DNA of 45,896 nucleotides, taken from NCBI GenBank assembly GCA_012735275.1, contig JAAYHR010000024.1, forward strand, positions 1-45,896, written 5' to 3'. The notes beneath the pieces were generated by a model. The model was not told the origin of the DNA and did not search any database. It saw only the letters and a program-made list of their open reading frames with translations. The DNA comes from Erysipelothrix sp. (GTDB taxonomy: Bacteria; Bacillota_I; Bacilli_A; Erysipelotrichales; Erysipelotrichaceae). The stretch's first letter is position 1, and every line of letters begins with the position of its first letter. Positions 1 to 45,896 of the stretch are shown one piece after another. Both the position numbers and the translations under genes were made by a program.

Positions 1-7
1 TCCATAT

Positions 8-98
8 GGAGGAATACCCAAGTGGCTGAAGGGTCCGGTCTTGAAAACCGGTAGGTCGTGAAAGCGGCGCCTGGGTTCAAATCCCAGTTCCTCCGCCA
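8..98 (+). tRNA. tRNA-Ser(UGA)
   Basis: The acceptor stem GGAGGAA (8-14) pairs with TTCCTCC (88-94), followed by discriminator G and an encoded CCA (96-98). The anticodon stem CCGGT/ACCGG encloses a loop with anticodon TGA at 42-44. The long variable arm of class II tRNAs is present, as expected for serine. Confidence 0.97.
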
Positions 99-156
99 AA
101 TTTAAAATATTGGTTGGGAAAATCAAGGAATTATGTTATAATAATTAAGTACACAT

Positions 157-233
157 CGCGGGGTGGAGCAGTCTGGTAGCTCATCGGGCTCATAACCCGA
201 AGGTCGTTGGTTCAAATCCTTCCCCCGCAACCA
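157..233 (+). tRNA. initiator tRNA-fMet(CAU)
   Basis: The anticodon is CAT, and the anticodon stem carries the three G-C pairs (GGG/CCC) typical of initiators. The acceptor strand CGCGGGG faces CCCCGCA, so the first pair is the C1xA72 mismatch that marks formyl-methionine initiator tRNA. CCA is encoded. Odd point: the T stem reads GTTGG against CCTTC, which leaves two adjacent U-U mismatches. Confidence 0.95.
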
Positions 234-236
234 AAT

Positions 237-312
237 GGCTTCTTAGCTCAGTCGGTAGAGCAATGGACTGAAAATCCATGTGTCGCTGGTTCAATTCCAG
301 CAGGAGCCACCA
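237..312 (+). tRNA. tRNA-Phe(GAA)
   Basis: The acceptor stem GGCTTCT (237-243) pairs with AGGAGCC (302-308) through one G-U wobble. Anticodon GAA sits in a loop closed by ATGGA/TCCAT, and CCA is encoded (310-312). It follows tRNA-fMet by three bases, so the three tRNAs are probably one transcript. Confidence 0.97.
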
Positions 313-328
313 TTAAACATAAATTAAC

Positions 329-357
329 AAAGCCTTAATAATAAGTGCTTTTTTTTT
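329..357 (+). terminator. Terminator of the tRNA cluster
   Basis: AAAGC (329-333) pairs with GCTTT (347-351), with inner TTA/TAA pairing, and runs into nine T residues. It closes the tRNA transcript. Confidence 0.75.
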
Positions 358-448
358 ACCTTAAAACCAAAATGAATAAACAGAAATGATTGAATAAAAT
401 ATAAAGATTGAGAATATGCTAAAATGTTAAAGAATAGGGGGCGATACA

Positions 449-1234
449 ATGAAAGTATTAATAATACTAGCAACGATACTTTTACTTGTGTTATTATATG
501 CCCGCTTGATCGAAGTTAAGCAATTAGTTATCAAGAAAGTAGAACTATCAAAAGCATTAGGCTTAAAAATTCTCCATGTTTCAGATTTGCACTTTAACAA
601 GTTCTATAATACAAAACGCCTAGATAAATTGGTTACTAAATTAAATCGAATCGATGTCGATTTAATCATCTTTACCGGAGATCTTTTAGATGGACCTTAT
701 ATTGGATCGATTAATGGTATTGCAGAGTCTTTAAGTAAGTTAAACAATAAAATACCAAGAATTGTGGTCTATGGTAATCATGATTATAAATCAAAATACT
801 TTAAAGATGTCGCGGGTATTTATAAGGATGCTGATATCCAGTTACTAGTAAATAGTAGCCAGTCACTTTTAATAAGAGATAAAGCACTTAATATCGTTGG
901 TGCTGATGATTACTTACGTGGTAACCGCGCTTTAGAGCGCCTAACAGCCATTACAAAAGATGACCAATACAATTTACTCTTACTCCATGAACCAGACCTA
1001 GTAGAGCGAATAGACTTAAATAAGTTTGACCTGGTATTATCGGGCCATACACACGGTGGACAAGTACGACTACCATTTAATATTAGTGGTTCAACCAACT
1101 ATGGCAAGATCTATCGTGAAGGTTTATTTAAACTATCAGATAAGACTAAACTCTATGTTTCAAGTGGTGTCGGGAATGCCGGATTAAACATTAGATTTCG
1201 AGTTAAACCATCAGTGACAATTATAAGTATATAA
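449..1234 (+). CDS. Membrane-anchored metallophosphoesterase (YkuE/YaeI-like)
   Basis: This is a calcineurin-type phosphoesterase of 261 residues. The dinuclear metal site is visible as HVSDLH (D46, H48), GDLLD (D78), GNHD (N110, H111), H180 and HTHGG (H200, H202). Residues 3-20 form one hydrophobic N-terminal helix, so the domain is probably tethered to the membrane, as in YkuE/YaeI proteins that act on lipid phosphates. The true substrate cannot be read from sequence. The start is supported by a GGGGG Shine-Dalgarno ten bases upstream. It stands alone after the tRNAs and ends in a terminator shared with the convergent ECF gene. Confidence 0.88.
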   Translation: MKVLIILATILLLVLLYARLIEVKQLVIKKVELSKALGLKILHVSDLHFNKFYNTKRLDKLVTKLNRIDVDLIIFTGDLLDGPYIGSINGIAESLSKLNNKIPRIVVYGNHDYKSKYFKDVAGIYKDADIQLLVNSSQSLLIRDKALNIVGADDYLRGNRALERLTAITKDDQYNLLLLHEPDLVERIDLNKFDLVLSGHTHGGQVRLPFNISGSTNYGKIYREGLFKLSDKTKLYVSSGVGNAGLNIRFRVKPSVTIISI

Positions 1235-1278
1235 AAACTAAGCTTCAGCAAAATTTGCTAAAGCTTAGTTTTTATTTT
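1234..1278. terminator. Bidirectional terminator between convergent genes
   Basis: AAAACTAAGCTT (from 1234) pairs perfectly with AAGCTTAGTTTT (1261-1272), with an inner AGCAAA/TTTGCT extension. A-rich and T-rich flanks let it work on both strands. Confidence 0.85.
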
Positions 1279-1284
1279 CATTTA

Positions 1285-1791
1285 TTAATTTTTAATAGGT
1301 TGTAATCTCAAAATCTTACTTAAGACGAGGGCAATTAAGATTGAAGCCCCAGCTTGAATTAAGTTATTAACAATATCTGAAGCAGCGACGATAATTCCAA
1401 AGTTTAAGATAAAGGCTTGGTAAATAAAGTAGCCGACAATCATAATTGTCTCTGCTAAAGCGAAACTTACTAACATTCGTAGCGTTTCATTTTCAAAACG
1501 TAGTCGATTAAAGCTTAGATTAGTCATAAATCCCATTAAACCCTTAATGACAAAGGTTGCGGGTGCATAGATAACATAAGGTGATAAGATTTCCGCTAAG
1601 AAACTACCAGTTGCTCCAATTAAGGCAGCATTCTGTTTAGTTGTTAAAAGGGCGATTGTTAAGATCATCGCATCTGCTAAGTTAATAACGCCACCGATTG
1701 CAGTTGGTATGTTAATTACTTGGGCAGCGATAAAGACTAAGGCTATATACAAGCTAGTTTGCACTAACTGTTTTGTTTGATAATTTTTCAT
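1285..1791 (-). CDS. ECF transporter substrate-binding (S) component
   Basis: This is a hydrophobic protein of 168 residues with five or six membrane helices and an Asn/Asp-containing VINLADAMIL segment, as in vitamin-binding S components of energy-coupling-factor importers. It would need the shared EcfA-EcfA'-EcfT module, which is not in this window. The substrate cannot be assigned. The open frame reaches 1851, but the ATG at 1789-1791 is chosen: it has GGAG just upstream, and the longer form has no Shine-Dalgarno. It overlaps the 3' end of the upstream papain-like fragment by 38 bases, which suggests translational coupling. Confidence 0.75.
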   Translation of the reverse strand: MKNYQTKQLVQTSLYIALVFIAAQVINIPTAIGGVINLADAMILTIALLTTKQNAALIGATGSFLAEILSPYVIYAPATFVIKGLMGFMTNLSFNRLRFENETLRMLVSFALAETIMIVGYFIYQAFILNFGIIVAASDIVNNLIQAGASILIALVLSKILRLQPIKN

Positions 1792-2338
1792 TTGGCTCCA
1801 ATCCATAAACATATCTTGAAACAACAATTTTACTGTGCGATAAATACTCATTGTTCAAGTAATTTAAATAAGTTCCTGGGGTAATTAACCCTTTAATATT
1901 AATAACATCTAAATTCTTCATTTGTAAAACATAAGAAGCTAAATTAACACAGTTGGTTGACATAACAAAGTAAGTTTTAAACTTACCATGTGTAAACTTA
2001 TAGGTTTTAGCTCTTGTACTCAAATAGACATTAGCTAGATATGAATCATAGTTACTTGCCATTTGACCTTTTTGCTCATCAAGTTCAGCGTCAGAATAAA
2101 AGCGTTTAGTTCTAGATAAGAGTTCAGCTATTCTTGATTCTATAATTGATTTTTGCTCAGCATTTAATTTTAATCCATACTTAACGATTACTGCTTCCTT
2201 AAAGACATTACCATGTTTTAAAAACTTGTTGCGATCGGCAAGAATCAAGACTCCATCAGCGACTGTTCCCCATAGTCTACTAGTATGATAATCAAAGGCT
2301 CCATAAGAGTAAGTCTGACCTTGATAAGAGAAATCCAT
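1754..2338 (-). CDS. C-terminal fragment: papain-like (Lnb/DUF4105-type) domain
   Basis: This is the open part of an NlpC/P60-superfamily-like domain, 194 residues from its first ATG. A candidate catalytic cysteine lies in TNCVNLAS, and the N terminus has a YSYGAFD motif. Codons just upstream, in the same frame and without any start codon, encode GFGRFGH, a conserved opening of this domain. In frame before that come a TAA (2372-2374) and the DUF308 gene. The fragment is therefore probably the second half of one gene broken by a nonsense codon. A weak GGAAG nine bases before the ATG could allow restart, but the product would lack the FGH motif. Family assignment is by motif memory. Confidence 0.55.
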   Translation of the reverse strand: MDFSYQGQTYSYGAFDYHTSRLWGTVADGVLILADRNKFLKHGNVFKEAVIVKYGLKLNAEQKSIIESRIAELLSRTKRFYSDAELDEQKGQMASNYDSYLANVYLSTRAKTYKFTHGKFKTYFVMSTNCVNLASYVLQMKNLDVINIKGLITPGTYLNYLNNEYLSHSKIVVSRYVYGLEPNEKLSNKTVSAN

Positions 2339-2371
2339 ATGACCAAATCTTCCAAAACCTTTCTTGCGAAG

Positions 2372-3040
2372 TTAAATAAAGACTTCAAGGTCAACTTCAA
2401 CATCTTCAACTTCATTACTAGTAATCAAATCGATATTATCTAATGCATTACCGGGAAGAAAGGCTCCAATAAAGACGGGAACTGGAAGTGAGAACTGAGC
2501 ATCAGATGCAACGAATAAGCGGTTAAAACCCTTAACAATAAAAGAGAAACCATAGAACATAAAGTAGAAGGCTAACCAATACGATAAATAATTGATATTC
2601 TTCAGTGGATGAGTAATTAAACCAATCGCAAAGATCAAAGAAATAATTGCATCAAGTAATACTAAATATTTATGCTTAAGTTTATCAGTAAAATAAATAT
2701 AGGCACGAATAAAGCGACTTAAGGCTAAAAATAATATATAAAATCCAATTATTAGTGGAAAGATCGAAACATAGATTTCTGAAAAATAATAAATGAACAG
2801 AATCGATAAGAAACTAATTAAAGTTTCAAATGATAAGTTAATCTTAAGTTTCTTACTTTCAGGCTCATTTGTAATTACAGATGTTATTGTATATATAGTT
2901 AATAAGATAATTGAGATATCAACAATCTTATACCAGACATAGTAATAATCAAAGTAAAATAAAAAACCTAAAATGATTGTTAATATACCAGCAATTATTT
3001 GTAGGTAGGGTGGATAAATTTTATTTAGTCTTAGGTTCAT
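2372..3040 (-). CDS. DUF308/HdeD-like membrane protein, N-terminal half of an interrupted gene
   Basis: The 222 residues contain about seven hydrophobic segments followed by an acidic tail ending LEVFI before TAA. The length fits a stand-alone HdeD-like protein, but the reading frame continues past the stop directly into the papain-like domain (1754-2371). The two would form a product of about 428 codons. AGGAG lies eight bases before the ATG, and a promoter is visible at 3064-3090. Function is unknown; HdeD relatives are linked to acid resistance in enterobacteria, which should not be transferred here. Confidence 0.65.
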   Translation of the reverse strand: MNLRLNKIYPPYLQIIAGILTIILGFLFYFDYYYVWYKIVDISIILLTIYTITSVITNEPESKKLKINLSFETLISFLSILFIYYFSEIYVSIFPLIIGFYILFLALSRFIRAYIYFTDKLKHKYLVLLDAIISLIFAIGLITHPLKNINYLSYWLAFYFMFYGFSFIVKGFNRLFVASDAQFSLPVPVFIGAFLPGNALDNIDLITSNEVEDVEVDLEVFI

Positions 3041-3063
3041 GCTTATCTCCTGACAGTAAGAAT

Positions 3064-3090
3064 ATTATAACACGATAATTGATATTTCAA
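3064..3090 (-). promoter_or_regulatory. Promoter of the DUF308 gene
   Basis: On the minus strand, TTGAAA (3085-3090) and TATAAT (3064-3069) are separated by 15 bases, with TGT directly before the -10. The short spacer is offset by the extended -10. Confidence 0.55.
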
Positions 3091-3271
3091 TATAAAAATC
3101 ATAGTAAAGTGTGAATCCTGGTGACTATTATACTTTTATAAAATTAATAATTATACACATCAATAACAATCAAATTATTGATATTTACGTACAAATACTC
3201 TCGAACTCTGTAAATAGCCTTGTTTTTTCTAGGTTATTATTTAATATATAAATATAAAAGGGGGGGATAAC

Positions 3272-3475
3272 ATGTCAAACAATAACAACGGAGTCCGTGG
3301 TGCTATTCTAATAGTAGGTAGTTTACTAATTATGACCTTATATATCTTACTTCCACAAACTCAAGGTCCGGGTGTATTCGCAGTTCCAATATTGCGCATA
3401 AGTATGCTGCTATTTGTGTTTGGGACGGTAGACATGCTATTAAGTATTTTTAAGTCGAGAAGTAAAAAAGAATAG
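3272..3475 (+). CDS. Small two-helix membrane protein of unknown function
   Basis: This 67-residue protein has two predicted membrane helices (about 11-29 and 39-60) and a basic C-terminal tail KSRSKKE, giving a likely N-in/C-in hairpin. I do not recognise a family. Translation is supported by a very strong purine tract of seven G residues (3260-3266). Those seven G plus AT are exactly complementary to a C-rich segment of the candidate small RNA at 33615-33690. It is a single-gene unit ended by the hairpin at 3483. Confidence 0.6.
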   Translation: MSNNNNGVRGAILIVGSLLIMTLYILLPQTQGPGVFAVPILRISMLLFVFGTVDMLLSIFKSRSKKE

Positions 3476-3482
3476 ATAATAA

Positions 3483-3530
3483 AAAATACTTCCCTCTTCA
3501 AATCATATGAAGATAGAAGTATTTTAATTT
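3483..3530. terminator. Bidirectional terminator
   Basis: AAAATACTTC (3483-3492) pairs with GAAGTATTTT (3516-3525). An inner TCTTCA/TGAAGA stem stacks within it. It lies between convergent genes. Confidence 0.8.
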
Positions 3531-3538
3531 TGCTAACT

Positions 3539-4108
3539 TTAGTTATTAAATTTAGTTTTGATGCGTAATACAATTGGAAGTGCGATAAGTGAAACACCAA
3601 TTGTTTCTGGCACTGCGGCAGCTGATACGATTGATAATACAACTGTTAGTGCGTCTTGTCCGATAATGGCTTCAAGTTGATTACCAACAATAAAGTAGAG
3701 TGCGAGTCCGACAAATAATGTATTAGCTAAGTTTCCGAAGATTATTGCTGCCAGTGATCTTAGTGTCTTATTGGCTTTCGCTAGTAATGTGTACACTGCA
3801 TAAGTAACGACTGGGATCATTAATCTAGGTAGTACTGATACTAATGGATTTTGAAATAGTGGATCTAAGATTCCCATTGGTGATATTAGTGCTTTGCTCA
3901 TAGTAGTTAATCCGAAGATTAATCCCATAATCAATCCGTCTTTTAGTCCAAACATAATTGTTGCGATTAAAACCGGTATATGGGCAATTGTTATTGATAC
4001 TGGTCCAATTGAAATAGTTCCAAGTGGTGTGTAGATCATAATAAATGTAATTGCTGTTAATAAACCAAGGAATGCTAGTCGTTGATTTTTCTGTCTTGTG
4101 TCTTTCAT
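3539..4108 (-). CDS. ECF transporter S component (PF12822-like)
   Basis: This 189-residue membrane protein has about six helices and the segment ITIAHIPVLIATIMFGLKDG. That segment is typical of ECF S components in the pantothenate/thiamine-like group. It would capture a vitamin or vitamin precursor and dock to the shared ECF module. The exact ligand is not assignable. An ATG two codons earlier (4112-4114) directly abuts GAGGAG with no spacing, so the ATG at 4106-4108, six bases from the Shine-Dalgarno, is chosen. It is divergent from sodA, with no known riboswitch seen in the 140-bp gap. Confidence 0.78.
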   Translation of the reverse strand: MKDTRQKNQRLAFLGLLTAITFIMIYTPLGTISIGPVSITIAHIPVLIATIMFGLKDGLIMGLIFGLTTMSKALISPMGILDPLFQNPLVSVLPRLMIPVVTYAVYTLLAKANKTLRSLAAIIFGNLANTLFVGLALYFIVGNQLEAIIGQDALTVVLSIVSAAAVPETIGVSLIALPIVLRIKTKFNN

Positions 4109-4226
4109 ATACATCTCCTCTTATTCATTATATAATACTATACGAATTAGAAGTAATATGTTACCTCCTTTGCTAAGATAAAGCAAATATAAGTATATTT
4201 TTTGATTAATTGTACTTATCTTGATA

Positions 4227-4235
4227 TGCTATAAG
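4227..4235 (+). promoter_or_regulatory. Extended -10 of the sodA promoter
   Basis: TGCTATAAG lies 20 bases before the sodA ATG. No good -35 is visible, so recognition probably depends on the TG extension. I see no clear PerR, Fur or MntR palindrome. Confidence 0.5.
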
Positions 4236-4255
4236 TATATTAGAGGAGGAATTTT

Positions 4256-4870
4256 ATGACTTACAAATTACCAGAATTAGCTTACGCTTATGATGCTTTA
4301 GAGCCACACATTGATGAAGAAACTATGGTATTACACCATACTAAACACCACAATGCTTATGTAACAAACTTAAATGTTGCTTTAGATAAGCATCCAGAAT
4401 TAAAAGAAAAAACATTAGTTGAATTACTACAAGATTTAGAATCAGTACCTGCAGACGTTAGAGGCGCGGTTAGAAACCACGGTGGTGGACATTTAAACCA
4501 CGAATTCTTCTGGACTGTAATGGCACCAAACGCTGGTGGGCTTCCAACAGGAAACCTTGCAGCAGCAATCGATGCTACATTTGGTAGCTTTGATGAATTT
4601 AAAACTACTTTCTTAGCAGCAGCTGGAGCAGTATTCGGATCAGGATGGGCTTGGTTAGTTGTTGATAAAGATGGTAAATTAGAAGTTGTTTCGACACCAA
4701 ATCAAGATACACCAGTTTCAGACTTTAAAACACCAGTATTAGGTGTTGACGTTTGGGAACATGCTTACTACAAAAAATTCTCAAACTTACGTCCAGACTA
4801 CTTAGCAGCATTCTTCGAAGTTGTTAACTGGGACAAAGTTTCAGAACTATACGAAGCAGCAATTGCTTAA
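4256..4870 (+). CDS. sodA: Superoxide dismutase, Mn type
   Basis: This is a complete iron/manganese superoxide dismutase of 204 residues, converting superoxide to oxygen and hydrogen peroxide in the cytoplasm. Metal ligands are H27, H82, D165 and H169 (DVWEHAYY). The outer-sphere glutamine is Q150 in NQD on the C-terminal side, which is the arrangement of manganese enzymes. GAGGAGG precedes the ATG by seven bases. It is monocistronic between its own promoter and the terminator at 4882. A Mn-type CDF exporter at 31867 suggests that manganese handling matters in this organism (inference). Confidence 0.96.
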
Positions 4871-4881
4871 GACAATAAATT

Positions 4882-4909
4882 GACTCATTAATTTGAGTCT
4901 TTTTTATTT
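4882..4909 (+). terminator. sodA terminator
   Basis: GACTCA (4882-4887) pairs with TGAGTC (4894-4899), followed by a run of T. The 3' arm begins the -35 box of the next gene. Confidence 0.85.
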
Positions 4910-4922
4910 TTTAAGGTAAAAT
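4894..4922 (+). promoter_or_regulatory. Promoter of the XRE-TPR regulator
   Basis: TTGAGT (4894-4899) and TAAAAT (4917-4922) are 17 bases apart. The -35 hexamer overlaps the 3' arm of the sodA terminator. Confidence 0.5.
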
Positions 4923-4941
4923 ATATAAAAAGAGGGATAAG

Positions 4942-6135
4942 ATGAATAATATTGGGCGATTAATTAAACTAGAGCGAATAAAACAAAACATGTCACAAGC
5001 AGCCTTATCAGAAGGAATCTGTTCAAACACCTATCTATCAAAGATAGAGAATGACTTAGTCGAAGCTGATATCGAAATCTATCAAATGTTGATAGCGGCA
5101 CTATCTTACACATATGACAATACTAATGTTAGTGAATGTCAAAGTATTATTGAAAAGTTGTGGGAATCAGCTTTTGATTTTAATATTGAGCGAACTGATG
5201 CTAGTCGAGCAGTTTATGACACCTTAGATAAATGTCGCTTCTCAGACATTAGTCTTGATGTTTCCTTAACCTTCTTCCTCTTCTCAGTCCTCCTTGATAA
5301 TGATGAAAGTTTTAATCACTATAAAAATGAGCTAGATAATAATAAAATGTCACGTTTGCAATATGATCGTTATACTTTTGTGATTGCGCATAAGTATTAT
5401 ATGAATCGTGATGATTCAATTCTAAGATTAATGATGCTTGATAAGAGTGCGACAATGGCCTACTTAAAAGGTAACTACTTAGCAACAATCGGAAACTATG
5501 GTGAATCAATTAAATATAGTGAGAAAGCATTTGAATACTACTCGCAAGATGGTGATATTATTGGGATGATCTGGTCATCATTCAATATCTCTAATTCATA
5601 TGGAAATCTTAATCGCTTGGATGATCAAGTCCATATCTCTAATCGAATTATTAAACTAAATAAGTATTTAAAAAATCCACTCCATGATTTTTATGTACAT
5701 TATAATCTTGGATCATCTTACTTAAGCCAGGGTGATTATGATAAAGCACTATCGGCACTATTAATTGCCTACAATAATCAAGCCATCTCCAAAGAAGACT
5801 TTGCTTCTGTCGAAGAGAAACTTGCACTACTTTATCTTTTAAACGATGAATTTGAAAAGGCACTAACTCACATAAATAAAATTCGTGAACAAAATGTCTA
5901 TAAACTTTTAATGCGCTTATATACAACTAATAATGATATTCGTGATAAAGACTATATTTATCATCTTGAACTAGCTTATCAATCAGTTAAAAATGTTCAT
6001 CATGGTCGTCAGTTACTATTTGGATCATTATTATATCGCTCATACAAGCAAACATATCAATATCCGAAGGCGCTAAATCTCTTGGAAGAAATATCTTTCC
6101 TAGAAAAATCGATATTTTTTGAAAAAAGCTTCTAA
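4942..6135 (+). CDS. XRE-family regulator with TPR domain (Rgg/PlcR-like architecture)
   Basis: Residues 5-55 form a helix-turn-helix (SQAALSEGICSNTYLSKIEN). The remaining 340 residues are helical with recognisable TPR units such as GNYGESIKYSEKAFEYY and GDYDKALSALLIAYNN. This is the layout of RRNPP regulators, which often bind short peptide signals, but many such proteins have no known ligand. GAGGGAT gives a clear start. The gene is followed 76 bases later by an MFS exporter on the same strand, its most likely target. No obvious pheromone precursor ORF was found nearby. Confidence 0.8.
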   Translation: MNNIGRLIKLERIKQNMSQAALSEGICSNTYLSKIENDLVEADIEIYQMLIAALSYTYDNTNVSECQSIIEKLWESAFDFNIERTDASRAVYDTLDKCRFSDISLDVSLTFFLFSVLLDNDESFNHYKNELDNNKMSRLQYDRYTFVIAHKYYMNRDDSILRLMMLDKSATMAYLKGNYLATIGNYGESIKYSEKAFEYYSQDGDIIGMIWSSFNISNSYGNLNRLDDQVHISNRIIKLNKYLKNPLHDFYVHYNLGSSYLSQGDYDKALSALLIAYNNQAISKEDFASVEEKLALLYLLNDEFEKALTHINKIREQNVYKLLMRLYTTNNDIRDKDYIYHLELAYQSVKNVHHGRQLLFGSLLYRSYKQTYQYPKALNLLEEISFLEKSIFFEKSF

Positions 6136-6211
6136 TTACTCCTAATATTTCACAATATTTCTGTCTATCTTAATAAATTATTCATTGGTAGAATATTAGT
6201 AGGTGATAAGT

Positions 6212-7486
6212 ATGAATGAAATACAGAAAAAACAAAAAATCGATAAGGATAATCAAAAATCCTTATGGACAAAAAACTTTACGTTAATGTTTACTGGAAC
6301 GGTATTAAGTGGCTTAGGTGGAGTCGGTATGAATGTGGCGATGTCGGTCATAGTTTTTGACTATACCCAATCAACCTTTTTAACGAGTCTCTTTACGGCG
6401 ATCCTTTTTATTCCGGTATTAGTATTACCATTATTTATTGGCTCAATTGTTGATCGGCAAGATCCACATAAATTATTACTAAAGAATGAGACATTTCTTT
6501 TAGGGGTTTATAGTTTGATCTTTGTCTTCTACTACTTCTTTGGTTTTCAATATTGGCCAATTCTAATCTTTTTTGTCTTTACATCTTCATTTAGTTTAAT
6601 TAGTGATTTATCTAGTCAAACGATTTCGGCGCAACTAATGCCCAAACATTTAATGAGTCAAGGTTATTCAATATTATCAACGATCTATCCTTTATGTCAG
6701 GTAATCGTTGTACCATTTGCACTTTATTTATATAACACATATGGTTTTGCTTTATTGATACTAATCTTTATCATTCTATCAACTTGTGATTTATTACTTG
6801 AGATTCAAATTAAATATGACTTTACTTATGATGTTGATAAGGGTTCTTCATTTAAGGATACAGTTATGGATATGAAAGAAGGTTTTGCTTATCTTAAGTC
6901 AAATGTTCCAGTCTTTAACGTCTTTAAGTTCTTTACTGTCTCAACAATAGCATCAGGATCTGGTAGTCTGCTTTATCCATTCTTTGCCTCATCAAGTCAT
7001 TTAACGATTGAGAACTATGGACTATTAATGAGTATTACTTCGATGGGTTATATGTTTGGTGGCTTCTTTCACTATTTTGTTGAGATTCCAAAGAAGAAGC
7101 GCTATCTGGTTGCGATAAGTATCTATGCAATGTTTATCATCTTTGAATCAGTCTTCTTATTTATGCCACTCTTAATTATGCTTTTAATGAAGTTTATGAT
7201 GGGACTTGGTGGCATGAACTCATCTAATATTCGTAATACAGCGGTTCAAGCCAGCATTGAAGATATTTATCGCGGTAAGGTTAATGGCGTCTTTGCGATG
7301 ATGATGGGCTTTGCTAATATCGTGGGTAACTTATTATTTGGGACACTGGCTGAATTTATTCCAATCCCAGTTGCAATTATTTTTGCCCAATCAATCTATG
7401 CGGTTACTTTAATAGTGGTTGCACTACCAAGAAAATATAAACTTAAGGAATTGTACAACTTAGAATTAGTTGTTGAAAAGATTTAA
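6212..7486 (+). CDS. MFS family efflux transporter
   Basis: This 424-residue protein has about twelve membrane helices. The loop after helix 2 reads GSIVDRQDPHKLL, a form of MFS motif A, and the general pattern resembles the macrolide-efflux-like branch (MFS_3). It most likely exports a drug or metabolite; the substrate cannot be told. The frame opens at a GTG (6203), but the ATG at 6212 has AGGTGAT at correct spacing and is chosen. Its position after an XRE-TPR gene suggests a regulator-exporter pair. Confidence 0.8.
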   Translation: MNEIQKKQKIDKDNQKSLWTKNFTLMFTGTVLSGLGGVGMNVAMSVIVFDYTQSTFLTSLFTAILFIPVLVLPLFIGSIVDRQDPHKLLLKNETFLLGVYSLIFVFYYFFGFQYWPILIFFVFTSSFSLISDLSSQTISAQLMPKHLMSQGYSILSTIYPLCQVIVVPFALYLYNTYGFALLILIFIILSTCDLLLEIQIKYDFTYDVDKGSSFKDTVMDMKEGFAYLKSNVPVFNVFKFFTVSTIASGSGSLLYPFFASSSHLTIENYGLLMSITSMGYMFGGFFHYFVEIPKKKRYLVAISIYAMFIIFESVFLFMPLLIMLLMKFMMGLGGMNSSNIRNTAVQASIEDIYRGKVNGVFAMMMGFANIVGNLLFGTLAEFIPIPVAIIFAQSIYAVTLIVVALPRKYKLKELYNLELVVEKI

Positions 7487-7536
7487 ATATATTTGATTGA
7501 TTATTCAAACTCAAGGCTTTACAATATTCATGTTAA

Positions 7537-7608
7537 TCATCAATTTAATGTCTTTAATATGGAAAGACAGTTTCTACTGATAGACCGTAAATCTATCAAC
7601 AATTATGA
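7537..7608 (+). promoter_or_regulatory. Purine riboswitch aptamer, guanine/hypoxanthine type
   Basis: The conserved core is intact: J1/2 TTTAAT, P2 GTCTTT/AAAGAC with loop AATATGG, J2/3 GTTTCTAC, and P3 TGATAGA/TCTATCA with loop CCGTAAA. P1 is TCATcAATT against AATTATGA with one bulged C. The specificity base in J3/1 (ACA, 7599-7601) is C7600, which selects guanine or hypoxanthine rather than adenine. The usual U after it is A here. Downstream, GAGAA/TTCTC (from 7607) could form a weak expression-platform hairpin sharing bases with P1. Confidence 0.9.
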
Positions 7609-7666
7609 GAACTATGAATTTTCTCTTTAATTCATTGGTGGTTAGCCAAGTCAATAGGAGGAAATT

Positions 7667-8689
7667 ATGACAAATATTAGCAAGGAATTTGTTTACAGCT
7701 TGCCTAAGGCAGAGCTACATTTACACTTAGAAGGTACACTAGAACCTGAATTAAAACTAAGATTAGCGCAAAAGAATAATATTGAGCTAAAAGAAAAAAC
7801 GGTGGAAGAAGTTGAAGCAACATATCAATTTAACGATTTAACTTCATTCTTAGCTGTTTACTACCCAGGTATGGATGTATTAGTTGAAAAAGAAGATTTC
7901 TATGATTTAGCAATGGCTTACTTTAAAGAAGTTCAAAAGCACAATGTTAAATACGTTGAAGTATTCTTTGATCCGCAAGCACATACAACACGTGGTGTTG
8001 CATTTGAAACATTCTTTGAAGGTTACTACCAAGCAACACAAGACGCTAAAGAGTTAGGGATTGAAGCTCACTTAATTATGTGCTTCTTACGTGACTTAAG
8101 TGAAGAGTCAGCATTTGAACATTATGAAATGGCTAAGCCATTCTACGACCGTATCTTAGGTATTGGTCTTGATTCAGATGAAAGAAACAACCCACCACTT
8201 AAATTTGAACGTGTCTTTAAACAAGCTAAATCAGATGGCTTCCACATTACAATGCACTGTGATATTGATCAAGTTGGATCAATTCAAAACATCTCTGATG
8301 CACTACATGTAATTGGTGTTGAAAGAATTGATCATGGTACAAACATTGTTGAAGATCAAGCTTTAGTTGATTACGTTATCGCAAACAATATCGGATTAAC
8401 TTCATGCCCAGTTTCAAACAGCTTTGTTACTGAAGACATGAAAGGTAAAGAAGTAAAAGAATTATTAGATCAAGGGGTTAAAGTTACAATTAACTCAGAC
8501 GATCCAGCTTACTTCAAATCATATGTATCAGATGATTTAATCGCAGTTGCTAACTACATGGAACTTTCAGAAGCAGATGTAGTTAAACTAGTTAAGAATG
8601 CCTTTGAAATTGCCTGGACAAGTAAAGCAAATATTAATCAATACTTAAAACAAGTTGATGAGTATGTAGCAAGCTATCAAGCAAAATAA
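7667..8689 (+). CDS. add: Adenosine/adenine deaminase family protein
   Basis: This 340-residue metal-dependent deaminase removes ammonia from adenosine or adenine, giving inosine or hypoxanthine. Metal ligands are H18 and H20 (HLHLEG), H197 and D278 (NSDDPAYF). H223 lies in ERIDHG. The motifs ERIDHG and NSDDPAYF are also found in adenine deaminases of the Aah1/ADE branch, so adenine is a real candidate substrate. The usual HAGE motif with its catalytic glutamate is replaced by HCDID (197-201). It is preceded by a C-type purine riboswitch and AGGAGG, and stands as a single-gene unit. Confidence 0.88.
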   Translation: MTNISKEFVYSLPKAELHLHLEGTLEPELKLRLAQKNNIELKEKTVEEVEATYQFNDLTSFLAVYYPGMDVLVEKEDFYDLAMAYFKEVQKHNVKYVEVFFDPQAHTTRGVAFETFFEGYYQATQDAKELGIEAHLIMCFLRDLSEESAFEHYEMAKPFYDRILGIGLDSDERNNPPLKFERVFKQAKSDGFHITMHCDIDQVGSIQNISDALHVIGVERIDHGTNIVEDQALVDYVIANNIGLTSCPVSNSFVTEDMKGKEVKELLDQGVKVTINSDDPAYFKSYVSDDLIAVANYMELSEADVVKLVKNAFEIAWTSKANINQYLKQVDEYVASYQAK

Positions 8690-8704
8690 TTTATAAAAAT
8701 TAAG

Positions 8705-8735
8705 AAAACATAATGCTAAGTCATTATGGTTTTTT
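8705..8735 (+). terminator. Terminator of the deaminase gene
   Basis: CATAATG (8709-8715) pairs with CATTATG (8722-8728), flanked by A and T runs. Confidence 0.85.
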
Positions 8736-8781
8736 GATTCTATCCTTAAAGGTTTTAAAAGTAGATATGGAATATTCTTTA

Positions 8782-8790
8782 TGGTATTAT
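8782..8790 (+). promoter_or_regulatory. Extended -10 of the HAD gene
   Basis: TGGTATTAT, 21 bases before the ATG at 8812. No convincing -35 is seen. Confidence 0.4.
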
Positions 8791-8811
8791 TACTTTTAAG
8801 GGAGATGTAAA

Positions 8812-9633
8812 ATGAGTAAAATAAAATTAGTTATGACAGACTTAGATGACACGCTTTTAAACAGTGACAAGAAAATATCGGAGGCTAATTATCAAGCCAT
8901 CGATAGATTGATTGAAAAGGGCGTATTAGTAGTACCGACAACAGGGAGATATTACGGGGGAATTCCTGATGAGTTACATGAGCATACAGGAATAAAGTAT
9001 TTAGTCTCATCAAATGGTGCCATGATTACCAATAATGAAACTAAAGAAGTAATTACGATGAATGCGATCGCAACTGATATCTTATATGATATTGTCGCAA
9101 TGGCAGAAGCTAAAGCAATTAATATTATCTTAGTAGCAGATGGCCAAGTCGTACTTGATGAGCGCATTTTTGATAATCCAAAATATGAAAAATCTGACTT
9201 TTTAGCAAGAATGTTAGGCCACGGTCAAACGACAGGTGATGTCTTAAACTTCTTAAAAGAAACTGATTTAACATTCAAGAAATTAGATTTAGGTTTTTCT
9301 GATCTCGAGTTTAGAAATGAACTATATGCTAAGTTGAAAGAATACCCAGGTATCTCAGCGGTATCTTCTCATGCATCGAATATAGAAATTACTGAAGCTA
9401 ATACGAGTAAAGGTTCGGCACTCGAATATCTAATTGAGATGTTAGAGCTTGATCGCTCAGAAGTTTTAGCGATTGGTGATAATGATAACGATATTTCAAT
9501 GTTACAACTTGCGGGTATTGGAGTCGCGATGGATAATGCAAGTGAACAAGTAAAAAGCCACAGCGACGCTGTGACTGATAATTGTAATAATGATGGTTTT
9601 GCTAAAGCAATTAATAAAGTATTTGACTTCTAA
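8812..9633 (+). CDS. Cof-type HAD-IIB phosphatase
   Basis: The 273 residues show HAD motif I (MTDLDDTLLNS), motif II (VPTTGR), a lysine in NTSKGSAL, and motif IV (GDNDNDISML). The C2-type cap lies between motifs II and III. Such enzymes hydrolyse small phosphate esters, including sugar phosphates, flavin mononucleotide and pyridoxal phosphate; the substrate here is open. GGGAGAT marks the start. The stop codon abuts the stop of the convergent hemolysin III gene with no spacer and no visible terminator. Confidence 0.9.
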   Translation: MSKIKLVMTDLDDTLLNSDKKISEANYQAIDRLIEKGVLVVPTTGRYYGGIPDELHEHTGIKYLVSSNGAMITNNETKEVITMNAIATDILYDIVAMAEAKAINIILVADGQVVLDERIFDNPKYEKSDFLARMLGHGQTTGDVLNFLKETDLTFKKLDLGFSDLEFRNELYAKLKEYPGISAVSSHASNIEITEANTSKGSALEYLIEMLELDRSEVLAIGDNDNDISMLQLAGIGVAMDNASEQVKSHSDAVTDNCNNDGFAKAINKVFDF

Positions 9634-10293
9634 TTATTTAATAAAGAAGACAATCGCAATATAATGAGAAATAGAAGCTGCGTTAATAAACATGTGCCAT
9701 AAGACATGAGCGTACTTCTTTTTTCTGGTGTAAAAATAAGCTCCAACTGAATATAAGACCCCACCAAGTGCGATTAAAGCAACAAAGATAAAGTCGGAAT
9801 TTCTAATAATTGTTGGCATAAATAAGATTGCTACCCAACCCATAATTAAGTAGAGTGATAGTGTTAGTTTTGGATACTCTTTCTTAGCTACGGCTTTATA
9901 TAAGATTCCGAAGATAACACAACCCCATTGAATAATTAATATAACTACGGCTTGCCAGCCACCAATTAGACTTAAGGCAATCGGTGTATATGAACCTGCG
10001 ATTGCAAAGTAGATAAAGATATGATCTAATATTCGAAAGACATATTTTTGTGTTGTATCGAAAGCCATCGAATGGTAGAGCGTTGAAATAAGAAACATCA
10101 TAAATATGCAAATCGTAAAGACACTAACACCAAGTCCAAAGGTTAAGCCACCAATGGAGTAGGTATAGATTGCTGTAATTGGAATTAATATTAAAGAAAT
10201 AAGTGCCATAACCCCATGAGTTACTGCATTTCCGATTTCTTCTTCTAAAGAAAGTTTAACCATATTCTTAATTGAATTTTTTGTTTTTTCCAT
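9634..10293 (-). CDS. Hemolysin III / PAQR-family membrane protein
   Basis: This 219-residue protein has seven predicted helices and the family motifs STLYHSM, LDHIFIYFAIAGSYTP and LWHMFINAASISHY. The conserved His and Asp residues are those that bind zinc in PAQR relatives. Bacterial members (YqfA, YplQ) are poorly understood; links to lipid homeostasis or hydrolase activity are proposed for the superfamily. The start has AAAGGAG six bases upstream. The 3' end touches the HAD gene. Confidence 0.9.
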   Translation of the reverse strand: MEKTKNSIKNMVKLSLEEEIGNAVTHGVMALISLILIPITAIYTYSIGGLTFGLGVSVFTICIFMMFLISTLYHSMAFDTTQKYVFRILDHIFIYFAIAGSYTPIALSLIGGWQAVVILIIQWGCVIFGILYKAVAKKEYPKLTLSLYLIMGWVAILFMPTIIRNSDFIFVALIALGGVLYSVGAYFYTRKKKYAHVLWHMFINAASISHYIAIVFFIK

Positions 10294-10402
10294 ATAATCT
10301 CCTTTAAAATACCTAATTGTTATTATAGCATAGTGTCATTAGATTAAGTCATTTTCCAATAGTTTTCACATGATTTTCTTACTTGTGGATAATTGATATT
10401 AC

Positions 10403-10431
10403 TTGACTTTTAGGCAGTATATTTATATAAT
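10403..10431 (+). promoter_or_regulatory. Strong sigma-A promoter
   Basis: TTGACT (10403-10408), a 17-base spacer and TATAAT (10426-10431). It is among the best promoters in the window and drives the micro-ORF at 10457 and the CNNM gene with a very short 5' leader. Confidence 0.85.
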
Positions 10432-10456
10432 CTATCTTATTAATGGAGGCGTGTAA

Positions 10457-10522
10457 ATGGACGAGGATAGTAGCGGAATTATTCCGTGTTGTAGGAAATA
10501 TATAAAAGGTGATTTTAAATGA
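10457..10522 (+). CDS. 21-codon ORF translationally coupled to the CNNM gene
   Basis: The peptide begins MDEDSSGIIPCCRKYI and ends KGDFK. A GGAGG Shine-Dalgarno lies seven bases before the ATG, directly behind a strong promoter. Its TGA overlaps the start of the next gene as ATGA. The downstream Shine-Dalgarno (AAAGGTGA) lies inside this ORF, so translation of the peptide should influence access to it. The CC pair and acidic start are the only notable residues. A CGGAA/TTCCG hairpin lies mid-ORF. It may be a leader peptide or a small protein; no homologue is known to me. Confidence 0.5.
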   Translation: MDEDSSGIIPCCRKYIKGDFK

Positions 10523-11841
10523 TAACTCAATTTTTATCAATAATATTATTAATTTTGCTTAATGCGTTTTTTGCGGGGAGTGAAATGGCCTTTATTTCTG
10601 TGAATGTTAATAAACTTAAACTAAATGAAGATAAACGTTCTTTAAAGATTATCGAGTTGGTATCAGATTCGACTAATCTATTATCTTCTATTCAAGTTGG
10701 GGTAACACTATCTGGATTCATGGCATCTGCTGTGGCTTCTGAAGCTTTTTCTTCATACTTAGTTAACTTATTATTAGACTTAGGTCTTAAATTTAATATG
10801 GAAATATTAAAAGCAGTCGTAATGTTTATGATTACTTTAATGCTTTCTTATTTAACGATTCTTTTTGGTGAACTTGTTCCTAAGAAGATCGCAATGTCAC
10901 ATCCGGAGAAATTTGCCTCAATGGCGATTTATCCAATTTCGTTTTTCTCAAAAGTATTTAATCCAATCGTTATGTTCTTAACTTTTTCAACTAAATTAGT
11001 TCTAAAGTTATTTAATATTAATGCAGATGATTTAGATGATATCGCAACTGAAGAAGAAATTAAGTTGATGGTATCTGTCTCATCTGAGGGTGGACATATT
11101 GATGAGAACGAACGTGAAATGATTGATAACATCTTTGCCTTTGATGATCTTGAAGTCGAAGATATCATGACACACCGTACGGAAATTATCGCAATCGATG
11201 AAAAATGGTCTTTTGAAGAAATCATGAACTTTGTTGCTGGTGAACGTTATACACGTTATCCAGTTTATAAAGACTCGCTTGATAATATTATTGGAACAAT
11301 TCACTTACGTGATCTGTTGGCTTATTTAAATAAAACCAATGAGTTTGTTTTAACTGATATCTTACGTAAAGCTTATTATGTTCCAACATCAAAAATGAGT
11401 GATGAGTTATTCTCAGAATTCAAAGTAAATAAAACCCACTTAGCGGTCGTAATTGATGAGTATGGTGGAACAGCTGGAATTATTACCATGGAAGACTTAA
11501 TTGAAGAAATTCTTGGTGAAATTGCCGATGAGTACGATGATGATGAAACTGATGGTATCTTAAGAATATCGGATGATATGTGGATTGTTGATGGGGATTC
11601 AGAGTTAGTTGATCTATATGATGAGCTAGAAGTTGAGTTTCCTCTTGATAAGTTTGATACCGTATCAGGCTTTGTTGTTGGTGAATTAGGTCGTCTACCG
11701 CAATCGGAAGATGTTAACTCACTACTTTCAGCAATTGAGTTTGAAGGTTATCGTTTCATAATTACAAAAATTGATGATAAGGTTGTCGCGAAAGTTAAAA
11801 TAACGCGCTTAAAACCAATGATTGAAGAAGAAGTTGAATAG
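10519..11841 (+). CDS. CNNM/CorC-family transporter (DUF21-CBS-CorC_HlyC)
   Basis: Domain order is DUF21 membrane region (about 1-180), a pair of CBS domains (about 205-330, with EDIMTHRTEI and VVIDEYGGTAGIITMEDL) and a C-terminal CorC_HlyC domain (about 345-435). At 440 residues it has the normal length. Proteins of this family (YrkA, YhdP, CorB) move or control magnesium, and several confer tolerance to divalent metals. The start has AAAGGTGA and overlaps the stop of the 21-codon ORF. A hairpin follows the stop (11843-11862), but it lacks a T run. Confidence 0.9.
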   Translation: MITQFLSIILLILLNAFFAGSEMAFISVNVNKLKLNEDKRSLKIIELVSDSTNLLSSIQVGVTLSGFMASAVASEAFSSYLVNLLLDLGLKFNMEILKAVVMFMITLMLSYLTILFGELVPKKIAMSHPEKFASMAIYPISFFSKVFNPIVMFLTFSTKLVLKLFNINADDLDDIATEEEIKLMVSVSSEGGHIDENEREMIDNIFAFDDLEVEDIMTHRTEIIAIDEKWSFEEIMNFVAGERYTRYPVYKDSLDNIIGTIHLRDLLAYLNKTNEFVLTDILRKAYYVPTSKMSDELFSEFKVNKTHLAVVIDEYGGTAGIITMEDLIEEILGEIADEYDDDETDGILRISDDMWIVDGDSELVDLYDELEVEFPLDKFDTVSGFVVGELGRLPQSEDVNSLLSAIEFEGYRFIITKIDDKVVAKVKITRLKPMIEEEVE

Positions 11842-11881
11842 TCATTAGCCTATATGCTAATGAATCTAATCTTAGAAAATA

Positions 11882-11890
11882 TGTTACAAT
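11882..11890 (+). promoter_or_regulatory. Extended -10 before the glycosyltransferase leader
   Basis: TGTTACAAT about 178 bases before the glycosyltransferase start. It places a transcription start near 11897 and leaves a leader of about 170 nt. Confidence 0.5.
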
Positions 11891-11896
11891 AGATAG

Positions 11897-12050
11897 TGCA
11901 AGTGAGTTTCTTGAAATAGCTAAGAAATTTAGCTAAATCATTTAGAAAATTGTACTATTGATATTGAAACTATTGATATATAAGTAGTTTGACTTCAAAT
12001 TACTAATACAATATTTGAAGAGAAAATAGTGCAATCAAATGCACTTTTTC
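11897..12050 (+). ncRNA. Structured leader or small RNA with terminator, class unknown
   Basis: The region shows a chain of hairpins: TAGCTAA/TTAGCTA (11917-11935), then ATTGTA/TACAAT (11949-11954 with 12007-12012) enclosing AGTAGTTTG/CAAATTACT (11983-12004). An 11-base direct repeat, ACTATTGATAT, occurs at 11954 and 11969. An intrinsic terminator follows (AGTGCA/TGCACT, 12028-12045, then T5), 18 bases before the glycosyltransferase ATG. A second AGTGCA at 11895-11900 could compete for the 3' terminator arm. It fits an attenuating riboswitch or a separate small RNA. It matches no class I know. Confidence 0.5.
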
Positions 12051-12067
12051 TGTTTAAAGGAGTAACA

Positions 12068-13102
12068 ATGAATAAAAAAATTAAAGTTAGAATGTTATCA
12101 TTGTCAGATATTGTTAAAGGGCAAGGAGTTTCTAGTGCTTTTCATGAACAAGTAAATCTGGTAAGTAATTCAAAAATGCTTGAAATTAAAATTAATCAAA
12201 AATTTAAAGATGCTGATATTGTTCACCATCATACTGTTGATCCTAAAAATTATTTCACAATGTTTAAAAAGAAATATAGTCATGTCGCTTATGTACATAT
12301 GTTAGCTGAAAAGTTAGATGGTTCAATTAAATTAAATCCAATTATCTATAAGATTTTTCAAAAATATACGCATAGTTTTTATCGTAAGGCTGATCATTTA
12401 GTAATTGTAAATCCAAATACTAAGGAATTACTATTGTCATATGGTATTGCTGAAGATAAGATTCACTACATTCCAAATTATGTTTCGGAAGAACAGTTCT
12501 TTGTGGTAGATGAGAAAATGCGTGATGCTTATAAAGATAAGTATGAATTTTCAAAAACTAAGAAAACCGTATTAGCGGTTGGACAAGTTTTAATAGGTAA
12601 GGGTGTTGAGGATTTTATTAAGTCAGCAATTAACAACCCAAGTATTGATTATGTTTGGGCTGGCGGCTTTTCTTTTGGTAAGTTAACTGATGGTTATGAC
12701 CAGTTAAAAGAATATTTTGATAACCCACCAAAAAATGTTAGATTTTTGGACGTTGTTGAAAGAGATTTAATGAATGAGGTTTATAATGCGGCAGACATTT
12801 TATTTATGCCATCCTATAATGAAATGTTTCCGATGACAATCCTAGAAGCGATTAACACAAATAAACCTTTAGTAATTAGAGATTTATCTTTGTATGAAGA
12901 TATTTTGTTTGATCATTATCGCCCATGTGCTGGCCTTGTCGACTTTGATGATGAGATTAATCAGCTTGTGAGTGATGATCAATACTTTTTAAACTCAGTA
13001 GAAAAATCTATTGTCCTTAAAAATTATTACAGTAAACCATATATATTAAATATGTGGGAAGAATTTTATCAACATGTAGTTGATCAAAAAGAAGGGGAAT
13101 AA
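12068..13102 (+). CDS. Family 4 glycosyltransferase, glycolipid-synthase type (CpoA/BgsA-like)
   Basis: The 344 residues form a GT-B glycosyltransferase. DIVHHHTVDPKNYF is in the N-terminal domain, VNPNTKELLLSYGI is at the domain border, and EMFPMTILEAI is the EX7E nucleotide-sugar motif. The N-terminal pattern resembles diacylglycerol glucosyl- or galactosyltransferases such as CpoA and BgsA, so a role in membrane glycolipid or lipoteichoic anchor synthesis is likely but unproven. The frame reaches back to a GTG at 12029, but that lies in the terminator hairpin; AAAGGAG fixes the ATG at 12068. The NYN gene follows after one base. Confidence 0.78.
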   Translation: MNKKIKVRMLSLSDIVKGQGVSSAFHEQVNLVSNSKMLEIKINQKFKDADIVHHHTVDPKNYFTMFKKKYSHVAYVHMLAEKLDGSIKLNPIIYKIFQKYTHSFYRKADHLVIVNPNTKELLLSYGIAEDKIHYIPNYVSEEQFFVVDEKMRDAYKDKYEFSKTKKTVLAVGQVLIGKGVEDFIKSAINNPSIDYVWAGGFSFGKLTDGYDQLKEYFDNPPKNVRFLDVVERDLMNEVYNAADILFMPSYNEMFPMTILEAINTNKPLVIRDLSLYEDILFDHYRPCAGLVDFDDEINQLVSDDQYFLNSVEKSIVLKNYYSKPYILNMWEEFYQHVVDQKEGE

Positions 13103-13103
13103 C

Positions 13104-13865
13104 ATGTTAAAAAAGAATCCTTATTCAGAAGGTGCAATTATTAGTACTACTGAAACAAATGATTATCAAATCGCAGTTCTAATTGATGCGGATAATATTC
13201 CGTATAAAAGTATTAAAGGAATATTAGAAGAAGTTACCAGATATGGAACACCAACTATAAAGCGTATTTATGGCGATTGGACAAATCAAAGATTAAACGG
13301 TTGGAAACCACTATTACTTGAAAATGCGATCAGCCCAATTCAACAATATGGTTATACAATTGGAAAGAATGCAACGGACTCAGCTTTAATTATCGATGCA
13401 ATGGATATGTTATATACAAAAAACATTGATGCATTCTGCTTAGTTTCATCAGATAGTGATTTTACGCGCTTAGCGACACGTCTTCGTGAAGCAGGTAAGT
13501 GGGTTTTAGGAATTGGGGAAACAAAAACTCCAAGTCCATTTATTGCATCTTGTGATAAGTTTGTATATATTGAAGTAATTGAAGAAAGATCTAAAACTGA
13601 ACTTCGTGGTGGAAAAGACCGAGAAGAATTAGTTAGATTAATTACATCATCAATTTATGATATTGCCGATGATAATGGCTATGCATTCTTAGCTGATGTT
13701 GGAAACTCAATCATGCGAAAACAACCAGACTTTGATCCAAGAAACTATGGTTATTATAAATTAACACCATTAGTAAAAGACTTGGACGAGTTTGAAATTG
13801 ATGAACGTAAAATTGATGATTCAGTTAAACACGTTTATATAAGAAAGAAAAGATCGAAAAAATAA
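13104..13865 (+). CDS. NYN (PIN-like nuclease) domain protein with LOTUS/OST-HTH domain
   Basis: The first 165 residues form a NYN domain with the acidic active-site set: D28 and D30 in LIDADN, the aspartate of NATDSALIIDAMD, and D residues in LVSSDSDFTRL. Residues about 175-250 form an OST-HTH/LOTUS RNA-binding domain. Such proteins are presumed RNases; the bacterial members have no agreed target. GAAGGGGA lies seven bases before the ATG, and an upstream TTG is less likely. It is co-transcribed with the glycosyltransferase. Confidence 0.85.
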   Translation: MLKKNPYSEGAIISTTETNDYQIAVLIDADNIPYKSIKGILEEVTRYGTPTIKRIYGDWTNQRLNGWKPLLLENAISPIQQYGYTIGKNATDSALIIDAMDMLYTKNIDAFCLVSSDSDFTRLATRLREAGKWVLGIGETKTPSPFIASCDKFVYIEVIEERSKTELRGGKDREELVRLITSSIYDIADDNGYAFLADVGNSIMRKQPDFDPRNYGYYKLTPLVKDLDEFEIDERKIDDSVKHVYIRKKRSKK

Positions 13866-13872
13866 GCCTATC

Positions 13873-13901
13873 TTGTATATTGCTTATGATTATTATATAA
13901 T
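13873..13901 (+). promoter_or_regulatory. Promoter of the pheST T-box transcript
   Basis: TTGTAT (13873-13878), a 17-base spacer and TATAAT (13896-13901). Confidence 0.7.
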
Positions 13902-13907
13902 TAGTAC

Positions 13908-14118
13908 GATAATTAAATCAAAGATTAGGACTAGTAAATATTGTTAATCTATTTAGAGAGTGACTGGTGCTGGAAAGTCATTAGATAAGATATTGAATTC
14001 ACCTATGAGAGAAGTTAATCACTTCCGTAACTACTGCGTTAAAGTAAGGTTAAGACATTTTATAATGTAAAAACAGGATGGTACCGCGATTGTCGCTTCT
14101 GGCTTTGCGGTTTTTTTT
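13908..14118 (+). promoter_or_regulatory. T-box riboswitch, phenylalanine specifier
   Basis: The leader has an AGAGAG motif in stem I (13955-13960), a specifier loop with TTC at 13998-14000, and the T-box sequence AGGATGGTACCGCG (14075-14088). This base-pairs with the CCA end of uncharged tRNA. The usual AGGGTGG reads AGGATGG here. The terminator pairs ACCGC (14083-14087) with GCGGT (14107-14111), followed by T8. Uncharged tRNA-Phe would favour the antiterminator and read-through into pheS. Confidence 0.95.
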
Positions 14119-14133
14119 ATGGAGGAGAATAAT

Positions 14134-15168
14134 ATGAAGGATTTAGACAGTTTAAAGAGTGAAATGATTCAAAAATTAATGGCAGCTGATTCGCTAGTTG
14201 ATATTGAACAATTAAGAATTGAACTATTAGGTAAAAAAGGACAAGTTCAGGCACTAATGAAAAAAATGCGTGACTTATCAAACGAAGAACGTCCATTATT
14301 TGGGGCAAAAGTAAACGAAATCAAAAATGAAATCGATACTTATATTTCAAATCGTGTTCAAGAATTAATGAAAGTTGAAATCGAAAAGAAACTAGCTTCT
14401 GAAAAAATTGATATTACACTTCCTGAAAAATCATTTAAGTATGGAAATCAACATCCACTAACAATCATGTCAGAGGCAATTTGTGAACTATTTGAGTCAA
14501 TGGGTTATGCCGTTGAAGAAGGTCCAGAGGTTGAATTAGATCTTTATAACTTTGAGCGTGCCAATATTCCTGAGAATCATCCTGCTCGTGAGATGCAAGA
14601 TACATTCTTTGTTGATGTGGAACGTTTACTTAGAACTCATACAACTGCGATTCAAACACGAGTCTTAGAAGAACAAAAAGATCAATTACCAATTAGAGTA
14701 ATCTGTCCTGGAAAAACTTATCGTCGTGATGAGGATGATGCAACGCATTCACACCAGTTCATTCAAATTGAAGGATTACTAATTGATGAAAATATTAAGA
14801 TGACAGATTTAAAAGGAACACTTGAAGTCTTAGCTCAAAACTTATTTGGAGAAGACCAAAGAATTCGTTTAAGACCTTCTTACTTCCAATTCACTGAACC
14901 ATCAGTTGAAGTTGATGTTACATGCTTTAACTGTAAGGGATCTGGCTGTAATGTTTGTAAAGAGTCAGGATGGATTGAACTCTTAGGTGCTGGAATGGTC
15001 CACCCACACGTTTTAGAGATGGCTGGCATTGATTCAGAGAAATACTCAGGCTTTGCCTTCGGTATTGGAGTTGACCGTGCAGTCATGCTTAAATACGGTG
15101 TTAGTGACATCCGTTCACTGTATACAAACGATACACGCTTACTAGCGATGTTTGACCGTTTTGATTAG
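14134..15168 (+). CDS. pheS: Phenylalanyl-tRNA synthetase alpha subunit
   Basis: This is the catalytic alpha chain (344 residues) of the alpha2-beta2 enzyme that charges tRNA-Phe. An N-terminal coiled coil (about 1-85) is followed by the class II core with motif 2 (KTYRRDEDDATHSHQFIQIEG) split over the active site and motif 3 (GIGVDRAVMLKYG). The four-cysteine segment CFNCKGSGCNVCK is normal for bacterial PheS. An ATG at 14119 sits directly after the terminator T run; the ATG at 14134 is preferred because GGAGGAG lies six bases upstream. It is controlled by the T-box and followed by pheT. Confidence 0.98.
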   Translation: MKDLDSLKSEMIQKLMAADSLVDIEQLRIELLGKKGQVQALMKKMRDLSNEERPLFGAKVNEIKNEIDTYISNRVQELMKVEIEKKLASEKIDITLPEKSFKYGNQHPLTIMSEAICELFESMGYAVEEGPEVELDLYNFERANIPENHPAREMQDTFFVDVERLLRTHTTAIQTRVLEEQKDQLPIRVICPGKTYRRDEDDATHSHQFIQIEGLLIDENIKMTDLKGTLEVLAQNLFGEDQRIRLRPSYFQFTEPSVEVDVTCFNCKGSGCNVCKESGWIELLGAGMVHPHVLEMAGIDSEKYSGFAFGIGVDRAVMLKYGVSDIRSLYTNDTRLLAMFDRFD

Positions 15169-15179
15169 GAGGAAAATAA

Positions 15180-17567
15180 ATGAATATTTCATATAAATGG
15201 ATTTTAGACAATGTTGATATTGATGTAAGTTATGAAGAACTTGCAAAAGAATTAACTTTGGCAGGCTTAGAAGTTGAATTAATTACTCCTTTAGCAGATG
15301 CCAATAACTTAGTAATTGGCCAAGTGTTATCGGTAGAACCACATCCAGATGCAAAAACATTAAATGTAGCACAAGTAGATATTGCTAGTGAAACATTGCA
15401 AATTGTTTGTGGAGCGGATAACTTAGCGCTTGATCAAAAAGTGATTGTAGCAAAAGTTGGAGCTAACGTTAACGGATTAGCAATTAAAGCAGCTGAGATT
15501 CGTGGTGTAGCATCAAATGGAATGATTTGCTCACTATCCGAACTTGGAGTTAATCCCAAAACATTAAGCGAAGAACAACTAAACGGTATTGAAGTACTAG
15601 CTGAAGATGCTGTAGTTGGTAATGAAGAAGTGCTAGCATACTTAGGTTTAGATGATATCTTAATCGATGTTGATTTAACACCAAACCGTAGCGATTGTAT
15701 GGCTATGAATAATTTAGCCCATGAAGTTGCGGCAATTTTTGATAGCAAAGTAAAACTAGAGAAAATCAATGATAATTCACAAGGGGCAAAATCAAACTTA
15801 GTTGTTAAAACTGAAACAGTTAATAGTCCACAAATTCTTGGGAAAGTTATTAACTCAGTTACAGTTAAACCATCAGTTGATTGGATGGTGCAAGTATTAA
15901 AAGTAGACAATATGCAAGCAATCAATAACATTGTTGATATTTCAAACATTGTTATGCTAGAAACAGGACAACCACTGCACTTCTATGATATTGCCGAGTT
16001 AGATAAATTAGAGTTGATCGTTAAAGATGGTTATACAACTAAATTTACAGCATTAAATGAAGAGGAGTACCAAATCAATCCAGAAGATATGTTAATAACA
16101 TCAAACGATAAGATTGTTGGTATTGCTGGAATTATGGGTGGTCAAGATTCAAAAATTTCTGATAGTACCCAAGGAATTGTAATTGAAGCAGCACAGTTTG
16201 ACTTAGCACGTATTAGAAAGTCAGCACGAAACTTAAATATTGTTTCAGAAGCAGCAAGTCGCTTTTCAAAAGGGATTGATCCAAATGCGATTTACTATGC
16301 TATGGATCGTGCCGTTGATTTACTAATCAAATATGCTGATGCAAGTGGTATTGAAGAAAATGTCGCAGCTAATGATAATAAGGCGCAAAATAAAATAATT
16401 GAGACTTCAACCGCTTATATTAATAATCGTTTAGGTTTAGAATTAAGCGAAGCGGAAATCGTTCACTATTTTGAAAGATTAGATTTTGCACCAGAAATTA
16501 AAGCAGATAAAATTGTTGTATCAGTTCCAACATATCGTCTTGATATCGTTGAACAAGTTGATTTAACAGAAGAGGTTATTCGTTTAGTTGGAGTTGATAG
16601 TCTCGCGGCTACACTACCAATGGTAAGAATGGCTCCAAATCTAAAAACAAAACGAGCAAAAGAAAAAGATCAAGTTATCGCAGCACTATTAGGTAGTGGT
16701 TTCTCGGAATCAATTACTTACTCACTTGTTTCTGATAAGCACTTAGAAAATGCGGTAATGTCAATTGGTGAACCAGTTAAATTATCGAATCCAATTAGTC
16801 AGGACCGTAAATATTACCGTACTTCAACACTAGCAAGTCTTTTAGATGTTATTGCTTATAATGAAGCACGTAATAATAATGAGTATTCTTTATATGAGAT
16901 TGCTAATGTCTATTCGGATAATGGTGAGAGTCAAGAGCGCTTAAGTTTAGGACAATCACTTGTTCAAAAACGTTCAGTGTGGGAAAATTTAGTTGACGTT
17001 GAAAACTTCTTCTCACTTAAAGGGAATATTACAGCAATCTTAGCTAAACTTGGTATTTCTGAAAACCGTATTAGTTTAAGTGCAATTGAAGCGGAAGATA
17101 ATATCTTCCATCCATATCAAAGTGCTCGTGTTTATATCGATCGCAAATTATTTGGTGTCTTAGGTAAGACACATCCAAATACAGATAGTGACTATGATAT
17201 TAAAACAGCCTTAGTTGGAGAATTTAATCTTGATGTTTTATATGCTGCGAAAAAATCGCGTGTTAAATATGTTGAGATACCTAAGTATCCAGGTGTATCA
17301 CGTGATATTGCACTAATTGTTGATGAAAACTTATCAAGTGAAGATTTAATTAAGACGATTGAAAAAGTTGGGCGTCCATTAGTTAAATCAGCTGAAGTGT
17401 TTGATGTTTATCAAGGAGCAAACATTGCTGAAAACTCAAAATCTTTAGCAATCCATATTGAATTCTTATCACTTGAAAAAACTTTAACTGATGATGATGT
17501 AAAAGTTGTTTATGATAAGATTGTTGATAAATTAATTGAAGAATTTAATGTAACTTATAGAAAGTAG
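15180..17567 (+). CDS. pheT: Phenylalanyl-tRNA synthetase beta subunit
   Basis: At 795 residues this is a full-length beta chain. Domains in order: N-terminal part, tRNA-binding OB fold (about 40-150), B3/B4 editing domain (about 205-370), B5 (about 400-475), the pseudo-catalytic class II-like core, and an anticodon-binding FDX-ACB domain (about 700-795). It pairs with PheS and edits mischarged Tyr-tRNA-Phe. AGGAGG lies seven bases before the start, eleven bases after pheS. Confidence 0.97.
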   Translation: MNISYKWILDNVDIDVSYEELAKELTLAGLEVELITPLADANNLVIGQVLSVEPHPDAKTLNVAQVDIASETLQIVCGADNLALDQKVIVAKVGANVNGLAIKAAEIRGVASNGMICSLSELGVNPKTLSEEQLNGIEVLAEDAVVGNEEVLAYLGLDDILIDVDLTPNRSDCMAMNNLAHEVAAIFDSKVKLEKINDNSQGAKSNLVVKTETVNSPQILGKVINSVTVKPSVDWMVQVLKVDNMQAINNIVDISNIVMLETGQPLHFYDIAELDKLELIVKDGYTTKFTALNEEEYQINPEDMLITSNDKIVGIAGIMGGQDSKISDSTQGIVIEAAQFDLARIRKSARNLNIVSEAASRFSKGIDPNAIYYAMDRAVDLLIKYADASGIEENVAANDNKAQNKIIETSTAYINNRLGLELSEAEIVHYFERLDFAPEIKADKIVVSVPTYRLDIVEQVDLTEEVIRLVGVDSLAATLPMVRMAPNLKTKRAKEKDQVIAALLGSGFSESITYSLVSDKHLENAVMSIGEPVKLSNPISQDRKYYRTSTLASLLDVIAYNEARNNNEYSLYEIANVYSDNGESQERLSLGQSLVQKRSVWENLVDVENFFSLKGNITAILAKLGISENRISLSAIEAEDNIFHPYQSARVYIDRKLFGVLGKTHPNTDSDYDIKTALVGEFNLDVLYAAKKSRVKYVEIPKYPGVSRDIALIVDENLSSEDLIKTIEKVGRPLVKSAEVFDVYQGANIAENSKSLAIHIEFLSLEKTLTDDDVKVVYDKIVDKLIEEFNVTYRK

Positions 17568-17575
17568 GGGAAATA

Positions 17576-18298
17576 ATGGGAAGAGCGTTTGAAGTAAGAA
17601 AAGCTTCTATGGCAAAAACATCTATTGCTAAATCGAAAGTGTATTCAAAATTTGGAAGAGAAATATATATGGCGGCAAAAAATGGTGAGCCAGATCCAGC
17701 AATGAATGTTGAGTTAGCTAGAATTGTTGAAAAGGCAAAATCCTCACAAGTTCCTGCTGACATTATTAATCGTGCCATTGAAAAAGCTAAAGGCTTAGAT
17801 GATGAGCATTATGATGAATTAAGATATGAAGGATTTGGACCGGCTGGCACAACATTAATTGTTGATACATTAACTAATAATGTTAACCGTACAATTGGTG
17901 AGGTTAGAAACTGTTTCACTAAGACAAAAAATAAACTTGGTGTTTCAGGTTCAGTTACTTTCAACTATACCCAAGCTGGTTTATTAGGTTTTGATACAAG
18001 TGCCTCAGAAGATGAGATTTTAGAAGCCTTATTAATGGATGATGTAGATATTATTGAAGTTGAAAAAAATGAAGATGAAACAATGGTAATTGTCGCATTT
18101 GCTGATTTGCATAAAGCGGACTTATCAGTACGTGAAAACTTTAATGTTGAATCATATTCAGTAAACGAAATGTCAATGATACCAAATGATTATATTGAAC
18201 TATCAGGTGATGACAAAGAGAACTTTGAAAAGCTATTAAATATGCTTGATGAGTGTGAAGATGTTAATAATGTTTACCACAATGCAATAATCGATTAA
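17576..18298 (+). CDS. YebC/PmpR-family protein (YeeI/YeeN type)
   Basis: The 240-residue protein starts MGRAFEVRKASMAKT, which is the second YebC type found in Bacillota rather than the MAGHSKW-type. Members were first described as transcription regulators, and recent work links them to relief of ribosome stalling on proline runs. It follows pheT by eight bases, so it is read from the same transcript as the translation genes. GGGGAAA supplies the Shine-Dalgarno. Confidence 0.92.
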   Translation: MGRAFEVRKASMAKTSIAKSKVYSKFGREIYMAAKNGEPDPAMNVELARIVEKAKSSQVPADIINRAIEKAKGLDDEHYDELRYEGFGPAGTTLIVDTLTNNVNRTIGEVRNCFTKTKNKLGVSGSVTFNYTQAGLLGFDTSASEDEILEALLMDDVDIIEVEKNEDETMVIVAFADLHKADLSVRENFNVESYSVNEMSMIPNDYIELSGDDKENFEKLLNMLDECEDVNNVYHNAIID

Positions 18299-18299
18299 A

Positions 18300-18322
18300 T
18301 AAAGCCGCAATCGCGGTTTTTA
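18300..18322 (+). terminator. Terminator of the pheST-yebC transcript
   Basis: AAAGCCGC pairs with GCGGTTTT around loop AATC and ends in T residues. Confidence 0.8.
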
Positions 18323-18354
18323 TTTAAATCCACGTGTAATTTATAAGTGTTAAA

Positions 18355-18363
18355 TGCTATACT
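18355..18363 (+). promoter_or_regulatory. Extended -10 before membrane protein A
   Basis: TGCTATACT, 22 bases before the ATG at 18386. Confidence 0.45.
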
Positions 18364-18385
18364 GTATTATATTAGGAGTGGTATT

Positions 18386-19276
18386 ATGGATAGAAAATTG
18401 ATTTATAAAAAAACAAATGAATTTATTAAAGGACGAATGACTCCAATGGTGATGTCATTTATAGTAATTGGATTAATTAATGGTGTTTTAAGTAGTGTTT
18501 TCGAATCAAATAGTATAATTATTGGTATTGTGCTATCAATTATTACAAGTATTTTATTTGGGGGTTATACTATAGAGATGTTTAAAACATTTAAAGAGGG
18601 GAGAGCTTTCAAGGTTATGGGCTTCTTAGGTCACATTGGTGATCACTTTTCAGCAATCGCAACTGTAGCTGCTTTAGTTGCAGGAGCTACTTACTTAGTA
18701 GGTCAGTTAATTGGATTATTCATTGTTTTAATACCAGGATTACTTCCTTTCTTACTAATTGTCTCATTTATAATCGGAATTTTCTTTGATTTGTTCGCTA
18801 CTTTTGCTTACATCGTAATTGCGGATAAAGATATTAGAAAAGGTAATGAAGCACTAATGGAAGCTCGTGCAATATCAAAAGGTTATGTAAAAGACTACTT
18901 TATGCTCGTTCTTAAATATTCTTGGCCAATCATGTTAGTTTTTCTAGCTTTAATCGTATCGTTATATCCATTAATTATAGCGGTTCTAGAATGGGTTGCA
19001 GGTGGAAGTGTTGGAATGATTGACCCATTTTTAATGGTTAATGATAATTTATTCTTCTTTATGTTTTTATTATTAATTTTACTTTTAGTTGTCGGTGTCT
19101 ACTTTGGAGTTAAGATTTATGCGGCAACAGTAATTTTCTACAATAACATTGTTGGAAACGAACTAGACTTTATTGTCTTTGTAGACTTTGTCGTTCCAAG
19201 TAATCCAGAAGATGTCATTACAGTTGAGACGGTAGAAGTAACAATTGAAAGTGATGATGATTTAGATCAAGCTTAA
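18386..19276 (+). CDS. Multi-pass membrane protein A, paralogue of the next gene
   Basis: The protein has 296 residues, about six membrane helices, a cytoplasmic-looking N terminus rich in Lys/Arg, and an acidic C-terminal tail (TIESDDDLDQA). I do not recognise a characterised family; it loosely resembles DUF975-like integral membrane proteins. Its first 40 residues align with the next gene (IGLINGVLSSVFE against IGLIIGVLSMAFE), so the pair arose by duplication. The ATG at 18386 has AGGAG seven bases upstream; a longer frame from 18347 runs through the promoter. Confidence 0.65.
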   Translation: MDRKLIYKKTNEFIKGRMTPMVMSFIVIGLINGVLSSVFESNSIIIGIVLSIITSILFGGYTIEMFKTFKEGRAFKVMGFLGHIGDHFSAIATVAALVAGATYLVGQLIGLFIVLIPGLLPFLLIVSFIIGIFFDLFATFAYIVIADKDIRKGNEALMEARAISKGYVKDYFMLVLKYSWPIMLVFLALIVSLYPLIIAVLEWVAGGSVGMIDPFLMVNDNLFFFMFLLLILLLVVGVYFGVKIYAATVIFYNNIVGNELDFIVFVDFVVPSNPEDVITVETVEVTIESDDDLDQA

Positions 19277-19297
19277 TTTATTTAAACATATGTACTT

Positions 19298-19336
19298 AAA
19301 GGAATGATTTTGATAATCAAAATCACTCCTTTTTTC
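19298..19336 (+). terminator. Strong terminator after membrane protein A
   Basis: TGATTTTGA (19305-19313) pairs with TCAAAATCA (19317-19325), extended by GGA/TCC, and is followed by T6. Confidence 0.92.
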
Positions 19337-19388
19337 TTGCAATCAGCATTTTGACTAGTTTATATGACTGCTAAGCCATATTGAAAAA

Positions 19389-19397
19389 TGCTATAAT
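19389..19397 (+). promoter_or_regulatory. Extended -10 before membrane protein B
   Basis: TGCTATAAT, 25 bases before the ATG at 19422. The -35 region is poor. Confidence 0.55.
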
Positions 19398-19421
19398 TGA
19401 GTAAAGTTAGGGGAATGTCTT

Positions 19422-20195
19422 ATGAATTTAAAAGAATTATATGTTTTAACAAAAGAATATACGAAAGATAAAACTTATCAAATTATGTTATCACTAGTTA
19501 GTATTGGATTAATAATTGGTGTCTTATCAATGGCTTTTGAGAAGTATGAAAATATGTTTACGGCTTTTATTCAAGCCTTTGTGATTGCGATCTTAGTTGG
19601 ATCACTCGCAATTGAAGTTTATTTAGCATATCGTGAAGAGCGTAAATATCGCGTCTTAGGTTACTTATTTGTCTACAGTGACTACTTAGTTGCGATTACT
19701 AGTATTTCATTACTAGTAGCAATTGTGAACAGCTTTCTATCATTAGTCTTAAATATGGACTATAGTAATTCACTATTAAGTTTAATCTTAAATATTACAT
19801 ATTTCTTTGTAGCTTTCTTTGTGATTGTCGCATCACTAATTGTCTACTTATCAATTACGGTTGAATCAAGATCACCAGCACGCACATTAAAGTACAGTTT
19901 AAACTTTTCGAAAAAAGCGCTTGGTGACCTATTTAAAATAAGTGTTAAATACTTATGGATTCCATTTACTTTAATTGTTGTAGCAATCGTTACCTATATG
20001 CTTACAACATATCCGATCGTTGATTTAATTATTTCTAATCCAGAAATGTATTATGTCTTAGAGCGAAATACACTAACCTTCTTAATGGTAAGTTTATTAA
20101 TTTTAATCTTTGCCTGTAATCGAATTACTTATTTACTTGGTGCTTATGCAATTTACTTTGATCGCCATAGTAGTGATGTAACGATTGATTGGTAA
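19422..20195 (+). CDS. Multi-pass membrane protein B, paralogue of the previous gene
   Basis: This 257-residue protein has about six helices and is clearly related to protein A at 18386 over its whole length. It has the same Lys-rich start, the same first helix pattern, and the same charged loop after the second helix (AYREERKYRVLGY against TFKEGRAFKVMGF). It lacks the acidic tail of protein A. GGGGAATG is the Shine-Dalgarno. It has its own promoter and terminator, so the two copies can be expressed separately. Function unknown. Confidence 0.65.
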   Translation: MNLKELYVLTKEYTKDKTYQIMLSLVSIGLIIGVLSMAFEKYENMFTAFIQAFVIAILVGSLAIEVYLAYREERKYRVLGYLFVYSDYLVAITSISLLVAIVNSFLSLVLNMDYSNSLLSLILNITYFFVAFFVIVASLIVYLSITVESRSPARTLKYSLNFSKKALGDLFKISVKYLWIPFTLIVVAIVTYMLTTYPIVDLIISNPEMYYVLERNTLTFLMVSLLILIFACNRITYLLGAYAIYFDRHSSDVTIDW

Positions 20196-20217
20196 ATAAA
20201 ATAAATACAAAAAAAAT

Positions 20218-20242
20218 AACGCCCATTTATTGGGCGTTTTTA
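20218..20242. terminator. Bidirectional terminator
   Basis: AACGCCCA (20218-20225) pairs with TGGGCGTT (20231-20238), with an A run before and T residues after. It serves the membrane protein and the convergent tmcAL. Confidence 0.92.
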
Positions 20243-20244
20243 TG

Positions 20245-21363
20245 TTAATCAAAGTTTTCAATTTCACCATTCTTTAAAAGGATTGGTCCTCTAAACTCAC
20301 GATTCCAAATTCTCTCTTGTTGAAAAGGATTCAGACTTGAAATATAAACGCTTGTGGCTTTTAATTCGATATCGCGGTAAGTTTTGTTCATATTTTTAAA
20401 ACGTGTGACAATTTTTACTTCATTGTCGATTAAGTAGCGCATATGCTTTTGGCCAACTTGATTAAAGCCTAAGATTCTTAGTTCATTTAATTTTGGTAAA
20501 TTATCTAGACTTGCTTGTTTAATATTAGTTAGCATAAAGATTAAGGTCCGATTAATTCTAGCCTTAGTATATCTTTTTGACACACAGGCATCGATAAATG
20601 AATCGTAATCATAATGCTTACTTGCTTGTTTGATTAAGTTATTTTCAATCCCTTCAGCAAATAATCCTAATTGACTTAAGTCACTTGGATCAGTGGTCAT
20701 TAGTTTAGTTTTTATTAATGAATAGAGATCAGTCATAAAGACGGCATTAGAAGATATCTCCATTGGTGTAAAGTTTTGATAAGGCTTATTTTGTTGAATT
20801 AGGCGTCTGATACCAGAGGCACTAGAAATTTCTAGATCATATCCCGCATTTTCTCTTTTGATAATTAGTGGTTGAATCTCGGTATTTTTTAATGCCTTGA
20901 GATAGGCAACTCCTAAAATATCATTTGGTGAAAAAGTTTGCGATAAGATTGAATATGCTTTTGGATAGGAAGTACCATCACTCATAACTTCTTTTAAACT
21001 ATCAACATTAATATTTAATGTTGAGTAGGTTTTTAATAGTTCGATATCATTTAACTCACTACCAAAAACAATGTAGTCGCATTTAGCAAGACTTAGTAAT
21101 TCAACTGCCTTTTCTGCGAAGACACTAGCTGCTTGATTAACAAATGGAAAAGGTAGTTCGATAACTAAATCGACCTCATTTAAGAGTGCTTCTTTAGTTC
21201 GAGTAAATTTATCAATGATGGCAGGTTCACCTCTTTGAACGAAGTTTCCTGACATTACAGCGACTAAAACGTCTGCCTTAGTTAATTCTCTTGCCATTTG
21301 AATATGCTTGATATGGCCGTTGTGGAGTGGGTTATACTCGACAATTATTCCTGTTACTATCAT
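20245..21363 (-). CDS. tmcAL: tRNA(Met) cytidine acetate ligase
   Basis: The 372-residue protein begins with the nucleotidyltransferase motif GIIVEYNPLHNGH (5-17), then SGNFVQRGEPAIIDK and ISSASGIRRLI. These are hallmarks of YlbM/TmcAL, which activates acetate with ATP to form N4-acetylcytidine at the wobble position of elongator tRNA-Met. It is somewhat shorter than the B. subtilis protein. GGTGATA precedes the ATG. An extended -10 (TGTTATATT on the minus strand) lies just upstream. It is divergent from yceD-rpmF, a common neighbour. Confidence 0.95.
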   Translation of the reverse strand: MIVTGIIVEYNPLHNGHIKHIQMARELTKADVLVAVMSGNFVQRGEPAIIDKFTRTKEALLNEVDLVIELPFPFVNQAASVFAEKAVELLSLAKCDYIVFGSELNDIELLKTYSTLNINVDSLKEVMSDGTSYPKAYSILSQTFSPNDILGVAYLKALKNTEIQPLIIKRENAGYDLEISSASGIRRLIQQNKPYQNFTPMEISSNAVFMTDLYSLIKTKLMTTDPSDLSQLGLFAEGIENNLIKQASKHYDYDSFIDACVSKRYTKARINRTLIFMLTNIKQASLDNLPKLNELRILGFNQVGQKHMRYLIDNEVKIVTRFKNMNKTYRDIELKATSVYISSLNPFQQERIWNREFRGPILLKNGEIENFD

Positions 21364-21474
21364 ATTATCACCGTATCTAATATAACACAGTCCGACTCTT
21401 TAAGATATAATTAAATTGGTGAAATAGGATGATTAAATCGCTTTTTAGTCAATTATGAAATAAGAGAGATACTA

Positions 21475-21503
21475 TTGACTATTTGCTCATTAAAGCATAT
21501 AAT
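21475..21503 (+). promoter_or_regulatory. Promoter of yceD-rpmF
   Basis: TTGACT (21475-21480), a 17-base spacer and TATAAT (21498-21503). Confidence 0.85.
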
Positions 21504-21531
21504 ATAATTCGTTAATGAAATGAGGTATTGT

Positions 21532-22038
21532 ATGAAGTGGTCATTAGGCGATTTAGCGATTGACAACAATCAAAGAATGGCATATCAAGAAGAAATTAAT
21601 TTAACAATTAAGGACCTTCCGAATATTGCGCGTTTAAGAGATATACAAACTCTGACAATTAATGGGGTCTGGTATTACGATGAAATTAATGATCATCTAT
21701 ATACCGAATTCAATTTATCTGGAGATATAACAGTTTCAGGATCTTTAACACTTAGAGATTTCACACATCATATTGATGTTGATTCGATTGAAGTGTTTGG
21801 ATTTGATCAATTAGATGATGTCGCGGATCACTTAGTTTCTAACGAAGAAGTAGATTTACTTCCAATTATCAAGCAATTAGTAGTGGCCAATATTCCAGTT
21901 AAGACAGTTGAAGAGGATTATGAATATCCAATCGGAGATGGATGGGAACTTGTTTCTGAATCAAGCTTGATTCCAGATGAAGACCTGATCAATCCGAAGA
22001 TGGCCAAATTATTAGAACTTGAGATAGAAGACGACTAG
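21532..22038 (+). CDS. yceD: YceD/DUF177-family protein
   Basis: The 168-residue acidic protein belongs to DUF177 by its position directly before rpmF, its beta-rich N-terminal half (FNLSGDITVSGSLTLRDF) and its C-terminal EYPIGDGWELVSE. YceD proteins are linked to 23S rRNA maturation and to accumulation of this RNA, and are almost always coupled to L32. The usual cysteine pair of many members is absent. The ATG at 21532 has GAGGT six bases upstream; an earlier in-frame ATG at 21520 overlaps that site. Confidence 0.85.
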   Translation: MKWSLGDLAIDNNQRMAYQEEINLTIKDLPNIARLRDIQTLTINGVWYYDEINDHLYTEFNLSGDITVSGSLTLRDFTHHIDVDSIEVFGFDQLDDVADHLVSNEEVDLLPIIKQLVVANIPVKTVEEDYEYPIGDGWELVSESSLIPDEDLINPKMAKLLELEIEDD

Positions 22039-22049
22039 GAGGTGTTGAA

Positions 22050-22211
22050 ATGGCAGTCCCAAAAAGACGTAGTTCCAAAACGAGAACAAGAAAAAGACGT
22101 ACTCATAAAAAACTTAGCCCTGTAACAATCATGAAATGTGAAGCTTGTGGCGGTTTTAAAAAGCCACACCATATGTGTGAATGTGGTTACTATGAGAAAC
22201 AAAACGCGTAA
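22050..22211 (+). CDS. rpmF: 50S ribosomal protein L32
   Basis: The 53-residue protein starts MAVPKRRSSKTRTRKRRTHK, the standard L32 head. The zinc-ribbon half has C30 and C33 as CxxC, but the second pair is C43 and C45 with only one residue between (MCECGYY), where L32 normally has two. TAGGAGG (overlapping the yceD stop) is the Shine-Dalgarno. It is co-transcribed with yceD. Confidence 0.96.
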   Translation: MAVPKRRSSKTRTRKRRTHKKLSPVTIMKCEACGGFKKPHHMCECGYYEKQNA

Positions 22212-22256
22212 GTATAAGACTATTTAAATCTAAATAGTAGATAATATTTATAGATA

Positions 22257-22288
22257 GATCAGACAATAAAATGTCTGGTCTTTTTTAT
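22257..22288 (+). terminator. yceD-rpmF terminator
   Basis: GATCAGACA pairs with TGTCTGGTC (one wobble), followed by T6. Confidence 0.9.
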
Positions 22289-22310
22289 TTGGAAAATAGG
22301 GGGCAAATAC

Positions 22311-22339
22311 TTTACATAAAAAGGTAGAAAGTATATAAT
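22311..22339 (+). promoter_or_regulatory. mraZ promoter
   Basis: TTTACA (22311-22316), a 17-base spacer and TATAAT (22334-22339). Confidence 0.8.
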
Positions 22340-22376
22340 AGTGGTACAAAGTGGTTCCAAGTGGTAGAAAGTGGTG
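22340..22376 (+). promoter_or_regulatory. MraZ box: four AGTGGT repeats at 10-bp period
   Basis: AGTGGT starts at 22340, 22350, 22360 and 22370, exactly one helical turn apart. This is the repeated AGTGG-type box that MraZ binds to control its own operon. The array starts right after the -10, covers the transcription start, and its last copy (AGTGGTGA) is also the only Shine-Dalgarno for mraZ. Confidence 0.9.
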
Positions 22377-22383
22377 AAATAAT

Positions 22384-22815
22384 ATGTTTATTGGCGAATA
22401 TCGACACAATTTAGATGCTAAAGGGCGAATTATCGTTCCGGCTAAATTTCGTGAGCAGTTAACAAACAATATTATTCTAACGCGCGGCCTTGATGGTTGT
22501 ATTACTGTTTACACACTTGAACAATGGCAGGAGATTTACAAAGAGTTAAAAAAGTTGCCAACCACTAAGAGAGAATCAAGAATGTATATTCATATGTTAA
22601 CGGCTAAAGCGGCAGAAGTAGAAATTGATCGCCAAGGAAGAATCTTAATTCCTGCCCCTTTAATCGAAGCCGCAAAAATAGAAAAGGAATCAGTAATTGT
22701 TGGAGCTTTCGATCATATTGAAATTTGGTCAAATGAAGCTTGGGACAAATACTATGCTGAAGCAAGTGACTCATTTGAAGACATTGCTGAATCATTAACG
22801 GACTTTATATCATGA
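22384..22815 (+). CDS. mraZ: Transcriptional regulator MraZ
   Basis: The 143-residue protein has two SpoVT-AbrB-like swapped-hairpin domains, each with its DxxGR signature (LDAKGRIIVPAKFR and IDRQGRILIPAPL). MraZ forms rings and binds repeats upstream of the division and cell-wall operon. It is the first gene of the cluster, behind its own four-repeat box, and its TGA overlaps the rsmH start as ATGA. Confidence 0.97.
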   Translation: MFIGEYRHNLDAKGRIIVPAKFREQLTNNIILTRGLDGCITVYTLEQWQEIYKELKKLPTTKRESRMYIHMLTAKAAEVEIDRQGRILIPAPLIEAAKIEKESVIVGAFDHIEIWSNEAWDKYYAEASDSFEDIAESLTDFIS

Positions 22816-23735
22816 GCGAAAAACATATAACAGTATTACTCGATGAGGCGGTCGAGCAATTAGATTTAAAAGAAAACGGAATTTACATTGATGGAACACT
22901 AGGACGCGGTGGTCACTCACAATTAATCTTAGATCAATTAAAAGGTGGAAAACTCTTTGCCTTTGATAAAGATAATGAAGCAATTGAAAATGTCGCTATC
23001 AATGATGAGCGCTTTGAAATTATCAATAGCGATTTTAGATATATGAAAAATGAAATGAACAACCGCGGTATTACTGCAGTTGATGGGATCTTACTAGATA
23101 TTGGAGTTTCATCTCCACAATTTGATAATAAGGAACGTGGCTTCTCATATCGATTCGATGATCGCTTAGATATGCGGATGGATCGTAGTCAAAAGTTCTC
23201 AGCCTATGAATTAGTCAATGAATACTCAAAAGCAGATCTAGCTCGTGTATTTAATGAATATGGTGAAGAGAAATTTGCTAACCGTATTGCTGATAACATT
23301 ATCAAGTATCGTAGTGAAAAACCAGTCGAAACTACTTTTGATTTAGTTGATATTATCAAAGCTAGTCTTCCACAAAGAGAATTAAATAAAAAAGGCCATC
23401 CGGCTAAAAAAGTATTTCAAGCAATTAGAATTGAAGTTAATGATGAATTAGGAGCGCTAAAACAAGCGATTGCAGAAGGAGCAGAATTACTTGGGTCAAA
23501 AGGCCGTTATGTAATTATCACCTTCCACTCCTTAGAAGATAGAATAGTTAAAAAAATGTTTAAAAAGTTGGCAGTTGGTGATACTTTAGACAAACGTGTT
23601 CCAATTATGCCCGATCAAATAGAGTCAAGTGGATACGAAGTTATACTTAGAAAACCGATATTAGCAAGTGAGGAAGAATTAGAAGACAATAAACGTTCGC
23701 GCTCTGCTAAATTACGTGTTTTAGAAAGGGCATAA
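22812..23735 (+). CDS. rsmH: 16S rRNA (cytosine-1402-N4)-methyltransferase
   Basis: At 307 residues it has the family length. The SAM-binding motif GTLGRGGHS (about 29-37) and LLDIGVSSPQFD are present. It methylates the N4 of C1402 in 16S rRNA at the P site. Start and stop are fixed by the ATGA overlap with mraZ and a two-base gap to ftsL. Confidence 0.97.
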   Translation: MSEKHITVLLDEAVEQLDLKENGIYIDGTLGRGGHSQLILDQLKGGKLFAFDKDNEAIENVAINDERFEIINSDFRYMKNEMNNRGITAVDGILLDIGVSSPQFDNKERGFSYRFDDRLDMRMDRSQKFSAYELVNEYSKADLARVFNEYGEEKFANRIADNIIKYRSEKPVETTFDLVDIIKASLPQRELNKKGHPAKKVFQAIRIEVNDELGALKQAIAEGAELLGSKGRYVIITFHSLEDRIVKKMFKKLAVGDTLDKRVPIMPDQIESSGYEVILRKPILASEEELEDNKRSRSAKLRVLERA

Positions 23736-23737
23736 AA

Positions 23738-24034
23738 ATGAAAGTTAGAAAAAGAAAAACAGCTAAAATTCTTTTACTACCATTTGCATTTTTTATTGTC
23801 TCACTAGTTGCCTTTACTTTTACTTCGATATTTTTAAAACAGTACAATAATGATTTAGCTGTTAATATCCAAGTAACGGAAATCCAAATCAACTCACTAG
23901 CCAGTGAAAACGAAGCGCTACAAGTTGAAATTGATAAATTAGCTACAAAATCAAAAGTAGTTGATTCAATCGACTCGGATGAAATGCAACATAACAAAGA
24001 CAACATAGTATATATAAAAGGGAATGAAGAGTAG
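23738..24034 (+). CDS. ftsL: Cell division protein FtsL
   Basis: This 98-residue protein has a basic N terminus, one membrane helix (about 12-34) and an extracellular leucine-zipper-like coiled coil (about 40-75). Sequence is weakly conserved in this family; size, topology and the slot between rsmH and the division penicillin-binding protein give the assignment. FtsL helps activate septal peptidoglycan synthesis with DivIC/FtsB. Spacing of two bases on each side implies coupling. Confidence 0.82.
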   Translation: MKVRKRKTAKILLLPFAFFIVSLVAFTFTSIFLKQYNNDLAVNIQVTEIQINSLASENEALQVEIDKLATKSKVVDSIDSDEMQHNKDNIVYIKGNEE

Positions 24035-24036
24035 AA

Positions 24037-26202
24037 ATGAAGAGACGTGGGAATAAAGTAATTTTTTCAATGCTTGTGGTAATGATTAGTATTTATGCTT
24101 TTTTAATCGTTAACATCCTTTCAGCGTCTCTTTTTAATGTGCATTTAAGAAGTAAGGAAGATATATCTGCTTACTCAAATAACTCAGACGTTAAAAGTGT
24201 CATTAAATCGCGCCGTGGAACCATATACGAATCTACCCAAACAGTCGTTGCCGAAGACGTAACATCCTATAACCTGATGGCCTACCTCGATGAGTCGCGC
24301 GTAGATGGCAAGGGTAATCCCCATTATGTAGTCGATACTGAAGCGACTGCAATTTTTTTAGCTGAAATCCTTGAAGGTGATGTTGATCGGATCAAAAAGC
24401 TGCTCGCTCCAACTAGTGGGAAATACCAAACCGAGTATGGAACGATTGGTAAAGGATTAAGTTTAAATGTTAAAACTAAAATTGAAGAAAGCGATCTGCC
24501 AGGATTAGAATTTACTAAGACTTCCCGTCGTCACTACCCACTTGGACAATTCTCATCACAATTAATTGGTTTCTCAATGTTAGATCAAGAAATTGGTCAC
24601 CAAATTGGGAAAATGGGAATTGAAAGATTATATAATGATGAATTAACTGGAACCGATGGCGAATCAGTCCATACCCTAACCGTAAATGGTTATAAACTAC
24701 CAAATACTGAATCAACTGTTGTTGATGCTAAAGATGGAAATGATATCTACTTAACCTTAAATAAAAATATTCAGCTGCAACTTGAAGATTCACTCCTCCG
24801 TTCAATGGAAATGGCTAATACTGATAAAGCTTGGGGTATGGTCATGGATATTAAAACCGGTAAGATTATTGCAATAGCGCAAGCCCCATCATTTGATCCT
24901 GAAGAGCGTGAGAATGTCGAGTATTTATTCTACCCATCTGATTTTGAGTATGAACCCGGATCAACAATGAAAGCTATAACCTATGCTGCAGCGATTGAAG
25001 AAGGATTAAATCTTGATGAAACATTTAATTCAAATACAATCTATTTTAACTTTGATGCCAAGGGGGTACCATTTCGTGTCCCACAAGCGGAAAGTAAATA
25101 TGCACCAATCTCAAATGCTAATGGAAAATCACATGGTAATCTAACTTATGCGCAAGGGTTTGAAGTTTCTTCAAACGTTGGTATGGTTGAGATGGCACGC
25201 CAAAAATTACCAGCCGCAACTTTTGAGAAATATTTAGATAAGTTTAACTTCTTTAAACCAACGACAATTGATGCGATTAACGGCTCATCGGGTCGTAAGT
25301 TATTCAACTACCCAATTGAGAAAGTAAATAATACTTTTGGACAAGGATCAACTGTAACAATGATGCAAATGGCTTCCGCATTCCAAGCAATTCTAAATGA
25401 TGGAATTATGATGCAACCATATGTAATTGATCAAATTGTTGATAAGAATGAAGTAGTTTATAAGAGTAGCCCCGAAGAAATTGGTCGTCCAATTTCAAAA
25501 GGAACTTCTGAAGTAATGCGTGGGCTGATGGCAAACGTTATTGAAGGTGACCTAGGAACTGGTAAAAACTACAAGTTAGATGAAATTGATGTTATTGCGA
25601 AAACTGGTACTGCCCAAGTCGTTATTGATGGAAAATATAGCCGTTCGCGTTATATATCGTCAGTTGGAAGTGCTTTTCCAAAAGAAGACCCGCAATACCT
25701 AGTCTTTTATGCTTATGAGTCAGAGTATGCACCATCACTTTACTTCCAACAAGCAGCCCCAATTAATGATTTAGTTTTAAAAGTATCCAATGAGTTTAAT
25801 TTAATTAAGAACTCAACACCAATTGATGATAATGAGGACCAAGATGATATAATAGTTAGTGATATGCCAAGTCTTATTAATCACTCGCTTGATTATGCTA
25901 AAGATAAATTAGCAAATTCAAAAGCGAATATTAATATTATTGGCGATGGAAATAATATTATTAACCAATATCCAAATGCTGGTGATAAGATTATTTCAAA
26001 TCAAAAGATTATCCTCTATACTGGTAAGGGTAAAATTACTATGCCTGATATGACCGGTTGGTCACGTAAGGAAGTAGTTGCCTTCTGGGAGGCATCAGGC
26101 TCGATTTTCATAATTGAAGGAAATGGCGCTGTTTATAATCAAAGTGTTCCAAAAGGAACGATCATTGATGAGACAATCGAAGTCAGAGTCAAATTAAGAT
26201 AG
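24037..26202 (+). CDS. Division penicillin-binding protein with PASTA domains
   Basis: A class B penicillin-binding protein (721 residues): N-terminal membrane helix (about 10-32), dimerisation domain with RRGTIYES, and a transpeptidase domain with SxxK (S309-K312), SxN (S378-N380) and KTG (522-524). The C terminus carries two PASTA modules (about 608-665 and 670-721; the second opens with MPDMTGWSRKEV). It cross-links septal peptidoglycan. The arrangement matches PbpB/PBP2x/SpoVD rather than Gram-negative FtsI; the exact orthologue name is not settled. Confidence 0.95.
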   Translation: MKRRGNKVIFSMLVVMISIYAFLIVNILSASLFNVHLRSKEDISAYSNNSDVKSVIKSRRGTIYESTQTVVAEDVTSYNLMAYLDESRVDGKGNPHYVVDTEATAIFLAEILEGDVDRIKKLLAPTSGKYQTEYGTIGKGLSLNVKTKIEESDLPGLEFTKTSRRHYPLGQFSSQLIGFSMLDQEIGHQIGKMGIERLYNDELTGTDGESVHTLTVNGYKLPNTESTVVDAKDGNDIYLTLNKNIQLQLEDSLLRSMEMANTDKAWGMVMDIKTGKIIAIAQAPSFDPEERENVEYLFYPSDFEYEPGSTMKAITYAAAIEEGLNLDETFNSNTIYFNFDAKGVPFRVPQAESKYAPISNANGKSHGNLTYAQGFEVSSNVGMVEMARQKLPAATFEKYLDKFNFFKPTTIDAINGSSGRKLFNYPIEKVNNTFGQGSTVTMMQMASAFQAILNDGIMMQPYVIDQIVDKNEVVYKSSPEEIGRPISKGTSEVMRGLMANVIEGDLGTGKNYKLDEIDVIAKTGTAQVVIDGKYSRSRYISSVGSAFPKEDPQYLVFYAYESEYAPSLYFQQAAPINDLVLKVSNEFNLIKNSTPIDDNEDQDDIIVSDMPSLINHSLDYAKDKLANSKANINIIGDGNNIINQYPNAGDKIISNQKIILYTGKGKITMPDMTGWSRKEVVAFWEASGSIFIIEGNGAVYNQSVPKGTIIDETIEVRVKLR

Positions 26203-26212
26203 GAGTTTATGT

Positions 26213-27187
26213 ATGTTAAATATAAAATATTTAGTTAGTTTTTCCATATCACTAATTATCTCACTATTCTTGTATCCACGCTTTATTAAGTTTATGGCGG
26301 GCTTACAATTGAATCAGCAAGTTAGTGAATATGCCTTAGCTGAATTTAAAGATAAAAAGAAAACACCAACAATGGGAGGAATTATCTTCCTTTTTGTTCC
26401 AATCATTACTTTATTATTAGTAGATTTTAAAGCTTTTACTAATATCAATACTTTATTAGTAATCGCATCCTTTTTAAGCTTTGGCTTAATTGGTCTTTAT
26501 GATGATTATTTAATTTTAGTTAGACAAGATAATATTGGTTTTCCAACTAAGAAGAAATTTATTACTGAAGTTGTTTTAGCGGTAATCTTTGGAATAATTT
26601 GGTATCAATACAATGGCGGACTTGTGGGTCTTGCGATTCCATTTACATCAATCTTTATTAAAGTTGGTTGGTTATACTTATTAGTTATTATCTTTATGTT
26701 AAGTGGTGTTTCAAATGCGGTTAACTTAACAGATGGTATGGATGGATTAGCCGGTGGTACAGTCTTGATTGCCCTAATACCATATACTTACTTTGCTTTA
26801 AAATTAGAGAATGTTGACTTAGCGATTTTCTTATTTGCAGTAATGGGATCACTAATTGCTTATCTTGCTTACAACAATAAGCCGGCTAAAGTAATTATGG
26901 GTGATGTTGGATCTTTATCACTAGGTGCACTATTAGCGGCAACAGCAATTGTTTTAAATCAAGAATTATCTCTAGTTATTATTGGAATGGTATTTGTTCT
27001 TGAAACTCTATCAGTCATTATTCAAATTGGTTCAGTTAAATTACGTAAGAAACGAGTCTTCCCATATACACCAATTCATTACTCATTTACAATTTGGGGA
27101 ATGAAAGAGAAGCATGTTGTTTATATGTTTTATGCTTGTGCAATACTCTTTGCGATTATTGGAATCTTCTTTGGAGTTAATTTATGA
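26213..27187 (+). CDS. mraY: Phospho-N-acetylmuramoyl-pentapeptide transferase
   Basis: The 324-residue protein has about ten helices and the MraY signatures D97-D98 (LYDDYLI), NAVNLTDGMDGLAGG (D174, D177) and MGDVGSLSLG (D231). It transfers phospho-MurNAc-pentapeptide to undecaprenyl phosphate to make lipid I at the inner face of the membrane. AGGAG marks the start. The stop overlaps the murD ATG. Confidence 0.98.
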   Translation: MLNIKYLVSFSISLIISLFLYPRFIKFMAGLQLNQQVSEYALAEFKDKKKTPTMGGIIFLFVPIITLLLVDFKAFTNINTLLVIASFLSFGLIGLYDDYLILVRQDNIGFPTKKKFITEVVLAVIFGIIWYQYNGGLVGLAIPFTSIFIKVGWLYLLVIIFMLSGVSNAVNLTDGMDGLAGGTVLIALIPYTYFALKLENVDLAIFLFAVMGSLIAYLAYNNKPAKVIMGDVGSLSLGALLAATAIVLNQELSLVIIGMVFVLETLSVIIQIGSVKLRKKRVFPYTPIHYSFTIWGMKEKHVVYMFYACAILFAIIGIFFGVNL

Positions 27188-28488
27188 AAAAAGCCCTAGT
27201 TATCGGTGGAGCACGTAGTGGTAAATATATCTCGCTACTTTTAGCGGAAAATGATTATGCCGTAACCCTAACTGATATTAATCAAGTTCCATATAAAGCT
27301 GAACTTGAAGCGGTTGGAATTGAAGTGGTTGAAGGATTACATCCTGATTCACTTTTAGATGTTAAATATGATTTAGTAATTAAAAATCCAGGGATTAAAT
27401 ATGATAGTCCCTTCATTATTAAAGTCTTAGAAGCTGGCTATAAAATCTATAATGAGATTGATGTGGCGCTTCGTTATGTACCAAATGCTGATGTTTTAGC
27501 GATTACCGGAACTAATGGTAAGACAACAACTGTTACACTGGCTTGTCAAATGCTAAAACAAGATTACAGTGATGTTTACTTATGTGGTAATATTGGTATT
27601 CCGGTTAGTGAGATTGTTTATAAACATCCAGATGCAAAAGTTTTAGTTATTGAGTTATCATCATTTCAACTTGATGGAATCTATGATATGAAACCAAAGA
27701 TTGCAAATATCACTAATCTTCAAAATGATCACTTAGATTACTATGATGATTTAGATAGCTACTTTAAATCAAAGCAAGCTATTTATCAAAATCAAGATGA
27801 TCAGGATATCTTTATTAGAAATATTGATGATCAACTAGTAGTTGATTACTTCAAAAACGATAAAGTAAAAACGATTGATTACGGAATTGATAATCCATCA
27901 GCTATTAATTTTATTGATGATAAAGTTATCTATCAAGATGTTGAATTATTTAATAAGCGTGATTTAAAAATTGTTGGAAAACATAATCTTTACAATGCAC
28001 TTGTAGCGGCAATTATGTCTTTTGAATATGGGGTTAAACCAGCTTCAATTAGCAAGGTAATCAGCACTTTTAAAGGTGTAGAGCACCGTATTGAGTTTGT
28101 TGATACAATTGCCGGTGTTGCCTATTATAACGACTCTAAGGCAACGAATGTTGAGTCAGTTAAAGTAGCGCTTACGGCGTTTGAAAAACCAGTTATCTTA
28201 ATTGCTGGAGGTTATGATAAGCAAATATCCTTTGCGGATTTAAGTAATTATCAAGCACAGGTAAAACTCGCAATCCTCTTTGGTGAGACCAAAGATAAAT
28301 TAAAGGATGTCTTTGATCAGGCAATAATCGTTGATAGCTTAGAAATTGCGGTCAATCTGGCAAGTCAAATGGCAACAACAGGTGATACAGTTCTCTTTAG
28401 TCCTGCTTGTGCTTCCTTTGATCAATTTAAAGATTATGAAGAAAGAGGTCAAATCTTTAAAAACTTAGTTAAAAATATTAAGGCTTAA
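27184..28488 (+). CDS. murD: UDP-N-acetylmuramoylalanine--D-glutamate ligase
   Basis: The 434-residue Mur ligase has a Rossmann-like N-terminal domain (GGARSGK), the ATP loop GTNGKTT (109-115), NLQNDHLDYY and HRIEFV with YYNDSKATN in the C-terminal domain. It adds D-glutamate to UDP-MurNAc-L-alanine. It is the last gene of the cluster here and is followed by a terminator, so ftsW, murG, ftsQ and ftsZ are not adjacent. Confidence 0.97.
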   Translation: MKKALVIGGARSGKYISLLLAENDYAVTLTDINQVPYKAELEAVGIEVVEGLHPDSLLDVKYDLVIKNPGIKYDSPFIIKVLEAGYKIYNEIDVALRYVPNADVLAITGTNGKTTTVTLACQMLKQDYSDVYLCGNIGIPVSEIVYKHPDAKVLVIELSSFQLDGIYDMKPKIANITNLQNDHLDYYDDLDSYFKSKQAIYQNQDDQDIFIRNIDDQLVVDYFKNDKVKTIDYGIDNPSAINFIDDKVIYQDVELFNKRDLKIVGKHNLYNALVAAIMSFEYGVKPASISKVISTFKGVEHRIEFVDTIAGVAYYNDSKATNVESVKVALTAFEKPVILIAGGYDKQISFADLSNYQAQVKLAILFGETKDKLKDVFDQAIIVDSLEIAVNLASQMATTGDTVLFSPACASFDQFKDYEERGQIFKNLVKNIKA

Positions 28489-28508
28489 AACATCTTCGGA
28501 TGTTTTTA
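28487..28508 (+). terminator. Terminator of the dcw cluster
   Basis: AAAACATC pairs with GATGTTTTT around a TTCG tetraloop. Confidence 0.88.
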
Positions 28509-28533
28509 TTTGTCCAAATTATCATTCTATCCA

Positions 28534-28542
28534 TGCTATAAT
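28534..28542 (+). promoter_or_regulatory. Extended -10 of the M20 gene
   Basis: TGCTATAAT, 25 bases before the ATG at 28567. Confidence 0.55.
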
Positions 28543-28566
28543 TATTGTAATGTGAGGAGATATAAT

Positions 28567-29757
28567 ATGACAAATGAAAAATTACTTGAAATCATTACTT
28601 CACTAGAAGTTGAAATGATTGAACATAGAAGATATTTACATGAGCATCCAGAATTATCCAGTGAAGAGTTTGAAACTTCACAGTATCTCCAAAAGTATAT
28701 GCAAGCACTAGGATTAGAAATAAATCTGGTAGAAGGGACCGGATTTTATGCTGTCTTAGATACTAAAAAACCAGGAAAGACTGTCGGTATTAGAACTGAT
28801 ATTGATGCTTTACCAATCCAAGAAAATGATAATAACTTAGTTCAAAAACGTCAAGTTAAATCACTAGTTGATGGGAAAATGCACGCTTGTGGTCATGATG
28901 GTCATATGGCCGTTGTCCTAGCTGCAGCTAAGGCTTTAGTTAATAATCAAAGAGACTTAAGTGGTAAGGTTGTCTTTATCTTTGAAGAAGCTGAGGAAAT
29001 CGGTGGTGGGATTCATCAGATGATTGAAGCACTCGAGCCCCTAAATATTGATGCGATTTATGGAACCCATTTAGCGTCATTTATGGATACAGGTGATATT
29101 TGTCTTGATGCTGGTCCGCGTATGGCGGGATCAGTCTTATTTGAGTTTGATGTTATTGGCAAGGGTGGTCATGGCTCACGTCCAGACTTATCAGTAAATC
29201 CGATTGTCGCTTTAGCGCATATCATAACAGCATTAAACTCGGCTTGGAATAATCAACTTAATGTTTCAAAAACTGTAACTTTAGGTATTACCACAGTCCA
29301 TTCAGGCTCCGCTGTCAATGTCTTTGATGACTCAGCCTATTGTGGTGGATCATTTAGATTCTTTGATGAAGTTGAAGGTGCTAAATCTTTAGAACTTTTA
29401 AAGAAGGTGGCGCATTTAACGGCGGAAATCCACAACTGTCAGGTTTTCTTTAGAGATTCTACAAGACTTGGACCACGTCCAGTTATTAATGATGATAACT
29501 TATCAAGTCTGGCGATTGCTGGTGTATCATCACTATTTCCAAATAAAGTTGTAAATGGGATTGATTGGTATGCATCAGAGTCTTTCTACCATTACTCCAA
29601 ACTTTGTCCAACACTTTTTGCTTTTGTTGGAATTAAAAATAATGAACTCGGCTCAGGAGCTGAACACCATAATCAATATTTTGATATGGATGAGGCTGCC
29701 TTAATGTATTCTTTAGGGGCAAGTCTTAAATTTATTTATGATTATTTGAATAATTAA
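28567..29757 (+). CDS. M20-family amidohydrolase
   Basis: The 396-residue protein is a metal-dependent peptidase/amidohydrolase of the M20D type: HEHPELS near the N terminus, GMHACGHDGH with the metal-binding CGHDGH, EEAEEIGGG, and GGHGSRPDLSVNP in the lid domain. Relatives cleave N-acyl amino acids or amino-acid conjugates (HipO, YtnL types). The natural substrate is unknown. GAGGAGAT fixes the start, so the 19 in-frame codons upstream are not coding. Confidence 0.9.
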   Translation: MTNEKLLEIITSLEVEMIEHRRYLHEHPELSSEEFETSQYLQKYMQALGLEINLVEGTGFYAVLDTKKPGKTVGIRTDIDALPIQENDNNLVQKRQVKSLVDGKMHACGHDGHMAVVLAAAKALVNNQRDLSGKVVFIFEEAEEIGGGIHQMIEALEPLNIDAIYGTHLASFMDTGDICLDAGPRMAGSVLFEFDVIGKGGHGSRPDLSVNPIVALAHIITALNSAWNNQLNVSKTVTLGITTVHSGSAVNVFDDSAYCGGSFRFFDEVEGAKSLELLKKVAHLTAEIHNCQVFFRDSTRLGPRPVINDDNLSSLAIAGVSSLFPNKVVNGIDWYASESFYHYSKLCPTLFAFVGIKNNELGSGAEHHNQYFDMDEAALMYSLGASLKFIYDYLNN

Positions 29758-29801
29758 TTTATTTGCTCTTAACAATGTATAATAATAGAACAGGTGATAG
29801 A

Positions 29802-30086
29802 ATGTTTATAAAAAATGGAAAAATTAATGATGACTTATCATTAACAATTGGAATTAAATACAATCAGATTAAGCGTGATTATTTCCCAAACTTGGAAATA
29901 GCACACTTTGTGGATTACTTATTTAACTATAAATGGAAGAAGCACCAACCGCAAACTTTAAGTGATGCGATTGTCGAAGTAATGGCATGTGATGCTGATC
30001 ATATTGTTGTTTACTTATCGAATGCTGCAATAATATCCTCACAACATCAAAGTTTAAATGATTTTGATGACTTATTTGACCGCTAA
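29802..30086 (+). CDS. comN: ComN-like post-transcriptional regulator
   Basis: The 94-residue protein contains a helical core (AHFVDYLFNYKWKKHQPQTLSDAIVEVM, in two parts around KWKK) and ends DHIVVYLSNAAIIS. This resembles the small Bacillota family of ComN/YrzD, which in B. subtilis acts on comE mRNA and binds DivIVA. Its position close to recJ, as in B. subtilis, supports the call. AGGTGAT fixes ATG 29802; earlier in-frame codons are upstream of it. The TAA is one base before the recJ ATG. Confidence 0.55.
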   Translation: MFIKNGKINDDLSLTIGIKYNQIKRDYFPNLEIAHFVDYLFNYKWKKHQPQTLSDAIVEVMACDADHIVVYLSNAAIISSQHQSLNDFDDLFDR

Positions 30087-30087
30087 T

Positions 30088-31680
30088 ATGCAGAATATTG
30101 AGACACTCTTAGCTCAAAATAATGTTGATGGGCTAATTGAAGAAATTATTAAAAGTCAAAACTTATCATACGCACAAGTTGATCAATTATTAAATGATAA
30201 AAAATACACGCTTGTAAGTGATCATTTAGATTTAGTAATTGATCGAATTTATAAGGCGAAAGTTTTAAATGAAAAAGTTGTGATTGTCGGTGATTATGAC
30301 GCTGATGGAATTATGGCTACAACCATTCTTTATAAAGCATTAAGTGATTTTGGAATTGATGTTGGATTCTACATTCCTAATCGTTTTAGTGAGGGTTATG
30401 GGATTAATCCAAATATAGTTAATTTAGTCGCTGATAAGGGCTATTCATTAATTATCACAGTAGATAATGGTGTGGTTGCTTTTGATGCCTTAGATCGTGC
30501 TAAAGAGTTAGGGATTGACTTAATTGTGACTGATCATCATATGTTAAGTGATGATAACGATTATGATTTTGATTACATCCTGCATCCAAAATATTTAAGT
30601 GAAGGATACAAGGTTTTAGCTGGAGCGGGGATTGCTCTAATTATAGCTGAGAGAATTATTAGTAAAGAGCTTTTAGGAGAAATGTATGTTTATGCCATGA
30701 TCGCAACCATTGCTGATATGGTATCAGTCTTTGGTTTTAATCGAAACATTATTAAGAATGGACTATTCTATTTAAATAAACATTCAAATCCTTATATTGC
30801 TAGTTTAATCAATTATCAAAATGGACCAATTGATCAAACAACTATTTCATTTCAAGTTGTTCCAAAGTTAAATACTTTTGGTCGTTTAGCTGATCGTGTC
30901 AATGTTAACAACATGGTTCGCTATTTCTTATTAAGTGATAAGAGTGAGATTGAAAATGTTGCTAAAGAAATAAATAGTCTTAATCAAGAACGAATTAAAC
31001 TAACTAATGATGCTAGTGGCCAAGCTTTAAATGTTAAAAAATATGGAACAATTAATATCTTAATTGATGAGTCAATTCATGAAGGAATTACGGGGCTTGT
31101 CGCCGGTAAGATCCTTAATGAACTTGGTGAGCCAATCCTGGTCTTAACTAAAGTTAATGGCTTATATAAGGGATCAGGCCGCGCACCTAAGGGTTATGAT
31201 ATTCATGCGGTGCTTAATCCACTTAGTGAGTATTTTGAATCATTTGGTGGTCATGCACAAGCTTGTGGTATTTCAATACTTGAAGATAATCTTCAGCAAG
31301 TTTTAGCATTAATTACTGAGCAATCAAGTGAAATTGTCTATCAATGCTTTAAGCAAGACTTTATTCAAATTGATTTAGATAAATTATCAGTTGATATTGT
31401 TAAACAAGTAAGTAGTCTTGAACCATTTGGTGTTGATTTCTTAAAACCTTTATTTAAAATTGATTTAGAAAACTTAAGTACTCCAAGTGTCTTAAAAGAA
31501 AAGTACTTAAAATGGTCACTAAGATCAGATGTTGAATTACTCTGTTTTGATCAATCTCTAGATTTGCCTAAGTTTAAAAATCTAAGTTCAATGCAAGCAT
31601 GTGTTAATTTAGGGCTGAATACTTTTAGAGATAAGACAACCATTAATCTTGTTATGGACTATAAAAACACGATTGCTTAA
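30088..31680 (+). CDS. recJ: Single-stranded-DNA-specific exonuclease RecJ
   Basis: The DHH/DHHA1 exonuclease motifs are complete: VGDYDADGIMAT, TVDNGV, VTDHH, GAGIAL, and GGHAQACGIS in the DHHA1 part. It degrades single-stranded DNA 5' to 3' in recombination and repair. With 530 residues it is shorter than many RecJ proteins, with a reduced C-terminal region. The start is uncertain: ATG 30088 follows the comN stop as TAATATG, fitting coupled restart, while in-frame ATGs at 30058 and 30067 lack a Shine-Dalgarno. Confidence 0.92.
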   Translation: MQNIETLLAQNNVDGLIEEIIKSQNLSYAQVDQLLNDKKYTLVSDHLDLVIDRIYKAKVLNEKVVIVGDYDADGIMATTILYKALSDFGIDVGFYIPNRFSEGYGINPNIVNLVADKGYSLIITVDNGVVAFDALDRAKELGIDLIVTDHHMLSDDNDYDFDYILHPKYLSEGYKVLAGAGIALIIAERIISKELLGEMYVYAMIATIADMVSVFGFNRNIIKNGLFYLNKHSNPYIASLINYQNGPIDQTTISFQVVPKLNTFGRLADRVNVNNMVRYFLLSDKSEIENVAKEINSLNQERIKLTNDASGQALNVKKYGTINILIDESIHEGITGLVAGKILNELGEPILVLTKVNGLYKGSGRAPKGYDIHAVLNPLSEYFESFGGHAQACGISILEDNLQQVLALITEQSSEIVYQCFKQDFIQIDLDKLSVDIVKQVSSLEPFGVDFLKPLFKIDLENLSTPSVLKEKYLKWSLRSDVELLCFDQSLDLPKFKNLSSMQACVNLGLNTFRDKTTINLVMDYKNTIA

Positions 31681-31701
31681 GCCTTAGCGGGTTATTGACT
31701 T

Positions 31702-31730
31702 GTGACAAATGCTGTTTTATATGTTATTAT
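31702..31730 (+). promoter_or_regulatory. Promoter of the CDF-queT transcript
   Basis: GTGACA (31702-31707), 17 bases, TATTAT (31725-31730) with a TG extension. The predicted start near 31737 coincides with the first base of the leader stem. Confidence 0.65.
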
Positions 31731-31736
31731 AAAATG

Positions 31737-31856
31737 GTCTAATAACAATAATAATTAGACAGTGCAGGAGAAGCATTTATATGAAAATATGAATGGCACA
31801 AAGAGATGGTAGAAGAAGCAGAGAAAAGGGGCTTGTGCCTCTTTTCTTTGTTTATT
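31737..31856 (+). promoter_or_regulatory. Attenuator-like leader before the CDF exporter
   Basis: A first hairpin is GTCTAAT/ATTAGAC (31737-31760). Then three competing pairings are visible: GTGC (31762-31765) with GCAC (31796-31799), closing a GAAA-capped stem (ATTTATAT/ATATGAAT); GGCACAA (31795-31801) with TTGTGCC (31833-31839); and a terminator, GAAAAGGGGC (31823-31832) with GCCTCTTTTC (31837-31846) followed by a T-rich tail. The second excludes both the first and the third, the logic of an antitermination switch. A 21-codon ORF runs through it. It matches no riboswitch class I know. Confidence 0.6.
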
Positions 31857-31858
31857 GA
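31793..31858 (+). CDS. Arginine-rich 21-codon leader peptide ORF
   Basis: The peptide begins MAQRDGRRSREKG and ends LVPLFFVY. It starts directly after a three-codon ORF (ATG AAA ATA TGA, 31781-31792) that has AGGAG upstream, and its codons EKGLVPLF are the terminator hairpin itself. Its TGA overlaps the Shine-Dalgarno (GAGGTGA) of the CDF gene, eight bases before that ATG. Four arginines are AGA codons, clustered before the hairpin. This looks like a translated attenuator; whether the peptide is made is unproven. Confidence 0.45.
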   Translation: MAQRDGRRSREKGLVPLFFVY

Positions 31859-31866
31859 GGTGAAAC

Positions 31867-33036
31867 ATGCATAAGAAAATATTAAATTTATTAATCAAGC
31901 AAAACAAAGATCAAGATTATCGGATGCAAGCTGGCTTACTAAGCTCAATACTTGGAGTAATTGTTAACCTAGCTTTATTTGTAATTAAATATTTAATTGG
32001 TATCGCAACTTACTCTTTAGCAATTACAGCTGATGCCTTCAATAACTTATTTGATTCCTTATCATCGCTAATATCATTCTTTGGATTTAAGATTGCGGCA
32101 AAACCCGCTGATCAAAAACATCCATTTGGACATGGACGTTTTGAGAAGATTGCTGAACTATTTGTATCGCTAATTATCATTGCTTTTGCAATCTTAATGG
32201 CCATATCTTCAGTCAAGAATATCTTTAATCCCCAGACAATTAAGTTTTCAAAGTTAATGGTAGTCCTATTAATCTTTACTTCATTAGTTAAGTTTTGGCA
32301 GTTTTCATTTAACTCATATGTAGCGGATAAAATTGATTCAAAATTATTAAAAGCTACTGCCAAAGATTCACTTAATGATGTACTTATCAACTTAGTTATC
32401 ATTGTTGGATTAATTTCTGAGCATCTCTTTTCACTGAAGTTAGATGGAATCTTATCCTTACTACTATCGGTTTACATAATTGTTGGTGCACTGTCAATGT
32501 TAATATTAGCCATTAAAGAGTTACTTGGTCATAGAATAACTGATGATCAACTGAAGGCTATGGATGATTTACTTTTATCATTTAATGAAATACTGGGCTA
32601 TCATGATTTAATTGTCCACCAATATGGTCATAATCGTATTTATGCCAGTGTCCATATTGAAATTGATGCCCGTAAGACATTACTTGCGGCCCATGATATT
32701 TCTGAATCAATTGAGTTTGCTTTTAATAAGGATTTAAATGTTGATTTAGTTGTCCACTTAGATCCAGTAGTTTTAGATGATGAATATTTAGCTGATATGC
32801 AGGCTTTAGTTAAGGATATTGTTTATAACTTTAATTCTGAATATAGTATTCACGATTTTAGATTGATTAAGCATAAGAATAATAATATAATCTCTTTTGA
32901 TATTGTCGTAAATGATGATAATTTAAGTGATGTAATGATTATTCAGGCAAAATCCAAAGAAATAAGAAAGTTTTATAAGAAAGACGTTTATATTACGATT
33001 GATCGTAATTATTTACAATTGAGGAGAGATTTATAA
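31867..33036 (+). CDS. Cation diffusion facilitator, manganese-type signature
   Basis: A 389-residue CDF transporter with six membrane helices and a C-terminal cytoplasmic ferredoxin-like domain (about 220-300), plus a further C-terminal extension. The transport-site residues read N59-x3-D63 in helix 2 and D167-x3-D171 in helix 5. Zinc transporters have HD-HD here, while the ND-DD set belongs to Mn exporters such as MntE and MneP/MneS. Export of Mn (or Fe) is therefore the best guess. GAGGTGA lies before the ATG, and the stop overlaps queT as TAATG. Confidence 0.85.
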   Translation: MHKKILNLLIKQNKDQDYRMQAGLLSSILGVIVNLALFVIKYLIGIATYSLAITADAFNNLFDSLSSLISFFGFKIAAKPADQKHPFGHGRFEKIAELFVSLIIIAFAILMAISSVKNIFNPQTIKFSKLMVVLLIFTSLVKFWQFSFNSYVADKIDSKLLKATAKDSLNDVLINLVIIVGLISEHLFSLKLDGILSLLLSVYIIVGALSMLILAIKELLGHRITDDQLKAMDDLLLSFNEILGYHDLIVHQYGHNRIYASVHIEIDARKTLLAAHDISESIEFAFNKDLNVDLVVHLDPVVLDDEYLADMQALVKDIVYNFNSEYSIHDFRLIKHKNNNIISFDIVVNDDNLSDVMIIQAKSKEIRKFYKKDVYITIDRNYLQLRRDL

Positions 33037-33560
33037 TGTCTAGTACTAAGAAGATAGTTAGAATTGCGCTAATTGCCGCAATATATTTTGTGATTTCAAT
33101 GTCACTACAGTTTATGTCCTTTAATTCAATTCAAGTTCGAGTTGCAGAAGCACTTATCGTTGCGGCAATTGTTTCTAAAAATGGAATTTATGGCGTGACA
33201 ATTGGTTGTTTAATTACAAATGCAATTGGAACAAGTTTAGGTTTAAGTAATTTTGGGATTTTAGATGTTATATTCGGAACTCTCTTTACTGCGATTTCAT
33301 GTGTATTAGCTTATTACTTAAAGAATTTCAAATTTGGTAAAAACCAAGTACCTTATGTATCTTTAATGATGCCAGTTTTAGTTAATGCAATTGGATTACC
33401 ATTTGTATTTGCTTTTGGATATTATCAAGCACTACATTTACCAGTACTATTATTCGATTTTACAACGGTATTTATCGGTCAGTTTATTTCTTGTATTATT
33501 ATCGGATCGATACTATACACGAAATACTCACAAAGATTTGCTGAATTTTTGAATAATTAA
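33036..33560 (+). CDS. queT: QueT-family transporter (queuosine precursor ECF S component)
   Basis: The 174-residue membrane protein has five or six helices and the family motif QVRVAEAL near the N terminus, followed by YGVTIGCLITNAIG. QueT (COG4708) proteins import a queuosine precursor, often with a preQ1 riboswitch; no preQ1 element is visible here. GAGGAGA lies before the start, inside the end of the CDF gene, so both share one message. Confidence 0.88.
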   Translation: MSSTKKIVRIALIAAIYFVISMSLQFMSFNSIQVRVAEALIVAAIVSKNGIYGVTIGCLITNAIGTSLGLSNFGILDVIFGTLFTAISCVLAYYLKNFKFGKNQVPYVSLMMPVLVNAIGLPFVFAFGYYQALHLPVLLFDFTTVFIGQFISCIIIGSILYTKYSQRFAEFLNN

Positions 33561-33580
33561 CACATTAAGGATAAAAAGAC

Positions 33581-33608
33581 TTGTTTTTTTTCGTAAAGAT
33601 AGTATTAT
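33581..33608 (+). promoter_or_regulatory. Promoter of the candidate small RNA
   Basis: TTGTTT (33581-33586), 16 bases, TATTAT (33603-33608). The predicted start is near 33615. Confidence 0.45.
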
Positions 33609-33614
33609 TATAAC

Positions 33615-33690
33615 GTGTAAGTTCTCAAGGTAACTTACATCCCCCCCAAAAATCCTTGATTGCTCATGATTACTCATGAGCTTTTTTTGT
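33615..33690 (+). ncRNA. Candidate small RNA with an exposed C7 stretch
   Basis: A 5' hairpin, GTAAGTT/AACTTAC (33617-33638), is followed by a single-stranded ATCCCCCCC (33639-33647) and an A-rich spacer. A perfect terminator hairpin, GCTCATGA/TCATGAGC (33662-33681), with T7 ends it. A promoter is visible just upstream, and no ORF is present. C-rich loops in small RNAs of Bacillota often pair with Shine-Dalgarno sequences. ATCCCCCCC is perfectly complementary to the GGGGGGGAT at 3260-3268. It may instead be the terminated leader of the next gene, but that gene has its own -10. Confidence 0.5.
33662..33688 (+). terminator. Strong intrinsic terminator
   Basis: GCTCATGA (33662-33669), loop TTAC, TCATGAGC (33674-33681), then T7. 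It ends the candidate small RNA and any read-through from queT. Confidence 0.92.
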
Positions 33691-33716
33691 CTAATCAATA
33701 AGATTTAGTCTGATTA

Positions 33717-33725
33717 TGTTATAAT
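33717..33725 (+). promoter_or_regulatory. Extended -10 of the yqeG cluster
   Basis: TGTTATAAT, 17 bases before the yqeG ATG, so the mRNA leader is very short. Confidence 0.55.
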
Positions 33726-33741
33726 GTGTAAAGGTGATAAA

Positions 33742-34263
33742 ATGCTAAAAAAGTTTGTTCCAAGCTATCTTGTTGATCATTTTTCAGAGGTCAAGATTGA
33801 TAAGTTAATTGATTTAAATAAGAAGTTAGTTTTATGTGATATTGATAATACCTTAGTTGCACATGATGATCCAAGTGCTAATGATGATGTGAAAAATTTT
33901 ATTAAGAATCTTAAAGACAATGGTATCGATATAATTTTAATTTCTAATAATACTGAAAGTCGTGTTGTGACTTTTAATGAAGATTTAAACTTAGATGTTT
34001 ATCCAATGGCCCTTAAACCAAGTTCAAAAGCATATAAGCAAATTTTTAGTAAATACAAACATATTAGCCCAGATGAAATGATATCGCTAGGTGATCAAGT
34101 TATGACTGATGTTTTAGGGTCCAACTTTAATAATATAGATGTTATTTTAACGAAGCCGATTGTAGAGAAAGATTTAATTTTTACAAAACTTAACCGTATG
34201 TTTGAAAATATGGTTATCAAAAGAATGAAAAAGAAGGGATTGTGGCCAAATGAAAAAATGTAA
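33742..34263 (+). CDS. yqeG: YqeG-family HAD phosphatase (subfamily IIIA)
   Basis: The 173-residue protein has HAD motif I as LCDIDNTLVAHD, motif II as ILISNNT, a conserved KPSSKAY lysine, and motif IV as SLGDQVMTDVLG. The 168-175-residue size and its position before yqeH match YqeG of B. subtilis. It is related to PGP-type phosphatases; the substrate is not established. AAAGGTGA fixes the ATG at 33742. Its last 14 bases overlap the yqeH start. Confidence 0.92.
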   Translation: MLKKFVPSYLVDHFSEVKIDKLIDLNKKLVLCDIDNTLVAHDDPSANDDVKNFIKNLKDNGIDIILISNNTESRVVTFNEDLNLDVYPMALKPSSKAYKQIFSKYKHISPDEMISLGDQVMTDVLGSNFNNIDVILTKPIVEKDLIFTKLNRMFENMVIKRMKKKGLWPNEKM

Positions 34264-35293
34264 TGGCTGTGGAGCAATACTACAAACTGATAATAAAGAT
34301 ATAATTGGTTTTACTCCAAGTATGGAAAAAGATTTATGTCAAAGATGTTTTCGTATTAAACACTATGATGATTTAGTTAAATCATATAAGAGTGATTTCG
34401 ATAATTTTGATATTTTAGAAACGGTAAATAAGGAGGATAACCTAGTTATCTGGGTAGTTGATTTATTTGACTTTGACTCAAATATTATTAATGGTTTAAA
34501 CCGTCACTTATTAAATAAAGATATTATTTTAGTTGGTACTAAACGTGATTTATTACCAGACACAATGGGAAATGGAAAACTCTTAGAGTTTGTTCGTGCC
34601 CGCCTAAATTTCTATGGTATTCAAGTAGCTGAGATTCTCTTTACGGGACACCATGGACATGATGGAAAAGATCAAGTACTAAAAGTAATTGATCACTACC
34701 GTGATGAGCGCGATGTAATTATTATGGGACAGGCTAATGTTGGTAAATCAACTTTAATTAATGCCTTAGCTGAAACTGATATTACAATATCACGCTACCC
34801 AGGAACAACTTTAGATTTAATCTCGATTCCAATGGATGGCTATACACTATTTGATACTCCAGGTTTAATTAGAGTAGATAATATGCAGTACTATGTCGCT
34901 AATGATGATTTAGATAAAGTTGTACCAAAGAAAATTAAACCAAAAGTATTCCAAATAACTAAAGATTCAAGTTTTACAATTGATGGCTTAGTCCAAGTTC
35001 AAATTGAAGTATATGATAAAACTTCCGTAATTTTTTATGTTAATGATCAATTAGATATTCATCGCTCAGCACTAGATAATGCCGAGTCACAATGGGAACG
35101 TGTTGTAAATGATGAAACTACCGTTAAATCAGCTGGAGTAAATAAGATGACTAAGGATTTACCAATCATTAGAGATCCATTTGATATTGTTATTAACGGT
35201 TTAGGTTTTATTAACTGTAAGCGAAATATCAAAGCAGTTAGAGTATTAAGAAATGAAAATGTTGAAGTATTAATTCGGGAGGCAATTATATGA
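34250..35293 (+). CDS. yqeH: Ribosome biogenesis GTPase YqeH
   Basis: A circularly permuted GTPase of 347 residues. An N-terminal zinc ribbon (C4, C7, C30, C33) comes first, then G4 (TKRD, 97-100) before G1 (GQANVGKS, 160-167), T186 and G3 (DTPG, 202-205). It acts in 30S subunit assembly. The start overlaps yqeG, and the stop overlaps yhbY as ATGA. Confidence 0.96.
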   Translation: MKKCNGCGAILQTDNKDIIGFTPSMEKDLCQRCFRIKHYDDLVKSYKSDFDNFDILETVNKEDNLVIWVVDLFDFDSNIINGLNRHLLNKDIILVGTKRDLLPDTMGNGKLLEFVRARLNFYGIQVAEILFTGHHGHDGKDQVLKVIDHYRDERDVIIMGQANVGKSTLINALAETDITISRYPGTTLDLISIPMDGYTLFDTPGLIRVDNMQYYVANDDLDKVVPKKIKPKVFQITKDSSFTIDGLVQVQIEVYDKTSVIFYVNDQLDIHRSALDNAESQWERVVNDETTVKSAGVNKMTKDLPIIRDPFDIVINGLGFINCKRNIKAVRVLRNENVEVLIREAII

Positions 35294-35583
35294 AATTAAG
35301 CAATGCGCAAAAAAGACAATTAAAAGCATTAGGTAATCCACTTAAAGCAGTATTAACAATTGGTAAAGATGGAATCAAAGGTGATATGTTTTTAAACTTA
35401 AATCAAGCTTTAGAAGCACATGAGTTAGTAAAAATCTCAATCTTAAAAACATCAGCAATTACTGCTAATGAAGCAGCAATTATCTTATCAAGTGAAACGG
35501 GCTCAGAAGTTGTATCAATCGTTGGACGATCAATCGTAGTTTATCGCCCAAGTGAAAAGAAACTAATTAGTTTAGTAAAATGA
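35290..35583 (+). CDS. yhbY: YhbY/YqeI RNA-binding protein (CRM domain)
   Basis: The 97-residue protein is a single CRM domain with LRKxGNxLK-like KALGNPLKAVLTIGKDG and the C-terminal VGRSIVVYRPS. YhbY associates with pre-50S particles. It is translationally coupled on both sides (ATGA overlaps). Confidence 0.95.
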   Translation: MKLSNAQKRQLKALGNPLKAVLTIGKDGIKGDMFLNLNQALEAHELVKISILKTSAITANEAAIILSSETGSEVVSIVGRSIVVYRPSEKKLISLVK

Positions 35584-36605
35584 TTAAAGTCGGTTTATTT
35601 GGTGGATCATTTGATCCAATTCACAAGGCCCATATAAAGCTTGCGGAAATGGTCTTAGCTAAAACTGATCTTGATGAGATCTGGTTTGTCCTAGCTTATG
35701 ATCAACCACTTAAGAGCGATCATAATGCTAACTTTAGCGACCGTGCCAATATGATAAAACTCGCAATCTCACATAATAGCAAATTAAAATTATGTGAAAT
35801 TGAAAAAGACTTACCAAAGCCATCTTATACATACAACACAATTATTGAACTACAGAAAAAGTATCCAAATAATCAGTTTAAATGGATCATGGGAGCGGAC
35901 TCCTTAGCTAGTTTAAATCAGTGGTATAAGTATCAAGAATTAGAAGACTTAATTGACTTTATAATTGTTGATCGTAATAATTCTTTAGCTGATTATAAGG
36001 GTAAGCACTTAGTACTGGATTTTTATGAAGAAGACTCTTCCTCAAAAATTCGCCAAGGTCACTTTAAATACTTAGATAAGCAAGTCCTTGATTATGTTTT
36101 GACTAATCGTCTCTATCTTGAAGCAATCGTTAAAGAGCGCTTATCAGAGAAAAGATATAAGCATGTCATGCGTTGTGTTGATTTAGCGATGGAACTAGCA
36201 CCATATCATGATTTATTAGCTAACGATATCTACTTAGCAACCATATTACATGATATTGCGAAAGAAATTGATCCTGAAGTGGAAATGGCAATAATGCAAA
36301 AACACTATCATGAGCATCTTGAATATCATCCAAAAGTTTATCATCAGTTTACCGGTGCCTTTATTACTGAGCATGAATTTATGATCAGTGATCCAAAAAT
36401 CATTGGGGCGATTCGCCACCATACAACAGGTGATAGTGATGATAACTTAGCGCAGTTAGTTTATCTAGTTGATAAACTTGAGCGTGGCCGTAAGTATCCA
36501 GTTGAAGAATATATTAAATTAAGTAAAGAAGATTTTAAACAAGCATTTGCCGTAGTTAAAGCAAAAGCTGAACAAGCAGTGAAGGAGAAAGAAATTGAAA
36601 AATAA
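35580..36605 (+). CDS. nadD: NadD-YqeK fusion: nicotinate-nucleotide adenylyltransferase and HD hydrolase
   Basis: The 341-residue chain has two domains. Residues 1-180 are NadD: GLFGGSFDPIHKAH (5-18) and SSSKIR (153-158), making nicotinate adenine dinucleotide. Residues about 185-341 are a YqeK-type HD domain: H195, HD 224-225, H265, H280 and D298 in YLVDKLERGRKYP; YqeK proteins hydrolyse diadenosine tetraphosphate. In B. subtilis these are separate adjacent genes. No stop or frame change lies between the halves. The ATG overlaps the yhbY stop. Confidence 0.95.
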   Translation: MIKVGLFGGSFDPIHKAHIKLAEMVLAKTDLDEIWFVLAYDQPLKSDHNANFSDRANMIKLAISHNSKLKLCEIEKDLPKPSYTYNTIIELQKKYPNNQFKWIMGADSLASLNQWYKYQELEDLIDFIIVDRNNSLADYKGKHLVLDFYEEDSSSKIRQGHFKYLDKQVLDYVLTNRLYLEAIVKERLSEKRYKHVMRCVDLAMELAPYHDLLANDIYLATILHDIAKEIDPEVEMAIMQKHYHEHLEYHPKVYHQFTGAFITEHEFMISDPKIIGAIRHHTTGDSDDNLAQLVYLVDKLERGRKYPVEEYIKLSKEDFKQAFAVVKAKAEQAVKEKEIEK

Positions 36606-36942
36606 TTTAGTTAATCAAGTAGTCGAACTTATTGAAGATAAGTTTGCGAAAAGAATCAATGTTATCGATTTTGAACGTACTAATCCATTTACAGATTACT
36701 TTGTAGTTTGTGATGTTGATTCAAACCGTCAAATTGATGCAATCGTTAATGAAGTAATCAAACAATCAAAAGAAGGAAAAATTGATTTCCGCGCTATCGA
36801 TGGTAAATCTGACTCAGGTTGGGTCGTCATCGATTTATATGATGTTGTATTACATGTATTTGATAAAAACATCCGTGAAGTATATGAGTTGGATAAGTTA
36901 TTCATGAACCATCCACAAACACTTAAAGCAGATGTACAATAA
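36595..36942 (+). CDS. rsfS: Ribosomal silencing factor RsfS
   Basis: The 115-residue protein has the family motifs FTDYFVVCD, RAIDGKSDSGWVVIDLYDVVLHVF and a C-terminal YELDKLF. RsfS binds L14 of the 50S subunit and blocks subunit joining during starvation. It starts at TTG (36595-36597), seven bases after AAGGAG and inside the end of nadD-yqeK. Its own end overlaps the methyltransferase start. Confidence 0.95.
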   Translation: MKNNLVNQVVELIEDKFAKRINVIDFERTNPFTDYFVVCDVDSNRQIDAIVNEVIKQSKEGKIDFRAIDGKSDSGWVVIDLYDVVLHVFDKNIREVYELDKLFMNHPQTLKADVQ

Positions 36943-37624
36943 TTTAGCCAAATATTATGATGCGCTATTAAAAGATGATCAAGCTACAACTATGTGGCTT
37001 GAATTTTTTAATAAGCACAAGCATCCAGGTAAAACGCTAGAACTTGCAGCTGGAACGGGTGAGATAACACTTAAGATTGCTGAGCAAGATAAAATTATCG
37101 CAACCGATCTATCACAAGATATGATCAATGAACTTAATGCTAAAGCAACAAGTGAAAATCTGCTTGATGCCTTTGCAATGGATATGATTAACTTTAGTAT
37201 TGATGATAAATTTGATAATATTATTTGCTTCTGTGACTCAATTAATTATGTTTTAGAAGTTGATGATTTAAAGTTAATGTTTCAACAAGTCTACAAGCAT
37301 TTAAATGCTGGCGGTAAATTTTTATTTGATATGCACAGTTTAGATCGTTTAGAAGAATTTGCTGAAGACTATATTGAAACAGGCCAACTACTAGATACTG
37401 ATTATCAGTGGTCAATTTGGGCTGAAGATGATTATATTCATCATCACTTTGCTTTCTATGAAGATACACTTTATGAAGAGCGTCATGTTCAAAGAGTTTA
37501 TCACTATGAGTTAGTAAAAGAACTATTAGAAGCGATTGGCTTTAAACTTTCAGTTTATACTGACTTTAATCAAGTTGGAATAAATGCCGGAGAGAAATTA
37601 TTTATAGTAGGTGAAAAAATATGA
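36932..37624 (+). CDS. yqeM: SAM-dependent methyltransferase YqeM
   Basis: A class I methyltransferase of 230 residues: motif I ELAAGTGEITLKIA, an acidic ATDLS second strand, and CFCDSINYVL. Its place after rsfS matches yqeM of B. subtilis. The methyl acceptor is unknown. The start lies within rsfS without a clear Shine-Dalgarno, so coupled translation is likely. The TGA overlaps the next ATG. Confidence 0.88.
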   Translation: MYNNLAKYYDALLKDDQATTMWLEFFNKHKHPGKTLELAAGTGEITLKIAEQDKIIATDLSQDMINELNAKATSENLLDAFAMDMINFSIDDKFDNIICFCDSINYVLEVDDLKLMFQQVYKHLNAGGKFLFDMHSLDRLEEFAEDYIETGQLLDTDYQWSIWAEDDYIHHHFAFYEDTLYEERHVQRVYHYELVKELLEAIGFKLSVYTDFNQVGINAGEKLFIVGEKI

Positions 37625-38301
37625 TTGGTATTATTGGAGCAATGGATCAAGAAGTTAATGAATTTTTAAAACTTATGCTTGATGTAAAAGAAGAAAGTCA
37701 TAACGGCCAAACATTCTATCTTGGAAAACTTGAAGATCAAGCTGTGGTCTTAAGCAAGAGTGGTGTTGGTAAGTCTTTAGCGGCGATGTCGGCAACCTTA
37801 ATGGTTTCAAACTATAATCCAGCGCTAATTATTAATATCGGCTCAGCTGGTGCCTTACACAAAGAATTTAATGTCTTTGATGTTATTGTTGCACAGAGAG
37901 TCGCAGTTGCTGATTTTGATTTAACCGCATTTGGTTATGAAAAAGGCTTTAATCAAAAACGTTATAGTTTTGAGTGTAATTTAAACTTAGTTGATAAACT
38001 AGAAGCCCTCAAGATCGATAATGTTTATGTTGGAGATATGGTATCAAGTGATACCTTTATCAATAGCGAAAGTCTGGTAAATAATATCTTAGCTAATTAT
38101 CCGACAGCCTTATGTGCTGATATGGAAGCTGGCTCAATTGCCATGGTTCTAGATCATTTACAAATTCCATTTATTGTAATCAGATCTATCTCAGATAACG
38201 TTTTAGCAAGTACTGATAATAAAGTTGATTTTGAAGAATATTTAGTTGAAGCAAGTTATAATTCAGCTAGAGTTTGTCAAGAACTAATAAAAAGCCTTTA
38301 A
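37621..38301 (+). CDS. mtnN: 5'-methylthioadenosine/S-adenosylhomocysteine nucleosidase
   Basis: The 226-residue protein opens MIGIIGAMDQEV (catalytic-region E11) and has KSGVGKSLAA, NIGSAGAL, ADMEAGSIA and RSISDN with the catalytic aspartate. It splits methylthioadenosine and S-adenosylhomocysteine, clearing the by-product of the upstream methyltransferase. It is the last gene of the cluster; its stop lies inside a terminator hairpin shared with the convergent gene. Confidence 0.96.
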   Translation: MIGIIGAMDQEVNEFLKLMLDVKEESHNGQTFYLGKLEDQAVVLSKSGVGKSLAAMSATLMVSNYNPALIINIGSAGALHKEFNVFDVIVAQRVAVADFDLTAFGYEKGFNQKRYSFECNLNLVDKLEALKIDNVYVGDMVSSDTFINSESLVNNILANYPTALCADMEAGSIAMVLDHLQIPFIVIRSISDNVLASTDNKVDFEEYLVEASYNSARVCQELIKSL

Positions 38302-38321
38302 ATAAAATTTAAAGGCTTTTT
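38289..38321. terminator. Bidirectional terminator formed by the ends of two genes
   Basis: AAAAGCCTTTAAA pairs with TTTAAAGGCTTTT around a short A/T loop. The 5' arm holds the mtnN stop, and both arms are part of the 3' coding end of the convergent gene. Confidence 0.9.
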
Positions 38322-39110
38322 CATTTCAGAATATAGTTGTTGGTACTTAATGGCTTTGATTTTATTATAGATTGACTCATGACGCTTTTTAAACATCATA
38401 TCAGCCCATAAATACCAGAGTAGATTATTTATGTCACGATACATTTCAAGGGCTAAGAGGGTCTTAGCATCAGGCTCATCAAGCATAGCCAAGAGAAAGT
38501 CACGACGGACTTTTGAACTTAAATCATTCTCAGTAATAAAGGACATAATATCAAAGAGGGGATCATTTAAGCCCGCATATTCAAAATCAATTAAATAGGC
38601 TTGATCAGCAATAAAGCAGATGTTACCATCAACCCAGTCATTATGACAAAGGCTTGGCACATATGTATGTTTACTATAAGCTTCAAAGAGATAAGTGAAA
38701 TCATTAAGATCAATTTCTAAATCTTCAATTAAGGATGCATATTTATAAATCATCTCAATTGGATTAAAGGCTTGAATATCATCAACTTTAGTTTGATGAA
38801 GCTTCTTCATTAGCTCTGCAACCTTGAATATTTTCTGATCATCATTATAATCGGCATAGTTAACAAGATTATTTAGATAAGGTGATAATTGAATTCCATT
38901 ATCATAATAGCTAACAGGAATAGTAAAATTACTATCTCTTAATGCTTGAATAATCTTTTTTTCATTATTACGATTAAAGATATCTAAATCATTTAATGGT
39001 AGCCGACAAATATACTTTTTAGCGTCGATTTCTAATAAATAGTTTTTATTGGTTAAGCCAAGTTCTAAGTCTTTTATAAATTTGTATTTGTAGGGAATAT
39101 TAATTTTCAT
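38298..39110 (-). CDS. Choline/ethanolamine-kinase-like phosphotransferase
   Basis: The 270-residue APH-fold kinase has a catalytic loop LCHNDWVDGNIC and metal-binding LIDFEYAGLNDPLFDI, as in LicA and other choline kinases. It probably phosphorylates a small alcohol or amino alcohol; choline cannot be asserted. AGAGGTG lies before the ATG. On the minus strand the -10 TATAGT (39127-39132) has a TGT extension. The 3' end overlaps mtnN by four bases. Confidence 0.82.
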   Translation of the reverse strand: MKINIPYKYKFIKDLELGLTNKNYLLEIDAKKYICRLPLNDLDIFNRNNEKKIIQALRDSNFTIPVSYYDNGIQLSPYLNNLVNYADYNDDQKIFKVAELMKKLHQTKVDDIQAFNPIEMIYKYASLIEDLEIDLNDFTYLFEAYSKHTYVPSLCHNDWVDGNICFIADQAYLIDFEYAGLNDPLFDIMSFITENDLSSKVRRDFLLAMLDEPDAKTLLALEMYRDINNLLWYLWADMMFKKRHESIYNKIKAIKYQQLYSEMKKPLNFI

Positions 39111-39157
39111 TTTACACCTCTAAATAACTATAACATAATTAAAAGGCTTTAATGATA

Positions 39158-39166
39158 TGTTATAAT
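39158..39166 (+). promoter_or_regulatory. Extended -10 of the radical SAM gene
   Basis: TGTTATAAT, 23 bases before the ATG at 39190, divergent from the kinase promoter. Confidence 0.55.
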
Positions 39167-39189
39167 TGATAAATGTAGGAGACGATATT

Positions 39190-40458
39190 ATGCGAGTTTT
39201 ATTAACAACATTCAATTCATCATATATTCACAAAAACTTAGCTTTAAGGTGGCTTTATGTTGCCCGCCCGAAAGATGTAGTTGTAAATATTAGTGAGTAT
39301 ACTATAAAGGATGATGTTTCAAGTGTCGCTGCCAGTATTATTGCCGATAATTATGATGTTGTGGGAATCTCGGTCTATATCTGGAATGTTGATCAAGTTA
39401 AGTCATTAATCCAATTATTAAAACTAAGAAAACCAACAATTAAAATTGTTCTTGGTGGTCCAGAAGTTACTTATGAGAATGATGAATGGTTTGCATATCC
39501 AATTGATGCAATTGTCCTCGGTGAGGGTGAGCGCGTCTTTTGGGAGTACCTAATCAATAATAATACTGATTATGTCAAAGAGGAAGCAAGTGAGTTTAAA
39601 CCAGTCCGTAAGGAAGATATTGCTTATCTTGAAAGTCTAGATATTCCTTATAATTTAGAGATTGACCATACTAACTTCTCTAATCAATACTTATATGTTG
39701 AAGCTTCACGCGGCTGTCCATTTCGCTGTAGCTATTGTTTATCTTCATTAGATAATACTGTACGTTTCTTTTCTTTGGAATATTTAGAGAATTTATTTGA
39801 GAGTGTAAAAGATTTCCCAATTAATCAAGTTAAGTTTTTAGATCGAACTTTTAATGCCCATAAAGAGCGTACGAAAGCTTTATATAAAATGTTAGAGAAC
39901 TATCCAAACATTGAATCCTTTCAAGTCGAAATTGTGGCTGATCGCTTAGATGATGACTTAATTGAAATGATAATTAATAAGTCCAATCGTGATCGCTACC
40001 GTTATGAGATTGGTATTCAATCATATAATCCAAAAACTTTAGAGGCAGTAGATCGTCGTCAAGATAATGAACGTTTGAATCAAGTTATGCGAATCCTTTT
40101 AGATAATGATATTACTATTCATGCTGATTTAATCGCTGGCTTACCATATGAGGGACTAACTAGTTTTCAAGCATCATTTAACCAATTGGCTAATGTGTAT
40201 CCAACTGAGTTACAACTTGGGATTTTAAAGTTACTTAAGGGAACCAAGATGAAGGATCAGGCACTAAAACTTAATTTCTTATATAATCTTCAAGCACCTT
40301 ATGAAGTTTATGATACCCCGTGGTTAAATAAGAGTGAGATGGATTATATTAATATTGTCGCAAAAGGGGTGGATCGTACCCTTAATCGAAATTTACTAGA
40401 AGTAACCGTTAAGTATTTAAATGAGCACCATTATGCGGGTGACTTATTTACGCTTTAA
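39190..40458 (+). CDS. B12-binding-domain radical SAM protein, truncated by an in-frame TAA
   Basis: The 422 residues hold an N-terminal cobalamin-binding-like Rossmann domain (about 1-130, LGGPEVTYE) and a radical SAM core with C176, C180 and C183 in GCPFRCSYC. Relatives with a C-terminal DUF4080 domain are about 550 residues. The frame stays open after the TAA (40456-40458) for 124 codons up to 40830 and encodes a plausible C-terminal domain, so this looks like the 5' part of an interrupted gene. GGAGACG fixes the ATG at 39190; an in-frame TTG at 39166 is upstream of it. The reaction is unknown. Confidence 0.78.
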   Translation: MRVLLTTFNSSYIHKNLALRWLYVARPKDVVVNISEYTIKDDVSSVAASIIADNYDVVGISVYIWNVDQVKSLIQLLKLRKPTIKIVLGGPEVTYENDEWFAYPIDAIVLGEGERVFWEYLINNNTDYVKEEASEFKPVRKEDIAYLESLDIPYNLEIDHTNFSNQYLYVEASRGCPFRCSYCLSSLDNTVRFFSLEYLENLFESVKDFPINQVKFLDRTFNAHKERTKALYKMLENYPNIESFQVEIVADRLDDDLIEMIINKSNRDRYRYEIGIQSYNPKTLEAVDRRQDNERLNQVMRILLDNDITIHADLIAGLPYEGLTSFQASFNQLANVYPTELQLGILKLLKGTKMKDQALKLNFLYNLQAPYEVYDTPWLNKSEMDYINIVAKGVDRTLNRNLLEVTVKYLNEHHYAGDLFTL

Positions 40459-40830
40459 TATGAGATTGGTCAAGTCTTTGAACGAATTGGGATTGGCTAT
40501 CAAAAGTATGATTTATTTATGGAACTTTATGAACTTCTTAAAAATAAGATTGATAAAGATATCCTAAAATCATTATTAACAATTGATTATTGGATGGGGG
40601 AAAAGCAGAAAGCTAAGATTCTTTTCTTTGAGGAGAATATGCGCCAGATTCAACAGTTAATTGTTGAGAAGGGCTACTTCGATCAAAATCAAGTCTATCG
40701 TTATGCCCGCGTCTTTAAGGATTATCGTTATAATAATACTTATATCTTTGCTTTATACAATGATCAACAAACAGAAAGTTCAATCTATTCAATCGATTTC
40801 AAGGAGGACACATGTCAAAAAATATCGTAG
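40459..40830 (+). pseudogene. DUF4080-like C-terminal part of the radical SAM gene
   Basis: These codons follow the TAA at 40456 in the same frame and read YEIGQVFERIGIGYQKYDLF before the first ATG at 40519. The 103 residues after that ATG are helical, with a basic patch, and end SIDFKEDTCQKIS. No Shine-Dalgarno supports a separate start at 40519. The 3' end contains the rdgB Shine-Dalgarno AAGGAGG and overlaps rdgB by 19 bases, as expected for the true end of the upstream gene. Confidence 0.65.
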
Positions 40831-41387
40831 TAGTATCAAATAACCAAGGAAAAATTGTCGAGTTTAAAAATATATTAAAAGATTTCAATGTTTATTCATT
40901 AAAGGATTTAAATATTGATATTGATGTTGAGGAAACTGGTTTAACTTTTGAAGAGAATGCGATTCTCAAAGTTAATGCCCTTAAGGATGAGTATGATTAT
41001 GTGATTGCGGATGATTCAGGCTTAGAAATTGTGGCATTGGATAATCAACCAGGGATTTACTCACATCGTTTTTTAGGTGAAGATACTCCATATAGTGAAA
41101 AGAACCCATTAGTTTTAGATTTAATGAAAGATAAGACTGATCGCCGTGCTAAGTTTACTTCAGTAATTGCCTTAGCTGAATTTGGTGAAGTTAAATTATT
41201 TAAAGGTATTATCGAAGGCGAAATCTCAGAAGCAATGGCCGGCACTAATGGCTTTGGTTACAACCCAATTTTCTATATCCCAGAATATAAGCAAACAATG
41301 GCTGAAATTTCTGATGAGATAAAGAATCAAGTATCACACCGTGCTTTAGCGATCAAACAACTTGAGGAGTACCTCTTAAGTGAGTAA
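40812..41387 (+). CDS. rdgB: dITP/XTP pyrophosphatase (RdgB/HAM1 family)
   Basis: The 191-residue protein has SNNQGKIVEF at the N terminus, the catalytic ADDSGLEIVALDNQPGIYS stretch, and GFGYNPIF and SHRALAIKQL near the C terminus. It hydrolyses non-canonical purine nucleoside triphosphates to keep them out of DNA and RNA. AAGGAGG is five bases upstream. Its end overlaps lit by eight bases. Confidence 0.96.
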   Translation: MSKNIVVVSNNQGKIVEFKNILKDFNVYSLKDLNIDIDVEETGLTFEENAILKVNALKDEYDYVIADDSGLEIVALDNQPGIYSHRFLGEDTPYSEKNPLVLDLMKDKTDRRAKFTSVIALAEFGEVKLFKGIIEGEISEAMAGTNGFGYNPIFYIPEYKQTMAEISDEIKNQVSHRALAIKQLEEYLLSE

Positions 41388-42072
41388 GTTTAGAAAGTAT
41401 TTAATCTATGGCATTTGTCTCATGCATATTATTGGTATGATCGTGGTCTCAGTAGATCAAAGTGTCTTTAATATCGATTACTTTACAAAAGTTCAAAATG
41501 ATAATCAGGTAAGTTTAAAGATGGGGATTAGTGAAGATGACGTTAAAGGGGCGAGTCAAGTGGCCCTCGATTATACTAAAGGTAAAACTGATGATCTTTC
41601 TTATTATCTTGATTATAATGGAAAGAATATCGATATTTATTCGAGTCAAGATAAAGAACATATGATTGATGTTTATTACTTATATCAAAATGCTAAACTA
41701 GTTGGAATGTTTGCATTAGGACTACTTATAGTCTTGATTGCGCTTGTCTGCTTTAAAAAGATAAGTTTATTTGAGTTAGCTAAAAGTTTTAATCAAATAT
41801 CAATCTTTATGGTTATCTTTGTTTCAGTAATTGGACTCTTTGCCTATACCAACTTCAATGTCTTCTGGACTTATTTCCATTTAGTTTTCTTTACTAATGA
41901 TCTCTGGTTAATGAATCCGGCGGTTGATGCCTTAGTTAATTTATTTCCAGAGGCACTCTTTATGGCACTTGTCTTTAAAGTTTTATTTAGATTTATCTTA
42001 TATTTCATCGCGACGAATATACTAGCTTATGTATATCGAATTTATAGTTTAAGGGGATTAAAAAATGATTAA
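41380..42072 (+). CDS. lit: Lit/DUF1461 (TIGR01906) membrane protein
   Basis: The 230-residue protein has four helices, a large extracytoplasmic loop after helix 1, and the family histidines H94 (EHMIDV) and H167 (YFHLVFF, followed by WLMNPAVDALVNLFP). Lit proteins move an acyl chain within lipoproteins to make the N-acyl lyso form and depend on two such histidines. The match in motif and spacing is good. It lies between rdgB and trmL with overlaps on both sides. Confidence 0.85.
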   Translation: MSKFRKYLIYGICLMHIIGMIVVSVDQSVFNIDYFTKVQNDNQVSLKMGISEDDVKGASQVALDYTKGKTDDLSYYLDYNGKNIDIYSSQDKEHMIDVYYLYQNAKLVGMFALGLLIVLIALVCFKKISLFELAKSFNQISIFMVIFVSVIGLFAYTNFNVFWTYFHLVFFTNDLWLMNPAVDALVNLFPEALFMALVFKVLFRFILYFIATNILAYVYRIYSLRGLKND

Positions 42073-42577
42073 TATAGTTTTATTTGCACCAGAAATACCT
42101 AACAATACTGGTAATATTATGCGCACAGCTATGGCATCCAACACACGCTTACATTTAGTTAAACCGCTTGGTTTTGAATTATCTGATAAGCAATTAAAAC
42201 GTTCTGGTTTAGATTATCTAAAAGATACTAATTATACAATTTATGATTCTTTTACTGACTTTGAAGCAAAGAATCCTGGTAAATACTTTTTAATATCGCG
42301 TTATGGTAAAGCGACTTATTCAGATGCTAACTTTGCTTGTGAGGAAGATGTATATCTAATCTTTGGAAATGAATCAAGTGGACTATCAAAAGAGATCTTA
42401 AAGAAATATAAGGATAGTGCGCTAAGAATTCCCATGGTTGAAAATGCGCGTTCACTCAACTTAGCTAATACGGTTGCACTAGTGCTCTATGAGAGTTTAC
42501 GCCAAACAGGCTTTAAAAACTTAAGTTTAAAGGAAGCAATTAAAGGAGAGGATTTTATTGACCAGGTTACAAAATAA
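42065..42577 (+). CDS. trmL: tRNA (cytidine(34)-2'-O)-methyltransferase
   Basis: A SPOUT methyltransferase of 170 residues: FAPEIPNNTGNIMRTA, HLVKPLGFELSDKQLKRSGLDY, FGNESSGL and the knot segment RSLNLANTVALVLYE. It methylates the wobble ribose of certain leucine tRNAs. The start overlaps lit, and the end overlaps the following small membrane gene. Confidence 0.96.
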   Translation: MINIVLFAPEIPNNTGNIMRTAMASNTRLHLVKPLGFELSDKQLKRSGLDYLKDTNYTIYDSFTDFEAKNPGKYFLISRYGKATYSDANFACEEDVYLIFGNESSGLSKEILKKYKDSALRIPMVENARSLNLANTVALVLYESLRQTGFKNLSLKEAIKGEDFIDQVTK

Positions 42578-43109
42578 TCGCGTTTTCTATATTGTCTTAT
42601 CTTTTATTTCGACAATCTTTTTTGTCCAAATTTTATTACTTGAGATCTTCTTTGCGACTACGCTTAAGCGAGTTGAGACGATGTCAAATCTACTCTTTGT
42701 CATTGAAGCACTACCAGCTTTTCGCTCAATCTATTTTGTAAACTTCTCCATGAATGCTTCAGCAATGAATTTTACTTATGCAACTTTTTTAACTAGTGTT
42801 AGTTTTATTTCGGGAATTAATATTGCCGCAAACTTAATCTTGCATGACCTACTTAAGTATAGGGATGATTTAAAGTCATTAAGAGTTCATGTCAAATTAT
42901 CGTTTCTTTTAACAGTCTTTAAATATTTAGCATTCTTAATTATAATCTTAATGAACTATTCAAATTTTATGACACCAACACCGCTCTTTAATGCGATTGC
43001 GAATGCGACAATTATAATAAATGTTATAATATTTATAAATATCATTCTTTATTATGTTCGATTTTATTTACTTGGAAGGCGGTCAGATCTAAATGTTAGA
43101 GTCTCTTAA
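42558..43109 (+). CDS. Four-helix membrane protein, unknown
   Basis: The 183-residue protein has four predicted helices (about 10-30, 65-92, 108-130 and 143-168) and Arg/Lys-rich loops. I recognise no family. The start is probably TTG at 42558, with GGAGAGGA just upstream inside trmL; the next ATG would cut the first helix. It is part of the rdgB-lit-trmL transcript by overlap. Confidence 0.5.
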   Translation: MTRLQNNRVFYIVLSFISTIFFVQILLLEIFFATTLKRVETMSNLLFVIEALPAFRSIYFVNFSMNASAMNFTYATFLTSVSFISGINIAANLILHDLLKYRDDLKSLRVHVKLSFLLTVFKYLAFLIIILMNYSNFMTPTPLFNAIANATIIINVIIFINIILYYVRFYLLGRRSDLNVRVS

Positions 43110-43254
43110 TGATTATGTTTCCTTTATAGTTATTCTTATGATTATTCTTTTCTTACTGACTTCTTTAAGTATCATCTTACTTAAGTCAATTGAGCGTAAT
43201 CGAATTGCGCGTGCTATGGCTAAACGTGATGCGGAAATCCGCGGTGACGAATAG
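43093..43254 (+). CDS. 53-residue single-helix membrane protein
   Basis: The small ORF starts MLESLNDYVSF, has one long hydrophobic helix (about 9-30) and a charged, Arg/Asp-rich tail ending RGDE. It overlaps the 3' end of the previous gene by 17 bases in another frame, in the same manner as other joints of this operon. GGAAGG lies rather far upstream. A balanced tail and normal codon use support it as real. No function is known. Confidence 0.5.
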   Translation: MLESLNDYVSFIVILMIILFLLTSLSIILLKSIERNRIARAMAKRDAEIRGDE

Positions 43255-43264
43255 ATTACATGGC

Positions 43265-43292
43265 TTGCGAATAGAAAATAACAATATATAAT
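43265..43292 (+). promoter_or_regulatory. Promoter of the RidA gene
   Basis: TTGCGA (43265-43270), 16 bases, TATAAT (43287-43292). Confidence 0.7.
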
Positions 43293-43356
43293 TAAGATAG
43301 ATGAAGATAAGATGAATTTTTATCTTTTTAATCCAGTAAATAGAAGTGAGGTAATT

Positions 43357-43803
43357 ATGCGCAAATCAATAACTAGTCAGAATGTTAATAATCCTGTCGG
43401 TCCTTTTTCACAAGTTTTAAAAGTTGGGGATAATATTTATGTTTCAGGGTTGACGGCTGTAAGTGAAGTGAATAAAAATTCTTTTGAAAAGCAAGCGAAT
43501 TCACTTTTTGATAATTTGGAAGCATTATTTGAAGAGATGAAATTAAATATCAATTTTGTCGTTAAAGTAAATGTTTTTATTACCAAAGATGTAAATATTA
43601 CGCATTTAGATCGCGTCTTTATGGAAAGATTTAAAGCCCCATATCCAGCGCGGACTTTAGCAATCGTCGATGAGTTACCGGAAAAGGATGCGAAAATCCA
43701 GATCGGTTTAGATGCAATTGATTTAAGGGCTTTTCAAGCCATGAATGATTGTGATGATTATGGTTGTAATGAGTGTGAGAGTGAAGATTGTGAGTATAAT
43801 TAG
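43357..43803 (+). CDS. RidA/YjgF-family protein with a cysteine-rich tail
   Basis: Residues 1-127 form a Rid domain: NPVGPFSQ near the start, and PYPARTLAIVDELP with the arginine that defines active imine deaminases. RidA hydrolyses reactive enamines and imines formed by PLP enzymes. About 20 extra residues follow, with cysteines spaced C-x4-C-x2-C-x4-C among acidic residues, ending DCEYN. GAGGT six bases upstream fixes ATG 43357; the frame extends 15 codons further back without support. Confidence 0.88.
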   Translation: MRKSITSQNVNNPVGPFSQVLKVGDNIYVSGLTAVSEVNKNSFEKQANSLFDNLEALFEEMKLNINFVVKVNVFITKDVNITHLDRVFMERFKAPYPARTLAIVDELPEKDAKIQIGLDAIDLRAFQAMNDCDDYGCNECESEDCEYN

Positions 43804-43825
43804 TGTCTAAGCGACACTTTTTTTC
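43802..43825 (+). terminator. RidA terminator
   Basis: AGTGTC (43802-43807) pairs with GACACT (43813-43818), followed by T8. Confidence 0.9.
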
Positions 43826-43902
43826 TTAATTAAATGATAATTATTATTTAATTAAGCAATCACCTCTAATCACTTGAATAATAATCTTAAAAACACTATA
43901 CT

Positions 43903-43911
43903 TGCTATAAT
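43903..43911 (+). promoter_or_regulatory. Extended -10 of rmuC
   Basis: TGCTATAAT, 19 bases before the ATG at 43930. Confidence 0.55.
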
Positions 43912-43929
43912 AAGTTAGGTGGAGATTTC

Positions 43930-45021
43930 ATGGAAATATATATAGTAATTGCGCTATTAATCGTTTTAATTGGCTTACTCTTAGTCTATGTAATTAGATT
44001 AGATCGTCGCTTAAAGCTTGAAATAAATGAGTCTTCATATCAAACTAATAGTGATATAAGTCATTTATCAAAATCAATCTCCGATGATCTGGCTAAATTT
44101 CAATATGGAATATTAAAAGATTTCAAGGATGATCTAAGTCGTTTGAATCTTAATACTAATAATCAACTCCATAGTGTTACTAAGGAAGTTCAAGCTGGCT
44201 TAAGTCAAGGTTTTGAAAAGACCAATAATACCTTCTTTGAAGTATCTAAGCAATTAGTTTCTGTAAATGAAACCCAAAAGAATCTGCATTCTTTATCTAA
44301 TCAAATAATTGCCTTAGAAAATATCTTAACTGATAAGGGGACCCGTGGACGTTTTGGTGAAATTGAGTTAAATGCAATTTTAGAGAATGCTTATGGAATT
44401 GATAAGCAATTTTATGAACTACAATATTTATTATCAAATAGTCGCCGTGTTGATGCTATCTTATATGGACCTGAAGCATTAGGGATTATTCCCGTTGACT
44501 CTAAGTTTCCTTTAGAGAATTATTTACGCATGTATGATGAAAACATCGTCAAGGCTGATCAAGTTAAAGCCTCAATGCAGTTTGCCCGCGATATTAAGAA
44601 GCATATCGATGATATCGCTGATCGTTATATCATTGCTAATGAGACGGCTGATATTGCCTTTATGTTTGTTCCAGCTGAAGCCATCTTTGCAGAGATTTAT
44701 GCCCGTCATGAAGATGTTGTTCAGTATTCATATAGTAAGAAAGTTTATATTGTTTCCCCATCAACCATCATGGCCTATATTACAACCCTCAAAGCTTTAA
44801 ACTTGGGGATTATGCAAAATGAGAAAGTTGATTTGATGCAACAAGAGTTTGCCATACTTGCAAAAGAATTTGAAAGGTTTACGATTCGTAGTGATAAACT
44901 ATCAAGTTCTTACCGTAAGTTATATAATGAAGTTCGTGATTTAGAAATTACGAGTGAAAAAATCCGCCAACGTTTTGATTTAATTATGGCGGTAGATTTA
45001 GAAGATAAGGTGAGTAAATGA
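43930..45021 (+). CDS. rmuC: DNA recombination protein RmuC
   Basis: The 363-residue protein has an N-terminal membrane helix (about 3-23), a coiled-coil stretch (about 35-130) and the RmuC nuclease-like core with GRFGEIELNAILE, PVDSKFPLENYLRMY and FMFVPAEAIFAEI. RmuC limits inversions at short inverted repeats; its biochemical activity is not settled. GGTGGAG lies before the ATG, and the stop overlaps the next start as ATGA. Confidence 0.94.
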   Translation: MEIYIVIALLIVLIGLLLVYVIRLDRRLKLEINESSYQTNSDISHLSKSISDDLAKFQYGILKDFKDDLSRLNLNTNNQLHSVTKEVQAGLSQGFEKTNNTFFEVSKQLVSVNETQKNLHSLSNQIIALENILTDKGTRGRFGEIELNAILENAYGIDKQFYELQYLLSNSRRVDAILYGPEALGIIPVDSKFPLENYLRMYDENIVKADQVKASMQFARDIKKHIDDIADRYIIANETADIAFMFVPAEAIFAEIYARHEDVVQYSYSKKVYIVSPSTIMAYITTLKALNLGIMQNEKVDLMQQEFAILAKEFERFTIRSDKLSSSYRKLYNEVRDLEITSEKIRQRFDLIMAVDLEDKVSK

Positions 45022-45890
45022 GTAACAATAAAATAGTTTGGAAAAAAAGAGACATTAAGAATATTTTCTTAGTATCCTTTGGTGCCCTATTAACATCAAC
45101 CGGGGTTAATATCTTTGTTAAGTCCAATAATCTGATTCCTAGTGGTTTTACTGGGGTCGCAACATTAATTTCAAGAATCTCATTAGAATTCTTTAATGTT
45201 AGGATTTCGTTTTCGGTAATCTATTTAATTTTAAACTTAATTCCCGCAATAATTGTTTATAAGTATATTGGAAGAAAGTTTACGATATTATCGGTATTAA
45301 ATGTTGTGCTAGTTTCACTGTTTACTTCAATTATTCCGATCATTCCATTTACGGATGATATGTTATTAGTCTGTATCTTTGGTGGAGTCTTCCAAGCACT
45401 AGGAACACTAGCTTGTCTTAAGGCCGATGCTTGTTCTGGTGGTACTGACTTTATTGCGATTTACTTTTCGCAAAGATACAACCGTTCAGTTTGGAACTAT
45501 GTCTTAGTATTTAATAGTATGTTATTAGTTGTATCAGGCGTATTATTCTCGTTTGAGCCAGCATTATATTCAATCCTATATCAATTTACTAATACGCAAA
45601 TTGTTAATACATTCCATGATCGTTATCACTTAAGATCATTAACGATTATTACTCGTCATCCTGATGAGATATCAGCTGAACTCTTTAGACAATCACGTCG
45701 TGGGATTACGCAGTGGGAAGGTATTGGTAAGTATGGCTTATCACAACAATTTATTATGTATATGGTTGTTGGGGCGAATGAGGCTAATAAGATCACCAAG
45801 GTAGTTACTGAGATTGATGAGTTTGCTTTTATCACTGATTCTAAGATTGATAAGGTAACGGGTAATTTCTATTTAAAACCATTTGAATAA
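45018..45890 (+). CDS. YitT-family membrane protein (DUF161-DUF2179)
   Basis: The 290-residue protein has five or six membrane helices with the DUF161 pattern NIFVKSNNLIPSGFTGVATL and KADACSGGTDFIAIYFS, then a C-terminal soluble DUF2179 domain (about 205-285) with LTIITRHPDEISAEL. Members are common in Bacillota with several paralogues per genome; transport has been proposed but not proven. It is coupled to rmuC. The gene is complete and ends six bases before the window edge. Confidence 0.93.
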   Translation: MSNNKIVWKKRDIKNIFLVSFGALLTSTGVNIFVKSNNLIPSGFTGVATLISRISLEFFNVRISFSVIYLILNLIPAIIVYKYIGRKFTILSVLNVVLVSLFTSIIPIIPFTDDMLLVCIFGGVFQALGTLACLKADACSGGTDFIAIYFSQRYNRSVWNYVLVFNSMLLVVSGVLFSFEPALYSILYQFTNTQIVNTFHDRYHLRSLTIITRHPDEISAELFRQSRRGITQWEGIGKYGLSQQFIMYMVVGANEANKITKVVTEIDEFAFITDSKIDKVTGNFYLKPFE

Positions 45891-45896
45891 CAAAAA

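Follow-up and report, generated by a model that had tools for sequence, protein, structure and literature searches.

What kind of RNA lies between recJ and an operon for a cation exporter and a queuosine-precursor transporter in Erysipelothrix, and what signal might it read? The locus sits in the window, i.e., the whole stretch of 45,896 nucleotides that was analysed, which belongs to a 1.07-Mb, 85%-complete genome (G000). There, recJ (30058-31680) is followed by the leader, a CDF exporter and queT. A BLAST search found the leader at the same site between recJ and CDF-queT in the two further genomes of the genus, which are MAGs filed as Erysipelothrix sp. (G001 and G002; AS09scLD_238 and AS09scLD_16), such that our comparison comprises three leaders. 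The adjacency of the CDF gene and queT is kept in both relatives. In the window, the two genes behind the leader are as follows:

31867 to 33036, forward strand: CDF-family cation exporter, 389 amino acids, with metal site N59/D63/D167/D171
33036 to 33560, forward strand: queT, queuosine-precursor transporter (PF06177, 2.4e-30), whose start overlaps the CDF stop

The site residues of the exporter were placed by alignment to FieF, and this N-D-D-D site is common to 108 of 110 CDF relatives. A DxxxD motif in TM V is the published signature of Mn-CDF proteins (PMC1868760), so the exporter of this operon can fairly be predicted to be of the Mn type. Its ATG start codon at 31867 is preceded by the Shine-Dalgarno sequence GAGGTG.

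A preliminary description of the locus had recognized, ahead of queT and a CDF gene with the Mn signature, a structured leader resembling an attenuator, and this much is supported by our analysis. The parts of the leader are the following:

31702 to 31730, forward strand: promoter with -35 GTGACA, a 17-nt spacer and an extended -10 TATTAT; 10 of 12 matches, and TG ahead of the -10
31737 to 31760, forward strand: P1 hairpin GUCUAAU-AACAAUAAUA-AUUAGAC, 7 bp (31737-31743/31754-31760), at the predicted 5' end
31762 to 31765, forward strand: 5' strand of P2, GUGC (GCGC in G001), 4 bp, pairing with 31796-31799
31766 to 31773, forward strand: 8-nt 5' bulge AGGAGAAG, Shine-Dalgarno-like, its AGGA invariant in 3 of 3 aligned leaders
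31774 to 31795, forward strand: P3 hairpin CAUUUAUAU-GAAA-AUAUGAAUG, 9 bp (31774-31782/31787-31795); loop UUAACU in G001
31796 to 31799, forward strand: 3' strand of P2, GCAC (GCGC in G001), partner of GUGC at 31762-31765
31800 to 31815, forward strand: purine-rich linker; its AGATGGTAGAAGA is the same in G000 and G001 but has diverged in G002
31816 to 31853, forward strand: terminator hairpin, 17 bp including an A-tract/U-tract extension (31816-31832/31837-31853), its G+C part followed by UUUUCUUU

P1, P3 and the AGGA bulge (31766-31773), which make up the conserved part, had been missed in the first reading. Transcription is predicted to start at about 31737, 7 nt past the -10. A -10-like hexamer is likewise present in G001 and G002, exactly 6 nt ahead of the GTCT of P1, and since P1 begins 7 nt after such an element in each species, it is predicted to form the 5' end of the RNA.

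Between species, identity is 75-82% in the core, against 55-57% in the promoter (shuffled baseline 50-53%); for the CDF gene it is 57-64% at the DNA level (baseline 53-55%) and 45% at the protein level. All 20 pairs of the fold are kept in all three species (60 of 60 cells hold a standard pair), four of them altered on both sides; when the partners are slid out of register, 28-48% are paired. In P1, 7 of 7 pairs are kept throughout, two having changed on both sides and two via G-U, and in P3, 9 of 9 are kept, with one A-U to U-A change on both sides. P2 corresponds to a GTGC/GCAC pairing (31762-31765/31796-31799) that had already been proposed, and it carries a compensatory U-A to C-G change in G001, which makes it the sole pairing of the first proposal with covariation. 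With three sequences, the covariation is modest, and 7 of 500 shuffles reach the observed level. RNAalifold, run without guidance, returns the identical fold P1-P2-P3. The whole leader has an MFE of -41.3 kcal/mol (z -6.4 versus shuffles), the z values of the core fold are -5.9, -5.2 and -7.6 in the three species, and each core is its own MFE structure. A single A separates P1 from P2 in all three aligned leaders. The P1 loop has a conserved core, AUAAUA, and its length is 10, 9 and 8 nt across the species; such variable spacing fits an RNA hairpin, and the DNA operator of a dimer, which we had considered, was rejected on this ground. Judged by the three-way comparison, the leader RNA is real, conserved and undescribed.

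The terminator hairpin with a T-rich tail had been recognized from the outset. Its MFE is -24.3 kcal/mol (z -6.1), and G001 and G002 have terminator hairpins of different sequence at the equivalent place. The G+C stem parts are GGGGC/GCCUC, GAGUG/CACUC and GAGG/CCUC, each followed by 7 T in 8 bases, as counted by eye. An automatic scan for terminator patterns lists none of the three leader hairpins, probably since the stem, through its A-tract, extends into the T-tract. In two of the three species (G000 and G002), the terminator is about 10 nt away from the CDF start codon. In G001, a TATAAT-like box with an extended -10 TG was seen by eye between terminator and CDF gene (L050 2590-2638); it is not listed by the automatic scan, and is possibly a second promoter ahead of the CDF gene. 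A search for an antiterminator with the 5' arm of the terminator masked gave no conserved alternative across the three species. Different linker stretches pair with the 3' arm in G000 and G001, and in G002 it is the Shine-Dalgarno region of the CDF gene that does so.

The preliminary description had gone further and proposed a switch of three states, in which a middle pairing, GGCACAA with TTGTGCC, would exclude the other two, and through which two short open reading frames would run:

31781 to 31792, forward strand: ORF1, MKI*, three codons; in G000 and G002, without start in G001
31793 to 31858, forward strand: ORF2, MAQRDGRRSREKGLVPLFFVY, 21 codons, arginine-rich; 8 codons in G001 (MAQKDGRR), no start in G002

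The middle pairing does exist in the window (31795-31801/31833-31839), but it is missing in G001 and G002. Nor is it competitive: the terminator hairpin dominates, and a full leader constrained to form the middle pairing is about 18 kcal/mol less stable; for transcripts of intermediate length, the penalty is 5-9 kcal/mol. In the ensemble, the middle pairing has a probability of about 0. Among shuffles, a G+C-rich 7-bp match of this kind appears in 2.3%, and any 7-bp match in 38%. The three-state scheme is therefore unsupported, because its middle pairing is neither conserved nor competitive. A similar picture emerges for the reading frames. ORF1 is found again in G002, but in G001 its start codon is absent (ATT TAA), and it probably arises incidentally from the GAAA loop within an AU stem. 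ORF2 has the 21 arginine-rich codons that were described, and its TGA indeed stops inside the CDF Shine-Dalgarno, overlapping GAGGTG, but it is not conserved in either relative. Of the shuffled leaders, 28% contain an ATG-initiated reading frame of 21 codons or more, no reading frame shared by all three leaders was found, and the micro-peptides match no family in Pfam or PHROGs. The micro-ORFs in the leader are probably coincidental. Of the two kinds of control that had been envisaged, translation control via ORF1 and ORF2 is unlikely, and ligand control of the leader is possible. As far as the comparison reaches, what is conserved is P1-P2-P3 plus the terminator, which does not amount to a switch of three states coupled to a peptide.

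Does the leader belong to a known class of RNA? Searching the entire window, and the leader down to E = 5, with Rfam 15 (cmscan) gave only chance matches of microRNA or sRNA type on the leader, and the Rfam models confirm the first impression that it does not match the yybP-ykoY, NiCo or preQ1 riboswitches. The yybP-ykoY Mn riboswitch (RF00080) is likewise a leader RNA before a metal exporter, but it gives no match here, either at gathering or to E = 5, and the leader lacks its GGGGAGUA loop. The NiCo (czcD) riboswitch shares with the leader the association with CDF exporters, but its architecture is a four-way junction, in contrast to the two simple stem-loops seen here, and its model has no match to E = 5. 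All three known preQ1 classes control queT, and class I of types I and II is recognised by a UC or AC that precedes the P1 3' strand, and by an A-rich tail (PMC11625349). In the leader, the P1 loop ends in AUA instead, no pseudoknot partner of the loop was found and the first gene is a CDF exporter; no preQ1 class of any kind has an Rfam match on it, which has to be read with caution, as the same library also missed likely type II preQ1-I elements before the queT genes of relatives. The T-box model (RF00230) finds nothing at the leader, the sole T-box of the window being located at 13912-14103. This T-box leader, and a purine riboswitch at 7520-7622, are both ordinary for Bacillota. Attenuators governed by a leader peptide also combine a terminator hairpin with short reading frames, but those of the leader are not conserved, ORF2 being absent or truncated in the relatives and ORF1 absent in G001. 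Antiterminators of the ANTAR type consist of two hairpins with hexanucleotide loops carrying A1 and G4, whereas the loops found here are 8-10 nt long and GAAA or UUAACU, respectively. The leader does have the anatomy of a riboswitch in all three sequences, i.e., a conserved folded domain and an expression platform in a 5' leader.

This RNA has a narrow distribution. With two covariance models, we searched about 1,000 genomes (316 of the order, approximately 395 of the class and approximately 390 of the phylum) and found no convincing match beyond the genus, though such wide searches score only some candidates per genome and may miss diverged copies. Weak matches with E values of 0.01-0.07 in three small genomes from one other family of the class were taken as chance. 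The CDF and queT loci of relatives, several of them searched with filters off, gave nothing convincing outside the genus, and the plasmids and phages searched held no real match to the leader. Two long patterns had no exact match in IMG/VR. A looser pattern gave at least 120 matches there, and of the 80 loci examined, none folds like the leader. Among 110 CDF loci, it is only in this genus that queT lies near the CDF gene, and the leader and the gene pairing thus occur together.

How might the leader work? The reading that we favour, with our confidence evenly divided, is that of a genus-specific, riboswitch-type transcription attenuator of the CDF-queT operon, an orphan that we propose from its anatomy, a transcription attenuator joined to a sensing domain. 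In the default state, most transcription would end at the terminator, and polymerase would be let through when P1-P2-P3, the folded domain, perceives its signal. Most likely, this signal would be the divalent metal exported by the CDF protein, Mn2+ first, a metal being favoured because the operon begins with an exporter of Mn signature; a signal from a protein or the ribosome would rank second, and a queuosine precursor third. Several observations count against the favoured reading: the covariation among three sequences is modest, no conserved antiterminator was found, and the TATAAT-like box of G001 would allow a separate RNA in that species. Moreover, in G000, the sole pairing that links the domain with the terminator is such that a formed P2 would favour termination, which is the wrong sense for a metal-induced exporter.

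The best of the alternatives, though we deem it unlikely, is that the domain of the attenuator binds a regulatory protein or senses translation rather than a small molecule. Structured attenuator leaders are often protein targets, and the single-stranded AGGA bulge is Shine-Dalgarno-like; in G000 and G002, an ATG follows about 10 nt downstream of it. However, G001 has ATT TAA in place of this ATG, no reading frame is common to the three leaders, and Rfam recognised no site of a known RNA-binding regulator.

A lower rank still goes to an independent small RNA that has a promoter and a terminator to itself, in which case the CDF gene would be served by leaky read-through or by another promoter. 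The RNA is indeed flanked by a complete promoter and terminator, and with the TATAAT-like box downstream of the terminator in G001, the RNA could in that species be separate from the mRNA. In G000 and G002, however, the gap of about 10 nt between terminator and CDF gene leaves no room for a promoter, and the synteny with the CDF gene is kept.

Doubtful as well, and placed after the small RNA, is a new RNA class that would sense a queuosine precursor on behalf of queT, with the CDF gene as a passenger of the operon. Beyond the control of queT by preQ1 classes (PMC11625349), it draws on the queT loci of the family, of which we read 20 by eye. In 10 of these (L273, L274, L275, L276, L277, L280, L282, L283, L284 and L286), an element with the layout GUCAG-UCGCAAUUAC-CUGAC-A/U-rich-AAAACAAGGAG lies directly upstream of queT. 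With its stem, UCGCA....AC and the A-rich tail AAAACAAGGAG, it is likely a type II preQ1-I riboswitch, whose published description it fits in having AC ahead of the P1 3' strand (PMC11625349). An Rfam search to E = 1 did not detect these elements, and the model seems to miss this type II preQ1-I subtype. By exact pattern, none was found in the three genomes of the genus, where queT sits behind the CDF leader instead. Against a queuosine sensor speaks that the leader adjoins the CDF gene, approximately 1.2 kb from queT, and that it displays no conserved pseudoknot partner, no cytosine-rich loop and no preQ1 match in Rfam. As for a switch of three states that responds to translation of the 21-codon reading frame, its frames and pairings exist in the window, but neither ORF2 nor the middle pairing occurs in the relatives, such that the comparison largely refutes it and we consider it highly improbable.

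If the favoured attenuator senses a ligand, the leader would represent a new class of riboswitch with a simple fold and would tie the export of metal to the import of a queuosine precursor, a pairing that we see only alongside this leader. It would also mean that narrow RNA classes are missed by wide screens and can be found by reading a single genome with a few relatives. Tentatively, the leader may represent an undescribed riboswitch class of one genus for a metal ion or queuosine precursor, with joint control of CDF and queT, existing besides a Mn riboswitch of the standard type. The latter is a yybP-ykoY-like element that is found in G000 (G000:C62:5628-5804, minus strand; L265 3129-3305) and in G002 (G002:C102:3233-3332; L266). 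In both genomes it precedes an 871-aa P-type ATPase that is closest to Ca2+-transporting types. Its 25-28 bits fall short of the curated cut-off of 45, yet its GGGGAGUAGC stretch is intact and it is a convincing Mn riboswitch element, which suggests that the ATPase exports Mn2+. Because the same genome thus has such an element elsewhere, the leader is a separate element. A DtxR/MntR-type regulator is also present, and with both of these in the genus, Mn need not be the ligand of the leader. At the same two loci (L265 5712-5838, minus strand, and L266 720-808), there is a sub-threshold MicX-like match, which is probably the terminator hairpin after the preceding gene.
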